Source: Nitratifractor sp. (lineage in GTDB: Bacteria; Campylobacterota; Campylobacteria; Campylobacterales; Sulfurovaceae). Taken from it: 47,724 nucleotides of DNA. Shown in pieces: positions 1 to 47,724 of this stretch. The position numbers and the translations under genes are program-made. The notes below the pieces were generated by a model. The model did not search any database, was not told where the DNA came from, and saw only the letters and a program-made list of their open reading frames with translations. The stretch covers positions 1 through 47,724 of the forward strand of contig WFNP01000081.1 of the NCBI GenBank assembly GCA_015488535.1. Direction: 5' to 3'. The stretch's first letter is position 1. Every line of letters starts with the position of its first letter.

Positions 1-111
1 ATTAGAGAACTTATTAAGCACACTTATGCAATAAAGATAAATTCTCAAACTTACCCTCTGAAGCTCTCACCTATTCAGCAAAAACTATACGATGCTTTAA
101 AGAATGATTAA
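1..111 (+). CDS. C-terminal fragment of an unrecognised gene, cut by the window edge
   Basis: Frame 1 is open from the first base to a TAA at 109-111 and encodes 36 residues ending KLSPIQQKLYDALKND. It overlaps the 3' end of the minus-strand acetyltransferase by about 41 bases. The tail is too short to assign. A transposase C-terminus is possible, since the neighbouring acetyltransferase looks cut at this point, but nothing here proves it. Confidence 0.4.
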   Translation: MRELIKHTYAIKINSQTYPLKLSPIQQKLYDALKND

Positions 112-511
112 GATTATTAAAAAGTGGGTGGCTTATCGCGGAAAACAGGAGAGTATCTAATCTTATCTTTTTATATCCCAAACTTTTAGCTTCTAAAATG
201 AGTCTTGCTACAAGTTGCTCTCCTATATGAAGTCCTCTAAACTCTTCATATACAAACAAGCGCTTCATTTCGGCAATATCATCTCCAAACTCTCTTAAAC
301 CAATACCTCCTGCCAATCTTTCATCATATTTTGACAATAAGAATATACCCCTGCTATCCATTGAATATATAGATGAAAAATTGGCAAATTCACTCTCGAT
401 ATTCTGAAATGACAAATCTATACCAAGCCATTTTGTATAATCTTTTGTTATTTTCAAAGCCATAGAAAAATCATCATCTGTAGCACATTGATAAATAACT
501 ATCTCTTTCAT
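71..511 (-). CDS. GNAT family N-acetyltransferase with an aberrant, probably truncated C-terminus
   Basis: This is a 146-residue GNAT-fold protein, predicted to move an acetyl group from acetyl-CoA to an unidentified amine. Residues 60-120 carry the recognisable part: a beta strand with LAGGIGLREF, then MKRLFVYEEFRG and an acetyl-CoA pyrophosphate-binding loop GLHIGEQLVARLI. The line GYKKIRLDTL, normally followed by a helix and an LGF strand, instead runs into about 24 unrelated residues (FSAISHPLFNN onward). The last alpha/beta unit of the fold is therefore missing, and neither alternative frame restores it. A GGAGA ribosome site precedes the ATG. It is the last gene of a thyX - L,D-transpeptidase - GNAT run. 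Activity is doubtful because the missing part normally completes the fold. Confidence 0.75.
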   Translation of the reverse strand: MKEIVIYQCATDDDFSMALKITKDYTKWLGIDLSFQNIESEFANFSSIYSMDSRGIFLLSKYDERLAGGIGLREFGDDIAEMKRLFVYEEFRGLHIGEQLVARLILEAKSLGYKKIRLDTLLFSAISHPLFNNLNHSLKHRIVFAE

Positions 512-527
512 TCTCCATATCTTTATA

Positions 528-2345
528 CTATCTGTGTCTTTCTACATATATTCTAGAGCCTTTTTTCTTGATCGTAATAAGCCTGTTTTTGGGAATTGTA
601 AAACTACTTTTTTTATGTCCGTTCATAGATTCCCATACGATTTGGGCATACATATAGATATCATAAAAAAACATATCTTTGCCATTTTCTCTTGCTGCTG
701 TGAAGTATGTCGTATATACAGGTATTCTCTTTTTTAATACCAACTCAGTTGGTTTGTTGCTATCTAATATATTCTCTATTTTGGATTCACCATAGTTACC
801 TCTTAGATAAGGCAGAAGTGTATCTACCAAATCAAAAGGCTTTTTGATTCTCATACAGCCGGAGCTGAAAACTCTGTATCTGTATCCAAACAGACTCTTG
901 TTATCTGTATCATGAAGATATACAGAGTATCTGTTTGGAAACATAAATTTGACTCTACCAAGAGCATTTTTATCACTTGGAAACTGCACAAAGCGATAAG
1001 GTACTTTTTTATCACTATGCTCATATGAAAAGAGTTTAGGCAAATCCAACTCTACCTCTTGAGCATTTTTTGCATAACTGTTATATACATGGATATCATG
1101 CTTTTTCAAATAATCGGGCTCAATTTTCAATACCGGTATCAAATCTCTTTTTATCAAATTATCCGGTATTGTCCATGTGGGATTGAGTACCAAATAACTC
1201 ATCTGAGCTTTGAATATAGGTGTAGGTCTGTCGATTCTACCTACAATCACATCGCTTTTGAATGCTACTTTATTATTTTTATATAGTCTCATTGCAAATT
1301 CAGGTATATTAATCTCTATACGATTATCTTCTAGTTTATGTGGATAGAGTTTGAGTATTTCAAGTGTAGCAATAATACTTTTTAGATAATAGTCTCTACT
1401 TTTATTGAGATAAAATATTGTTTTATTATCTATATAATCACCCTGCTTTATATTCATTCTTCTTTTAAAGCTCATTACAGCTTTGGATAATCTTCTGTCA
1501 TAATCATTATCCACTCTGGCACTTTTTGGATAATCTCCAAAAAATTTAAGCAATCGTTTTATCTGGGATATCCTGTAATCACTACTTCCTCTTCTGAGTG
1601 TTTTGCCATCATTTATTTTTCCAAATTTTGGCATTCTGCGATATTTGGAAAGCATATTTATCAAATCTATGTATCTATGCTCATAAGGCACAGCACTGTT
1701 TAACATCTCTTTTATTTGATGATTTTTTATAGCACTGTATATAGTGTTTACAGATGGCATAGGTCTTGGATTTATCTCCCATGATGCACGGACATCTTTT
1801 TTGCTTTTTAGACTCTTGAGCTTTTGTTTGACCAAATCCCAGTCAGTATCTCCATCTGTCAGAAAATACAAAAGTTTCAAATAACTATCTGTCATCAAGA
1901 CATCGAGTCTGGCTTTGGCTATATCAATATTAGACTTATCTATCGCACCATTATCTATACTGAATGAGAGATATTTGATATCTTTTCTGTTCAGGTTTTT
2001 GCCAAGATAGTTGAAGTATGGATTATCCAGAGCTTTTAAGAGTTGTGAAAAGTTTTTACTGTTACTCTCTCCTACCCAAAACGGTGCATTTTTATTGAGT
2101 TGATAGAGTGTTTTTATTTCATCTTTGAAAGAGCTTTTGAGCTTGTTATTGATAGTATTTACAATTTCACTGTTTATTCTTGAACTTGTATTACCTTGCT
2201 CACTCTGCTGTGAATTATGATAATTGTAATTTACAGGATCAGTAGCATTATCTATATTTAAGACTCCATATCCAAATCCCTGTGCCAACAAATTGGAATG
2301 ACTCAATGTCAATTCAAGCAGTGCGATACTCAAAAATCGTTTCAA
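528..2345 (-). CDS. L,D-transpeptidase (YkuD domain, YcbB-like architecture), SSGC variant
   Basis: Predicted periplasmic peptidoglycan cross-linking enzyme of 605 residues that would join stem peptides through a catalytic cysteine. A signal peptide of about 22 residues ends near LLAQ. It is followed by a long scaffold region, a peptidoglycan-binding-like helical unit near residues 253-320, and a YkuD catalytic domain at about 345-510. The catalytic His478 (LHDT) and Cys497 have the usual spacing, but the normal SHGC motif reads SSGC. The start is a TTG overlapping the thyX stop (ATTGA), which implies translational coupling. A paralogue with canonical SHGC lies at 38778-40799. The family call is firm; whether it makes cross-links or processes them is not visible. 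Confidence 0.88.
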   Translation of the reverse strand: MKRFLSIALLELTLSHSNLLAQGFGYGVLNIDNATDPVNYNYHNSQQSEQGNTSSRINSEIVNTINNKLKSSFKDEIKTLYQLNKNAPFWVGESNSKNFSQLLKALDNPYFNYLGKNLNRKDIKYLSFSIDNGAIDKSNIDIAKARLDVLMTDSYLKLLYFLTDGDTDWDLVKQKLKSLKSKKDVRASWEINPRPMPSVNTIYSAIKNHQIKEMLNSAVPYEHRYIDLINMLSKYRRMPKFGKINDGKTLRRGSSDYRISQIKRLLKFFGDYPKSARVDNDYDRRLSKAVMSFKRRMNIKQGDYIDNKTIFYLNKSRDYYLKSIIATLEILKLYPHKLEDNRIEINIPEFAMRLYKNNKVAFKSDVIVGRIDRPTPIFKAQMSYLVLNPTWTIPDNLIKRDLIPVLKIEPDYLKKHDIHVYNSYAKNAQEVELDLPKLFSYEHSDKKVPYRFVQFPSDKNALGRVKFMFPNRYSVYLHDTDNKSLFGYRYRVFSSGCMRIKKPFDLVDTLLPYLRGNYGESKIENILDSNKPTELVLKKRIPVYTTYFTAARENGKDMFFYDIYMYAQIVWESMNGHKKSSFTIPKNRLITIKKKGSRIYVERHR

Positions 2346-2965
2346 TTTTCATCCTTGCTGATACACTCATCAAAGAGATACTGATGAGACTTGGGAAGCT
2401 CTTGATATATTGTATGAGCCAATCTTCTAATCTCCCACAATGCACTTTTTGAGCTTCTAAGAGCCAGAAAGTTTTGCAGACTTCTTGCATTGATTGTCCA
2501 TGTAAGCTCTGTTTTATAGCATTCAGGCAGAGCAAATTTTGCAATATCATTGGATATTCCTCTTTTTAGCAACTCCTGGATACCGTTTAATGCCCTGATT
2601 GAAGCTCTATCTACAGACTCATTGCCTGTCAAGACAATAAACTTTTCAGCTCCACTGAAATCATCTTCATCAAAAGGTTCTGTATTTTTAAGCTCTTTTA
2701 GCGTATATCGTGTGCTTTTTACACTCAAACTTGCCATTCTGTGCCTTGCAAGTTCTTGAAGCAATGCTCTTGATATACCGCTTATATAAAATGTATATAC
2801 CAGATGCTCAAGAGTAGAGGAGTGTTTGTATTTGTTGCCTACTCTGTCAATCAATGCTCTGTCTTTATCTCCTCCGTTATCACTCTTGTCAAAACTCTGC
2901 CAACAAGTCCTGATAGCATGAGAGCAAACCTCCAAAGGAGTATGATGCAGTAACTCTACTTCCAT
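2342..2965 (-). CDS. thyX: FAD-dependent thymidylate synthase ThyX
   Basis: Makes dTMP from dUMP with methylene-tetrahydrofolate and NADPH through a flavin, the alternative to ThyA. The 207-residue length is usual. The family signature RHR-x7-S is present as RHRMASLSVKS (Arg74-His75-Arg76, Ser84), followed by STRY. The N-terminal part EVCSHAIRTCWQS and the helix TLEHLVYTFYISG are also typical. It is the first gene of a minus-strand run with an L,D-transpeptidase and a GNAT gene, and it is divergent from dgt across a 125-base intergenic region. Pairing ThyX with the dGTPase next door places two dNTP-pool genes back to back. Confidence 0.95.
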   Translation of the reverse strand: MEVELLHHTPLEVCSHAIRTCWQSFDKSDNGGDKDRALIDRVGNKYKHSSTLEHLVYTFYISGISRALLQELARHRMASLSVKSTRYTLKELKNTEPFDEDDFSGAEKFIVLTGNESVDRASIRALNGIQELLKRGISNDIAKFALPECYKTELTWTINARSLQNFLALRSSKSALWEIRRLAHTIYQELPKSHQYLFDECISKDEN

Positions 2966-3003
2966 AATTTATGCCTTTATATACTCTTCAATAATCTTTT
3001 TAT

Positions 3004-3025
3004 CCAATAACCAATATACTAACAA
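3004..3025. repeat. Degenerate 7-8 base tandem repeat (CYAATAYA type), copy 1
   Basis: The thyX-dgt intergenic region reads CCAATAA, CCAATATA, CTAACAA in tandem. The same unit family, with the shared string ATCCAATAACCAATA, recurs at 19003-19037, and a close relative lies at 21305-21341. Function unknown. Confidence 0.4.
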
Positions 3026-3043
3026 AGCAATAAGATATTTGTT

Positions 3044-3049
3044 TATAAT
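3044..3049 (+). promoter_or_regulatory. Putative -10 box for dgt
   Basis: TATAAT preceded by GTT, 41 bases upstream of the GTG start of dgt. No convincing -35 box is visible, which is usual for Campylobacterota sigma-70 promoters. Confidence 0.4.
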
Positions 3050-3090
3050 GATATCATATCATCTAAACGCTATCATAACAAAGGATAAAA

Positions 3091-4200
3091 GTGCGAGCTA
3101 CTGATAGATTTTACAGTTTTGAAGCAGATTTTAGAGATCCATTCTCCAGAGACAGAGACAGAATAATTCACTGTGGTTCTTTTAGAAGACTTGAGTATAA
3201 AACCCAGGTATTTCTCAACCACGAAGGAGATTATTTCAGAACAAGACTCACTCACTCTTTGGAGGTGAGCCAAATAGCCAGAACACTTGGTCGCTCTTTG
3301 GGACTCAATGAAACACTGTGCGAAGCTATAGCTTTGGCTCATGATTTGGGACACACTCCATTTGGACATATAGGCGGAGATACACTTGATGAATTACTCA
3401 AAAGTGATGGCAGAGTAAATGGATTTGAGCATAATTTTCAATCTTTTAGAGTATTGAGCAAACTTGAAAAGAGATACAAAGGATTTGACGGACTCAATCT
3501 CACCTATGCTACATTAGAGGGTGTATTAAAGCATTCATATCCATACAAAAAGCCATTTTTCCCTGAATGGATAGAAGAGCATTTCAATCTAGACAGACAC
3601 CCATCTATGGAGGCGATGGTAGTAGATAGTGCAGATGAGATAGCCTATACCAGCCATGATATAGATGATGGCATTAAGTATGGATTGATAGATTTTGAGA
3701 CTCTTGATGATGAGCCTATTATCAAAAGAGTTGTAAAAATGGTCAAAGAAGAGGGAATAGATAGAAAAGATGATATATATCGCCACCGCTTTGTTGCTGC
3801 ACTAATCAAACTGCTTGTAGAAGATTTTATCAAACACTCATTTTCAAAAGTAAGAAAGTATCATACAAAAGATGAACCTTTGTGCAGTTTTATACCGGCA
3901 GATGAGCCAATACCTGCAACATTTTCAAAAGAGATAAGGTTTGAATTAAAACGATTAAAGAGTCTTCTTTTCAAAAAACTATACAGGCACGAAAAGATAG
4001 CTACCAAAATGTATTCGGGTAAAGAGTGTGTAAAAGCACTCTATACAGCCTTTAACAGTGATATGGATCTGTTACCTGAATCCAAAAAAGAGATGATAAA
4101 AGATGAAAATATAAAAAGAGTCATATCTGATTATATTGCATCTATGACAGATAGATATGCAATGAAAATATATCATGAATTATACGGTTACAGACTTTAG
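3091..4200 (+). CDS. dgt: Deoxyguanosinetriphosphate triphosphohydrolase-like protein (HD domain)
   Basis: Cleaves dNTPs (dGTP in the named family) to the deoxynucleoside and triphosphate, adjusting the dNTP pool. The 369-residue protein has the type-1 dGTPase N-terminus, with an RDRDRIIHCGSFRRLEYKTQ segment. The metal-binding HD set follows: His55 in RLTHSLEVSQ, then His84-Asp85 in AHDLGHTPFGH, and a distal Asp in SADEIAYTSHD. Start is GTG, with AAAGGA seven bases upstream. The length is shorter than E. coli Dgt and matches the broad bacterial dGTPase-like group, so the true substrate may not be dGTP alone. Confidence 0.9.
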   Translation: MRATDRFYSFEADFRDPFSRDRDRIIHCGSFRRLEYKTQVFLNHEGDYFRTRLTHSLEVSQIARTLGRSLGLNETLCEAIALAHDLGHTPFGHIGGDTLDELLKSDGRVNGFEHNFQSFRVLSKLEKRYKGFDGLNLTYATLEGVLKHSYPYKKPFFPEWIEEHFNLDRHPSMEAMVVDSADEIAYTSHDIDDGIKYGLIDFETLDDEPIIKRVVKMVKEEGIDRKDDIYRHRFVAALIKLLVEDFIKHSFSKVRKYHTKDEPLCSFIPADEPIPATFSKEIRFELKRLKSLLFKKLYRHEKIATKMYSGKECVKALYTAFNSDMDLLPESKKEMIKDENIKRVISDYIASMTDRYAMKIYHELYGYRL

Positions 4201-4201
4201 A

Positions 4202-5086
4202 ATGGAAAATATTGGAAGAGGCAGAGTTATATTCTATCTGCTGATGTTTTTTGCAATGATGGGATGGGGTGCATCGTGGGTGCATGTGAAATATCTGAGC
4301 GGATATATGCAGATACACGAAATCATATTTTATCGTTACCTTATCACTGCTGTGAGTATGATACCTGTACTATTTGCTATGAAAATACCTTTCAAAATTT
4401 CTCTGAAAGAGGTTCTGTATATATCAATTGCATCTGTCATAATGATTGTATATACATGGCTATTTATAGCGGGGACAAAACTTGGTACCGCAGGTTTGGG
4501 AGGTGCGTTTGTAACGACACTGATACCTATTATGACATTTGTATTATCTGCTGCATTGGGTAGAAAAAAGATATCTCTTACAGATACATCCGCCCTGATA
4601 TTGGGTGCGATAGGTGTGCTCACAATACTGAATATATGGTCTTTTGATGCAAGAGATATATTCAGATTAGAAAACCTGTACTTCGTAACAGCGGCTCTCT
4701 CATGGGCAGTATTGACGATATTTGGAGGTGGTATAACACGCAGAGTCAATCCTATGAGTTACAGTTTCTATCTCTATCTGATTGTTGCAATTATAGAAGG
4801 GCTTTTCTTGACAGATTTCAATACGCATATTACAAAACTAAATAGTGCCGTATATATCAACATCTTTATGTTGGCAATAATCAGCACCACATTTGCCACA
4901 TCTGTCTATTTTACAGGTGCCAAAAAGATAGGGGCGGACAAAGCGAGTAGTTTTACATTTTTAGTCCCATTCAGTGCAATAGGCTTGAGTGCTCTGTTTT
5001 TGGGTGAAGAGATAAGCTTCGGTATGATTATCGGGACAATTATGGCACTTGGTGCCGTAAAAATTTTAAACAAGAAGAGATACTGA
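4202..5086 (+). CDS. EamA/DMT-family transporter
   Basis: Inner-membrane protein of 294 residues with about ten hydrophobic segments arranged as two EamA repeats. The first repeat begins near FFAMMGWGASWVHVKYLSG, and the second ends with FLVPFSAIGLSALFLGEEIS, a typical DMT helix 9 signature. Such proteins usually export metabolites or amino acids; the substrate cannot be told. An in-frame ATG lies at 4175 inside dgt, but the ATG at 4202, directly after the dgt stop, gives the normal N-terminus and is preferred. It is probably co-transcribed with dgt and ends at the terminator at 5137. Confidence 0.88.
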   Translation: MENIGRGRVIFYLLMFFAMMGWGASWVHVKYLSGYMQIHEIIFYRYLITAVSMIPVLFAMKIPFKISLKEVLYISIASVIMIVYTWLFIAGTKLGTAGLGGAFVTTLIPIMTFVLSAALGRKKISLTDTSALILGAIGVLTILNIWSFDARDIFRLENLYFVTAALSWAVLTIFGGGITRRVNPMSYSFYLYLIVAIIEGLFLTDFNTHITKLNSAVYINIFMLAIISTTFATSVYFTGAKKIGADKASSFTFLVPFSAIGLSALFLGEEISFGMIIGTIMALGAVKILNKKRY

Positions 5087-5136
5087 CTGAGCTTAATAAC
5101 ATTATGTAGTCGGCATTCAACCGATATATATGATAT

Positions 5137-5168
5137 AAAAAAGATGAGAATTTATTCTCATCTTTTTT
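5137..5168. terminator. Bidirectional rho-independent terminator
   Basis: A perfect stem AAAAAGATGAGAA / TTCTCATCTTTTT with a four-base TTTA loop, flanked by an A-run on the left and a T-run on the right. It sits between the convergent EamA gene and the STAS gene, so it can serve both. Confidence 0.85.
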
Positions 5169-5204
5169 AAAATTTCAGCCCAAAAATAAAATCTAAAATA
5201 TTAG

Positions 5205-5594
5205 CTACTTTGACATTATCCATCTATAAGCTTCATCATAATCTCTAAAAAACTTCATTTCACCTTTTGTCAAGTGAGACATTGATTTTACACTCCACTT
5301 TTCCCACTTTTCATCACCTACTACTGACATTTTGTCAAAAGAATCTTTTATCTCCATTCCAAATTTAAAGTCATCAAATGCCGCTTCAAGCTCCCAGCCC
5401 TCAAAATCTCTCATATCAACGACTATATCGAACTCTTTTTCACATGCTGCCGATATAGCTCTTTCTATGACAGGTATCATTACCTCATAATCCTCATGAG
5501 TCAATTTACCATACATATCAATTTCAACGATAAATTTATCATCAATATTTTTTATCTCTATTCCTACGCCTCTTGTGCTGATTTCTATTGACAT
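5205..5594 (-). CDS. SpoIIAA-like STAS/SEC14 domain protein
   Basis: A 129-residue single-domain protein of the SpoIIAA-like family (PF11964 type). The pattern is an N-terminal strand pair (IVEIDMYGKLTHEDYEVMIP), a helix, the strand FDIVVDMRDFEGWELEA, and a C-terminal region with MSVVGDEKWEKW and FRDYDEAYRWI. These strings are characteristic of the family. The protein should be cytosolic; no enzymatic residues are known, and a role in lipid or signal binding is only a family guess. It lies 9 bases downstream of the DUF3300 gene and probably shares its transcript. Confidence 0.85.
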   Translation of the reverse strand: MSIEISTRGVGIEIKNIDDKFIVEIDMYGKLTHEDYEVMIPVIERAISAACEKEFDIVVDMRDFEGWELEAAFDDFKFGMEIKDSFDKMSVVGDEKWEKWSVKSMSHLTKGEMKFFRDYDEAYRWIMSK

Positions 5595-5603
5595 GTTTTC
5601 TCC

Positions 5604-6980
5604 TTATCTGTGTCTTAATCCACTAACAGAAGGTTTCGAAATCCTTGGAGGGTGGCTGATATGCTTCAATTGAGGCATAGGCCGGGATATATTTGTAGGT
5701 AATTTTATCTCTCTTCTTGGGACGGCAGGACGACTAACTTTTGGTTTGATTGTTACAGGGTGTATCTCCCGTTTGAGTGAATGAGTCGGTTTTACAGCTT
5801 TATTTATATATTTGCTTTTCCTCATCTTTTTTGTAACTCTATCTCTTTTGAAATCACGACTTTTGTCTAAAGCATTTTTTTGAATATTGGCTTTCTTGAT
5901 TTTTTTATTTATTTTGTCACTATTTTTGAGTAAATTTTGTCTCTCTTTATCAAGATTTATACCCTTATTATTCAACTCTTTTTTTATATTTTCCCTTTTT
6001 AAATTGCGAATTTTATCATTTGGCTTTGTACTGCTACCTATAATATTACTTTTATTGATATTTCTATTTATACCCGTGTATTTTGGATTTTTTACTCTCA
6101 GATTCTGTTTCCATGAAGCTCTTTTAGCACTAATATCCAATTTTTTATGGATATTTATTTCATTGTGTTTGTGTATATTAATATTTATATCATGATGATG
6201 CCAATCCCAATGACTCCATAGACAGTGAGTTGCTATTATGGCAGCTCCAAAGCCTATAATTTTTCCAACAGCACTAAGATGATGTGGATGATAATAATAT
6301 GGTGGGTATGCTGGATACCACCAATCTCCATATATTATCATTGGATCATAATATGGAATATAAACAACTTCTGGATTTGCCGGTTGAATCTCTATTATTG
6401 TTGTATTGTTATTTTCCACTGTTTTTGAGCCAGATGATACATTATTTATAACCACCTTCTGCTCTTTTGTATTTTTTAAATTTCCTGCCTCTTTTGCTTT
6501 GCGTCTAAGCTTTTGGATTGTATCCATTACTGCATCTGGGTCTTCTAAAAACATATCTCCAAGTGATTTGACCCAATCAGGATTTTTACTCATCATCTCC
6601 AAAACCTGAGGAAAAGCCACCAAAGAAGCCACACTCGAATCCCATGTTTTATCAGATACAGCTTTTACAGCTTCATCACCTTTCATTTTTGGATGCTCTT
6701 TTGACCACTTTGATGCCTCCATCACCTGATTTGGATATGTTGATGCCATTAATAATTGAGCTAATAGTGAATCTGGATACAAAGCTACTGGAGCCAATGC
6801 CTGGTCAAGTTGTTCTTGGGTAAATTTGACTTGATTTTGAGTAGAAGCAGGAGTATTATTCGTTATATTTTGCTCCTCCTGTGTTGGAGTAGTATTACTA
6901 TTTACAGAAGTGTTGGTTTCTACTGCCTGTAAATAAAATCCCATTGCAACCATCGATATAACTGATGTAATCCTCTTCAT
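5604..6980 (-). CDS. DUF3300 domain-containing envelope protein
   Basis: 458 residues. A short N-terminal hydrophobic stretch (ISMVAMGFYLQAV) suggests a secretion signal, followed by a Thr/Asn-rich linker. The DUF3300 domain runs from about residue 50 to 250 and opens with LDQALAPVALYPDSLLAQLL, the family hallmark. It continues through SKNPDWVKSLGDMFLEDPDAV and the Pro/Tyr-rich NPEVVYIPYYDP and YPPYYYHPHH. Histidine clusters (HHHDININIHKH) follow. The last 180 residues are strongly basic and repetitive (many Lys, Arg, Asn), which suggests binding to an anionic surface. The molecular function of DUF3300 is unknown. Confidence 0.88.
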   Translation of the reverse strand: MKRITSVISMVAMGFYLQAVETNTSVNSNTTPTQEEQNITNNTPASTQNQVKFTQEQLDQALAPVALYPDSLLAQLLMASTYPNQVMEASKWSKEHPKMKGDEAVKAVSDKTWDSSVASLVAFPQVLEMMSKNPDWVKSLGDMFLEDPDAVMDTIQKLRRKAKEAGNLKNTKEQKVVINNVSSGSKTVENNNTTIIEIQPANPEVVYIPYYDPMIIYGDWWYPAYPPYYYHPHHLSAVGKIIGFGAAIIATHCLWSHWDWHHHDININIHKHNEINIHKKLDISAKRASWKQNLRVKNPKYTGINRNINKSNIIGSSTKPNDKIRNLKRENIKKELNNKGINLDKERQNLLKNSDKINKKIKKANIQKNALDKSRDFKRDRVTKKMRKSKYINKAVKPTHSLKREIHPVTIKPKVSRPAVPRREIKLPTNISRPMPQLKHISHPPRISKPSVSGLRHR

Positions 6981-7098
6981 CTTCTGTATCCTTTCAAAAT
7001 TACAATTATTGATTTATTATCAGTATATCTATCATTTCTTTATTTTTTGCTTTTATTATTTTTGAAAATCTCAATGAAACTTAACATAAGGTCAATTA

Positions 7099-10000
7099 TT
7101 ATTCCCTGCTCCACTCATTGCTCAAAGCTTCTGCTTGTTGCATTACCATTTTGATCGCTTCTATCTGTTTGTCAGGAGGATATTTGTAGCGTCTTAGAAT
7201 AATGCGTATTATATTACGCATTTTGGCTCTAACACTCTCTCTTTTTTGCCAATCTACACTGACAGAATTTCTCAGCTTCTGCGTCAATTCGACAGCAATT
7301 TTTTTAAGTGTCTCATCTCCCATCTCTCTCAGTGCCGATTCATTCTCCGCCAATGCATCATAAAATGCCAACTCATCAAAGTTTAGCCCTAACTCCTCTC
7401 CTTTTTTGTTAGCCTCAGCAAACTCTTTTGCCATTGCTATAAGCTCTTCTATCACCTGTGCAGTCTCAATGGCTCTGTTGTGATACTGCGTAAGGGTTGC
7501 TTGGAGTCTGTCGCTAAACCTCTTCTCTTTGACGACATTGGTTCGCATTTTCGTTTTGATCTCGTTTTTGAGTAGGCGTTCCAAGAGTTCCACAGCGAGA
7601 TTTTTATACTGCATATGTTTGACATCTTCCAAAAACTCATCAGAGAGTATGCCTATGTTTGGCTTCTTGAGACCTACCAAAGAGAATATATCCTCTACCC
7701 CCTCAGAAACTACGGCATTATCGATAATCTGTTTGATAGCAATATTAGGGTCTTTTTTTTGAAGTTTTGGCTGTGAAGCTTTTACCATTACCGCTTTGAC
7801 CGCCTGGAAAAAGGCAATTTCTTCTTTATATTTTTGTGCTTCATCGAGTGTGCCACATAAACTGTAGGCTTTTGAGAGTGCCAGAACCTCATCCATATAC
7901 CGTTTTTTGCCCTCTTCAAGCCCTAGTATATGGTTTGCAGCTGGAGCGAGTAGCTCATGAGCTTTGGTTTGAAACTCGGAGTAATCAAAGCCATGATAGA
8001 GATTACGCACAATTTCCAAGCGTTTGAGCATCTCGCTGAGTGCTTCGTTTGCATCTATTGTGCCTCTGCCCTTGCCTCCGGCGTTGGTGTAGGTTTTGAG
8101 GGCGAGTTTGAGTTCGTTGGCGATACCGATATAGTCCACGACAAGTCCGCCTTTTTTGTCTTTAAATACACGATTGACTCTGGCGATGGCTTGCATGAGG
8201 TTGTGTGAGCGCATCGGTTTGTCGATATACATCGTATGCACACACGGCGCATCAAAACCAGTCAGCCACATATCACGAACGATAACGAGTTTGAGTTCAT
8301 CTTCTGGGTTTTTGAAGCGTTTTTCAATACCCTCTTTTACCTTTTTTGAGTAGATATGCTTTTGGAGCCTTTTATCATCCGAAGCAGAGCCGGTCATGAT
8401 GATCTTGATAGCCCCTTTCATAGGGTCGTCACTGTGCCACTGCGGACGCAGGGCGATAATGGCATCGTAAAGCTCCACGGCTATCTGTCTGCTCATTGCC
8501 ACGATCATCCCTTTGCCCTCTATCGTCGCCGTTCTCTGCTCAAAATGCTCTACCAAATCTTTAGCTACCTGCTTGATGCGTGGCTTTGAGCCTACCAGCT
8601 TCTCCAGTGCCGACCATTTACTCTTGAATTTCTCTCTATCTGAGAGTTCCTCATCCTCTACAAGTTCGTTAATCTCTTCATCTATCTTTTTAAGTACCGT
8701 AGCGTCAAGGTCAAGTTTGGCAAGTCTGCTCTCATAATAAATTGGCACCGTCGCACCGTCTGCTACCGCATCCTCTATATCGTAGATAGAGATATACTCC
8801 CCAAATACCGCTTGTGTGCTTTTATCTTCACTCTCTATCGGCGTTCCGGTAAAGCCGATAAATGTCGCATTTGGCACGGCGTCTCTTAGATGTTGAGCGT
8901 AGCCGTATTTGAACTTGCCACTCTCTTTGTCCAGCATCGCCTCAAATCCATACTGGCTTCTGTGTGCCTCATCGGCTATGACGACGATATTATCTCTATT
9001 GCTCAAAAGTGGGAACTTCTCCTCCCCCTCTTTGAGTGAAAACTTCTGAATGGTCGTAAAGATAATACCGCCGGATGGTTTGTTGTGTAGTATCTCTCGT
9101 AACTTCTCCACACTCTCTATCCGCACCGGTTTTTGCCCCAAAAGCATTTGAGCTGAGGAGAAGATCTCAAAAAGTTGTCCATCGAGATCTTTTCTGTCAG
9201 TTACGACAAGCAGTGTGGGGTTTTTCATCTTGGGATGTTTGGTGAGTTTACCTGCAAAACACGCCATAGAGATCGACTTGCCGCTTCCTTGGGTATGCCA
9301 CACGACACCCCCGCGTCTTGAACCGCTCAAAGAGGCTTGCACGACCGAATCCACCGCCCCTCTTACAGCATGGAACTGATGATAAGCGGCTATCTTTTTG
9401 ATAATCTGCTTACCGTCATCTTCAAAAAGGATAAAGTTTTGTAGATAATCCAGTAGCAGTGTTCTATCAAAAAAGCCTTTGATAAGCGTTTGCAGTTCAT
9501 ACTCCAACTGCGGTTTGTCGCTCTCATCCTTGATAGTCCTCCAGTGCATAAATCGCTCTTGTGTAGCAGTGAGTGAGCCGATGCGTGCATTGATACCATC
9601 AGAGATAATGAGTGCTTCGTTATAGACAAACAGATCCTCTATCTCCTCTTTGTAGGTTTGGAGTTGGTTGTAGGCTTTGAAAATATCGGCGTTCTCATCG
9701 GCAGGATTTTTTAGCTCCAGCACCGCTATTGGCAAACCGTTGATAAATACCACCACATCGGGTCGTCTGTTGCCTTTGGTACCTTTGACGGTAAATTGAT
9801 TTACCACCAAAAAGTCGTTGTTGTTTGGGTTTTGAAAGTCGATGAGCTTGACAACATCGCCACGGCTTTCATCATCGCTTTTGACCTCTACCGGTATGCC
9901 TTGAAGCAGCATTTCATGAAATGCACGGTTGTTTTGAATGAGAGAGGGGTGTTCCGGCTTTTGGAGGATATGGAGTGCTTCATCGATGGCACTTTGCGGG

Positions 10001-10179
10001 AGGGTCGGGTTGAGTTTGGTTAGGGCGTTTTGCAGGCGATTTGCAAGCACGACATCTTGGTAGCTTTTTCGCTCTCCCATTTCACCATCGGGTGCGGTGT
10101 CGCTACCGTGGAGGTAGTCATAACCCAGCTCTTTGAACCAGTCGATAGCGAGTTGTTCTACTTGGTCTTCGGTGATCAT
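7099..10179 (-). CDS. hsdR: Type I restriction enzyme, R subunit
   Basis: Motor and nuclease subunit of a type I restriction system; translocates DNA with ATP and cuts at a distance from the recognition site. The 1026-residue protein has the usual order: an N-terminal nuclease domain with Asp141 (RPDVVVF) and Glu155-x-Lys157 (LELKNP), a superfamily 2 motor with Walker A GSGKS (Lys301) and DEAH at 403-406, motif VI in AIARVNRVF, and a C-terminal helical region that binds the HsdM/HsdS core. It is the last gene of the hsdM-ATPase-hsdS-hsdR cluster, separated from hsdS by 59 bases filled almost entirely by a REPIN-like element. All active-site residues are intact. Base composition looks richer in G+C than the flanking core genes. 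Confidence 0.96.
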   Translation of the reverse strand: MITEDQVEQLAIDWFKELGYDYLHGSDTAPDGEMGERKSYQDVVLANRLQNALTKLNPTLPQSAIDEALHILQKPEHPSLIQNNRAFHEMLLQGIPVEVKSDDESRGDVVKLIDFQNPNNNDFLVVNQFTVKGTKGNRRPDVVVFINGLPIAVLELKNPADENADIFKAYNQLQTYKEEIEDLFVYNEALIISDGINARIGSLTATQERFMHWRTIKDESDKPQLEYELQTLIKGFFDRTLLLDYLQNFILFEDDGKQIIKKIAAYHQFHAVRGAVDSVVQASLSGSRRGGVVWHTQGSGKSISMACFAGKLTKHPKMKNPTLLVVTDRKDLDGQLFEIFSSAQMLLGQKPVRIESVEKLREILHNKPSGGIIFTTIQKFSLKEGEEKFPLLSNRDNIVVIADEAHRSQYGFEAMLDKESGKFKYGYAQHLRDAVPNATFIGFTGTPIESEDKSTQAVFGEYISIYDIEDAVADGATVPIYYESRLAKLDLDATVLKKIDEEINELVEDEELSDREKFKSKWSALEKLVGSKPRIKQVAKDLVEHFEQRTATIEGKGMIVAMSRQIAVELYDAIIALRPQWHSDDPMKGAIKIIMTGSASDDKRLQKHIYSKKVKEGIEKRFKNPEDELKLVIVRDMWLTGFDAPCVHTMYIDKPMRSHNLMQAIARVNRVFKDKKGGLVVDYIGIANELKLALKTYTNAGGKGRGTIDANEALSEMLKRLEIVRNLYHGFDYSEFQTKAHELLAPAANHILGLEEGKKRYMDEVLALSKAYSLCGTLDEAQKYKEEIAFFQAVKAVMVKASQPKLQKKDPNIAIKQIIDNAVVSEGVEDIFSLVGLKKPNIGILSDEFLEDVKHMQYKNLAVELLERLLKNEIKTKMRTNVVKEKRFSDRLQATLTQYHNRAIETAQVIEELIAMAKEFAEANKKGEELGLNFDELAFYDALAENESALREMGDETLKKIAVELTQKLRNSVSVDWQKRESVRAKMRNIIRIILRRYKYPPDKQIEAIKMVMQQAEALSNEWSRE

Positions 10180-10204
10180 GGTATCCCTTTTTACTTTACT
10201 ACTC

Positions 10205-10256
10205 TTGGAGACGGGATTTTAACCCCGCATGTGCGGGACTAAAGTCCCGCCTCCAA
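10205..10256. repeat. REPIN-like double-hairpin element A
   Basis: An outer inverted repeat TTGGAG...CTCCAA encloses two smaller palindromes: CGGGATTTTAACCCCG and GCGGGACTAAAGTCCCGC. This is the layout of a REP doublet (REPIN). It forms the whole hsdS-hsdR spacer and supplies the last codons and the stop of hsdS. Element B at 11727 is the same type. No RAYT transposase gene is in the window. Confidence 0.75.
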
Positions 10257-11531
10257 ATATAAATCCGATACATCCAACTCACCCAAGAGGAGTTTTGGTA
10301 GGAGGGTGTCTCGGGTTTTTTGGAGGGTTTGGATTTGTTTTGTATTTGCCAAAATAGTTTCAAATAATGGCTGAGTTGTACTAAAAAAGTAATCGAGCAA
10401 ATTGTCATTAGGTTTGACAATGCTAATATTCTCAAATGTGCTTTTATTTACATTTAGTGTTGCAGTACCAGCTGAACCATAGACAATTAAATCATTAGTC
10501 ATACTATTAAGTTTACAATACAGGTAGTATAAATAATTTTCAGGACAAACAATACTATTTATTTGTTGATTTGTATGACTATCTTCAGAAGTAATAGAAA
10601 CCAATCCAACAGTAGCTATACAAGACACAAGAAGTGACTTTTTGGGAATTAATTTATTTTTTTGTGTACTATGCCCCTCTTCAGACAGATATCTATTAGT
10701 ACTGATAACAAAGGTTTGATTATGCATGTCTGGTATAGTGATAAAAGGGTATTTCTCTCCATAATTTGATTTTTTCTTTGTAGATGGTGTTTTACCTGTA
10801 ATAACTTGTCCAAAAAATTTAAGTGGTTTCACCTTCCACCCCTTCGGCACCATCCCCAGTTCACTCTCTTCAAATTCGCTTGGGAAAAGCTCAAGCACCT
10901 CTTTTGATATGCCAAGCTCTTTGGCTACATATTCAAGCTCCGCTTCACTTTTGCATTTGGCTTTTGCAAGTACCGGCTCAAAGTCCACAAACCACGACTT
11001 GAAAATCGCTTGTGCCATACTTTCGAGTGTCTGGTTCATCTTGCGGTTAAGCTCTATCTTCTCATCGAGAGTTGAGAGGATATGAGCTATTTTCTTTTGG
11101 GTTGGGAGGGGTGGAAGCTTAAACTCATAGTTCATAATAGCTTTTTTATCACCCCTTGGCATCTTGGTACCTTTAGCCGTAGCTACGGTATATTGAATAA
11201 ATGTTTCATCAGAAAGTAGATAATACAAATAGCTACTCAAGAGCTTTTCTTCGTCTAAACTTCTAATCACGAGAACATCATTTGAAGAACCACCATCAAA
11301 TTTAGCAAGCCATATTTTCCTAAAATAAGTTCGTATATTTGAAAAAAGCACATCTTCTTTTTTGAATGAATTAACTTTTTGTGTTGATGGAAGAGAAGAT
11401 GCTTCTACTATACCTCCTCGATCCTCCAACATATTTTCAGTAGAAATATAGTTAGCTATTGATAAGTTTTTAGTATCTCTTTTTTCTGATACATAATATG
11501 CTATATCAGATAGTTTATATTTCATCCTCAC
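10239..11531 (-). CDS. hsdS: Type I restriction-modification, specificity subunit
   Basis: DNA-recognition subunit that sets the target sequence for HsdM and HsdR. The 430 residues follow the standard plan: target domain 1 (about 1-145), a central conserved spacer (LPPLPTQKKIAHILSTLDEK, then NQTLESMAQAIFKSWFVDFEPV), target domain 2 (about 230-375), and a C-terminal conserved helix ending RDTLLPKLLLGELDVSDL. Target domain 2 opens with PKGWKVKPLKFFGQVITGKTPS. The two target domains are visibly more AT-rich than the spacer, which fits domain swapping. The final residues LEAGL and the TAG stop are read from REPIN element A, so the natural end was altered by, or has adapted to, that element. Confidence 0.94.
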   Translation of the reverse strand: MRMKYKLSDIAYYVSEKRDTKNLSIANYISTENMLEDRGGIVEASSLPSTQKVNSFKKEDVLFSNIRTYFRKIWLAKFDGGSSNDVLVIRSLDEEKLLSSYLYYLLSDETFIQYTVATAKGTKMPRGDKKAIMNYEFKLPPLPTQKKIAHILSTLDEKIELNRKMNQTLESMAQAIFKSWFVDFEPVLAKAKCKSEAELEYVAKELGISKEVLELFPSEFEESELGMVPKGWKVKPLKFFGQVITGKTPSTKKKSNYGEKYPFITIPDMHNQTFVISTNRYLSEEGHSTQKNKLIPKKSLLVSCIATVGLVSITSEDSHTNQQINSIVCPENYLYYLYCKLNSMTNDLIVYGSAGTATLNVNKSTFENISIVKPNDNLLDYFFSTTQPLFETILANTKQIQTLQKTRDTLLPKLLLGELDVSDLYLEAGL

Positions 11532-11858
11532 CCTCCATCCTAATATCTAAATCCTCATCCACTAACATATACCATACCATTTTTATTTTTTTCCTTTTTC
11601 ACGAAAAATAAAACAAAAAAGAGGATAAAGCCCATAAATACGAGGTTTCATCAATTTTCTTTTTCGTTTTCTTTTTCATTTCTTTTTTTATTTGCCAAAA
11701 AATACAATATTATACACTCTTACTAAAATGGAGGCGGGGTTTTAACCCCGCACTATGCAGGAGTGAAGTCCTGCCTCCATTATTTAGAACTGTTGCATTT
11801 TTTGCAACAATTGAAACTGTCTCAATCATACTGCTATCCTTTTCAATATAGCCTTCTT
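11532..11858. other. Gene-poor 327-base gap between hsdS and the AlbA_2 ATPase gene
   Basis: It holds REPIN-like element B (11727-11781), a T/A-rich stretch at about 11580-11700 with no pattern, and a short inverted repeat GTTGCA-N5-TGCAAC near 11792-11808. A 39-codon minus-strand frame at 11710-11829 starts MIETVSIVAKNATVLNN and then runs through element B. It may be the start of a gene destroyed by that element, or chance. No intact gene is supported. Confidence 0.6.
11727..11781. repeat. REPIN-like double-hairpin element B
   Basis: An outer inverted repeat AATGGAG...CTCCATT encloses GCGGGGTTTTAACCCCGC and GCAGGAGTGAAGTCCTGC. The architecture matches element A at 10205-10256, with compensating changes that keep both stems. 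It lies about 195 bases upstream of the hsdS start, so hsdS is bracketed by the two copies. Confidence 0.75.
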
Positions 11859-13712
11859 TTACTCTTTCTTTGATGTGTATGCTTGTTTTGGACTGTTTGG
11901 ACTACTAAAATAAGGAATCAAAAGTTTTTTTGCTACCAACTCAGATATATAATCTTTGATAGTATCTTTGTTTCTATTTAGTAATTTAGACAAAATATCA
12001 GGAGAAAAATATCCAAACTCACAAATTTTATATATTGTAGTTTGCATTACCTCTTTTTTAACCCTTGGTTTATTAGATATAGTGTTTGTTATTTCTTCTA
12101 TTTTTTGCAGTATCTCTTCTGGAATCTCTTCTTTTTTATAAAATCTAACACCCCTAGTAGAATCTGTAACACCCCCAGTAGAATCTGTAACACCCCCAGT
12201 AGAACCGATAGTGTCCCTAGTAGCTAATTTATAAACTGTTCCCTTACCTATACCGCTTTTGTGCAAAAAGGCATCTTTGGTTAGTTTTTTTAATATATCG
12301 CTAACATCGCTTGGGTGTATATCTAAAATTTCCAAAACTCTTTTATGATTTATCTCTTCTTCTATGTAGGCAGTTGCCAAAATATTAATTTCATTTTCAT
12401 TTAAACTATCGAAACTATGACTAAAAACAGTTTTTAATTTTTGGATTATCTCTTCATCAAGAAGATTTATCATTCTTAACTCTAACAGTGTCTGCGGGTG
12501 GTGGCTGTTTTTTTCATATAAAAGAGGTTTTGTCCAGTTGTATTTACTCCAGCTTTGGTAAATTTTGGGTATTCCTGAACCTGCTTTTTCTGCATAGCCT
12601 ATGAGCATAAACATTTTTTGAATATTTCTATTACGGCAATCACTTTCGCCACCTCTGATGGCTACTTCTATAGGTATTCGCATAAGTCCGGGGTTTCTAA
12701 AGCCGAACATATCCGGTCTTTTTACAATTAAAATAGCCAATCTTTCGCTATAATCTGCATGCACTAAAGCATTTATAAAAGCTTCTCTTATCGCTTGATG
12801 TATAGGGGTGTCTTCTTCTCGCTGTGCCTCCTTTAGGCTAAAAGGTATTTTTAAATCTTGGTAAAGCTTTCGTATAACAATTCTGTAAAAATCAAAAATA
12901 TTGCCACTCCAAGTTCCGTCTGGATAGACTCTATCTACCCATCTTTTTTCTGTTACGGCTCTGGGTCGTTCTTGATAATCAACCATATAATATGGCAAAA
13001 CATCCTCTATTGAGTTTTGTTTTCCGAACATTAAAAGACCTGCAAGGGTTAAACCTACTGTTCCACTTTCTCTATTTTTTTTGTAACCTCCAATGCTTTG
13101 TAGGAAATCTATGTCATTAAGAGCATTAAAAGGGTGGTCGGGCTTATGAGATTTAAAAATATTTCTATATGCATAAAATGTGCTTAGTTCTATATCATCA
13201 AAATCGAAGTTTTTTAATACCTTACTGTCTCGGCTATCTTCTATCTGCTCTGCTAAAAGTCTCTTTATACACTCTTCTTTACATTTATAATCGCCTTCTC
13301 CTTGCCTTATAAAAGTGCCTGTAAATGGGTTTTGCCCTTTAAATACCGGTTTTTGTTTTCGTGTTGCTTTTGGAATTTTAACCCAGATAATATTTTTCTG
13401 ATCGATGTTTATAATGACAATATCTTCGTTATTTAAAATATTTACATTTACCTTTTGCGGATTGTTAAGAGTGTCAAAAAGCTCTTTTATAACATATTCT
13501 GGATTTTCTATGCCGATTAATTCTATACTATTTCTGCTCTCTTCAATGCCTAAAAAAATATTGCCTCCACTAGTGTTTGCCATAGCACTGTAACTTTCTA
13601 AAAAATCATTTGGCAGTTTGCCTTTGCCGTTTTTACCGGTAGCTTTTTTAAATTCTACCTCGAAGCTCTCTTTTAATGTTAAAATATCTCTTTTAGAGTT
13701 TATATGAATCAT
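11859..13712 (-). CDS. AlbA_2 (Schlafen-like) ATP-binding protein within the R-M locus
   Basis: 617-residue protein of the COG2865 type. Residues 14-135 are an AlbA_2 domain (SFEVEFKKATGKNGKG, then SYSAMANTSGGNIFLGIEE). A GHKL-type ATP-binding region follows around 300-400 (IREAFINALVHADYSE, then GYAEKAGSGIPKIYQSW). A winged-helix region comes next, then a short STGGVTD repeat and a second helix-turn-helix-like C-terminus. Such proteins are often found inside type I R-M loci and are called putative regulators or accessory defence factors; the function is not established. It sits 31 bases downstream of hsdM on the same strand. Its DNA is AT-rich: 16 of 60 G+C at 12361-12420, against 28 of 60 in hsdM at 14041-14100. 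This suggests a separate origin. Confidence 0.88.
   Translation of the reverse strand: MIHINSKRDILTLKESFEVEFKKATGKNGKGKLPNDFLESYSAMANTSGGNIFLGIEESRNSIELIGIENPEYVIKELFDTLNNPQKVNVNILNNEDIVIINIDQKNIIWVKIPKATRKQKPVFKGQNPFTGTFIRQGEGDYKCKEECIKRLLAEQIEDSRDSKVLKNFDFDDIELSTFYAYRNIFKSHKPDHPFNALNDIDFLQSIGGYKKNRESGTVGLTLAGLLMFGKQNSIEDVLPYYMVDYQERPRAVTEKRWVDRVYPDGTWSGNIFDFYRIVIRKLYQDLKIPFSLKEAQREEDTPIHQAIREAFINALVHADYSERLAILIVKRPDMFGFRNPGLMRIPIEVAIRGGESDCRNRNIQKMFMLIGYAEKAGSGIPKIYQSWSKYNWTKPLLYEKNSHHPQTLLELRMINLLDEEIIQKLKTVFSHSFDSLNENEINILATAYIEEEINHKRVLEILDIHPSDVSDILKKLTKDAFLHKSGIGKGTVYKLATRDTIGSTGGVTDSTGGVTDSTRGVRFYKKEEIPEEILQKIEEITNTISNKPRVKKEVMQTTIYKICEFGYFSPDILSKLLNRNKDTIKDYISELVAKKLLIPYFSSPNSPKQAYTSKKE
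12147..12230. repeat. 21-base in-frame tandem repeat inside the AlbA_2 ATPase gene
   Basis: Three near-identical 21-base units (12147-12167, 12168-12188, 12189-12209) and a fourth degenerate one encode repeats of STGGVTD. Copy-number change would keep the frame and only alter the linker before the C-terminal winged helix. Similar short Gly/Thr/Val repeats are common at this place in the family. Confidence 0.8.
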
Positions 13713-13743
13713 TTTATACCTTATCTAAAAATGTAAAGATTAT

Positions 13744-15333
13744 TCATATCTCCCACCCCAGAGCCGAGAGATTTTTGCGTATCTCTGCTTCAAGGCGATG
13801 CGACGCTTCAAACTGCTCTTTGAGTTTGGCGGTGAGTTCTGCCATCTTTTCGCTAAACGGCACACCGTCGTCTTCCTCCTCGGCTACTCCGACATAACGA
13901 CCGGGGGTGAGGATGTAGTCTTGCTTCGCTATCTCTTCTGTCGAGGCAGCGTAGTATTTGCCAGGCTCGTTGACATCTTCGCCGTTTCTAAAGGCTTGGA
14001 ACTTCTCGGCTATCGCTTTGATATCCTCATGTGAAAAGGCTCTTTGTTTGCGGTCTATCATATATCCCACTTCGCGTGCGTCGATGAAAAGGGTTTTGCC
14101 TTTTTGGAATTTGTTGCGGTTTAGTATCCAGATACAAGCGGGGATCTGAGTATTGGAAAAGAGTTGTGAAGGGAGTGCGACGATAGCCTCTACCAAGTCA
14201 TCTTTGATGATTGCCTCTCTTATCTCTTTTTCTCCTCCGGTGGTGGTGCTAAGGCTTCCGTTGGCAAGCACCAGTCCTACCACTCCGTTTGGGGCGGTGT
14301 GGTGGAGCATATGCTGCATCCATGCGTAGTTGCCGTTACCTTTTGGAGGTGTGCCGTATCTCCACCGTGCATCCCCTTCCAAACTGGCATCCCACCACTC
14401 ATTTTGGTTGAACGGAGGATTGGCAAGCACAAAGTCGGCTTTGAGGTCGGGGTGTTGGTCTTTGGTGAAAGTATCAGCCGGCTCTTTGCCAAAGTCAAAG
14501 TCTATCCCGCGTATCGCCATATTCATCGCGGCAAGCCGCCAAGTTGTGGGGTTGGACTCTTGCCCATAGACTGAAATGTCCTTTATCTTCCCACTATGCT
14601 CTTCGATGAACTTTTCGCTGGAGATAAAAAAACCGCCACTTCCCATCGCAGGATCATAGACTCTGCCTCTGTATGGCTCTACCATCTCGACGATGAGATT
14701 TACAATCGATTTGGGCGTGTAAAACTGTCCGCCCTTTTTTCCCTCCGCTGCTGCAAACTCTCCGAGGAAATACTCATAGACATGACCGAGTATATCTTTG
14801 GCTTTGAGGCTCTCATGTGAAAAGGGAATAGTCGCTATTAGATCGAGCAAATCGGCGAGTTTGTTCTGCTCTATCTGCAGTTGGGCGTAGTTTTTGTTGA
14901 GGATGCGTTTGAGTTTGGGGTTTTCCTTCTCTATCAGCTCCATAGTGTCATCAAGCAGTTTTCCGGCACTTTTGAACTCACCTCCAAGCGGAAGTGGTGA
15001 GCCGACAGAGAGACGGATATTGTCCTGTATATACTGCCACCGTGCAGCAGGTGGCACCCAAAAGACATTTTTTTCCGTATAGTAATCTCTGTTTTCAAGC
15101 TCCTCTTCTATAAACTCATCGGCATCTTCACCGAGGTAATAATCATTATCAGGGTCTTTGAATGCTTCGATTAGCTCCTGGCGTCTTGTCTCGAAACTGT
15201 CAGAGACATATTTTAAAAAAACCAACCCCAACACTACATGTTTATAAACCGCTGCATCAAGAGACGGTAGCAGTTTATTTGCTGATTTCCACAGTTTCTT
15301 TTCCAACTCTTGCAAAAACTTCTGCTCTTTCAA
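13744..15333 (-). CDS. hsdM: Type I restriction-modification, adenine methyltransferase subunit
   Basis: Methylates adenine at the site chosen by HsdS, protecting self DNA. The 529-residue protein has an HsdM N-terminal helical domain (LEKKLWKSANKLLPSLDAAVY), the SAM-binding motif I DPAMGSGGFF (Asp227) and the catalytic motif IV NPPF (Asn305). It also contains GGQFYTPKSIVNLIVEMVEP, a hallmark of the family. It is the first gene of the hsd cluster and starts only 36 bases after the dnaE stop, so it may depend on read-through from dnaE or on a promoter inside dnaE. G+C content (28 of 60 at 14041-14100) is above that of dnaE, a sign of transfer. Confidence 0.96.
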   Translation of the reverse strand: MKEQKFLQELEKKLWKSANKLLPSLDAAVYKHVVLGLVFLKYVSDSFETRRQELIEAFKDPDNDYYLGEDADEFIEEELENRDYYTEKNVFWVPPAARWQYIQDNIRLSVGSPLPLGGEFKSAGKLLDDTMELIEKENPKLKRILNKNYAQLQIEQNKLADLLDLIATIPFSHESLKAKDILGHVYEYFLGEFAAAEGKKGGQFYTPKSIVNLIVEMVEPYRGRVYDPAMGSGGFFISSEKFIEEHSGKIKDISVYGQESNPTTWRLAAMNMAIRGIDFDFGKEPADTFTKDQHPDLKADFVLANPPFNQNEWWDASLEGDARWRYGTPPKGNGNYAWMQHMLHHTAPNGVVGLVLANGSLSTTTGGEKEIREAIIKDDLVEAIVALPSQLFSNTQIPACIWILNRNKFQKGKTLFIDAREVGYMIDRKQRAFSHEDIKAIAEKFQAFRNGEDVNEPGKYYAASTEEIAKQDYILTPGRYVGVAEEEDDGVPFSEKMAELTAKLKEQFEASHRLEAEIRKNLSALGWEI

Positions 15334-15369
15334 TACCTCTCCTTACTCTTTGAGTTAATATACTATACT

Positions 15370-18300
15370 TTACCCTGCTCTTGCTTCTATAAAATAGGCA
15401 CCCAACTCTCTGGCTTCATTGACAATATTTTCACTTACATACATTTGAGACTCTATCACTACATCAGCAAGTTTGCTCTTGATTTGGAGCTGTAGAGGTC
15501 TTTTACCCGGATACTTTTGAGCCAGGCAGTATAAATCTTCAATGACTCTGGCATCAGGCATCAAATCTATTGCCAAAATCAAAGGAGGCTCATCTTCAGG
15601 TGCCTGGGTGTGTTTTTCCTCTTTTTTGACTTTGACTTTCTCTTTTTTGGCATCTTTGAGGGTTTCGATTTTGAGTATATTCATTCTGGTAAATTCACCG
15701 TCTTTTGTCACTTTTACCTTGAATGCTATCGGTTTGCTCAAATCAAAATTATCCTCCAGCTCTTTGAGTCTGTCGGCAAACAGCATCAGCTCTATATTTC
15801 CATGCAAATCCATCACATTAGCAATTCCGAATTTGTTACCCTTTTTGGATATCTTTTCGGTAATCTCTTCTATCCGTCCGATTATCAGTGCCTGTGAGCC
15901 GTCTGCCAATTCATCTATCTCTGAACTTAGTGTATAATCTATCTGCTCCAAATCCTCTCTGTATTTGTCAAGTGGGTGACCTGAAACATAAAATCCCAAA
16001 GTCTCTTTTTCAAACTCCAGTATCTGCATCTGCTCATATTCACTCATCTCATCAAGCTTTACTTCGACACTTGTCATCTCTTCTCCACTGCCAAAGAGGG
16101 AGTTTTCAGCCATCTTTTTGGCTTGATGAGCCTTGGCTGCGGCAGAGACGATATCCTCTATCTGTGTGAGCATCGCTTTTCTGGTATATCCCAATGAATC
16201 CAAGGCTCCTGCTTTGATAAGAGACTCAATTACTTTTTTGTTTACTTTGCTGGAGTCTATGCGTGATACAAAATCGCTCAAATCTTTAAACGGTTTTTCA
16301 TCTCTGGCTTTGAGTATGGAGCTGATAGCTATATCTCCTGCTCCTTTTATAGCACCGAGTCCGAATATAATTTTGGGTTTGTCAGCTTCGGTCTCATCAG
16401 CTATAAATGCCAAATCAGAGCGGTTTATATCAGGAGGAAGCAACTCTATACCCATATGTTTGACAGCATCTACATATTTGACCACTTTTGTAGTATTGTC
16501 TTTTTCTAGTGTAAGCTGTGCTGCCATAAACTCTGTAGGATAGTAGCATTTGAGATATGATGTATAAAATGTCACCAATGCATAAGCTGCTGAGTGGGAT
16601 TTGTTAAATCCGTATCCGGCAAATTTGACGATAAGGTCAAACAGCTCGGCAGCCTTGTCCGGGTCAAATCCCTTTTTTGCTGCACCTTGGGCAAATTCAT
16701 CTTTGAGCTTGTCCATCTCCTCTTTGATCTTTTTACCCATTGCTCTACGCACCAAATCGGCTCCGCCGAGTGAAAAGCCTCCGATTGTCTGCACTATCTG
16801 CATAACCTGCTCTTGATAGACGATTACTCCATAGGTGGGTTTGAGTATAGGCTCAAGCTCAGGAAACATATAGGTAATCTCTGCTCTGCCGTGCTTTCTT
16901 TCTATAAAATCATCAAGCATCCCTGACTCCATAGGTCCCGGACGATAAAGTGCAAGCATCGCAATGATATCTTCAAATCCGGTAGGCTTGAGTCTCTTTG
17001 CCAAATCTTGCATACCAGCTGATTCTATCTGAAAGAGTCCGAGTGTATTACCCTCTGAGATATAATCATAGACTTTTGGGTCATTGATATCTACCTGCTT
17101 AAAATCTATCCGTTTGCCGGTACTCTTCTCTATCAGTTGAAGAGCCTCTTCTATAACAGTAAGCGTTTTGAGTCCGAGAAAGTCAAATTTGATCAAATCC
17201 ACATCTTCTACATATTTACCGCTGTATTGGGTAGCAAGAGTATCCTGACCGCTTGGCTTAAACAGAGGAGTCTTTTCCCACAAAGGCTCATTTGATATAA
17301 CCACACCTGCTGCGTGAGTCCCTGCATTTCTGTTGAGTCCTTCAAGTGCCAGGGCAAATTTCCAAACCTGAGCAGCTTTGGCATCACTTTCGATCAACTC
17401 TTTGATTTTTGGCTCTTTTTCATAAGCACTGCTTAGATTAATCCCCAACTCATCAGGAATCAATTTGGCAAATTTGTCAGCCTGGGCATACGGCATACCC
17501 ATCACTCTGGCTACATCTCTGATGACACCTTTTGCCAAAAGCTTACCGAATGTGATAATCTGAGCCACATTGTTCCTGCCGTATTTATCAACAACATAAT
17601 CTATAATCTCCTGTCGTCTTGCCTGACAAAAGTCCATATCGATATCGGGCATACTTACTCTCTCAGGATTCAAAAATCTCTCAAAGAGCAAACCGTAAGG
17701 CATAGGGTCAAGGTCTGTAATAAAGAGTGAATATGCCACCAAAGAACCCGCAGCCGAGCCTCTGCCCGGACCCACCGGAATACCCATCTCTTTGGCGGCT
17801 CTTACAAAGTCCCAGACAATCAGCATATATCCGGGAAATTTCATAGAGTTGATGATATCCATCTCGGTGCGAAGTCTCTCTCTATACTCTTGATGTTTAT
17901 CTTTTGGCACAATCTCCAGTCTCTTTTCTAGTCCCTTTTTTGCCTCATGCTCAAAGAGGACAATATCATTGGCAAGTGAATACTCTTTGTCCGGTTCGGG
18001 TAGCTCCAATCCTGCCAGTTTGGCTCTTTCTCTGGTAAATTTGAAGTTTGGAGGAGTGGGATTTCCCAGTTTTATCTCCAGATTGCACTTATCTACAATC
18101 TCTTGGGTATTTTCGAGAGCTTCCGGGATATCGGCAAAGAGTTTAGCCATCTCTTCGGGTGATTTGACATAAAATTCATGCACACTGTGGCGGAGTCTGT
18201 CAGGGTCATCATACTCTTTGTTCATCGCTATACACATAAAAGCTTCATGAGCATCTGCATGCTCTTGCTCTGTGTAGTGTGTATCATTTGTGGCTATGAT

Positions 18301-18927
18301 TTTGATACCTGTCTCAAGAGAGAGTCTGATAATCATATTATCAATTCTTTGCTGATCACCGATACCGTGCCTCATAAGCTCAAGATAAAAATCATCTCCG
18401 AAAATCTCTTTGTACTCCAGAGCTATTTTTTTAGCCTCTTCATACCCTTTGGCTCCAAATTTGAGATTACGCTCATTGGTATTGAGATGCCAATTTACTT
18501 CACCTTGCAGACAGGCAGAGGAGCAGATTAAGCCTTCACTATGCTCTTTGAGAAGTTTTTTGTTTATTCTGGGATAGTAGTAAAAACCGTGCAAATATGC
18601 CTGAGAGCTTAGATACATCAGATTTTTGTATCCTGTCTCGTTTTTGGCATACAGGCAGAGGTGATATCTCTGTCTGGTCGATTTGTCTGATAACTCTTCG
18701 CTGTTGTGTAGATAGGCTTCCATACCGATAATAGGTTTGATACCCTCTTTTCGCATCGTATTATAAAAGTCTATTGTGCCAAACATATTGCCATGATCTG
18801 TCATAGCTACAGAACTCATTCCAAGCTCTTTGACCTTCTTGGCAAGTGCTTTTATTTTATTGGCTCCATCAAGCAGAGAATATTCAGTGTGCAGATGCAG
18901 ATGTGTAAATTGCGGTTTGTTTGACAT
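15370..18927 (-). CDS. dnaE: DNA polymerase III subunit alpha
   Basis: Replicative polymerase catalytic subunit, 1185 residues. The PHP domain opens with FTHLHLHTEYSLLDG. The polymerase core shows GPGRGSAAGSLVAYSL and the metal-binding PDIDMDF, followed by finger and thumb regions including GYGFNKSHSAAYALVTF. A C-terminal OB fold (QALIIGRIEEITEKISKKGN) binds single-stranded DNA. An ATG at 18937-18939 is in frame, but the ATG at 18925-18927 has a GAGGGA site at the right distance and gives the normal MSNKPQFTHL start. It is followed at once by hsdM and preceded by yfdX on the same strand. Confidence 0.96.
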   Translation of the reverse strand: MSNKPQFTHLHLHTEYSLLDGANKIKALAKKVKELGMSSVAMTDHGNMFGTIDFYNTMRKEGIKPIIGMEAYLHNSEELSDKSTRQRYHLCLYAKNETGYKNLMYLSSQAYLHGFYYYPRINKKLLKEHSEGLICSSACLQGEVNWHLNTNERNLKFGAKGYEEAKKIALEYKEIFGDDFYLELMRHGIGDQQRIDNMIIRLSLETGIKIIATNDTHYTEQEHADAHEAFMCIAMNKEYDDPDRLRHSVHEFYVKSPEEMAKLFADIPEALENTQEIVDKCNLEIKLGNPTPPNFKFTRERAKLAGLELPEPDKEYSLANDIVLFEHEAKKGLEKRLEIVPKDKHQEYRERLRTEMDIINSMKFPGYMLIVWDFVRAAKEMGIPVGPGRGSAAGSLVAYSLFITDLDPMPYGLLFERFLNPERVSMPDIDMDFCQARRQEIIDYVVDKYGRNNVAQIITFGKLLAKGVIRDVARVMGMPYAQADKFAKLIPDELGINLSSAYEKEPKIKELIESDAKAAQVWKFALALEGLNRNAGTHAAGVVISNEPLWEKTPLFKPSGQDTLATQYSGKYVEDVDLIKFDFLGLKTLTVIEEALQLIEKSTGKRIDFKQVDINDPKVYDYISEGNTLGLFQIESAGMQDLAKRLKPTGFEDIIAMLALYRPGPMESGMLDDFIERKHGRAEITYMFPELEPILKPTYGVIVYQEQVMQIVQTIGGFSLGGADLVRRAMGKKIKEEMDKLKDEFAQGAAKKGFDPDKAAELFDLIVKFAGYGFNKSHSAAYALVTFYTSYLKCYYPTEFMAAQLTLEKDNTTKVVKYVDAVKHMGIELLPPDINRSDLAFIADETEADKPKIIFGLGAIKGAGDIAISSILKARDEKPFKDLSDFVSRIDSSKVNKKVIESLIKAGALDSLGYTRKAMLTQIEDIVSAAAKAHQAKKMAENSLFGSGEEMTSVEVKLDEMSEYEQMQILEFEKETLGFYVSGHPLDKYREDLEQIDYTLSSEIDELADGSQALIIGRIEEITEKISKKGNKFGIANVMDLHGNIELMLFADRLKELEDNFDLSKPIAFKVKVTKDGEFTRMNILKIETLKDAKKEKVKVKKEEKHTQAPEDEPPLILAIDLMPDARVIEDLYCLAQKYPGKRPLQLQIKSKLADVVIESQMYVSENIVNEARELGAYFIEARAG

Positions 18928-19002
18928 ACTATCCCTCATAAACGATTTATAATTTGAGGGATTATATCACAAAAGAAAGAGGCGGGTGTATTGGAAATAT
19001 AT

Positions 19003-19037
19003 CCAATAACCAATACACCAATGACTAATATACTATA
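19003..19037. repeat. Degenerate 7-8 base tandem repeat, copy 2
   Basis: Reads CCAATAA, CCAATACA, CCAATGA, CTAATATA, CTATA directly after the yfdX stop. It shares ATCCAATAACCAATA exactly with the copy at 3004. Function unknown. Confidence 0.45.
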
Positions 19038-20084
19038 TTATTTATGATCTTTTCTGGTCTCTTCAAAGAGTGATTTGAATTTGGCAGCCAAATCTTCATA
19101 CATCTTTTCAACGATATTTTTACCTTTTATCTCATCTTCAATAGCATCTATCTGCTTCTCTACCGCTTTGTAAGCTTGTGAATGTTTGGAAGCATATCCA
19201 AGCAATTCAGCTCTTTTGAGTTGCTCTTTTGCAGCTTCTAGCAGTTTGATAGCCTGCTCTTTTTTAGTTTTATCCAGTTTGGAAGCCTCTATTGTCATAT
19301 CTGAAGCCAACATCAAAGGAATTGGTATATTGTTTTGAATAGCTACAATAGTGCCAAATCCTTTTGCCAATACCATCAATGCCTCTTTGTCCTTTTTCTG
19401 CTTCAAAAGCTCGGCTGCATGTTTTGTGACAAGTGGATATGTCTTCATTGGCAGATATTGGACAATGAAATCCATCTCATCTCTTAGAGGCAAAATGATT
19501 TCTCTTGCATCTTGGGTCTTATGCTCTTTTAGCAGTTTTACTGCTGTATCGATAGCCTGTTTTATGATTTTTGAATCACCTGCAAATGTCTTGACTTGAA
19601 TCTCCTGAGCAATAGGAACTAAATCCAGTTTTGGATCTTTTTTGAGTGCTGAATCAAAATCTTTAGAAGCCTGCTCCAGTTTTTTGGCGGCATCATCATG
19701 TTTGCCGTTTTTGATATCCTGAGCTGCCTGAAATGTCAGATGAATAGCTTCCATAATCTCTTTTGAAGTCTCTTTGCTCTTATCCTGATGCATAGAGGCT
19801 TCTTTTTGAAAGACTCTTTGAAGTCTTTGCATTCTGTCTATTCTGGCTTGCATTGCAAACTTTTGGGCATCTTCTTTGGCTTTAAACTCATCTTTTGCCT
19901 GAGTCTCTTCTACTTTTGCTTTTGCTGATGCTTCACCTTTGACTGCTGAAGGATTGGCTACTGCTTTAGCCTCTTTTTGTGCTACTGTATCTTTCATAGC
20001 ACCATTATCTGCAAACAGTGCAGTCGTTGTCAATCCACCAAGCAGTGTAGCTGTTACCAGTGATAACGCAAATCTCTTTTTCAT
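19038..20084 (-). CDS. YfdX family protein
   Basis: Secreted or periplasmic helical protein of 348 residues. A signal peptide of about 25 residues ends near TTALFA. A charged Ala/Lys/Glu-rich stretch (about 30-80) is predicted to be coiled-coil. The YfdX region covers roughly 95-310, with EIMEAIHLTFQAAQDIKNGKHDDAAKKLEQA and REIILPLRDEMDFIVQYLPMKTYP-type helices, LPMKTYP being typical. E. coli YfdX is about 210 residues, so this one has extra N- and C-terminal helices. The family has been tied to acid and envelope stress in enterics; that role is not shown here. Confidence 0.82.
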   Translation of the reverse strand: MKKRFALSLVTATLLGGLTTTALFADNGAMKDTVAQKEAKAVANPSAVKGEASAKAKVEETQAKDEFKAKEDAQKFAMQARIDRMQRLQRVFQKEASMHQDKSKETSKEIMEAIHLTFQAAQDIKNGKHDDAAKKLEQASKDFDSALKKDPKLDLVPIAQEIQVKTFAGDSKIIKQAIDTAVKLLKEHKTQDAREIILPLRDEMDFIVQYLPMKTYPLVTKHAAELLKQKKDKEALMVLAKGFGTIVAIQNNIPIPLMLASDMTIEASKLDKTKKEQAIKLLEAAKEQLKRAELLGYASKHSQAYKAVEKQIDAIEDEIKGKNIVEKMYEDLAAKFKSLFEETRKDHK

Positions 20085-20159
20085 CGTTAAATCCTTTAAA
20101 ATATTTTTTCATTTGTATTATGGTATTTGTTTCAGTTTAACAAAAGGTTAATGAGAGAA

Positions 20160-20195
20160 GAATATTGAGTCAATTATGCTCAATATTCTTTATTT
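20160..20195. terminator. Stem-loop terminator-like structure
   Basis: GAATATTGAG and CTCAATATTC pair perfectly around a nine-base loop, followed on the plus strand by TTTATTTATT. On the minus strand it lies just downstream of the 55-residue cysteine protein gene, followed by TTCTCTC. It may end that gene. Confidence 0.5.
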
Positions 20196-20215
20196 ATTAC
20201 ACTTTATGAGGTGAT

Positions 20216-20383
20216 TTAGCCATTCTTTACAGGTATAAATTTTCCACACCCTTTATCCGGTGTCCCACCAAAACTTTTGACTTCTCTGGCTTTGCCCTCT
20301 TTGGCTATTTTGGCACGGTTACACTCATTGGCATATTTGATACATGAATCATTTTTACATCCTACATCTTCAGGTACTGACAT
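20216..20383 (-). CDS. Small conserved-looking cysteine protein (55 residues)
   Basis: An ATG frame begins MSVPEDVGCKNDSC and ends GGTPDKGCGKFIPVKNG. An AGAAGAG ribosome-site-like string precedes the ATG. Four cysteines (9, 14, 21, 46) in C-x4-C-x6-C...GCG spacing suggest a metal site or disulfides. There is no signal peptide, so a cytosolic metal or redox protein is likelier. I do not recognise a named family. It is transcribed towards yfdX and is divergent from the recombinase at 20458. Confidence 0.72.
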   Translation of the reverse strand: MSVPEDVGCKNDSCIKYANECNRAKIAKEGKAREVKSFGGTPDKGCGKFIPVKNG

Positions 20384-20410
20384 CTCTTCTGCTCCTTTTT
20401 ATATTTTGAG

Positions 20411-20416
20411 TAAAAT
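20411..20416 (+). promoter_or_regulatory. Putative -10 box for the Xer-type recombinase
   Basis: TAAAAT within GAGTAAAATTATA, 42 bases before the preferred GTG start at 20458. This TAAAAT form recurs before several other genes in the window. Confidence 0.35.
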
Positions 20417-20457
20417 TATATCCAAGATTGTTAATTGACATATTGGAGCAAAAGAGA

Positions 20458-21297
20458 GTGAAAGAGAAATTTAAAGAGTATATGAATGAGTTTTTATACT
20501 ATATTGAGCATATCAGAGGATACAGTGACAATACAGTATCGACTTATGAAACAGCACTGAAAAAGGCTATTGAATTATCGGATATCAGAGTCGATGACGG
20601 TATTATTGTGATGGATATTTTACCTTTGAGAATGGAGATATCCAATATGAGCAAAAGGACAATAGCCAAATATATAAGCTCCATTCACTCATTTGCCAAA
20701 TGGCTAAAAGATATCAAACAGATAGATATTAAACTAAGAGCAGATGATAATGTAAAGGTGCCTTCTACCATACCCAAAGCGATAGATAAAAATTATATAG
20801 AGGAGGTATTTGAAGATGCCGATATTTTACAAAAGGCTCTGTTGTCTGTTTTGTATGGAGCAGGTCTTAGGATATCAGAAGTATCACATATCAAAGTAGA
20901 AGATGTTCAAGGAGACTGGCTGATTGTGCAAGGCAAAGGAGATAAACAAAGACAAATCCCTTTGCATCCAAAAGTAAAAGAGTCCATTGACAGATATATA
21001 GATACCTATAATCCAAAAAAGTGGCTGTTTGAGAAAAAAGAGAGGCAGATGAGCAGTCATCAACTGGGATACCTCATCAAAAAGATATTCAAAGCCAAAG
21101 GAATCTCTGCCTCTCCTCATAAACTCAGACACTCATTTGCCACAGAGATGCTTCAAGAGGGAGCAAGACTTACAGATTTGCAAAAACTCTTAGGTCATGA
21201 ATCCATTGCCACTACCCAGATATATACAAAACTGGCAGATTCAAAAAAGATGCAAGATTATCTATCATCTCACCCCTTAGCATCATCTAAAAAATAA
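20458..21297 (+). CDS. Tyrosine recombinase/integrase, XerC/D/H type
   Basis: Site-specific recombinase of 279 residues with a SAM-like N-terminal arm-binding domain (HIRGYSDNTVSTYETALK) and a complete catalytic domain. Counting from the GTG start, Arg138 (GAGLRISEV), Lys163 (GKGDKQRQIPL), His221 and Arg224 (PHKLRHSFATEML), His247 (LLGHES) and nucleophile Tyr256 (TQIYTKL) are all present. GTG at 20458 with GGAG upstream is preferred; TTG codons at 20428 and 20443 are alternatives. The lack of integrase-type extensions and of phage neighbours suggests a chromosome-dimer resolvase rather than a mobile-element integrase. No dif-like site was identified. Confidence 0.88.
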   Translation: MKEKFKEYMNEFLYYIEHIRGYSDNTVSTYETALKKAIELSDIRVDDGIIVMDILPLRMEISNMSKRTIAKYISSIHSFAKWLKDIKQIDIKLRADDNVKVPSTIPKAIDKNYIEEVFEDADILQKALLSVLYGAGLRISEVSHIKVEDVQGDWLIVQGKGDKQRQIPLHPKVKESIDRYIDTYNPKKWLFEKKERQMSSHQLGYLIKKIFKAKGISASPHKLRHSFATEMLQEGARLTDLQKLLGHESIATTQIYTKLADSKKMQDYLSSHPLASSKK

Positions 21298-21304
21298 AAC
21301 ATCA

Positions 21305-21341
21305 CCAATATACTAATATACTAATTTAATATACCAATCTA
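21305..21341. repeat. Degenerate 7-8 base tandem repeat, copy 3
   Basis: Reads CCAATATA, CTAATATA, CTAATTTAATATA, CCAATCTA between the recombinase stop and the TRAP protein promoter. It belongs to the same unit family as 3004 and 19003. Confidence 0.42.
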
Positions 21342-21354
21342 AAGTTTTATAAGA

Positions 21355-21360
21355 TAAAAT
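21355..21360 (+). promoter_or_regulatory. Putative -10 box for the TRAP binding protein gene
   Basis: TAAAAT in AAGATAAAATTATTG, 31 bases before the ATG at 21391, which has an AAGGAG ribosome site. Confidence 0.4.
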
Positions 21361-21390
21361 TATTGCACAAATCAACCATAAGGAGTATAT

Positions 21391-22467
21391 ATGAAAAAGA
21401 TATTAAAACTCAGTGCAGTAGCCGGTGCTGTTTTGCTAATAGCTTCGCCATTGAGTGCAAAAAAAATCAGATGGAGACTTGCAGAGACCTGGCCATCTAC
21501 GCTAACACCTCTTGCTTCTCCTCCGGCAAAACTGGCAGCTTGGATGAAAGAGATGAGTGACGGTAAATTTATCATCAAAGTAGAGGGCAAAGAGAAACAC
21601 AAAGCACCACTTGGAATCCTTGATATGGTAAAGGGCGGTCAGTATCAGATGGGTCACAGTGGCTCATACTATTGGAAAGGCAAAGATATCAATACTGTAT
21701 GGTTTACTACAGTTCCGTTTGGTATGACTCCATCTGAGCAGTATAGCTGGTTTTATTACGGTAACGGTATGAAGTATATGAAAGAGGTATATAACAAATT
21801 TGGTGTATATAGCTATCCTGGCGGAAATACCGGCAACCAGATGGGCGGTTGGTTTAGAAAAGAGATTAAAAGCGTTGATGACCTAAAGGGTCTCAAGATG
21901 AGAATCCCGGGACTTGCCGGAGAGGTTATGGCAAAATTGGGAGTAAATGTTACCAATATTCCAGCAGGAGAGCTTTATACTGCACTTGACAGAGGCACAA
22001 TTGACGCACTTGAGTGGGTAGGACCCGGTATGGATATAAAGATGGGATTTCATAAAGTAGCACCATACTACTATACAGGATGGCATGAACCTGCAAGTGA
22101 GATGCAGTTTTTGATAAACAAAAGAGCATTTGACAAATTGCCTAAGAAGTATCAGACAATGCTAGAGGTTGGTATGAAAGCAGCTGCTATGGATATGTAT
22201 ATAGAAAACTTCGCAGCCTCTGTAGATGCATGGGCAAAGATGAAAAAAGAATATCCAAATATCAAAGTCCGCACATTCCCAAAACCTGTATTAAAGGCAC
22301 TCAAAAAAGCAGCTGATGAGGTATATGCCGGATATGCGGCAAAAAATCCGAAATTCAAAGAGATATACACAGATTATATGGCTTATATGAAAAAAGCCAG
22401 AGCCTGGTCTATGATGAGTCAGTATGACTATCTCAAGACATCTAAAGAGTTAGGAATTGGAGAGTAA
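21391..22467 (+). CDS. TRAP transporter solute-binding protein (DctP family), orphan
   Basis: Periplasmic substrate-capture protein of 358 residues with a signal peptide of about 23 residues (MKKILKLSAVAGAVLLIAS, cut near LSA). Family marks include RLAETWPS at the mature N-terminus, the conserved Arg segment DDLKGLKMRIPGLAGEV, GELYTALDRGTIDALEWVGP, and the C-terminal helices. DALEWVGP and the tryptophan/tyrosine-rich site resemble TakP-type alpha-keto-acid binders, but the ligand is not certain. No DctQ or DctM membrane genes are adjacent, so the partners must lie elsewhere or be lost. Its own promoter is likely. Confidence 0.93.
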   Translation: MKKILKLSAVAGAVLLIASPLSAKKIRWRLAETWPSTLTPLASPPAKLAAWMKEMSDGKFIIKVEGKEKHKAPLGILDMVKGGQYQMGHSGSYYWKGKDINTVWFTTVPFGMTPSEQYSWFYYGNGMKYMKEVYNKFGVYSYPGGNTGNQMGGWFRKEIKSVDDLKGLKMRIPGLAGEVMAKLGVNVTNIPAGELYTALDRGTIDALEWVGPGMDIKMGFHKVAPYYYTGWHEPASEMQFLINKRAFDKLPKKYQTMLEVGMKAAAMDMYIENFAASVDAWAKMKKEYPNIKVRTFPKPVLKALKKAADEVYAGYAAKNPKFKEIYTDYMAYMKKARAWSMMSQYDYLKTSKELGIGE

Positions 22468-22502
22468 TGCTGAAGATAGTGTGAAATAATTTTGCTTTGG
22501 AA

Positions 22503-22520
22503 GCGGGACTTCAGTCCCGC
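22503..22520. repeat. Single REP-like palindrome related to the REPIN elements
   Basis: GCGGGACT-TC-AGTCCCGC is a perfect 18-base palindrome preceded by TTGGAA. It matches one half of the double-hairpin elements at 10205 and 11727. It lies between the TRAP binding protein and the PhyH gene and could also end transcription of the former. Confidence 0.6.
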
Positions 22521-22545
22521 ATAATATTGAAGATAAAGAGTATAT

Positions 22546-23289
22546 ATGCAACTTACAGACAAAGAGATAGAACAATTTGACAAAGACGGTTTTTTACTCA
22601 TCAAAAATTTTGCTGAGAGTAAAAGATGTGATGCTATCAAAAAAGTAGCCCAAGTTCATCTAAAGTATCAAATAGAGCCTACAGAGTGGGAGTGGGAGTA
22701 TATCGGAGGCTCAAAGGATAAGTATCGCTCAATCAGAAGACTCAGACAAGTATATAACAGAGATATACTATTCAAGCAGTGGATGGAAAATAGTGAAATT
22801 AGACCTGTTTTGTATCAACTGCTTGGCGAAACACCGGTATTGACTCTATCTCATCACAACTCTATAATGACAAAGATGCCTCATACCAGTAGTGATACTG
22901 AGTGGCACAGAGATATCAGATATTGGCATTTTGAAAATGATAATCTGCTTAGTGTATGGTTGGCTTTAGGAGATGAGTATCTGCAAAATGGTCTATTGGA
23001 GTTTGTCCCAGGCTCTCACAAAGCAGAGTTTGATGATGAGTGCTTTGATGAGAAATTATTTTTCCGTGATGATTATAAGCCAAATCAAGAGTGGATAGAC
23101 AAAAAAGTATCAATGCCTCTAAAAAAAGGTGATATCGTCCTTTTTCACTCAAAGACACTACACAGAGCAAACAAAAATACTACAGACAAAGCAAAAATAT
23201 CATTTGTATATACGGTAAAAGGTATCAGTAACCAAGCAATACCAAATACAAGAAGCACAGAATATCCGGAAATAAAATTAGATATATAG
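22546..23289 (+). CDS. Phytanoyl-CoA dioxygenase (PhyH) family protein
   Basis: 247-residue Fe(II)/2-oxoglutarate-type oxygenase, predicted to hydroxylate an unidentified small molecule. The metal triad is visible: His121-x-Asp123 in TEWHRDIRYWHFEN and a distal His206 in FHSKTLHRANKN. The N-terminal EIEQFDKDGFLLIKNF and the central GLLEFVPGSHK are typical of PhyH proteins. Both strings place the iron site in a cupin-type barrel. No signal peptide. A half-REP element lies upstream; the AAA/PD-(D/E)XK gene follows after 17 bases. No pathway is evident from the neighbours. Confidence 0.88.
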   Translation: MQLTDKEIEQFDKDGFLLIKNFAESKRCDAIKKVAQVHLKYQIEPTEWEWEYIGGSKDKYRSIRRLRQVYNRDILFKQWMENSEIRPVLYQLLGETPVLTLSHHNSIMTKMPHTSSDTEWHRDIRYWHFENDNLLSVWLALGDEYLQNGLLEFVPGSHKAEFDDECFDEKLFFRDDYKPNQEWIDKKVSMPLKKGDIVLFHSKTLHRANKNTTDKAKISFVYTVKGISNQAIPNTRSTEYPEIKLDI

Positions 23290-23306
23290 TAATTAAAGGG
23301 GATATT

Positions 23307-24836
23307 ATGCAAAAATTACCCATAGGCATTCAGACATTTGAAAATATAAGAGAAGAAGATTATCTATATATAGACAAAACCAAAGAGGCTTTGGATTTAA
23401 TAAACGGCTATAAATATATATTTCTATCTCGTCCCCGCAGATTTGGCAAAAGCCTATTTCTTGATACCCTACACAATATATTTGAAGGAAACAAAGAGTT
23501 ATTTAAAGATTTGTATATATATGATAAATGGGATTGGAGTATAAAGTATCCGGTAATCAAAATTGACTGGGCAGGTAATTTTAAAAGCCTTGATGAGACC
23601 AAAGATACTGCTATGATGCTAATGAAAGAGAATCAAAAAAGATTAGGTATAGAGTGTGAGAGTGATACATCAGCAGGATGTTTGAGAGAGCTGATTCAAA
23701 AGTGCTATGAAAAGTATAATCAAAAAGTAGTAGTACTTATAGATGAATATGATAAACCAATACTCGATAATCTTGACAACATAGACAGAGCCAAAGAGAA
23801 TAGAGACTTTTTAAGAGGTCTTTATATCCAACTAAAAGCAAATGACAGATATCTGAAATTTGCATTTTTAACTGGAATTTCTAAATTTAGCAAAGCCAGT
23901 ATATTCAGCGGACTTAATAATCTTGAAGATATATCACTCAATCCTGATTTTGGCAATATTTGTGGATATACTCATGAAAATATCAAAGAGGAATTTTTTG
24001 AATATAGCAGAGATTTTGATTTAGAGAAAGTAAAGCAGTGGTATAACGGATACTACTTTTTAAAAGATAGAATCTATAACCCCTTTGATATATTAAAGCT
24101 TTTTAAATACAAAGAGTTTGCCAACTATTGGTGGGAGAGTGGTCAGGCTTATTCACTGATTGAGATGTTAAAACAAAAAGATTACTATATTCCGGAGTTG
24201 GAAAATTTAGTAATTAGCAGAGATTTATTAAATAGCTTTGAGATAGAGGATTTAAAACTTGAAGTTTTGCTCTATCAAGCAGGATATTTAACTATTGATA
24301 AGCAAGAATATTATGAAGAGTATGAGTTATATAACTATAGATTGAGAGTTCCTAATAAAGAAGTCCAAATTTCACTAAATAATTTAATAGTGGAGTATTT
24401 AACAAAAAAATATATAAATCCGATACAAAAACTTACAATCCTTGAGATATTAAGATATGGCAAATTAGAAGAGTTTAAAAATAATCTTTCTTCACTATTT
24501 GCTTCAATTCCATATAACAATTATGTAAAAAATGAAATAAGTGAATTTGAAGGGTATTATGCCAGTGTAGTATATGCTTATTTAGCTTCTCTTGGAGTGA
24601 GAATAATAGCTGAAGATGTTACAAACAGAGGCAGGGTTGATATGACTTTGGTTATATTTGATAAGATTTATATCATTGAGTTTAAAGTTGGAAGTGGTGG
24701 GGCTCTAACTCAGATTAAAGAAAAAAATTATCATCAAAAGTATCTAAATGAAAACAAAGAGATATATTTGGTTGGAATTGAGTTTGATAGGGAAGCTAAA
24801 AATATAAGCTCTTTTGAGTGGGAGAGGGTAGTATAA
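23307..24836 (+). CDS. AAA-ATPase-like / PD-(D/E)XK nuclease domain protein
   Basis: 509 residues joining an AAA-ATPase-like domain (PF09820 type) to a C-terminal PD-(D/E)XK nuclease-like domain (PF08011 type). The start MQKLPIGIQTFENIREEDYL is the family signature. The P-loop RPRRFGKS (43-49) and a Walker B-like VVVLIDEYDKPIL follow. The C-terminus has GRVDMTLV...IYIIEFKVG, with the Asp and Glu-x-Lys of the nuclease fold. AAAGGGG precedes the ATG. These proteins are abundant, often multi-copy, and of unknown function; defence or mobile-element links are suspected only. A close paralogue starts at the right window edge (46983-47724). Confidence 0.9.
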   Translation: MQKLPIGIQTFENIREEDYLYIDKTKEALDLINGYKYIFLSRPRRFGKSLFLDTLHNIFEGNKELFKDLYIYDKWDWSIKYPVIKIDWAGNFKSLDETKDTAMMLMKENQKRLGIECESDTSAGCLRELIQKCYEKYNQKVVVLIDEYDKPILDNLDNIDRAKENRDFLRGLYIQLKANDRYLKFAFLTGISKFSKASIFSGLNNLEDISLNPDFGNICGYTHENIKEEFFEYSRDFDLEKVKQWYNGYYFLKDRIYNPFDILKLFKYKEFANYWWESGQAYSLIEMLKQKDYYIPELENLVISRDLLNSFEIEDLKLEVLLYQAGYLTIDKQEYYEEYELYNYRLRVPNKEVQISLNNLIVEYLTKKYINPIQKLTILEILRYGKLEEFKNNLSSLFASIPYNNYVKNEISEFEGYYASVVYAYLASLGVRIIAEDVTNRGRVDMTLVIFDKIYIIEFKVGSGGALTQIKEKNYHQKYLNENKEIYLVGIEFDREAKNISSFEWERVV

Positions 24837-24838
24837 AA

Positions 24839-26074
24839 TTGAAAGAGTTTGTAATTATAGGAGCTGGAGCTTCCGGGCTTGGTAGTGCAATAGTTGCTGC
24901 AAGAAGAGGGCTAAAGGTAACAATTTTAGAAAAATCATCAAAAGCTGGCAGGAAAATATTTGCAAGTGGTAACGGCAGATGTAATATCGGCAACAGATTT
25001 ATATCCACAGACAGATATCACAGCTCATATCCAGAGTTTATAGAAAAGGCTTTCAAACAATACTCACCCAATGATATATGGCAATTTTTACAAACGCTTG
25101 GCATTGAGATAGATGAAGAGAGCGAAGGCAGACTATACCCTATGGGCAGATATGCCGGTAGTGTAGTAGATATGCTTTTGGCTGAGTGTGATAGATTGAA
25201 ATTAGAGATTATTTATAACTTTGAAGTATCCAATATCCAAAAAGACAAATTCTTTATAATCACCTCTTTAGATAATCAAAAAATATATGCTAAATATCTA
25301 CTTGTAGCTTCCGGCTCTATGGCAGCTCCATCTTTGGGTGGAAGTGGGAATATATTAGATATTTTAAAACATCTTGGACACAATATCATCACTCCCCTAC
25401 CCGCTCTTGTAGCACTAAATAGCTATCAAAAAAGATGGGCAAAAGGGGCTGAAGGAGTCAAGAAAGAGGCTTTTATTACTCTAAATATAGATGGAGAGGA
25501 TAGTCTATCAAAGCAAGGTGATATACTCTTTACAGATTATGGGCTTAGCGGTTTGGCGGTATTGGATATCAGTATAGAAGCTTCTATTGCTCTAAATAGT
25601 GGCTCATATTGCCAATTAAATATAGATTTGATGCCAGAGTATTCAAGCAGTGCATTATCCAAACTGTTGCTATCAAGAATAGATAAAGATAGAAACTTGC
25701 CTGTTAAATTGTGGCTGTCTGGAGTTTTACATAAAAAATTAATAGAGTTGGTTTTGGCAGAACTCTCTCATCTAAATATAAAAAGTGAAGCCAATTTAAA
25801 TAGAAAATCTATCAAAAGCTTAGTATATGCTATAAAACATATCTCTATGCCAATATCAAATACAAGAGGCTTTAAGTATGCTGAAGTCTCTTTGGGTGGA
25901 GTAGATTGCAAAGAGATTAATCCAACTACAATGGAATCAAAAAAAATTAAAAATCTATATTTTGCAGGTGAAATTATGGATATTACCGGAGATAGAGGAG
26001 GATTTAATTTCTATTTTGCGTGGCTTAGTGGTATCATAAGTGGAAATAGTGTAAAGGGTAAAAATGAAAGATAG
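24839..26074 (+). CDS. NAD(P)/FAD-dependent oxidoreductase, HI0933/BaiN-like
   Basis: Flavoprotein of about 411 residues. The N-terminal dinucleotide-binding motif GAGASGLGSAIVAARRG and the KSSKAGRKIFASGNGRCNI segment are diagnostic of the HI0933-like family. The C-terminal FAGEIMDITGDRGGFNFYFAW completes the FAD site. The substrate is unknown. A GTG at 24818 is in frame but lies inside the upstream gene. TTG at 24839, right after that gene's stop region and behind GGAGAGGG, gives the normal N-terminus. The gene overlaps the next one by 11 bases, so the two are probably translated together. Confidence 0.9.
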   Translation: MKEFVIIGAGASGLGSAIVAARRGLKVTILEKSSKAGRKIFASGNGRCNIGNRFISTDRYHSSYPEFIEKAFKQYSPNDIWQFLQTLGIEIDEESEGRLYPMGRYAGSVVDMLLAECDRLKLEIIYNFEVSNIQKDKFFIITSLDNQKIYAKYLLVASGSMAAPSLGGSGNILDILKHLGHNIITPLPALVALNSYQKRWAKGAEGVKKEAFITLNIDGEDSLSKQGDILFTDYGLSGLAVLDISIEASIALNSGSYCQLNIDLMPEYSSSALSKLLLSRIDKDRNLPVKLWLSGVLHKKLIELVLAELSHLNIKSEANLNRKSIKSLVYAIKHISMPISNTRGFKYAEVSLGGVDCKEINPTTMESKKIKNLYFAGEIMDITGDRGGFNFYFAWLSGIISGNSVKGKNER

Positions 26075-26867
26075 ATTTGAAGAGTTAAAAAGTATAGTAG
26101 TAAAAGCCGGTAAAATAGTAAAAGAGGGTTTTTATGCTCATAAAGAGGTGAAACACAAAGATATTGTAGATTTGGTTACTCAATATGATGTCAAAACAGA
26201 AGAGTTTTTGATAAATGAGTTAAAAAAGTTACTGCCTGAATATACTTTGATTGGTGAAGAGAGTTTTAATACTCAAGATATTCACGCAAAAAAAGCTATA
26301 TATATAGACCCAATAGACGGCACTACAAATTTTGTGCATCAAATTCCACACTGTGCCATATCTGTGGGAGTTTGGGAAGATGGAGAGCCTCTTTGTGGAG
26401 TAGTCTATAATCCAATATTAGATGAACTCTTTTATGGCTTCAAAGATAAAGGAGCATATCTAAATGATAAAAAGATATCTGTAAGCAATCAAGATAAATT
26501 ACAATCTGCTCTAATTGCCACAGGCTTTCCATACTCCAAAGCTTATAAAGGAGCATCTTATAGATGGGTAGTAGATACAATAGCTAATTTATTGCCATAT
26601 ATCCAGGATATCAGAAGATTAGGCTCAGCGGCATTAGATATATGTTATTTATCTGCCGGTAGATTTGATGGTTTTTATGAAATAGAGTTAAAACCGTGGG
26701 ATGTAGCAGGAGCTATACCAATACTCATAGAAGCAGGAGGCAGGGTAAGCAGTCTTGAAAATGGGAAATATTGTATAGGTGATGATGCTATTGTGGTTAC
26801 AAATAGTAAAATTCACCAAGAAATTTTAGACATTATCGGTAAAAATGTGTATATTCGTAACACTTGA
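26064..26867 (+). CDS. suhB: Inositol monophosphatase family protein
   Basis: Mg-dependent sugar-phosphate phosphatase of 267 residues. Metal-binding motifs are complete: GEES (64-67), DPIDGTTNF with Asp82 and Asp85, and WDVAGA with Asp213. The segment RRLGSAALDICYLSAGRFDGF is typical of SuhB/IMPase proteins. The natural substrate may be inositol-1-phosphate or another phosphate such as PAP or fructose-1,6-bisphosphate, which this superfamily also handles. The symbol is by similarity only. Start overlaps the upstream flavoprotein gene. A weak stem-loop (AAATAGGA/TCCTATTT, 26893-26917) follows. Confidence 0.9.
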   Translation: MKDRFEELKSIVVKAGKIVKEGFYAHKEVKHKDIVDLVTQYDVKTEEFLINELKKLLPEYTLIGEESFNTQDIHAKKAIYIDPIDGTTNFVHQIPHCAISVGVWEDGEPLCGVVYNPILDELFYGFKDKGAYLNDKKISVSNQDKLQSALIATGFPYSKAYKGASYRWVVDTIANLLPYIQDIRRLGSAALDICYLSAGRFDGFYEIELKPWDVAGAIPILIEAGGRVSSLENGKYCIGDDAIVVTNSKIHQEILDIIGKNVYIRNT

Positions 26868-26892
26868 TTTAAATCAATTTTATTAAATAGTT

Positions 26893-26917
26893 AAATAGGA
26901 TAAATTATCTCCTATTT
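26893..26917. other. Inverted repeat between suhB and tpx
   Basis: AAATAGGA and TCCTATTT pair around a nine-base spacer. It may be a weak terminator of suhB or an operator for tpx. There is no proper T-run, so the role is open. Confidence 0.3.
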
Positions 26918-26935
26918 ATGTAATAATAACTCCAA

Positions 26936-26948
26936 CACAATAATTGTG
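26936..26948. promoter_or_regulatory. Palindrome upstream of tpx, possible redox-regulator site
   Basis: CACAAT-A-ATTGTG has perfect six-base arms, 17 bases before the tpx ribosome site (AAAGGAA). Its size and position would suit a PerR- or Fur-like operator. The identity of the regulator is a guess. Confidence 0.35.
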
Positions 26949-26977
26949 AAACAAAAACTTAATAAAAGGAAATGAAT

Positions 26978-27496
26978 ATGGCAACAGTAACACTAAAAGG
27001 TAATGAGTGTAATTTGGCAGGTAATGAGGTAAATGTTGGAGACAAGGCTCCTGAGGTAAGTGTAGTAAAGTCTGATGACCTTTCTGATATAACTGTAGGT
27101 GGAGCAAAAGACAAGGCTCAGCTAGTAATTGCAGTTCCATCTCTTGATACTCCTGTATGTGCAATGGAGACTACAAAGTTTAATAATCAAGCAGCAGGAA
27201 TTGACGGATTGGAAGTAACTGTTGTATCTATGGATTTACCATTTGCAGCTAAGAGATTCTGCTCAACTGAGGGCATTGAAAACCTTACAGTAGCATCTGA
27301 TTACAGAAACAAAGATTTCGCAAACGCTTATGGTGTATTGATTGCTGATGGACCACTTGCCGGAGTTACTGCTAGAGCAATTTTTGTAATTGACAAAGAT
27401 GGCAATGTAGCTTATAAGCAACTTGTACCTGAAATTACAGAAGAGCCTAATTACGAAGAGGCTTTAGAAGCAGCAAAAGAGACTGCTAGTAAGTAA
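26978..27496 (+). CDS. tpx: Thiol peroxidase (atypical 2-Cys peroxiredoxin)
   Basis: Reduces hydrogen and alkyl peroxides using thioredoxin. The 172-residue protein has the peroxidatic Cys61 in VPSLDTPVCAMETTKF and the resolving Cys95 in AKRFCSTEG, at the same positions as in E. coli Tpx. GPLAGVTARAIFVIDKDG is also typical. An ATG at 26972 lies directly against the AAAGGAA site, so the ATG at 26978, six bases further on, is the better start (MATVTLKG). It has its own upstream palindrome and a strong terminator, so it appears to be a single-gene transcript. Confidence 0.95.
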   Translation: MATVTLKGNECNLAGNEVNVGDKAPEVSVVKSDDLSDITVGGAKDKAQLVIAVPSLDTPVCAMETTKFNNQAAGIDGLEVTVVSMDLPFAAKRFCSTEGIENLTVASDYRNKDFANAYGVLIADGPLAGVTARAIFVIDKDGNVAYKQLVPEITEEPNYEEALEAAKETASK

Positions 27497-27501
27497 TAAC
27501 A

Positions 27502-27541
27502 AGACTTATCATCGCCAAAGAGCGGTGATAAGTCTCTTTTT
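27502..27541 (+). terminator. Rho-independent terminator after tpx
   Basis: AGACTTATCATCGC pairs with GCGGTGATAAGTCT (one G-T pair) around CAAAGA, followed by CTTTTTA. It lies between the convergent tpx gene and the small secreted protein gene. Confidence 0.85.
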
Positions 27542-27544
27542 AAA

Positions 27545-27751
27545 CTATTTACAATTTACAGAATCTACTCTGTAATGTAATTCATCTCTATATTTTTTGA
27601 GAGCTTTTTGAGTGGCTTCACTCTTTGAGTCAGCATAGACATATACTACTCCACCTGTTGGCTTACCATCTACATATCTATAACATGTCCATTTGGCAGA
27701 AGCCATAAGAGCGGTTGCCAAAATCAACATCACAAAAATAGACTTTTTCAT
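27545..27751 (-). CDS. Small secreted protein of unknown family
   Basis: 68 residues, with a signal peptide of about 20 residues (MKKSIFVMLILATALMAS, cut near ASA). The mature part of about 48 residues carries WTCYRYVDGKPTGGVVYVYA and ends RVDSVNCK, with one cysteine near each end that could form a disulfide. An in-frame ATG at 27799 overlaps the upstream gene, but AAGGAGG lies just before the ATG at 27751. Not recognised; a periplasmic protein is the best description. Confidence 0.75.
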   Translation of the reverse strand: MKKSIFVMLILATALMASAKWTCYRYVDGKPTGGVVYVYADSKSEATQKALKKYRDELHYRVDSVNCK

Positions 27752-27783
27752 AGATATAACCTCCTTTATTTGATATAAAGTTA

Positions 27784-28065
27784 TTATAGATACCCCCACT
27801 CTTTAAATTTATTTTTTAGTTTATCATCATTTTCAAATGCTTTAAAATAAAGATATTCTGGAGCCAAATCTAATTCATCATTCCATTTTATCGTATAATC
27901 AACTTTGAAATTTTTGAATTTTTCAATATCTTGAAGCTCTTTAAATGGTTTTATTTTTCCATTAAATATAAAATCTTTTAAATCAATAACTCCCTTTTTA
28001 TGATCATTAAATTCAACAGCGATTTTATAATCATCCTGATATCTTGCATCGATTATACTTAACAT
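27784..28065 (-). CDS. DUF2442 domain-containing protein
   Basis: 93-residue protein with the DUF2442 pattern: an N-terminal strand pair (ARYQDDYKIAVEFNDHKKGVIDL), PFKELQDIEKFKNFKVDYT, and the closing WNDELDLAPEYLYFKA. DUF2442 genes commonly follow a DUF4160 gene, and the pair is suspected to act as a toxin-antitoxin-like or addiction unit, without proof of mechanism. Here the DUF4160 partner directly upstream is 5'-truncated (28082-28288), so this half may be a relic. It starts 16 bases after the partner's stop. Confidence 0.85.
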   Translation of the reverse strand: MLSIIDARYQDDYKIAVEFNDHKKGVIDLKDFIFNGKIKPFKELQDIEKFKNFKVDYTIKWNDELDLAPEYLYFKAFENDDKLKNKFKEWGYL

Positions 28066-28081
28066 TGCTTCATCCTTTAAC

Positions 28082-28288
28082 TTAAACTAAAGGCTCGACT
28101 CTCTTATATTCTCCTGTTTCTTTCATACTGTTCCAATTTTCCCATAATTCTTCTTGATGGTCTTCTGCCCACTCTACAACTAATCCAAGAACTTTTGAAG
28201 GTAACTTTCCCTCCATAACACCAAAAGTTTTAATATCGATTGAAGCTCTATAATCATTATATTCAACATGAAAATAGCGTGAATAAAA
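28082..28288 (-). pseudogene. 5'-truncated DUF4160 gene remnant
   Basis: A start-less open frame encodes FHVEYNDYRASIDIKTFG, then EGKLPSKVLGLVVEWAEDHQ and EELWENWNSMKE. These are the core and C-terminus of DUF4160. A TAG at 28289-28291 blocks the frame upstream, and only about 30 bases separate it from the MerP-like gene stop, so there is no room for the missing 25 or so N-terminal residues. No frameshift can restore it. The first in-frame ATG is internal. DUF2442 follows directly, as in intact pairs elsewhere. Confidence 0.75.
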
Positions 28289-28319
28289 CTATTTATATAT
28301 TAAAGTGATCTATTTCTCC

Positions 28320-28598
28320 TCATTTCATATCTTTTATTGATAAAATTTTTCCTCTATAACCTGCTTTTTTTACTGCTTCTAAGAGTATCGTTTCATTTGT
28401 ATCATCTTTAAATATAACCGTAGCTTTTCTTGTATTTAGCTTTACCTTAGCTTTAATAACTCCATCTGTATGTTTTAAACTTCTCTTTACCGCTACTGTG
28501 CATAACGGACAGGTCATACCTGATACCTCTATTACCGCTACTTTGTCAGCATACAGAGATATAGATATCATAAATAATAAAAATATAACTCTTTTCAT
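28320..28598 (-). CDS. Secreted MerP-like heavy-metal-associated (HMA) domain protein
   Basis: 92 residues: a signal peptide of about 17 residues (MKRVIFLLFMISISLYA) followed by one ferredoxin-like HMA domain. The metal-binding loop GMTCPLCTVAVKRSL is the MerP form of CxxC, and the closing AVKKAGYRGKI is typical. MerP proteins capture Hg(II) in the periplasm and pass it to MerT. An in-frame ATG at 28634 overlaps the upstream gene; the ATG at 28598 gives a clean signal peptide. It lies 22 bases downstream of the TusA-MerT gene, so the two most likely work together. Copper or another soft metal cannot be excluded. Confidence 0.88.
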   Translation of the reverse strand: MKRVIFLLFMISISLYADKVAVIEVSGMTCPLCTVAVKRSLKHTDGVIKAKVKLNTRKATVIFKDDTNETILLEAVKKAGYRGKILSIKDMK

Positions 28599-28620
28599 AA
28601 ATTTTAAAACCTTTTTAAAA

Positions 28621-29295
28621 TCAAAAATCATCACTGGGCAATATATATACCACCCACCACGGATAAGTTATCAGTATCACTACAAATATTGTCCCTATTG
28701 TCAAATATAGTGTATAGTTCTTACACAAACTTGTAGCACATGCAATTCTCTCTTTTCTACCTCTAAACCAGTCAAACCATAGATAGGATGTAACCGCTAC
28801 TGCACCTATTGAAAAGTAATTATGATACGGAGCAAACTTTTGTAAAAAGCTCAAAGAGCCTACACTCACTCCAAAGAGTAAAAAAAGCAAGGGACCAAGA
28901 CAGCAGGTGCTTGCCAAAACAGCTGAAATTATCCCGCCAAACATAAGAGAGTAAAATTTTCTTGCATCTTGCCTCTCTTTTGCACTGTTTACTATTTGAG
29001 ATGCTCTGTTGGCTTTGGCTGAGGCTTCAATCTTCTGCTTTGCCCTCTCCTCTTCACTTGTATCAGAATCAATCAGACACTCATACCCCTTTACAATGCT
29101 TAGAATTACATGTCTTGGGGCTATCTTTTTCTCTTCAAAATATAATCCTCTGCTATTGACAAAACGCTTGACATTTTCAATAGATGAGATAGTGTTAAGT
29201 TCTATATCCAAAATCCCTTCTTCCATACTGTCAAGTGCATCTTTGACTCTAAGCACCGGTTGAGGGCAGTCAAGGTCTTTACAGTCAAGTTTCAA
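28621..29295 (-). CDS. TusA-like sulfur carrier domain fused to a MerT-type mercury transporter
   Basis: 224 residues with two parts. Residues 1-75 are a TusA/YedF-type domain: KLDCKDLDCPQPVLRVKDAL carries the active CPxP cysteine (Cys9 in DCPQP), then GILDIELNTISSIENVKRFV. A charged helix links it to a MerT-like membrane part from about 115. There, VLASTCCLGPLLFLLFGVSV carries the paired cysteines of MerT helix 1, FAPYHNYFSIGAVAV is helix 2, CATSLC is the cytoplasmic second cysteine pair, and a last helix ends the protein. Start is TTG (29293-29295), four bases after the upstream stop. The sequence suggests a persulfide or thiol handler placed at the inner face of a Hg(II) importer. No MerA or MerR is nearby. 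Confidence 0.85.
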   Translation of the reverse strand: MKLDCKDLDCPQPVLRVKDALDSMEEGILDIELNTISSIENVKRFVNSRGLYFEEKKIAPRHVILSIVKGYECLIDSDTSEEERAKQKIEASAKANRASQIVNSAKERQDARKFYSLMFGGIISAVLASTCCLGPLLFLLFGVSVGSLSFLQKFAPYHNYFSIGAVAVTSYLWFDWFRGRKERIACATSLCKNYTLYLTIGTIFVVILITYPWWVVYILPSDDF

Positions 29296-29299
29296 TCTA

Positions 29300-30448
29300 T
29301 TATCCTATCTGTTTTTTTGTAATCTCTTGACTTATTATTTGATACTTGAATAGTTTTGGAAAATAGTAATCAAGTGGCTCATCTTCTACCTCAGCATAAG
29401 GATATCCAAGCATATTGATAGGATACTGTTCAGGTTTTGGTGAAAGGATAAAATCTCTTCCCCAGTTGAAGCCTACCCAGTTCATCTCCCAACTATGGAG
29501 ATATCTTCTATTTAACTCTTTAACTTTCGGGTTACTGTATTTGAGATTCTCTACCAGCTCCAATTTTGTAATATCGGCAGGGTCCGCAGGTATCCAACCG
29601 GCTCCAGGTATATAATACTCTGCTCTACAGTGTTGCCATGTAGATATATCAGCCATTCCCTTTTCATCTGCTTTTCCCAATGCCTTGCTGTAATGGGATA
29701 ATCCGAGTCTGATACCAAACACTTCTCTAGCAGGGATACCGGCTGCTCTCAAAAGAGCTACAAACAGTGAGCTGATATCGGTGCATTTTCCGCCAAAATA
29801 TCCACTATCCATCATCTGTCCGGCATTACCCATACCACAACCTATCACTTTTGGATCTCTGAATGTAGTCTCGGTTACCCAATTATAAATTTTTTCTACT
29901 TTTGTAAATCTGTCTGTAATACCTTTTGTCAATTCATCAGCTTTTTGTTTGACTTTGCCGTCAGTTGGAATATGTAAAGTAGGCTCTAAAAATCTTTTGA
30001 CACTATTTGGAATTGGTAAATTTTTATTAGAAGCTTCTTTGATAATTGAGAGTGGCACTGTGCGGTATTTTGTCTCTATCTCCATATCTATTTCAAGTTT
30101 TTTGGGTTTATCACTCTTTTTCCAATCAGCATAAAGTATATTTACATCATAACTGTTATCATCATTTAAATTCCACTCATCATAATTACCGTTAAATGTC
30201 AATTTTCTGACATTTTGCCAAGGAGTATTATATGGCATTGGATTCCACAATCTTGCAGGATATGCACCTTTACCTTCCGGATTTTGTAAATCAAAGCTGT
30301 ATTTGACTCTAAATCTTCTGGACTCTTTTGATATCACATCTTCACTCTCCGGTTTTAAGGCACTATTTGAGCTGGCAAATGTTACATTTGGTATCATACC
30401 AACTCCCAGTGCCAATGAAGCAGTTTTTAGAAAATCTCTTCTTTCCAA
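29300..30448 (-). CDS. Tat-exported transglutaminase-like (cysteine protease fold) protein
   Basis: 382 residues. The N-terminus MERRDFLKTASLALGVGM has a twin-arginine signal, so the protein should be exported folded. A beta-rich region fills about 45-170. The transglutaminase-like core has a Cys in GYFGGKCTDISSLFVALLRA, followed by GIPAREVFGIRLG, then the His in TWQHCRAEYYIPGAGW and the Asp in IPADPAD, making a complete Cys-His-Asp triad. Such proteins act as proteases, amidases or cross-linkers; the substrate is unknown. It is the first gene of the operon with TusA-MerT and the MerP-like gene, and is divergent from aat. Confidence 0.88.
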   Translation of the reverse strand: MERRDFLKTASLALGVGMIPNVTFASSNSALKPESEDVISKESRRFRVKYSFDLQNPEGKGAYPARLWNPMPYNTPWQNVRKLTFNGNYDEWNLNDDNSYDVNILYADWKKSDKPKKLEIDMEIETKYRTVPLSIIKEASNKNLPIPNSVKRFLEPTLHIPTDGKVKQKADELTKGITDRFTKVEKIYNWVTETTFRDPKVIGCGMGNAGQMMDSGYFGGKCTDISSLFVALLRAAGIPAREVFGIRLGLSHYSKALGKADEKGMADISTWQHCRAEYYIPGAGWIPADPADITKLELVENLKYSNPKVKELNRRYLHSWEMNWVGFNWGRDFILSPKPEQYPINMLGYPYAEVEDEPLDYYFPKLFKYQIISQEITKKQIG

Positions 30449-30561
30449 TAATTATCCTTTGAGTTTTAATTAAATTATTTGGATAGAATTTTAACACATA
30501 TAAGAGTAAATTTGAGAAATTGGATAATTTTTAATAATAAAATAGATAAGAGGAAGTTAAA

Positions 30562-31290
30562 GTGTCTGAAATAACCTATGATGAATATATGGTAAGACCA
30601 TTAGGCTTTGACCATATATTTCCAGATCCTAGACTTGCCCCTGCTGAAGGATTGTTGGCTTATGGTGGTGATTTAAATCCGAATAGAATATTAAAAGCCT
30701 ATAGAATGGGGATATTTCCATGGTATAGTGAAAATGACCCTATTCTTTGGTGGTCTCCCGACCCTCGATTAATACTTATACCAAATAAATTAAAAGTATC
30801 CAAATCCTTTAGAAGATTATTGAAAAACAGCTCTTATAAAGTATGTTTTGACAAAGATTTTAGCTCTGTAATAAAAGCTTGTGCAACTACTCCCCGTTTT
30901 GGTCAAGACGGCACATGGTTGATAGATGAGATGCAGGAAGCTTATATTACACTACATAATATGGGATTTGCCCACAGTGTAGAGGTATATATGGATGATA
31001 AACTTGTAGGTGGATTGTATGGTATTGCAATGGGCAGAGTCTTTTTTGGTGAATCTATGTTTTCACACAAAGCAAATGGTTCTAAAATTGCTCTTAAAGC
31101 TCTAAGTGATGTTTTAAGCCAAAAAGGTTATGATTTTGTTGATTGCCAAGTGGTAACAGAGCATCTGGTAAATATGGGTGCTGAGATTATAAGTAGAGAT
31201 GAGTTTTTAAACAGGCTTGAAAAGAGTTTGGAGACTGGCGGTGATATCGGCAGTTGGAGAGATTTTAAATGGGAGTATAAAGATGGTTAA
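30562..31290 (+). CDS. aat: Leucyl/phenylalanyl-tRNA-protein transferase
   Basis: Adds Leu or Phe from aminoacyl-tRNA to proteins with N-terminal Arg or Lys, marking them for ClpS/ClpAP (N-degron pathway). The 242-residue protein shows FPDPRLAPAEGLLAYGGDL, YRMGIFPWYSENDPILWWSPDPR and GGLYGIAMGRVFFGESMFS, all diagnostic. Start is GTG with GAGGAAG upstream. It is the first gene of a plus-strand run with tal, and its end overlaps the tal start by 8 bases. Confidence 0.95.
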   Translation: MSEITYDEYMVRPLGFDHIFPDPRLAPAEGLLAYGGDLNPNRILKAYRMGIFPWYSENDPILWWSPDPRLILIPNKLKVSKSFRRLLKNSSYKVCFDKDFSSVIKACATTPRFGQDGTWLIDEMQEAYITLHNMGFAHSVEVYMDDKLVGGLYGIAMGRVFFGESMFSHKANGSKIALKALSDVLSQKGYDFVDCQVVTEHLVNMGAEIISRDEFLNRLEKSLETGGDIGSWRDFKWEYKDG

Positions 31291-32287
31291 TAATGATTTG
31301 AATTTTTCACTTTGGGTGGATTTTATAGAGAGAAACTTTTTAAAAAAAGATTTTATAAAGATGATAGAAGATGGTGTAATTAACGGAGCTACAAGCAACC
31401 CTGCAATATTTGCAAAAGCTATCACAACTTCACCTGCATATCTGGAGCAGTTGGATAATCTCAAAGGAGTTAGTGCCAAAGAGAAGTATGAAGCATTGGC
31501 AATAGAAGATATCAAAACAGCGGCTATTGAATTGAGAGGTGTATATGATATCGGTAGTGAAGGATACATTAGTATAGAGGTAGATCCATTTTTGGCAAAC
31601 AATACAGAAGGAACTATCAAAGAGGCAAAAAGACTCTTCAAAGCGATAGACGAACCAAATGTAATGATAAAGATACCGGCTACAGAGGCTGGATATCCTG
31701 CTATGAAAGAGTTACTCTCAGACGGTATCAGTGTAAATGCCACACTGGTTTTTGCCCCAGAACAAGCAAAAAAGTGTCTAAAGGCGATGAAAGAGGGTAT
31801 AGAAGAGTTTGAAACAACAGGAGGTGAAAGGGTCGAAGCAGTAATCAGTGTATTTGTAAGTCGATTTGACAAAGAGCTTGACCCGATTTTAAAAGAGAAA
31901 GGATTGCCTACATCTGTTACCGGTGTAATTAATGCTGCAAATATCTACAATATTATTGAAAATAACCACACTCCGACAGTAAGAACGCTCTTTGCAAGTA
32001 CTGGGGTAAAGAGTGATGATTTACCGACAGATTACTATATCAGACAACTATATGCGGCTCACAGTGTAAATACCGCTCCGCTTGATACAATAGAGGCTTT
32101 TGAAAAGAGTAGTGAAAAGCCCTTACCTGCTCTGCCTATGCCACAAAATGAGATAGATGAATATTTTGAAAATCTTGAAAAAAACGGCATATCCATTCAA
32201 TCAGTAAGATACAAACTGCTCGAAGAGGGTCTAAAAGCTTTTGAAGACTCTTTTGCAAAGATGCTGGATAGTTTGGAGGAGAAATGA
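31283..32287 (+). CDS. tal: Transaldolase
   Basis: Pentose phosphate enzyme moving a dihydroxyacetone unit between sugar phosphates. The 334-residue protein contains NGATSNPAIFAKAI and VMIKIPATEAGYPAMKEL, the latter with the Schiff-base lysine, plus SVNATLVFAPEQA. An upstream in-frame ATG at 31217 is inside aat; the ATG at 31283 gives the usual MVNNDLNFSLWVDF start seen in Campylobacterota transaldolases. The length fits the family. It overlaps pilT by 4 bases at its end. Confidence 0.95.
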   Translation: MVNNDLNFSLWVDFIERNFLKKDFIKMIEDGVINGATSNPAIFAKAITTSPAYLEQLDNLKGVSAKEKYEALAIEDIKTAAIELRGVYDIGSEGYISIEVDPFLANNTEGTIKEAKRLFKAIDEPNVMIKIPATEAGYPAMKELLSDGISVNATLVFAPEQAKKCLKAMKEGIEEFETTGGERVEAVISVFVSRFDKELDPILKEKGLPTSVTGVINAANIYNIIENNHTPTVRTLFASTGVKSDDLPTDYYIRQLYAAHSVNTAPLDTIEAFEKSSEKPLPALPMPQNEIDEYFENLEKNGISIQSVRYKLLEEGLKAFEDSFAKMLDSLEEK

Positions 32288-33432
32288 AAGAAGTTTTAGA
32301 TAAATTTCTTAAAATGATGGTAAGCAAGGGAGGAAGTGACCTGCATATCAAAGCAACTTCACATGTAAGAATGAGAATAAGCGGTCTTTTAAAAAAAGCA
32401 AGTAGCAAACCATTAAGTCCAAAGCAGGTAGAAGCCATACTAAGGTCTATCACCAACGAAAAAATGATGCAAAAGTTCAAAGAGCATAAATCGCTGGACT
32501 TTACCTATGTGCTGGATCAAAACAGCCGTTTTAGGGTAAATGCATTCTACCAAATGAATGGTATAAGTATCGTAATGAGGATTATTCCTGTCAAAATTCC
32601 TTCACTAGATGAGTTAAATCTACCAGATGTCGTCAGAACTTTTGCAGATGTGCAAAGAGGCTTGGTACTTGTAACAGGAGTAACCGGTAGTGGTAAATCC
32701 ACAACTCTAGCTGCTATACTGAATGAAGTAAATGAAAAGTATGAAAAACATATCATTACACTTGAAGACCCAATAGAGTTTGTCCACCCGGATAAACAAT
32801 GTTTGATTAATCAGCGTTCTATAGGTCAGGATTCCAACTCATTTGCCGATGCACTTCCAGCAGCTCTGAGAGAAGACCCTGATATCATACTCGTTGGAGA
32901 GATGAGAGATGTCGAGACGATAGAGTTGGCTCTTCATGCGGCAAATACTGGACACTTGGTATTTTCTACTCTACACACACTCGATGCAAAAGAGACAGTA
33001 AATAGAATTGTGGGAACATTCCCTGAAGTTGAGCAAAACCGTATCAGATTGACACTTGCTGCTGTTATACAGGGGGTTATATCCCAAAGATTGGTAAGGA
33101 CAGTCGATGGAGGAAGGGTAGCTGTCGAAGAGATAATGGTAAGAACGCCAAGAATTGAAGAGCTGATTGCAGAAAACAGAGACTTTGAAATCCCTGATAC
33201 TATTGCTGAAGGTAAAGAGGTGTATGGCTCCCAGACATTTGACCAGCATCTGTATGATTTGGCAATGGCAGGTATCATCAGCCAGGATATGGCACTTGAA
33301 AATGCTACATCACCAGCTGACTTGAAATTGAAATTTGAAGGTATCGGAGCAGGAGGTGATGAAGAAGAGGAAGAAGACAAAGAAATTGAATTAGATGCCT
33401 TTGATTTCAAAGATGAAGAGGAAGAGGATTAA
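32284..33432 (+). CDS. pilT: Type IV pilus retraction ATPase PilT family protein
   Basis: Hexameric ATPase that retracts type IV pili. 382 residues: N-terminal PAS-like domain (SKGGSDLHIKATSHVRMRIS), Walker A GVTGSGKSTT, Asp box ITLEDPIEFVHP, Walker B DIILVGEMRDVETIELAL, and the retraction motif region AIITG-like replaced by a variable C-terminus. An acidic tail (EEEEEDKEIELDAFDFKDEE) extends beyond the normal end, unusual for PilT. No pilin or pilB is adjacent, and the operon neighbours are metabolic. It overlaps tal by 4 bases. Confidence 0.92.
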   Translation: MKEVLDKFLKMMVSKGGSDLHIKATSHVRMRISGLLKKASSKPLSPKQVEAILRSITNEKMMQKFKEHKSLDFTYVLDQNSRFRVNAFYQMNGISIVMRIIPVKIPSLDELNLPDVVRTFADVQRGLVLVTGVTGSGKSTTLAAILNEVNEKYEKHIITLEDPIEFVHPDKQCLINQRSIGQDSNSFADALPAALREDPDIILVGEMRDVETIELALHAANTGHLVFSTLHTLDAKETVNRIVGTFPEVEQNRIRLTLAAVIQGVISQRLVRTVDGGRVAVEEIMVRTPRIEELIAENRDFEIPDTIAEGKEVYGSQTFDQHLYDLAMAGIISQDMALENATSPADLKLKFEGIGAGGDEEEEEDKEIELDAFDFKDEEEED

Positions 33433-33465
33433 AAGAGTATTAAACTTTTTTTTATCAAATTTGGG

Positions 33466-33471
33466 TAAAAT
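33466..33471 (+). promoter_or_regulatory. Putative -10 box for rplY
   Basis: TAAAAT in TTGGGTAAAATCC, 33 bases before the rplY ATG. Located in the 71-base gap after pilT, where a new promoter is expected. Confidence 0.4.
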
Positions 33472-33503
33472 CCTCGCCTATTTTAAATATTTAAGGATTA
33501 AAA

Positions 33504-34040
33504 ATGCTGGAAGGTATAGTTAGAGAGAGTATCGGTAAAAGCGACGCAAAAAAGCTCAGACGAGATGGTTATCTAATAGCCAACCTGTATGCAAAAGGTG
33601 TGGAGAATATTCATGCAGCTTTCAAACAGGGTGAATTTATTAGAACAGTCAGAAGAAAAGAGTCTTTGGCTTTTCCTGTCAAAGTAGGTGACAAAGAGTT
33701 AAATGTAGTAGTGCAAGAGTATCAACTCCACCCAGTAACTGGTGATATTGTTCATGTTGATTTATTGGTAGCTGTTCCAGGCCAGGTAACTGATTATCTT
33801 GTACCTGTCAAAACAGTAGGCACACCTAAGGGATTAAAAAACAAAGGTGTTTTAGTAATTACCAAGAAAAGACTCAGAGTAAGAGGTGCTATTGAAGATA
33901 TCCCTGCAAACTTCACATTAGATGTAAGTGATTTGGATAGAGATGATTCAATTCTTGTAAGAGATATCCCAGTTCCTGAAAATTGTAAATTGATGGATAG
34001 AGGTGATGTTTCTGTATGTGGTGTAATCAAGTCTAGATAA
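33504..34040 (+). CDS. rplY: 50S ribosomal protein L25 (CTC family)
   Basis: Binds 5S rRNA. The 178-residue length marks the long CTC form, with an L25 N-terminal barrel (RESIGKSDAKKLRRDGYLIANLY, then VVVQEYQLHPVTGDIVHVDLLV) and a TL5-type C-terminal domain (GTPKGLKNKGVLVI, then DVSDLDRDDSILVRDI). TTAAGGA lies upstream of the ATG. It is followed after four bases by pth, a widely conserved pairing. Confidence 0.95.
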   Translation: MLEGIVRESIGKSDAKKLRRDGYLIANLYAKGVENIHAAFKQGEFIRTVRRKESLAFPVKVGDKELNVVVQEYQLHPVTGDIVHVDLLVAVPGQVTDYLVPVKTVGTPKGLKNKGVLVITKKRLRVRGAIEDIPANFTLDVSDLDRDDSILVRDIPVPENCKLMDRGDVSVCGVIKSR

Positions 34041-34044
34041 TATC

Positions 34045-34614
34045 ATGAAACTATTTGTCGGATTGGGAAACCCTGGACCGGCATATGCAAATACCCGCCA
34101 CAATATCGGATGGCGGGTTATAGATGAGTTGGTAGAGAGATACTCTGCTTCATCTATCTCCAAAAATAGCTTTAATGGTGAGCTTTATCGAAGTAGAGAT
34201 TTACTCTTTTTGAAACCACTTACTTATATGAATCTATCTGGTAAATCTGTTTTGCCAGTAATGAACTTTTTTAAAATCCCAATAGAAGATATTGTAGTAA
34301 TACATGATGATATAGATTTGCCATTTGGTGCATTAAAGTATAAAATCGGTGGTGGAAACGGCGGACATAACGGATTGAAATCCATAGACAGCTCCATTGG
34401 AAAAGATTATTTAAGAGTCAGAATGGGTGTAGGCAAACCCGAATTTAAATCTCAGGTAGCTGATTATGTCCTCTCCAATTTTGGCAAAGAGGAAGAAGAT
34501 AAAATTTCTGATTGGATTAAATATTGTGCCGATGTTTGTCAAAAAATTCCTAATGAGCCTCTTGATATAATCAAATCCACATGCACACTCAGGGATATAA
34601 ACGCTCTTAAATGA
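34045..34614 (+). CDS. pth: Peptidyl-tRNA hydrolase
   Basis: Releases peptides from tRNA after drop-off. The 189 residues begin MKLFVGLGNPGPAYANTRHN, containing the catalytic His of NTRHNIGWR, then FLKPLTYMNLSG and VIHDDIDLPFGALKYKIGGG. The family's DD and GGGNGGHNGLKSI strings are complete. The stop overlaps the next start (ATGATGA), so translation with the LptF/G gene is probably coupled. Confidence 0.96.
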   Translation: MKLFVGLGNPGPAYANTRHNIGWRVIDELVERYSASSISKNSFNGELYRSRDLLFLKPLTYMNLSGKSVLPVMNFFKIPIEDIVVIHDDIDLPFGALKYKIGGGNGGHNGLKSIDSSIGKDYLRVRMGVGKPEFKSQVADYVLSNFGKEEEDKISDWIKYCADVCQKIPNEPLDIIKSTCTLRDINALK

Positions 34615-35672
34615 TGAGACTTGTTACTCTATATCTGATTAAACACTATCTGAAAAACTTTTTTATACTACTTATGGGTATGTCCTTTGCTGTAGTGCTT
34701 ATAGATTTGATGCAACATATCACATCTCTGTCTGGTGGAATGAATATAAAAATATTATATCTTTTCTACAGATGGGAATCAGTTTTGACTCTTATCTATC
34801 CGGTAGCCATCGTATTAGCACTTGTAATGACCAAAATGTCATTTGTCAAAGAGAACAGGTGGGTAGCTCTGTATTCATTTGGATACAGTCCAAAAAGTCT
34901 GCTAAAGCCTATGTTTTTAACAGCTTCATTTATATATATAATATTTATATCTCTGCAATTTACGGAGTTTTCATACAGTAAAGAGAGTGCAGACGCCATA
35001 CTTCATCAAAATCAAGCCAATATTGAGATAAATGAACTCTTCTTTAAATATGATAATGATTTTGTATATGTCAAAGAGCTGGACCCTGTTAAAAAAATTA
35101 TATATAATGTAACAGTTTTTGTGATAGACAAAGGCTTGGTAAGTACTATTATCACATTTCCAAAAGCCAATTATAAAGATGGCAGATGGATAGCCCATAA
35201 TGTCACAATAAAAAGTAAAAAATACCAAAATGGCAAACTCTCCGGATACTTCATAAGAGAGACAAAGACTCTGCATATCCTAGAAGGATACAAACCCAAA
35301 GTAGTCAAACTGATATATGAAGGACACTCTCTTACTCTTATTGATGGCTGGAATGCATATACTCTGCTGAAAAAACAGAATCTTGATACCACCAAAATAA
35401 AGGCTCTGCTATATAACAAAATTATAATGCCTCTGTTTGCACTTTCAATGATAATTATTTTCTTCTTCAAGATTCCATCATATCAGCGTTTTATGAAAAG
35501 AGAGCTTGTATGGGCTCAGAGTATAGGTATTACTCTGATAGTATGGGGAGTTTTACATGCCCTGTTTTGGTTGGCAGGAAGTGGAGTAATAAGACCTGAT
35601 TTTGCACAACCTCCTGTAATTATTTTATTGACTATATATGCAATATACCTTTATACAAAAGAGAGAAGTTAA
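34611..35672 (+). CDS. LptF/LptG family lipopolysaccharide export permease
   Basis: Inner-membrane subunit of the ABC machine that extracts LPS for transport to the outer membrane. The 353 residues have six hydrophobic segments: three N-terminal (KHYLKNFFILLMGMSFAVVL opening), a large periplasmic beta-jellyroll-like domain (about 110-255), and three C-terminal. KTLHILEGYKPKVVKLI fits the domain edge. LptF and LptG are hard to tell apart from one sequence, so no symbol is given. It is the last gene of the rplY-pth run. Confidence 0.88.
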   Translation: MMRLVTLYLIKHYLKNFFILLMGMSFAVVLIDLMQHITSLSGGMNIKILYLFYRWESVLTLIYPVAIVLALVMTKMSFVKENRWVALYSFGYSPKSLLKPMFLTASFIYIIFISLQFTEFSYSKESADAILHQNQANIEINELFFKYDNDFVYVKELDPVKKIIYNVTVFVIDKGLVSTIITFPKANYKDGRWIAHNVTIKSKKYQNGKLSGYFIRETKTLHILEGYKPKVVKLIYEGHSLTLIDGWNAYTLLKKQNLDTTKIKALLYNKIIMPLFALSMIIIFFFKIPSYQRFMKRELVWAQSIGITLIVWGVLHALFWLAGSGVIRPDFAQPPVIILLTIYAIYLYTKERS

Positions 35673-35677
35673 AAATA

Positions 35678-36196
35678 TTATCTTCTGCTATATACACCCA
35701 TCAGTCTATTCTTATCTATAATATGTCCCTTTAGAGCTTCTAAAAACTCTTTTATATTTGCTCCACGATGAAGATTTAACTTCGTATCCAGTGCATATAT
35801 GTGCAAAATATATCTATGCGTTCCAGAGGGTGGACAAGCTCCTCCATATCCTATTTTGCCAAAATCGTTTCTGCCCTCTTTTGCACCTTTTATATTTGAA
35901 ATATATCTATCAAAGTCTTGAGGTAGCCACTTGATATCAGGAGGTAGATTGTATAGTATCCAGTGGGTGAATACTCCGTTTGGAGCATCTGGGTCTTGCA
36001 TAAGTATAGCTATGGATTTTGTATTTTTGGGGATATTGCTTATCATTAAGGGCATAGATATATCTTTGCCATCACATGTATATATCGGCTCTATTTTACT
36101 ACCATTAGAAAATACAGGCGAAGTCAGAGTGATTTTTGCATTTAGTAATATAATTGATAATATTACTATTGAAGTTACTCTTTTCACTATTATCAT
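35678..36196 (-). CDS. YbhB/YbcL family Raf-kinase-inhibitor-like protein
   Basis: 172 residues, with a signal peptide of about 19 residues (RVTSIVILSIILLNAKI). The PEBP-type fold is shown by IEPIYTCDGKDISMPLMIS, SIAILMQDPDAPNGVFTHWILYNLP and GGACPPSGTHRYILHIYALD. The conserved Asp-Pro-Asp-x-Pro and Pro-x-GTHRY residues form the anion-binding pocket. Bacterial function is unknown. It converges with the LptF/G gene across only 5 bases and diverges from thrS. Confidence 0.92.
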   Translation of the reverse strand: MIIVKRVTSIVILSIILLNAKITLTSPVFSNGSKIEPIYTCDGKDISMPLMISNIPKNTKSIAILMQDPDAPNGVFTHWILYNLPPDIKWLPQDFDRYISNIKGAKEGRNDFGKIGYGGACPPSGTHRYILHIYALDTKLNLHRGANIKEFLEALKGHIIDKNRLMGVYSRR

Positions 36197-36257
36197 AAAG
36201 CATCTCCTATAAATGTTTTTATAATGTTACTAAATATATCAATAAACTAATATAGGA

Positions 36258-36263
36258 TATAAT
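36258..36263 (+). promoter_or_regulatory. Putative -10 box for thrS
   Basis: TATAAT in AGGATATAATCTG, 34 bases before the GTG start of thrS, in the divergent region with the YbhB-like gene. Confidence 0.45.
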
Positions 36264-36297
36264 CTGAAAAAATAAAAATAGACCAAAAGGTTAGATA

Positions 36298-38109
36298 GTG
36301 AGTGAAAATATAATAGGTTATATAAATAATAACGGTGAGTTGGTTGATACTCAAAGTGCAAAAGAGGGTGAAGGGAAACCGATAGAGTTTGATAATTCAG
36401 ATGAAGCATTGCAAATTATTCGACACTCTGCAGCTCATTTAATGGCCCAAGCTATCAAAGAGCTGTATCCCGATGCCAAATTTTTCGTAGGTCCTGTGGT
36501 AGATGAAGGATTTTATTACGATTTTAGAACCAATGAAAAAATCGGCGAAGAGGATTTGAAAAAGATTGAAAAGAAGATGAAGGAACTTGCCAAAAAGAAG
36601 TTTCCTATTGAAAAGTATGAAATCAGCAAAGATGAAGCGATAGAGAAGTTTAAAGATGATGACTTAAAGCAGATGGTGCTTAAAAATATCCCATCTGAAA
36701 CTGTATCTATCTACAAGCAGGGGGATTTTGAAGACCTTTGCCGTGGTCCTCATGTGCCAAATACCGGAATGCTTTTCAATGTAAAGCTTACAAGAGTAGC
36801 AGGGGCTTATCTCGGTGGTAATGAGAATGCTGAGATGCTAACCAGAATATATGGTATAGCATTTGCTGACAAAGACAGCCTAAAAGCATATCAAAAGATG
36901 ATGGAAGAGGCTAAAAAGAGAGACCACAGAAAAATAGGCTCTGAGATGGAGCTGTTTATGTTTGATGAAGATGCAGGTGCCGGACTGCCGTTTTGGATGC
37001 CAAAGGGTGCCAGACTCAGAGGCAAGTTAGAGTCTATGTTATATAAATCTCACAGAAAAAGAGGTTATCAGCCTGTAAGAGGTCCTGAGATACTCAAGGC
37101 TGATATGTGGAGAACAAGCGGACACTATGCATGTTACGGTGAAAATATGTATCTGACTGAAATTGACGGTCAAGAGTATGGAATTAAGCCTATGAACTGT
37201 ATCGGGCATATTCTAATCTATAAGCATAGTGTAAAGAGTTACAGAGATTTGCCTTTGAAATTCTTTGAGTATGGAGTAGTGCATAGACACGAAAAGAGCG
37301 GAGTGCTTCACGGATTATTGAGAGTGCGTGAATTTACCCAAGATGATGCTCATATATTCTGCACACCGTCTCAAATCAAACCGGTAGTATTAGAGGTAGT
37401 TGAGTTTGTAGATGCTGTTATGAAAAAGTTTGGCTTTGATTACTCTATGGAGATATCAACCAAGCCGGATAAAGCTATTGGTGATGATGAGGTTTGGGAG
37501 ATAGCTACACAAGCTCTAAAAGATGCATTAGATGAGAATAATCTTGAATACGGCATAGATGAGGGTGGCGGAGCATTCTATGGACCTAAAATTGATGTAA
37601 AAATTACAGACGCTATCGGTAGAAAGTGGCAGTGTGGAACAATTCAGGTGGATTTCAACCTACCGGAGAGATTTGATGTAGAGTATGTAGATGAGGATAA
37701 TGAGAGAAAACGCCCGGTAATGATACACAGAGCAATTTTAGGCAGTTTTGAGAGATTTATAGCAATTTTAACTGAGCATTATGCTGGAGAGTTCCCATTC
37801 TTTATAGCTCCGACTCAAGTAATTTTTGTGCCGATTGCTGAAAATCATGTAGCTTATGCCAAAGAGTTGAGTGAAAAACTCTCTGATATGGATATAGATA
37901 GTGAAATTTATGATAAAAACGACTCTTTAAATAAAAGAATTCGTTTAGCTGAGAAGCAAAGAGTGCCGTATGTGGTAATAATTGGTGATGCAGAAGTAGC
38001 AAATAGTAGCGTTGCAATAAGAGACAGAAGAAAGAAAGAGCAGTATAATTTATCTGAAGAAGATTTTATGCTACAATTAAACAAACAACTTCAAGAAGGT
38101 AAAATTTGA
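36298..38109 (+). CDS. thrS: Threonine-tRNA ligase
   Basis: Charges tRNA-Thr. 603 residues, slightly shorter than the E. coli enzyme, with a reduced N-terminal TGS-like region. The editing domain contains [21 protein letters not shown] and the distal metal motif [12 protein letters not shown]. The class II core has [35 protein letters not shown], and the zinc-binding Cys/His set. The C-terminal anticodon-binding domain includes [22 protein letters not shown]. Start is GTG. infC overlaps its stop by 4 bases, as usual for Campylobacterota. Confidence 0.97.
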
Positions 38110-38657
38110 GTAAACAACAACGCAATACAAGGGGAAACAAAAAGGGAGACGGCATCATAATGAATGATGCCATTAGAGCTAAGGAGCTTCGTGTAATAGG
38201 TGATAACAAAGAGCAGTATGGGATTATCTCCCGTGATGAAGCTTTAAGACTTGCTGAAGAGCAGGGATTAGATTTGGTACTTCTGTCTCCAGATGCCAAT
38301 CCACCAGTAGCCAAGATTATGGATTATGGCAAACATAAGTATCAAGTAGAGAAAAAGAAAAAAGAAGCCAAGAAAAACCAGAAGAAGATTGATGTAAAAG
38401 AGGTTAAATTCTCTTGTAAAATAGCTGACAACGATATAGCTTACAAGGTAAAACACGCCAGAGAATTTCTTGAAAAAGGCAAACATGTAAAACTCAGAGT
38501 ATTCCTCAGAGGTAGAGAGATGGCTACTCCAGAGCAGGGTATAGAAGTCTTAAAGCGTGTATGGCCAATGCTTGAAGATATAGCGACTCTTGAAAAAGCT
38601 CCTCATCAAGAGGGTAGATATATTAATATGTATGTCACTCCCAAAAAAGATAAATAA
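38106..38657 (+). CDS. infC: Translation initiation factor IF-3
   Basis: Binds the 30S subunit and checks start-codon pairing. The 183 residues have [21 protein letters not shown] and [23 protein letters not shown] in the N-domain and linker, then [22 protein letters not shown] and [10 protein letters not shown] in the C-domain. The likely start is TTG (38106) overlapping the thrS stop in TTGA. Non-AUG starts are the classic basis of IF-3 autoregulation in E. coli (AUU), and the same logic could apply here. No ATG lies upstream; the ATG at 38161 would give the shorter [10 protein letters not shown] form. Confidence 0.94.
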
Positions 38658-38669
38658 TCTTTTCTCTGT

Positions 38670-38705
38670 TGATATATTCAGGAATAATCATTTCTGAATA
38701 TATCA
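38670..38705. terminator. Stem-loop after infC
   Basis: TGATATATTCAG and CTGAATATATCA pair perfectly over 12 bases around a 12-base loop, starting 12 bases after the infC stop. The T-run is poor (GTTTATA), so termination may be partial. Confidence 0.5.
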
Positions 38706-38730
38706 GTTTATACTCTCTTCTGTTATATAA

Positions 38731-38753
38731 ATGAGATATAATATCTATCTCAT
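38731..38753. promoter_or_regulatory. Palindrome over the -10 box of the second L,D-transpeptidase gene
   Basis: ATGAGATA-N7-TATCTCAT has perfect eight-base arms and spans a TATAAT (38737-38742), 36 bases before the ATG at 38778. A repressor bound here would block the promoter. No regulator is identified. Confidence 0.4.
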
Positions 38754-38777
38754 CAATCATATAGAAGTGGAGTAGAA

Positions 38778-40799
38778 ATGAATAGACGATTTATCAATTT
38801 ACTTACAGTTGCCTGTATGATGAGTGTATCTACTCTCTCGATAAATGCAGATACTGATTCATTTTACGGTTTAAATTCAGGCTCAAGCGAAGCTCAATTT
38901 GCAGACAAATTATCATCTCTGTTGGAAAAAAGAGTCAAATCTGAGAGCAAAGAGATGGCATCACTCTACAAAGAGTTGTATTATGTGCCTGTATGGATAG
39001 GACAAAAAGCCCCTACAAAGTTCGCAAAAGATTTATTTCAAGATATAAAACAGGATAGAAGTGTAGCTGATATTGCAGAAATTCAAAATGCTTATAAAAA
39101 AGCTCAAGAGAGTCTAAAAAAAGCATATAACTCCAACGCTTCTATAAAAGATAAATTAAATGCAGAATTGGCAATAAGCAGACTATATTTGACATATCTC
39201 AATTATATACTTTATGGTGGGATAGATTGGAAAGCATTTGACAGAAAAAGAGCTGAATTATCCAAAAAATATGATGCACAGGTTGGTTGGGACAGGTATA
39301 AATCTCCATATACACCTGCTTCACTTTTATCTGATGCTGTTTTGGCAGGTAAATTTGACTCTCTTTTTAAAATTGCCGAGCCTAAAAGATTTAAATATAA
39401 TAAATTAAAATCTTATCTGATGAAATATATATCTATCCGAGACAGAGGAGGATGGGCAAAACTCCCCAAATACAGAAGGATAAAACCATATCAAAAGAGT
39501 GCTGTTATACCCTTAATAAGAAAGCATCTTGAATTGACCGGAGATTTACAGGCTTGTGGATTGGATGATGTAGATACTGAATCTTTAATATATGATGAGT
39601 GTCTGCAAAAAGCTGTAAAAAGATATAAATTAAGACATGGACTCAAAGGCAATAGCAAAATAGATAAAGAGACTTGGAATCTATTAAATGAACCGGTAGA
39701 GAATTTGATTGCAAAAATCAGATTAAATCTTGATAGAATCAAATGGATTTATCATACAGAAGCACCTGTAAGAATAGAGTTGAATATTCCAGCTTTCAGA
39801 CTATATTTTTATGATGACAAAGAGCTTGTAAATACAATGAGAGTAATTACAGGACGACCAACTCACCCTACTCCATCATTTCATAATACTATGAAGTATA
39901 TTGTGGTCAACCCATACTGGAAGATACCTCAAAGTATAGTCAAACATGAGATGCTAAAACATTTGATTAGAAACCCATATTACTATGAAAGAAGAGGCAA
40001 ACATTTACACGCATCATGGGATGAAGATTCACCTGTTATTGATCCAGGCAGTATAGATTGGAGTCAATACAGAGGTAGCAAACCTATCCCATACTACTTT
40101 ATGCAAGATCCCGGCACATCCAATGCTTTGGGTAAAATAAAATTTCTATTCCCAAATAAATACTCTGTGTATATTCACGATACACCATCTAAAAAACTCT
40201 TTTTTCAAAATACAAGAGCTTTCAGCCATGGGTGTATGAGGATTCAAAAACCTCGTGAAATGCTAAAAACTCTATCTCTGTTTAATGATAATATAGATGT
40301 AGAGGATTTAATGGCTCTACTAAAAACAAAACATAAAAAGACAGTATCTTTAAAACACAAAATCCCTGTGGATATTGTATATCTCACTGCTTTTGTAGAT
40401 GATTATGGTAATTTGAATTTCAGAAAAGATATCTACGGTTATGACAAATATCAATTTAAAAATTATAAATACCATACATTGGCAGTAAAAAAGAGTATGG
40501 ATACAGATATTAATGACAAATCAGACAATAATACCACCAAGCCAGAAAAAGATAAATCACTAAAAAGTAAAATAGTAAAAACTAATAAAAAAGATATCAA
40601 AAAAGAGCCTGTTCAAAAGCAGAAATCAAAAATAGAAATTGAAGATACCAATCAGACAATTATAAAAAAGACAAAAGATAGTAATAAATCTTCGGAAACA
40701 AACAGCAGTATAACTCTTGATGAGAATAGCTCAAAATCTACAGATAGTAATTTGAGCAAAGAAGACAAAAACAAATTAATGAAGGTCCTGGAACTTTGA
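38778..40799 (+). CDS. L,D-transpeptidase (YkuD domain) with canonical SHGC and a long charged tail
   Basis: 673-residue predicted periplasmic peptidoglycan transpeptidase with a signal peptide of about 24 residues (cut near INA). A scaffold region, a peptidoglycan-binding-like unit (about 240-310), and a YkuD catalytic domain (about 330-500) follow. Catalytic His467 (IHDT) and Cys486 in SHGCMRI are intact. The last 100 or so residues are a Lys/Ser/Asn/Thr-rich low-complexity tail, probably disordered. The gene is a paralogue of 528-2345 with the same domain order. Its 3' end overlaps the convergent ABC ATPase gene by 24 bases, within that tail. Confidence 0.92.
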   Translation: MNRRFINLLTVACMMSVSTLSINADTDSFYGLNSGSSEAQFADKLSSLLEKRVKSESKEMASLYKELYYVPVWIGQKAPTKFAKDLFQDIKQDRSVADIAEIQNAYKKAQESLKKAYNSNASIKDKLNAELAISRLYLTYLNYILYGGIDWKAFDRKRAELSKKYDAQVGWDRYKSPYTPASLLSDAVLAGKFDSLFKIAEPKRFKYNKLKSYLMKYISIRDRGGWAKLPKYRRIKPYQKSAVIPLIRKHLELTGDLQACGLDDVDTESLIYDECLQKAVKRYKLRHGLKGNSKIDKETWNLLNEPVENLIAKIRLNLDRIKWIYHTEAPVRIELNIPAFRLYFYDDKELVNTMRVITGRPTHPTPSFHNTMKYIVVNPYWKIPQSIVKHEMLKHLIRNPYYYERRGKHLHASWDEDSPVIDPGSIDWSQYRGSKPIPYYFMQDPGTSNALGKIKFLFPNKYSVYIHDTPSKKLFFQNTRAFSHGCMRIQKPREMLKTLSLFNDNIDVEDLMALLKTKHKKTVSLKHKIPVDIVYLTAFVDDYGNLNFRKDIYGYDKYQFKNYKYHTLAVKKSMDTDINDKSDNNTTKPEKDKSLKSKIVKTNKKDIKKEPVQKQKSKIEIEDTNQTIIKKTKDSNKSSETNSSITLDENSSKSTDSNLSKEDKNKLMKVLEL

Positions 40800-41492
40800 G
40801 ACCTCTTCTGATACTACTTTTTTATCCTTGATTTTTAGTATCCTGTCACACAGAGGCAACATTGCCTCATCGTGAGTTACCATTATGATAGCCACATCCT
40901 GCTCTTGGGCTATCTTTTTGAGCATCTTTACTACATCTACGGAGCGTTTCATATCTAATGCTGCTGTCGGCTCATCTGCTAATATAATCTCTGGCTTGTT
41001 TGCCAAAGCTCTAGCGATTGCCGCTCTTTGATTTTGACCGCCTGATAGTGATGATGGCATTGAATAGGCTTTGTCGGCTATTCCGAAATAGTCTAATAAT
41101 TCTATAGCAATTTTTTCACTCTCTTGTTTTGATAGACCGTTTGTTTGAGGGATCAGTGTAACATTTTCTATGATATTTAAAAATGGAATTAAATAGTGAG
41201 CTTGAAATATAAAGCCTATTTTCTCTCTTCTTATTTTTCTAGTCTGCTTTGTAAGCCACCTGTTTTCATATACCTTTTCATCTCCAAGCCATATAGTGCC
41301 GCTTGTCGGCTCTTCTACACACCCTATCATCATAAGTAGAGTTGTTTTACCCGCTCCACTTGGAGCAATGAGTGCCACAAGCTCACCCTTTTTTACTTCA
41401 AATGATGCTCCGTTTATTACTTCAACTAAACTATCGCCTTTGCCAAATCTTTTGACTAAATTCTCTATCTTTATTGCCGTATTAGTGCTCAT
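40776..41492 (-). CDS. ABC transporter ATP-binding protein (MacB/LolD/DevA type)
   Basis: 238-residue ATPase: Walker A APSGAGKT (43-50), signature LSGGQNQRAAIARAL, Walker B ILADEPTAALD and the H-loop MVTHDEA. It powers the permease encoded 1 base upstream, with the HlyD-type adaptor before that, forming a tripartite exporter. The substrate is not visible. Its stop overlaps the convergent L,D-transpeptidase gene by 24 bases. Confidence 0.93.
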   Translation of the reverse strand: MSTNTAIKIENLVKRFGKGDSLVEVINGASFEVKKGELVALIAPSGAGKTTLLMMIGCVEEPTSGTIWLGDEKVYENRWLTKQTRKIRREKIGFIFQAHYLIPFLNIIENVTLIPQTNGLSKQESEKIAIELLDYFGIADKAYSMPSSLSGGQNQRAAIARALANKPEIILADEPTAALDMKRSVDVVKMLKKIAQEQDVAIIMVTHDEAMLPLCDRILKIKDKKVVSEEVSKFQDLH

Positions 41493-41493
41493 T

Positions 41494-42639
41494 TTAGCCT
41501 CCTATTGCCTCTCGTGGGTCAGCTGAAATCACCTTTTTTACTCCTACCAATGAAGCTAGTATTGAAGCTAGTATTACTACTATAAACAATCCAAAAGCAT
41601 CAGGAGTCTCAAGCACTACTCTTTTGGGAAACTTTGAATATATTAGATGGGCAAATATATTGGCTGCAAAAAATGCCAAAATCCCCATAAGCATAGTCTC
41701 TTGCACTATCATCTTTATTATCATAGAGTTTGGCAAACCAATAAGCTTCATAATAGATATCTCTTTCATCTTTTCTAGTGTCATTGTGTATATGATTAAA
41801 GCTATAATGATAGTAGATACTACTACAAGTATTACAGTAAACATTCCTATCTGCTTTGCAGCTGTTTTGATTAGATTTTGGGTTAGAATCTTTTTCTCTT
41901 CTTTAGCCGTATAGACTGAATTGTGTTTCCATCTTCTAATACTATTTGCTACCTCATCTACATCATATCCATTTTTGACTTTGGCAATTACTGCATTTAT
42001 CATATGTGAATTTAGCGTTTTTATACCCCTTTTTCTATCATTTCTTATTCTTGCATTGGAGTATAAAAATTGCAACTCCTGAGCATCTTTGAGTGAAATA
42101 TAAACCAATGGGTCGCCACCGGAAGATACCGTGCCGTGAGTTACACCAACAACCCTGTATATATCTCTGCCCAAAGATATCTTATCGCCTACTTTAAAGC
42201 CAGTTTTATCTGTAACTACCATCTCATAATGGCTTCTTTTTAATCCTCTTCCATCTATCAATCTATCCGGATTTATTGGATTTATATCTCCATAAGGGTC
42301 AAACCCCACCGCAAAAACTCTTATCATTTTACTCTTTTGTGGTAATTGAAGATTTTGAAATGTAATACCTTCGCTACTTTTTATCCCCTCAATTGTATGA
42401 ATTGTATCTTTTAAATCCTCATGTATCCGTGAAGCTTCGGCAAAGGGTCCAAGAGTATTTTCTTGCACTACCCATAAATCTACATTTAAATCATCAAGTA
42501 AAACTTCTGCATCTATAATCATACCCCTATATACACCAATCATTATCAATACAATACCCAAAAGCATACCCACACCGATAGCAGTAATGATAAATTTACC
42601 AAATGTATGTTTTATCTCTTTGTATGCCAAATTTATCAT
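41494..42639 (-). CDS. ABC transporter permease (FtsX/DevC-like)
   Basis: 381 residues: an N-terminal membrane helix (FIITAIGVGMLLGIVLIMIG), a large periplasmic MacB-type domain (about 40-255), and three C-terminal helices beginning GMFTVILVVVSTIIIALIIY with the FtsX motif MTLEKMKEISIMKLIGLP. The layout is that of DevC/MacB exporters. Its start overlaps the adaptor's stop by one base (TAATG), and the ATPase follows at once, so the three are one transcript. Confidence 0.93.
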   Translation of the reverse strand: MINLAYKEIKHTFGKFIITAIGVGMLLGIVLIMIGVYRGMIIDAEVLLDDLNVDLWVVQENTLGPFAEASRIHEDLKDTIHTIEGIKSSEGITFQNLQLPQKSKMIRVFAVGFDPYGDINPINPDRLIDGRGLKRSHYEMVVTDKTGFKVGDKISLGRDIYRVVGVTHGTVSSGGDPLVYISLKDAQELQFLYSNARIRNDRKRGIKTLNSHMINAVIAKVKNGYDVDEVANSIRRWKHNSVYTAKEEKKILTQNLIKTAAKQIGMFTVILVVVSTIIIALIIYTMTLEKMKEISIMKLIGLPNSMIIKMIVQETMLMGILAFFAANIFAHLIYSKFPKRVVLETPDAFGLFIVVILASILASLVGVKKVISADPREAIGG

Positions 42640-43778
42640 TATCTAACTCTTGCTCCATCAAATAGAGGCTTTTTATCTTTAGATGGTATTAATATAACTT
42701 CACCACTATTTAAATTGTCAACTGCTACGATGTTATCAGATATACCTATCACTTTTATAGCTCTAAAATGGGCTTTATTACTCTTTAATATCCATACACC
42801 TCTTTTGCCTCTATATTTGACTAATGCTTTAGAGGGTATTTTTATAATATCTTTTAAAATTTTTGTAGTTATTAACACTTCTGATTGTTCATTGATATAA
42901 AAAGGTATCGGTAACTTTTTAAATGAGATATCTACTTCTCTCTCTTGAGTTATGGCATCACTTTGAGGCACAATTCTTTTTACAATACCTTCAAACTTCT
43001 CTTTTGGCTTTGAGCGAAGCGTAACAGTAGCCCTCTGCCCTACTTTGATATCTCCGCTGATTCTCTCATCAATATAAGCTTTTACCCATACATCTTTGGG
43101 ATTTACTATTTTAAATATAGCTTGAGTTGGAACTACACTTTGGGTAATTTCAGCCTCTTTGCTGATGACATATCCGCTAATAGGTGCATATATTTTATAT
43201 CTTGATAGTTTTATTTGAAGTGCTTTGACATTGGCTTGGGAGCGTTTTATCTCCTCTTTGGCTGAATCTATTTTGGCTTTTGTGGCTGATATTTGAGCTT
43301 CAATGGAGTCATAATCACTCTTGGCTTTGTCATACTGTAACTTTGAAGTTGCCAATTTTTCCCAAAGTCTTTTGTATCTTTTGTAATTTTGTAGAGCCAA
43401 AGCTCTTTGGGCTTTTAAAGATTCCAACTCTTTTTGGGTAGCTAAGAGTTCAAATTGAGCTTTTTTTACTGCAATTTTAGCCTCTTTTAGAAGTTGGGGT
43501 AAATCTACACTATCAAGCTCTACAAGTAAATCACCCTTTTTTACCCACTGTCCTACATCTGTATATAGTGCCTTGATTTTAGAAGATGTAAGTGAATTGA
43601 TAGAGTAAATCTCTTTTGCTCCAAGCTCCCCTATTCCAAATCTTTTGATACTAATATCGCCTTTTATAGCTTTTATTTTGCTATATGTTGTTTTTGGTAT
43701 ATATACTTTTGTATAGAATAAAAAAGTACCAAGTAGTATTAATATTAATATAGAGATGTATTTAAATATAGTATTCAT
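42639..43778 (-). CDS. HlyD/DevB-like periplasmic adaptor subunit of an ABC exporter
   Basis: 379 residues. One N-terminal membrane helix (FKYISILILILLGTFLFY) anchors it. A lipoyl-like half (KIKALYTDVGQWVKKGDLLVELD) is followed by a helical hairpin rich in Ala/Lys/Glu (about 85-190), then IYAPISGYVISKEAEITQSV and beta-barrel segments (VKAYIDERISGDIKVGQRATVTL). These are membrane-fusion-protein features. It joins the inner-membrane permease to an outer-membrane channel, which is not in this operon. GAAGGGGA precedes the ATG, and a palindrome lies at its promoter. Confidence 0.92.
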   Translation of the reverse strand: MNTIFKYISILILILLGTFLFYTKVYIPKTTYSKIKAIKGDISIKRFGIGELGAKEIYSINSLTSSKIKALYTDVGQWVKKGDLLVELDSVDLPQLLKEAKIAVKKAQFELLATQKELESLKAQRALALQNYKRYKRLWEKLATSKLQYDKAKSDYDSIEAQISATKAKIDSAKEEIKRSQANVKALQIKLSRYKIYAPISGYVISKEAEITQSVVPTQAIFKIVNPKDVWVKAYIDERISGDIKVGQRATVTLRSKPKEKFEGIVKRIVPQSDAITQEREVDISFKKLPIPFYINEQSEVLITTKILKDIIKIPSKALVKYRGKRGVWILKSNKAHFRAIKVIGISDNIVAVDNLNSGEVILIPSKDKKPLFDGARVR

Positions 43779-43794
43779 AATGTTTTCCCCTTCT

Positions 43795-43812
43795 AGATAT
43801 AAGATTATATCT
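43795..43812. promoter_or_regulatory. Perfect palindrome at the promoter of the ABC exporter operon
   Basis: AGATATAA-GA-TTATATCT, with a minus-strand TATAAT inside it, 17 bases before the adaptor ATG. It is placed to block or recruit polymerase. No regulator gene is adjacent. Confidence 0.45.
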
Positions 43813-43843
43813 ATAATAACTTAATGAAGATATAAAGAGCAGA

Positions 43844-43867
43844 TACCCCTCCCTTATGAAAGGGGTA
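43844..43867. other. Stem-loop downstream of purB
   Basis: TACCCCT and AGGGGTA form perfect seven-base arms around a ten-base spacer, starting 21 bases after the purB stop. There is no following T-run on the minus strand, so it may be a weak terminator or another protein-binding site. Confidence 0.35.
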
Positions 43868-43887
43868 AAATGATATTTTAATTTATA

Positions 43888-45225
43888 CTATTCTTGATTG
43901 CCGAATACTCTCTCAAATATCTTATCTACATTTTTGGTATAGTAGTCATAATTAAAGGCTTCTCTAATTTGCTCCTCACTCAATTTACTTCTTAACTCTT
44001 CATCACTTAACAGATATTGTAAGAAGAGACTCTCACCCTTTTCATTGACAGTAGGTTTGCCCTGCTGTATCTCTTCCCATACCTTCATAGCGTTTCTTTG
44101 GACTATCTTATAAGCATCTTCTCTGCTGACTCCTGCTTTTGGAAGCTCAAGCAGTACTCTTTGACTAAAGACAAGACCTCCGGTTAGATTGAGATTTTTC
44201 ATCATATTTTCAGGCATTACTGTCAGATTTGCTATTACATTATTAAATCTATGAAGCATAAAATCACTTGTAATAAAGCTATCCGGTAACCAAAATCTCT
44301 CTGTGGAGCTATGAGATATATCTCTTTCGTGCCACAAAGCTACATTCTCCATTGCCGGTATTACATAAGCTCTAATCATTCTAGCAAGTCCGGTAATATT
44401 CTCTGTTAAAATCGGATTTCTTTTATGTGGCATTGCTGAGCTTCCCTTTTGACCTTTGGCAAAATACTCTTCTGCTTCATACACTTCTGTTCTTTGCCAA
44501 TGTCTAACTTGAACTGCAAACTTTTCTATTGAACTTGCCATTAGTGCCAAGCTACTGGCAAGTCTGGCATATCTATCTCTTTGAATTACCTGGTTACTAA
44601 CTGGAGCTGGTTTTAATCCTAACTCTTTACAAGCTATCTCTTCAAGCTCAAGAGGAGCGTGTGCAAAATTACCCATAGCTCCACTAATTTGACCAACAGC
44701 GATTACTTCCATAGTCTGCTCTAAATTCTCTAAGTGTCTCTTCATCTCATCATACCAGACAGCTAAGACAAGACCAAATGTAATAGGCTCTCCATGTATG
44801 CCATGGCTTCTACCTACCATCAGAGTATATTTATGCTCAAAGGCTCTTTTTTTGATTGACTCCATTACCATCTTTACATCTTTTATAATCAATTCAAGAG
44901 AGTCTCTCATTTGAAGAGCCACAGCAGTATCTACTGTATCAGAGCTTGTCATTCCATAGTGAAACCACCTGCTCTCTTCTCCAAGGCTCTCTGCTACACT
45001 TGTGGTAAATGCTATTAAATCGTGTCTTGTTACTGCTTCAATCTCATCAATTCTTTTTACACTAAATGTTGCATTTTCTACAATCTTTTTAGCATCTTCA
45101 TCCGGAATAAGTCCAAGTTTATTCCACGCTTTTACAACTGCTTTTTCTACCTCAAGCCACGCAGCATATCTGGCCTCTTGAGTCCATTTCTGTTTCATCT
45201 CTTCTCTAGCATATCTTTCAACCAT
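43888..45225 (-). CDS. purB: Adenylosuccinate lyase
   Basis: Removes fumarate from SAICAR and adenylosuccinate in purine synthesis. The 445-residue protein starts MVERYAREEMKQKWTQEARY. It contains the substrate-site strings TSSDTVDTAVALQM and GRSHGIHGEPITFGL (catalytic His) and the superfamily signature GSSAMPHKRNP. HERDISHSSTERFWLPD is also complete. It is divergent from the RluA-type gene across a 72-base gap. Confidence 0.97.
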   Translation of the reverse strand: MVERYAREEMKQKWTQEARYAAWLEVEKAVVKAWNKLGLIPDEDAKKIVENATFSVKRIDEIEAVTRHDLIAFTTSVAESLGEESRWFHYGMTSSDTVDTAVALQMRDSLELIIKDVKMVMESIKKRAFEHKYTLMVGRSHGIHGEPITFGLVLAVWYDEMKRHLENLEQTMEVIAVGQISGAMGNFAHAPLELEEIACKELGLKPAPVSNQVIQRDRYARLASSLALMASSIEKFAVQVRHWQRTEVYEAEEYFAKGQKGSSAMPHKRNPILTENITGLARMIRAYVIPAMENVALWHERDISHSSTERFWLPDSFITSDFMLHRFNNVIANLTVMPENMMKNLNLTGGLVFSQRVLLELPKAGVSREDAYKIVQRNAMKVWEEIQQGKPTVNEKGESLFLQYLLSDEELRSKLSEEQIREAFNYDYYTKNVDKIFERVFGNQE

Positions 45226-45297
45226 AAAACACCTTTCATAATTACTATCTGTATTTTGGATATTATTCTACTCAAATCCAAGTTAAGGATAATAGCA

Positions 45298-46248
45298 GTG
45301 CCTTTCATAAAAGATAATTTTTATATAGATGAACCAATTCCGGCTTTTATTATGCTAATGCAAAGATATGGAATATCCCAACCTGAAGCCCAAAGGATAA
45401 TAGACAGAGGCAGAATTTTAGTAGAGGGTCAAACATTGGCTGATAAAGCTGTAGAGATATCGGGTAATACTGAAGTTATAATCTTTAAACCTGTTAGCAA
45501 GGGTAATTTGCCAATTTTTAAAACAAAAGATTTTATAGTCTTTGATAAACCAAGTGGTATTTTAGTCCATCCCAAAACAAAAGCTACCCCCTACTCTATG
45601 CTTGATGAAGTCCGCTCCTTTGGTGGCAAAGATGCAAATGCAGCACATCGAATTGATATGGAGACATCAGGACTTTTAATTGCAAGTTTGCATAAAGAGG
45701 CTGAAAAATTTTTAAAAGGAGCGTTTGAAAAAAAAGATATTCAAAAGAGTTATAGAGCCTGGGTTAGAGGAAAAGTTGATAAACCATTCAGTGTTAATAA
45801 ACCTATCATTGTCAATCAAGACTATTCAAGGATTAAACATAAAGTATTTATTTCAGATAATGGGAAAGAGGCTTTTACTGAATTTATACCTATAGTATAT
45901 AATGAAAAGTATGATGCAACACTACTTGAGTGTATTCCTCATACAGGTAGGACTCACCAGATTAGAATACATTTGTTTCATGTGAAACATCCCATATTGG
46001 GTGATCCTCTATATGGTGTCAATTATGAAACAGCCGAGAAGTATCTGGAGAAGAGATTGAGCAATGAAGAGAGAAAATTTACAACTGGTGCGACAAGATT
46101 AATGCTACATGCTTACTCTTTAGATTTTGAGATGAATGAAAACAGATACTATATTGTAAGTCAAAACAGATTTATAGATTTATCAAAGAGCGTAGCTTTA
46201 GGTAATGATAGAGAAAAAAACATAGATGATGGCTGGAAACATTATTGA
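45298..46248 (+). CDS. RluA family pseudouridine synthase
   Basis: Isomerises uridines in rRNA or tRNA. The 316 residues have an S4-like N-terminus (FIMLMQRYGISQPEAQRIIDRG), then IVFDKPSGILVHP, and the catalytic aspartate (Asp120) in AAHRIDMETSGLLI. The later PHTGRTHQIRIHLFHVKHPILGDPLYG is the RluA hallmark. The frame is open upstream into purB, but the GTG at 45298 with AAGGA before it is the sensible start. Which RluA/C/D target it modifies cannot be decided. Confidence 0.93.
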   Translation: MPFIKDNFYIDEPIPAFIMLMQRYGISQPEAQRIIDRGRILVEGQTLADKAVEISGNTEVIIFKPVSKGNLPIFKTKDFIVFDKPSGILVHPKTKATPYSMLDEVRSFGGKDANAAHRIDMETSGLLIASLHKEAEKFLKGAFEKKDIQKSYRAWVRGKVDKPFSVNKPIIVNQDYSRIKHKVFISDNGKEAFTEFIPIVYNEKYDATLLECIPHTGRTHQIRIHLFHVKHPILGDPLYGVNYETAEKYLEKRLSNEERKFTTGATRLMLHAYSLDFEMNENRYYIVSQNRFIDLSKSVALGNDREKNIDDGWKHY

Positions 46249-46285
46249 CTTTTATATAATAAAGCTTGATTTTATAATTAAGATA

Positions 46286-46291
46286 TATAAT
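46286..46291 (+). promoter_or_regulatory. Putative -10 box for the tRNA-Leu gene
   Basis: TATAAT in AGATATATAATATTG, 20 bases before the tRNA 5' end. A TTGATT at 46266 is too close to be a good -35. Confidence 0.4.
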
Positions 46292-46310
46292 ATTGCAGTA
46301 AATCATTTAT

Positions 46311-46397
46311 GCGGATGTGGCGGAATTGGTAGACGCGCTAGATTCAGGTTCTAGTGGGAGCAATCCCGTGGAGGTTCAAGTCCTCTCATCCGCACCA
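46311..46397 (+). tRNA. tRNA-Leu (anticodon CAG)
   Basis: 87 bases including an encoded CCA. The acceptor stem GCGGATG pairs with CATCCGC. The D arm contains GGCGGAATTGGTAGACGCG. The anticodon stem CTAGA/TCTAG holds loop TTCAGGT with anticodon CAG. A long class II variable arm (GGGAGCAATCCC) and T arm GGTTCAAGTCC follow. These are all leucine tRNA features. It reads CUG codons. Confidence 0.97.
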
Positions 46398-46409
46398 TAT
46401 ACAAAAAGA

Positions 46410-46973
46410 CTATTTGATACTCTCAGACCCTCTTTCAGAAAGTTTCTTTTGCAAAGCAGCCAAATGCCTTTTTTGATTATTCATTCTGTTTTTTATATCA
46501 TCCAACTCTCTTGATAACTCTTCTATCTTTTTAATTTTTTCATCATCATTTTCAGGGATAAATTCAAAGTGACCTTTTATCATATCCATAAAGAAATATA
46601 ATAGATTTACATTTTTACTCTTCTTCTTTTTAATATTTTTTCTACTCAAATCATCAGCTATCAAATTGGCTTCTCTCGGTATCCAACTCAAACCAATTCT
46701 GTAATGCTGAACTATTTTTTGAATTTTTGCATCATCTACTGCACTCTGATTATCAGAGAGTATATGATAATTTTCATTCCCTCTTTGGATAATATAAATT
46801 ACTGCATACATTATGGCAAACTTCTCTGCTTCTGTAATATTTTTGGGAATTTGCTGCTTGAGTCGCAAGACTATACCCTTATCTCTAACCTTGTCATACA
46901 GTGCTATTTTATAAATACTATGCTCACTGTCTCTTTTGCTTGAAGCATCTACATATATAAGTTTTCTTGCCAT
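46410..46973 (-). CDS. RNase H-fold protein with coiled-coil tail
   Basis: 187 residues. The N-terminal 112 have RNase HI topology, with likely catalytic residues Asp9 (IYVDASS), Glu48 or Glu50 (ITEAEKFAIMYAV), Asp74 (LSDNQSAVDD) and Asp107/108 (ANLIADDLSRKN). WIPREANLIADDLSR is typical of RNase H-like proteins. The tail (about 135-187) is Glu/Lys/Arg-rich and likely coiled-coil (IKKIEELSRELDDIKNRM). Its role, RNA-DNA hybrid removal or another, is uncertain. It converges on the tRNA gene and lies nine bases downstream of the partial AAA/nuclease gene. Confidence 0.82.
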   Translation of the reverse strand: MARKLIYVDASSKRDSEHSIYKIALYDKVRDKGIVLRLKQQIPKNITEAEKFAIMYAVIYIIQRGNENYHILSDNQSAVDDAKIQKIVQHYRIGLSWIPREANLIADDLSRKNIKKKKSKNVNLLYFFMDMIKGHFEFIPENDDEKIKKIEELSRELDDIKNRMNNQKRHLAALQKKLSERGSESIK

Positions 46974-46982
46974 GACAACCCT

Positions 46983-47724
46983 TTACTTTTTATTATAAAT
47001 TATATCCCATTCATAACTAATGATATTTTTACTTTTACTATCAAATCCAATACCTATCAAATATATATCCCTGTTTTCACTTAGATACTTTTGATGATAG
47101 TTTTTGGCTTTAATCTGCTCCAAAGCCTCGCCATTTCCGACTTTAAACTCAATGATATAAATTTTATCAATTATAAACAGAGTCATATCAACCCTGCCTC
47201 TATTTGTAACATCTTCTGCTATAATTCTTACTCCCAAAGATGCTAAATAGGCATAAATTACACTGGCATAGTATCCTTCAAATTCACCTATCTCATTTTT
47301 GACATAGTTGTTATATGGAATTGAGGCAAAGAGTGAAGAAAGAATATTTTTAAACTCTTCTAATTTAGCTTCTTTTAGAGTATTAAATATATCTCTTCTA
47401 AAAGAATCATCTACTCTTTTTGTTAGATAATCAATAATTAGTTTATTTAGTGAAATTTGCACCTCTTTATTTGGCACTGTTAGTTTATAGCTTATTGTTT
47501 CATCAAAATCAATAAACTGCTCTTTTATTGTCAAGTATCCAGCTTGATAGAGCAAAACTTCAAGCTTTAAATCCTCTATCTCAAAGCTATTTAAAAATAT
47601 TTCACTTATAACCAAATTTTCAAGTTCAGGGATATAATAAGAGCCTCTTTTTAACATCTCAATGAGTGAGTAGCTTTGACCACTCTCCCACCAATAGTTA
47701 GAGAATTTTTTGCTACTAAATAAT
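46983..47724 (-). CDS. AAA-ATPase-like / PD-(D/E)XK nuclease domain protein, 5' end beyond the window
   Basis: The frame is open to the last base, giving about 246 residues of the C-terminal half of a paralogue of 23307-24836. Near-identical strings are shared: IEDLKLEVLLYQAGYLTI, SLFASIPYNNYVKNEI, and YASLGVRIIAEDVTNRGRVDMTL is matched almost throughout. The nuclease Asp (RVDMTL) and Glu-x-Lys (IYIIEFKVG) are kept. The ATP-binding half is outside the window, so it cannot be said whether the gene is complete. An internal ATG at 47657 is not the start. Confidence 0.88.
   Translation of the reverse strand, partial: LFSSKKFSNYWWESGQSYSLIEMLKRGSYYIPELENLVISEIFLNSFEIEDLKLEVLLYQAGYLTIKEQFIDFDETISYKLTVPNKEVQISLNKLIIDYLTKRVDDSFRRDIFNTLKEAKLEEFKNILSSLFASIPYNNYVKNEIGEFEGYYASVIYAYLASLGVRIIAEDVTNRGRVDMTLFIIDKIYIIEFKVGNGEALEQIKAKNYHQKYLSENRDIYLIGIGFDSKSKNIISYEWDIIYNKK

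Follow-up and report, generated by a model that had tools for sequence, protein, structure and literature searches.

A Campylobacterota gene cassette of mercury-transport-like proteins and an exported transglutaminase-like protein, linked to selenium use by genomic association

The locus studied here raises the question of what a MerT-type membrane protein does when it is fused to a TusA domain, encoded between an exported transglutaminase-like protein and a secreted MerP-like protein, in a genome with no MerA hit above the curated cut-off. The window, a stretch of 47,724 nucleotides from Nitratifractor sp. (WFNP01000081.1), contains the three genes on its minus strand in the order TG, TusA-MerT, HMA, as given by the list of open reading frames and by Pfam, and in a profile search the Transglut_core, TusA, MerT and HMA domains each score above their Pfam cut-off. 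The gene of TG, the exported transglutaminase-like protein, spans 29300-30448 (-) and encodes 382 aa from a TTG start (Transglut_core, 8e-21). The TusA-MerT fusion gene, 28621-29295 (-), also has a TTG start and encodes 224 aa in a single frame (TusA, 5e-13; MerT, 2e-11), and the HMA gene, 28320-28598 (-), encodes a secreted MerP/CopZ-like protein of 92 aa with the motif GMTCPLCT (PF00403, 4e-12). Four bases separate TG from TusA-MerT and 22 bases separate TusA-MerT from HMA, the latter counted from an internal ATG at 28598 taken as the HMA start. An earlier note on this DNA had described one unbroken frame with a TusA CPxP motif and a MerT domain with both cysteine pairs, next to a Tat-signal transglutaminase and a secreted HMA protein with a CxxC; the open reading frames, Pfam and the alignment bear out this description, and its spacings are right given the ATG at 28598. 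Just downstream of the cassette, a remnant behind stop codons at 28080-28290 (-), which we take to be of the DUF4160 type, adjoins an ORF at 27784-28065 (-), presumably DUF2442-like, and the two are possibly a decayed pair.

The TusA part covers residues 2-66 of the fusion, 29098-29292 (-), and scores 49.2 bits to PF01206 (cut-off 28.6), with C10 as the cysteine of CPxP, a motif also seen in the TusA rows of the fusion alignment. The MerT part covers residues 117-217, 28645-28947 (-), as delimited by PF02411 (44.7 bits, cut-off 32.9), the alignment, charge and hydropathy, and the helices of the predicted model. It shows both cysteine pairs, C131-C132 in the first membrane helix and C186/C191 in a positively charged loop, and the four residues are invariant in an alignment of 14 relatives. 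The charge pattern predicts a cytoplasmic location for both the C186/C191 loop and the TusA domain at the N-terminus. This predicted topology agrees with the scheme accepted for MerT, where Cys24/25 hand the ion to Cys76/82 at the cytoplasmic face (PMC5715351). The predicted model of the fusion has a low pTM (0.42) and gives no domain contact. The HMA protein contains CPLC, and GMxCPxC is invariant in 14 relatives. No selenocysteine was seen in MerT or HMA, for which downstream readings with TGA as U gave the intact cysteine forms. A stop or frameshift between the TusA and MerT parts was looked for, and the fusion is unbroken in genomes of three genera (g1, g4 and g7), which rules out a frameshift or assembly artefact as the origin of TusA-MerT. 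The apparent TusA/MerT stops in two genera come from extension of the alignment past the gene, and the only genuine frameshift in MerT belongs to one genome (G131; L033 8801-9496, the same locus as L080), with TG and HMA intact, as a result of either transporter decay or an assembly error.

The best match of the fused TusA is the selenium_YedF model (NCBIfam TIGR03527), to which it scores 54 bits vs 13.5 for TusA itself. The scores range from 54 to 62 bits over models, with 61.5 bits to the YedF model for the fused TusA of locus L152, and identity to YedF N-domains reaches 63% for some of the fused domains. The domain is under the YedF family cut-off (54 vs 110 bits) because the DsrE half is absent. 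Related genomes contain a second MerT fusion of 300-340 aa, composed of MerT, a Cys-rich linker and a C-terminal rhodanese, at L026 802-1821 (-), L027 1453-2439 (+) and L029 904-1815 (-), whose MerT score is just under the Pfam cut-off.

TG scores 74.8 bits to PF01841, above the gathering score of 23 for the superfamily domain. Its N-terminus shows RRDFLK, recognised by eye as a Tat-type motif, and the formal Tat models give scores below threshold. The RR motif is kept by most TG relatives, and those of L055, L062 and L031 have other signal-like N-termini; from these sequences, being exported seems more important than using the Tat pathway. The triad is C222, H273 and an Asp (D289 or D292), all four candidates being invariant in 12 relatives, and there are two additional conserved cysteines, C204 and C274. 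These key residues, C204 and C274 included, are mostly kept even in remote relatives, and TG is conserved better than any other cassette member. The closest PDB fold to its predicted model (pLDDT 76.5) is 3isr, a putative cysteine protease, followed by the TgpA periplasmic domain. TG shares with these transglutaminase-like cysteine proteases the fold and the C-H-D type active site, but differs in the additional C204 and C274 and in its selenium gene context, and a PDB sequence search with TG gave no match at E 0.01. Two loci show unusual TG genes: L161 8419-9405 (G284), in a Helicobacteraceae-like genome where SelD is still present, encodes a TG relative without C204, C222 and C274, and L163 7649-10116 (G426) has two TG genes in tandem, upstream of its MerT and HMA.

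Among 175 genomes of the family of the window organism, TG (E below 1e-20) was found in 23, coinciding with close MerT relatives save in contig-edge cases, and MerT and HMA are directly behind TG in the family loci. In genus g9 TusA is not part of the cassette, and MerT alone comes after TG. When 84,980 species genomes were scanned with the TG alignment, 80 loci came up: 57 belong to Campylobacterota and 23 are more remote. Of the Campylobacterota loci, 46 extend 1.5 kb or more downstream; 42 of these have MerT and/or HMA behind TG, 21 have TusA there, and many cassettes lack TusA. No MerT or HMA gene was found beside TG in the 23 loci outside Campylobacterota. TG, MerT and HMA are a conserved adjacent unit in Campylobacterota, so the grouping first noticed in the window recurs widely in this phylum, and the transglutaminase is conserved with its two neighbours.

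The distribution of this unit follows that of selenium use. In a phylum sample of 298 high-quality Campylobacterota genomes, SelD is present in all 93 genomes with TG vs 223 of the 298 overall (Fisher p 3e-15); counted by genus, the 22 genera with TG are all within the 39 SelD genera of 58 (p 9e-6), and in the family SelD is found in 20 of the 23 TG genomes vs 35 of the 152 without TG (p 4e-9), p-values which treat genomes as independent and are inflated by shared ancestry. The three TG genomes of the family without SelD are drafts, and all of them have SelA. Within the genus of the window organism, G047 (99% complete) lacks TG, MerT, SelD and SelA, and G037 (88% complete) lacks TG and SelD and keeps a SelA fragment. 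The window genome itself contains selA and selD, the latter showing an in-frame TGA, both on contigs other than that of the cassette. Four genomes (G107, G112, G131 and G296) show the cassette and SelD and no SelA, and they may use selenium via tRNA selenouridine only. An accessory of selenium use should show TG only with SelD, which is the case in Campylobacterota (93/93) and is not the case for remote TG relatives: nine Nitrosospira/Nitrosovibrio genomes with a relative about 35% identical and without SelD are the main counter-example. In loci L126-L144 (Nitrosospira, Nitrosovibrio and relatives) the TG relative is in a fixed housekeeping neighbourhood, with YjgA-like and PmbA-like genes (named by eye), and SelD was found in some Nitrosomonadaceae drafts carrying the TG relative. 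YedE and TG occur together in 44 of the 298 genomes, and both are missing, at the thresholds applied, from 99 of the 223 genomes with SelD. YedE and the cassette therefore do not exclude one another, and the cassette is not present in all SelD genomes and does not simply replace YedE.

Gene position is evidence separate from the co-occurrence p-values. Among the 48 genomes with coordinates for both genes, selD is within 10 kb of TG in 27, with 0.4 expected: 27 of 27 in five families and none of 21 in two others. In the Campylobacter-type and Sulfurospirillum-type families the two genes are far apart. The recurring TG neighbours, assigned by family models, are selA, selB, selD and mnmH, and also yedF and dsrE. 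The most complete arrangement is that of L152, from a complete Nautiliaceae-type genome, which shows selA-selB-yedF-TG-TusA::MerT-HMA-dsrE-selD on one strand, with genes mostly overlapping or a few bases apart, each confirmed by family models, and with the DsrE protein encoded separately from the fusion. Arcobacter-type loci show selD divergent beside TG-MerT-HMA, and L106, from a Sulfurimonas draft, contains TG-yedF-dsrE-selD with no MerT behind TG. Outside the phylum, TG adjoins selD without MerT in three Proteobacteria loci (L137, L139 and L145). The link of the cassette with selenium is strong and is one of genomic association. Both this tie to selD and selenium gene clusters and the YedF-likeness of the TusA domain escaped the earlier note, which had rightly offered import of another thiophilic ion as an alternative to mercury. 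Its suggestions that the fused TusA quenches an imported metal and that TG acts on the envelope find no support.

On balance, the cassette is probably a selenium-acquisition module, a supply system made from Mer-type parts. The periplasmic HMA protein would capture selenium on the CPLC thiols, one possible form being a selenotrisulfide derived from selenite, and would pass it to the cysteine pair of MerT helix 1. From there it would go to C186/C191 on the cytoplasmic side and then to the fused YedF-type TusA, whose CPxP cysteine would carry it as a protein-bound perselenide for supply to SelD. TG, exported, would be a cysteine hydrolase or acyltransferase that liberates or prepares the source of selenium on the outer side of the membrane; this is the weakest step. 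Transglutaminase-fold enzymes act on gamma-glutamyl amides, and therefore a selenium-bearing peptide is a natural first candidate for the TG substrate. The full version, an importer from mercury-transport parts in which HMA, MerT, fused TusA and SelD form a thiol relay that keeps selenium protein-bound, with no free selenide, while TG frees organic selenium, is proposed tentatively. Published work provides its background: the characterised MerP to MerT thiol relay imports (PMC5715351); delivery proteins have been argued to be needed, since free selenide would be too toxic at the levels that SelD requires (PMC8538045); the YeeE thiosulfate permease cannot do without YeeD, of the TusA family (PMC11073785); and YedF is tied to SelD by comparative genomics, FdhU/YedF affecting the selenium-dependent formate dehydrogenase of C. 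jejuni (PMC5322559). A literature search found no description of a TG/TusA-MerT/HMA cassette; a transglutaminase-like enzyme is listed once, without comment, in a STRING table on Slackia YedF (PMC5322559).

The genomic links would be identical if the cassette were an export system or safety valve that removes or buffers excess reactive selenium, with TusA/YedF holding the surplus, and such a role has also been floated for YedE (PMC5322559). Export is nevertheless unlikely, as characterised MerT/MerP systems import (PMC5715351), and a periplasmic binding protein together with an exported enzyme suits capture better.

A guard function, in which the cassette captures Hg(II) or another soft metal poisonous to selenols, would fit the soft-metal binding of the MerT and HMA families and the known MerT and MerP-like selenoproteins, mostly read as metal proteins (PMC13188914). 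MerA, however, is above cut-off in just 3 of 35 cassette genomes and never adjoins the cassette, Hg(II) import without MerA would endanger the selenium pathway, and a YedF-type carrier joined to MerT suits a chalcogen better, all of which makes a metal guard improbable.

Another reading, with sulfane sulfur as the cargo of the module and a secondary link to selenium, takes its appeal from the TusA and DsrE domains, mostly sulfur carriers, from the separate MerT-rhodanese fusion of related genomes, and from hosts that are mostly related to sulfur-metabolising Campylobacterota. It would not predict the absence of TG from all SelD-less genomes of the 298-genome sample, nor a cassette inside the selA-selD run of L152, and is improbable.

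Classical Hg(II) uptake or resistance is the most obvious reading of a MerT with a MerP-like protein, given the Pfam MerT match, the four MerT cysteines and a match to the MerP model under its cut-off. The earlier note had reported MerA as absent, and in the window genome no hit passes the curated cut-off: the best one reaches 334 bits vs 454, and it looks like a lipoamide-dehydrogenase relative without the C-terminal cysteine pair. As MerA is missing here and rare in the other cassette genomes, it is ruled out as a cassette partner. No MerR was noticed among the ORFs listed around the cassette, no mer genes are adjacent, and the Mer equivalog scores are far under the cut-off (MerT 44.2 of 150 bits, MerP 55.3 of 92.55 bits). 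The view of the earlier note that classical mercury detoxification was unlikely thus holds on MerA and on the Mer cut-offs, and Hg(II) uptake or resistance is very improbable as the role of the cassette. That TG modifies the cell envelope with no tie to its neighbours, a variant of the envelope role given to it in the earlier note, is hardly credible: the nearest folds, cysteine proteases and the TgpA periplasmic domain, and the remote TGs among housekeeping genes in Nitrosospira speak for it, but TG is the best conserved of the set, adjoins selD in other phyla without MerT, and is found in no genome without SelD in the 298-genome sample.

The supply module preferred here shares features with several known systems. 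With MerT/MerP of the mer operon (PF02411, TIGR02052) it has in common a three-helix MerT with a helix-1 cysteine pair and a cytoplasmic cysteine pair, and an HMA protein which, like MerP, is secreted and has a CxxC; it differs in that no MerA adjoins it and its scores are below the Mer cut-offs, and it adds an N-terminal TusA, an exported TG and a selenium context. By the defining features tested the cassette is no mer operon, and its mechanics may be similar. With YedE/YedF (FdhT/FdhU; TIGR04112, TIGR03527) it shares a membrane protein, a TusA-family protein and the SelD link, but its membrane part is MerT-like, with no match to the YedE model (TIGR04112), the fusion lacks the DsrE half, and HMA and TG are extra; YedE is encoded elsewhere in some cassette genomes. 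With YeeE/YeeD (TsuA/TsuB) thiosulfate uptake it shares a permease paired with a TusA-family protein, the two being one polypeptide in some bacteria (PMC11073785), while that system has an unrelated permease fold and order, thiosulfate as substrate, no HMA or TG and no selenium link. The MerT/CopZ fusion-like selenoprotein (NF045683) and the UxxU metal-binding (seleno)protein (NF041115) show weak similarity to the MerT and HMA parts, which in the cassette are cysteine forms, separate, and far under those cut-offs.

No high-affinity transport system for selenium had been identified, according to a 2022 review (PMC9312934). The cassette is a concrete, testable candidate for such a system: its genes form a defined set with conserved residues, and there are hosts whose genomes are complete. 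If the proposal is true, MerT/MerP-like proteins in organisms without MerA would be read differently, and some proteins annotated as mercuric transport proteins would be selenium proteins of a new kind of transport system. In that case a large family of exported transglutaminase-like proteins, so far uncharacterised, would also gain its first role.
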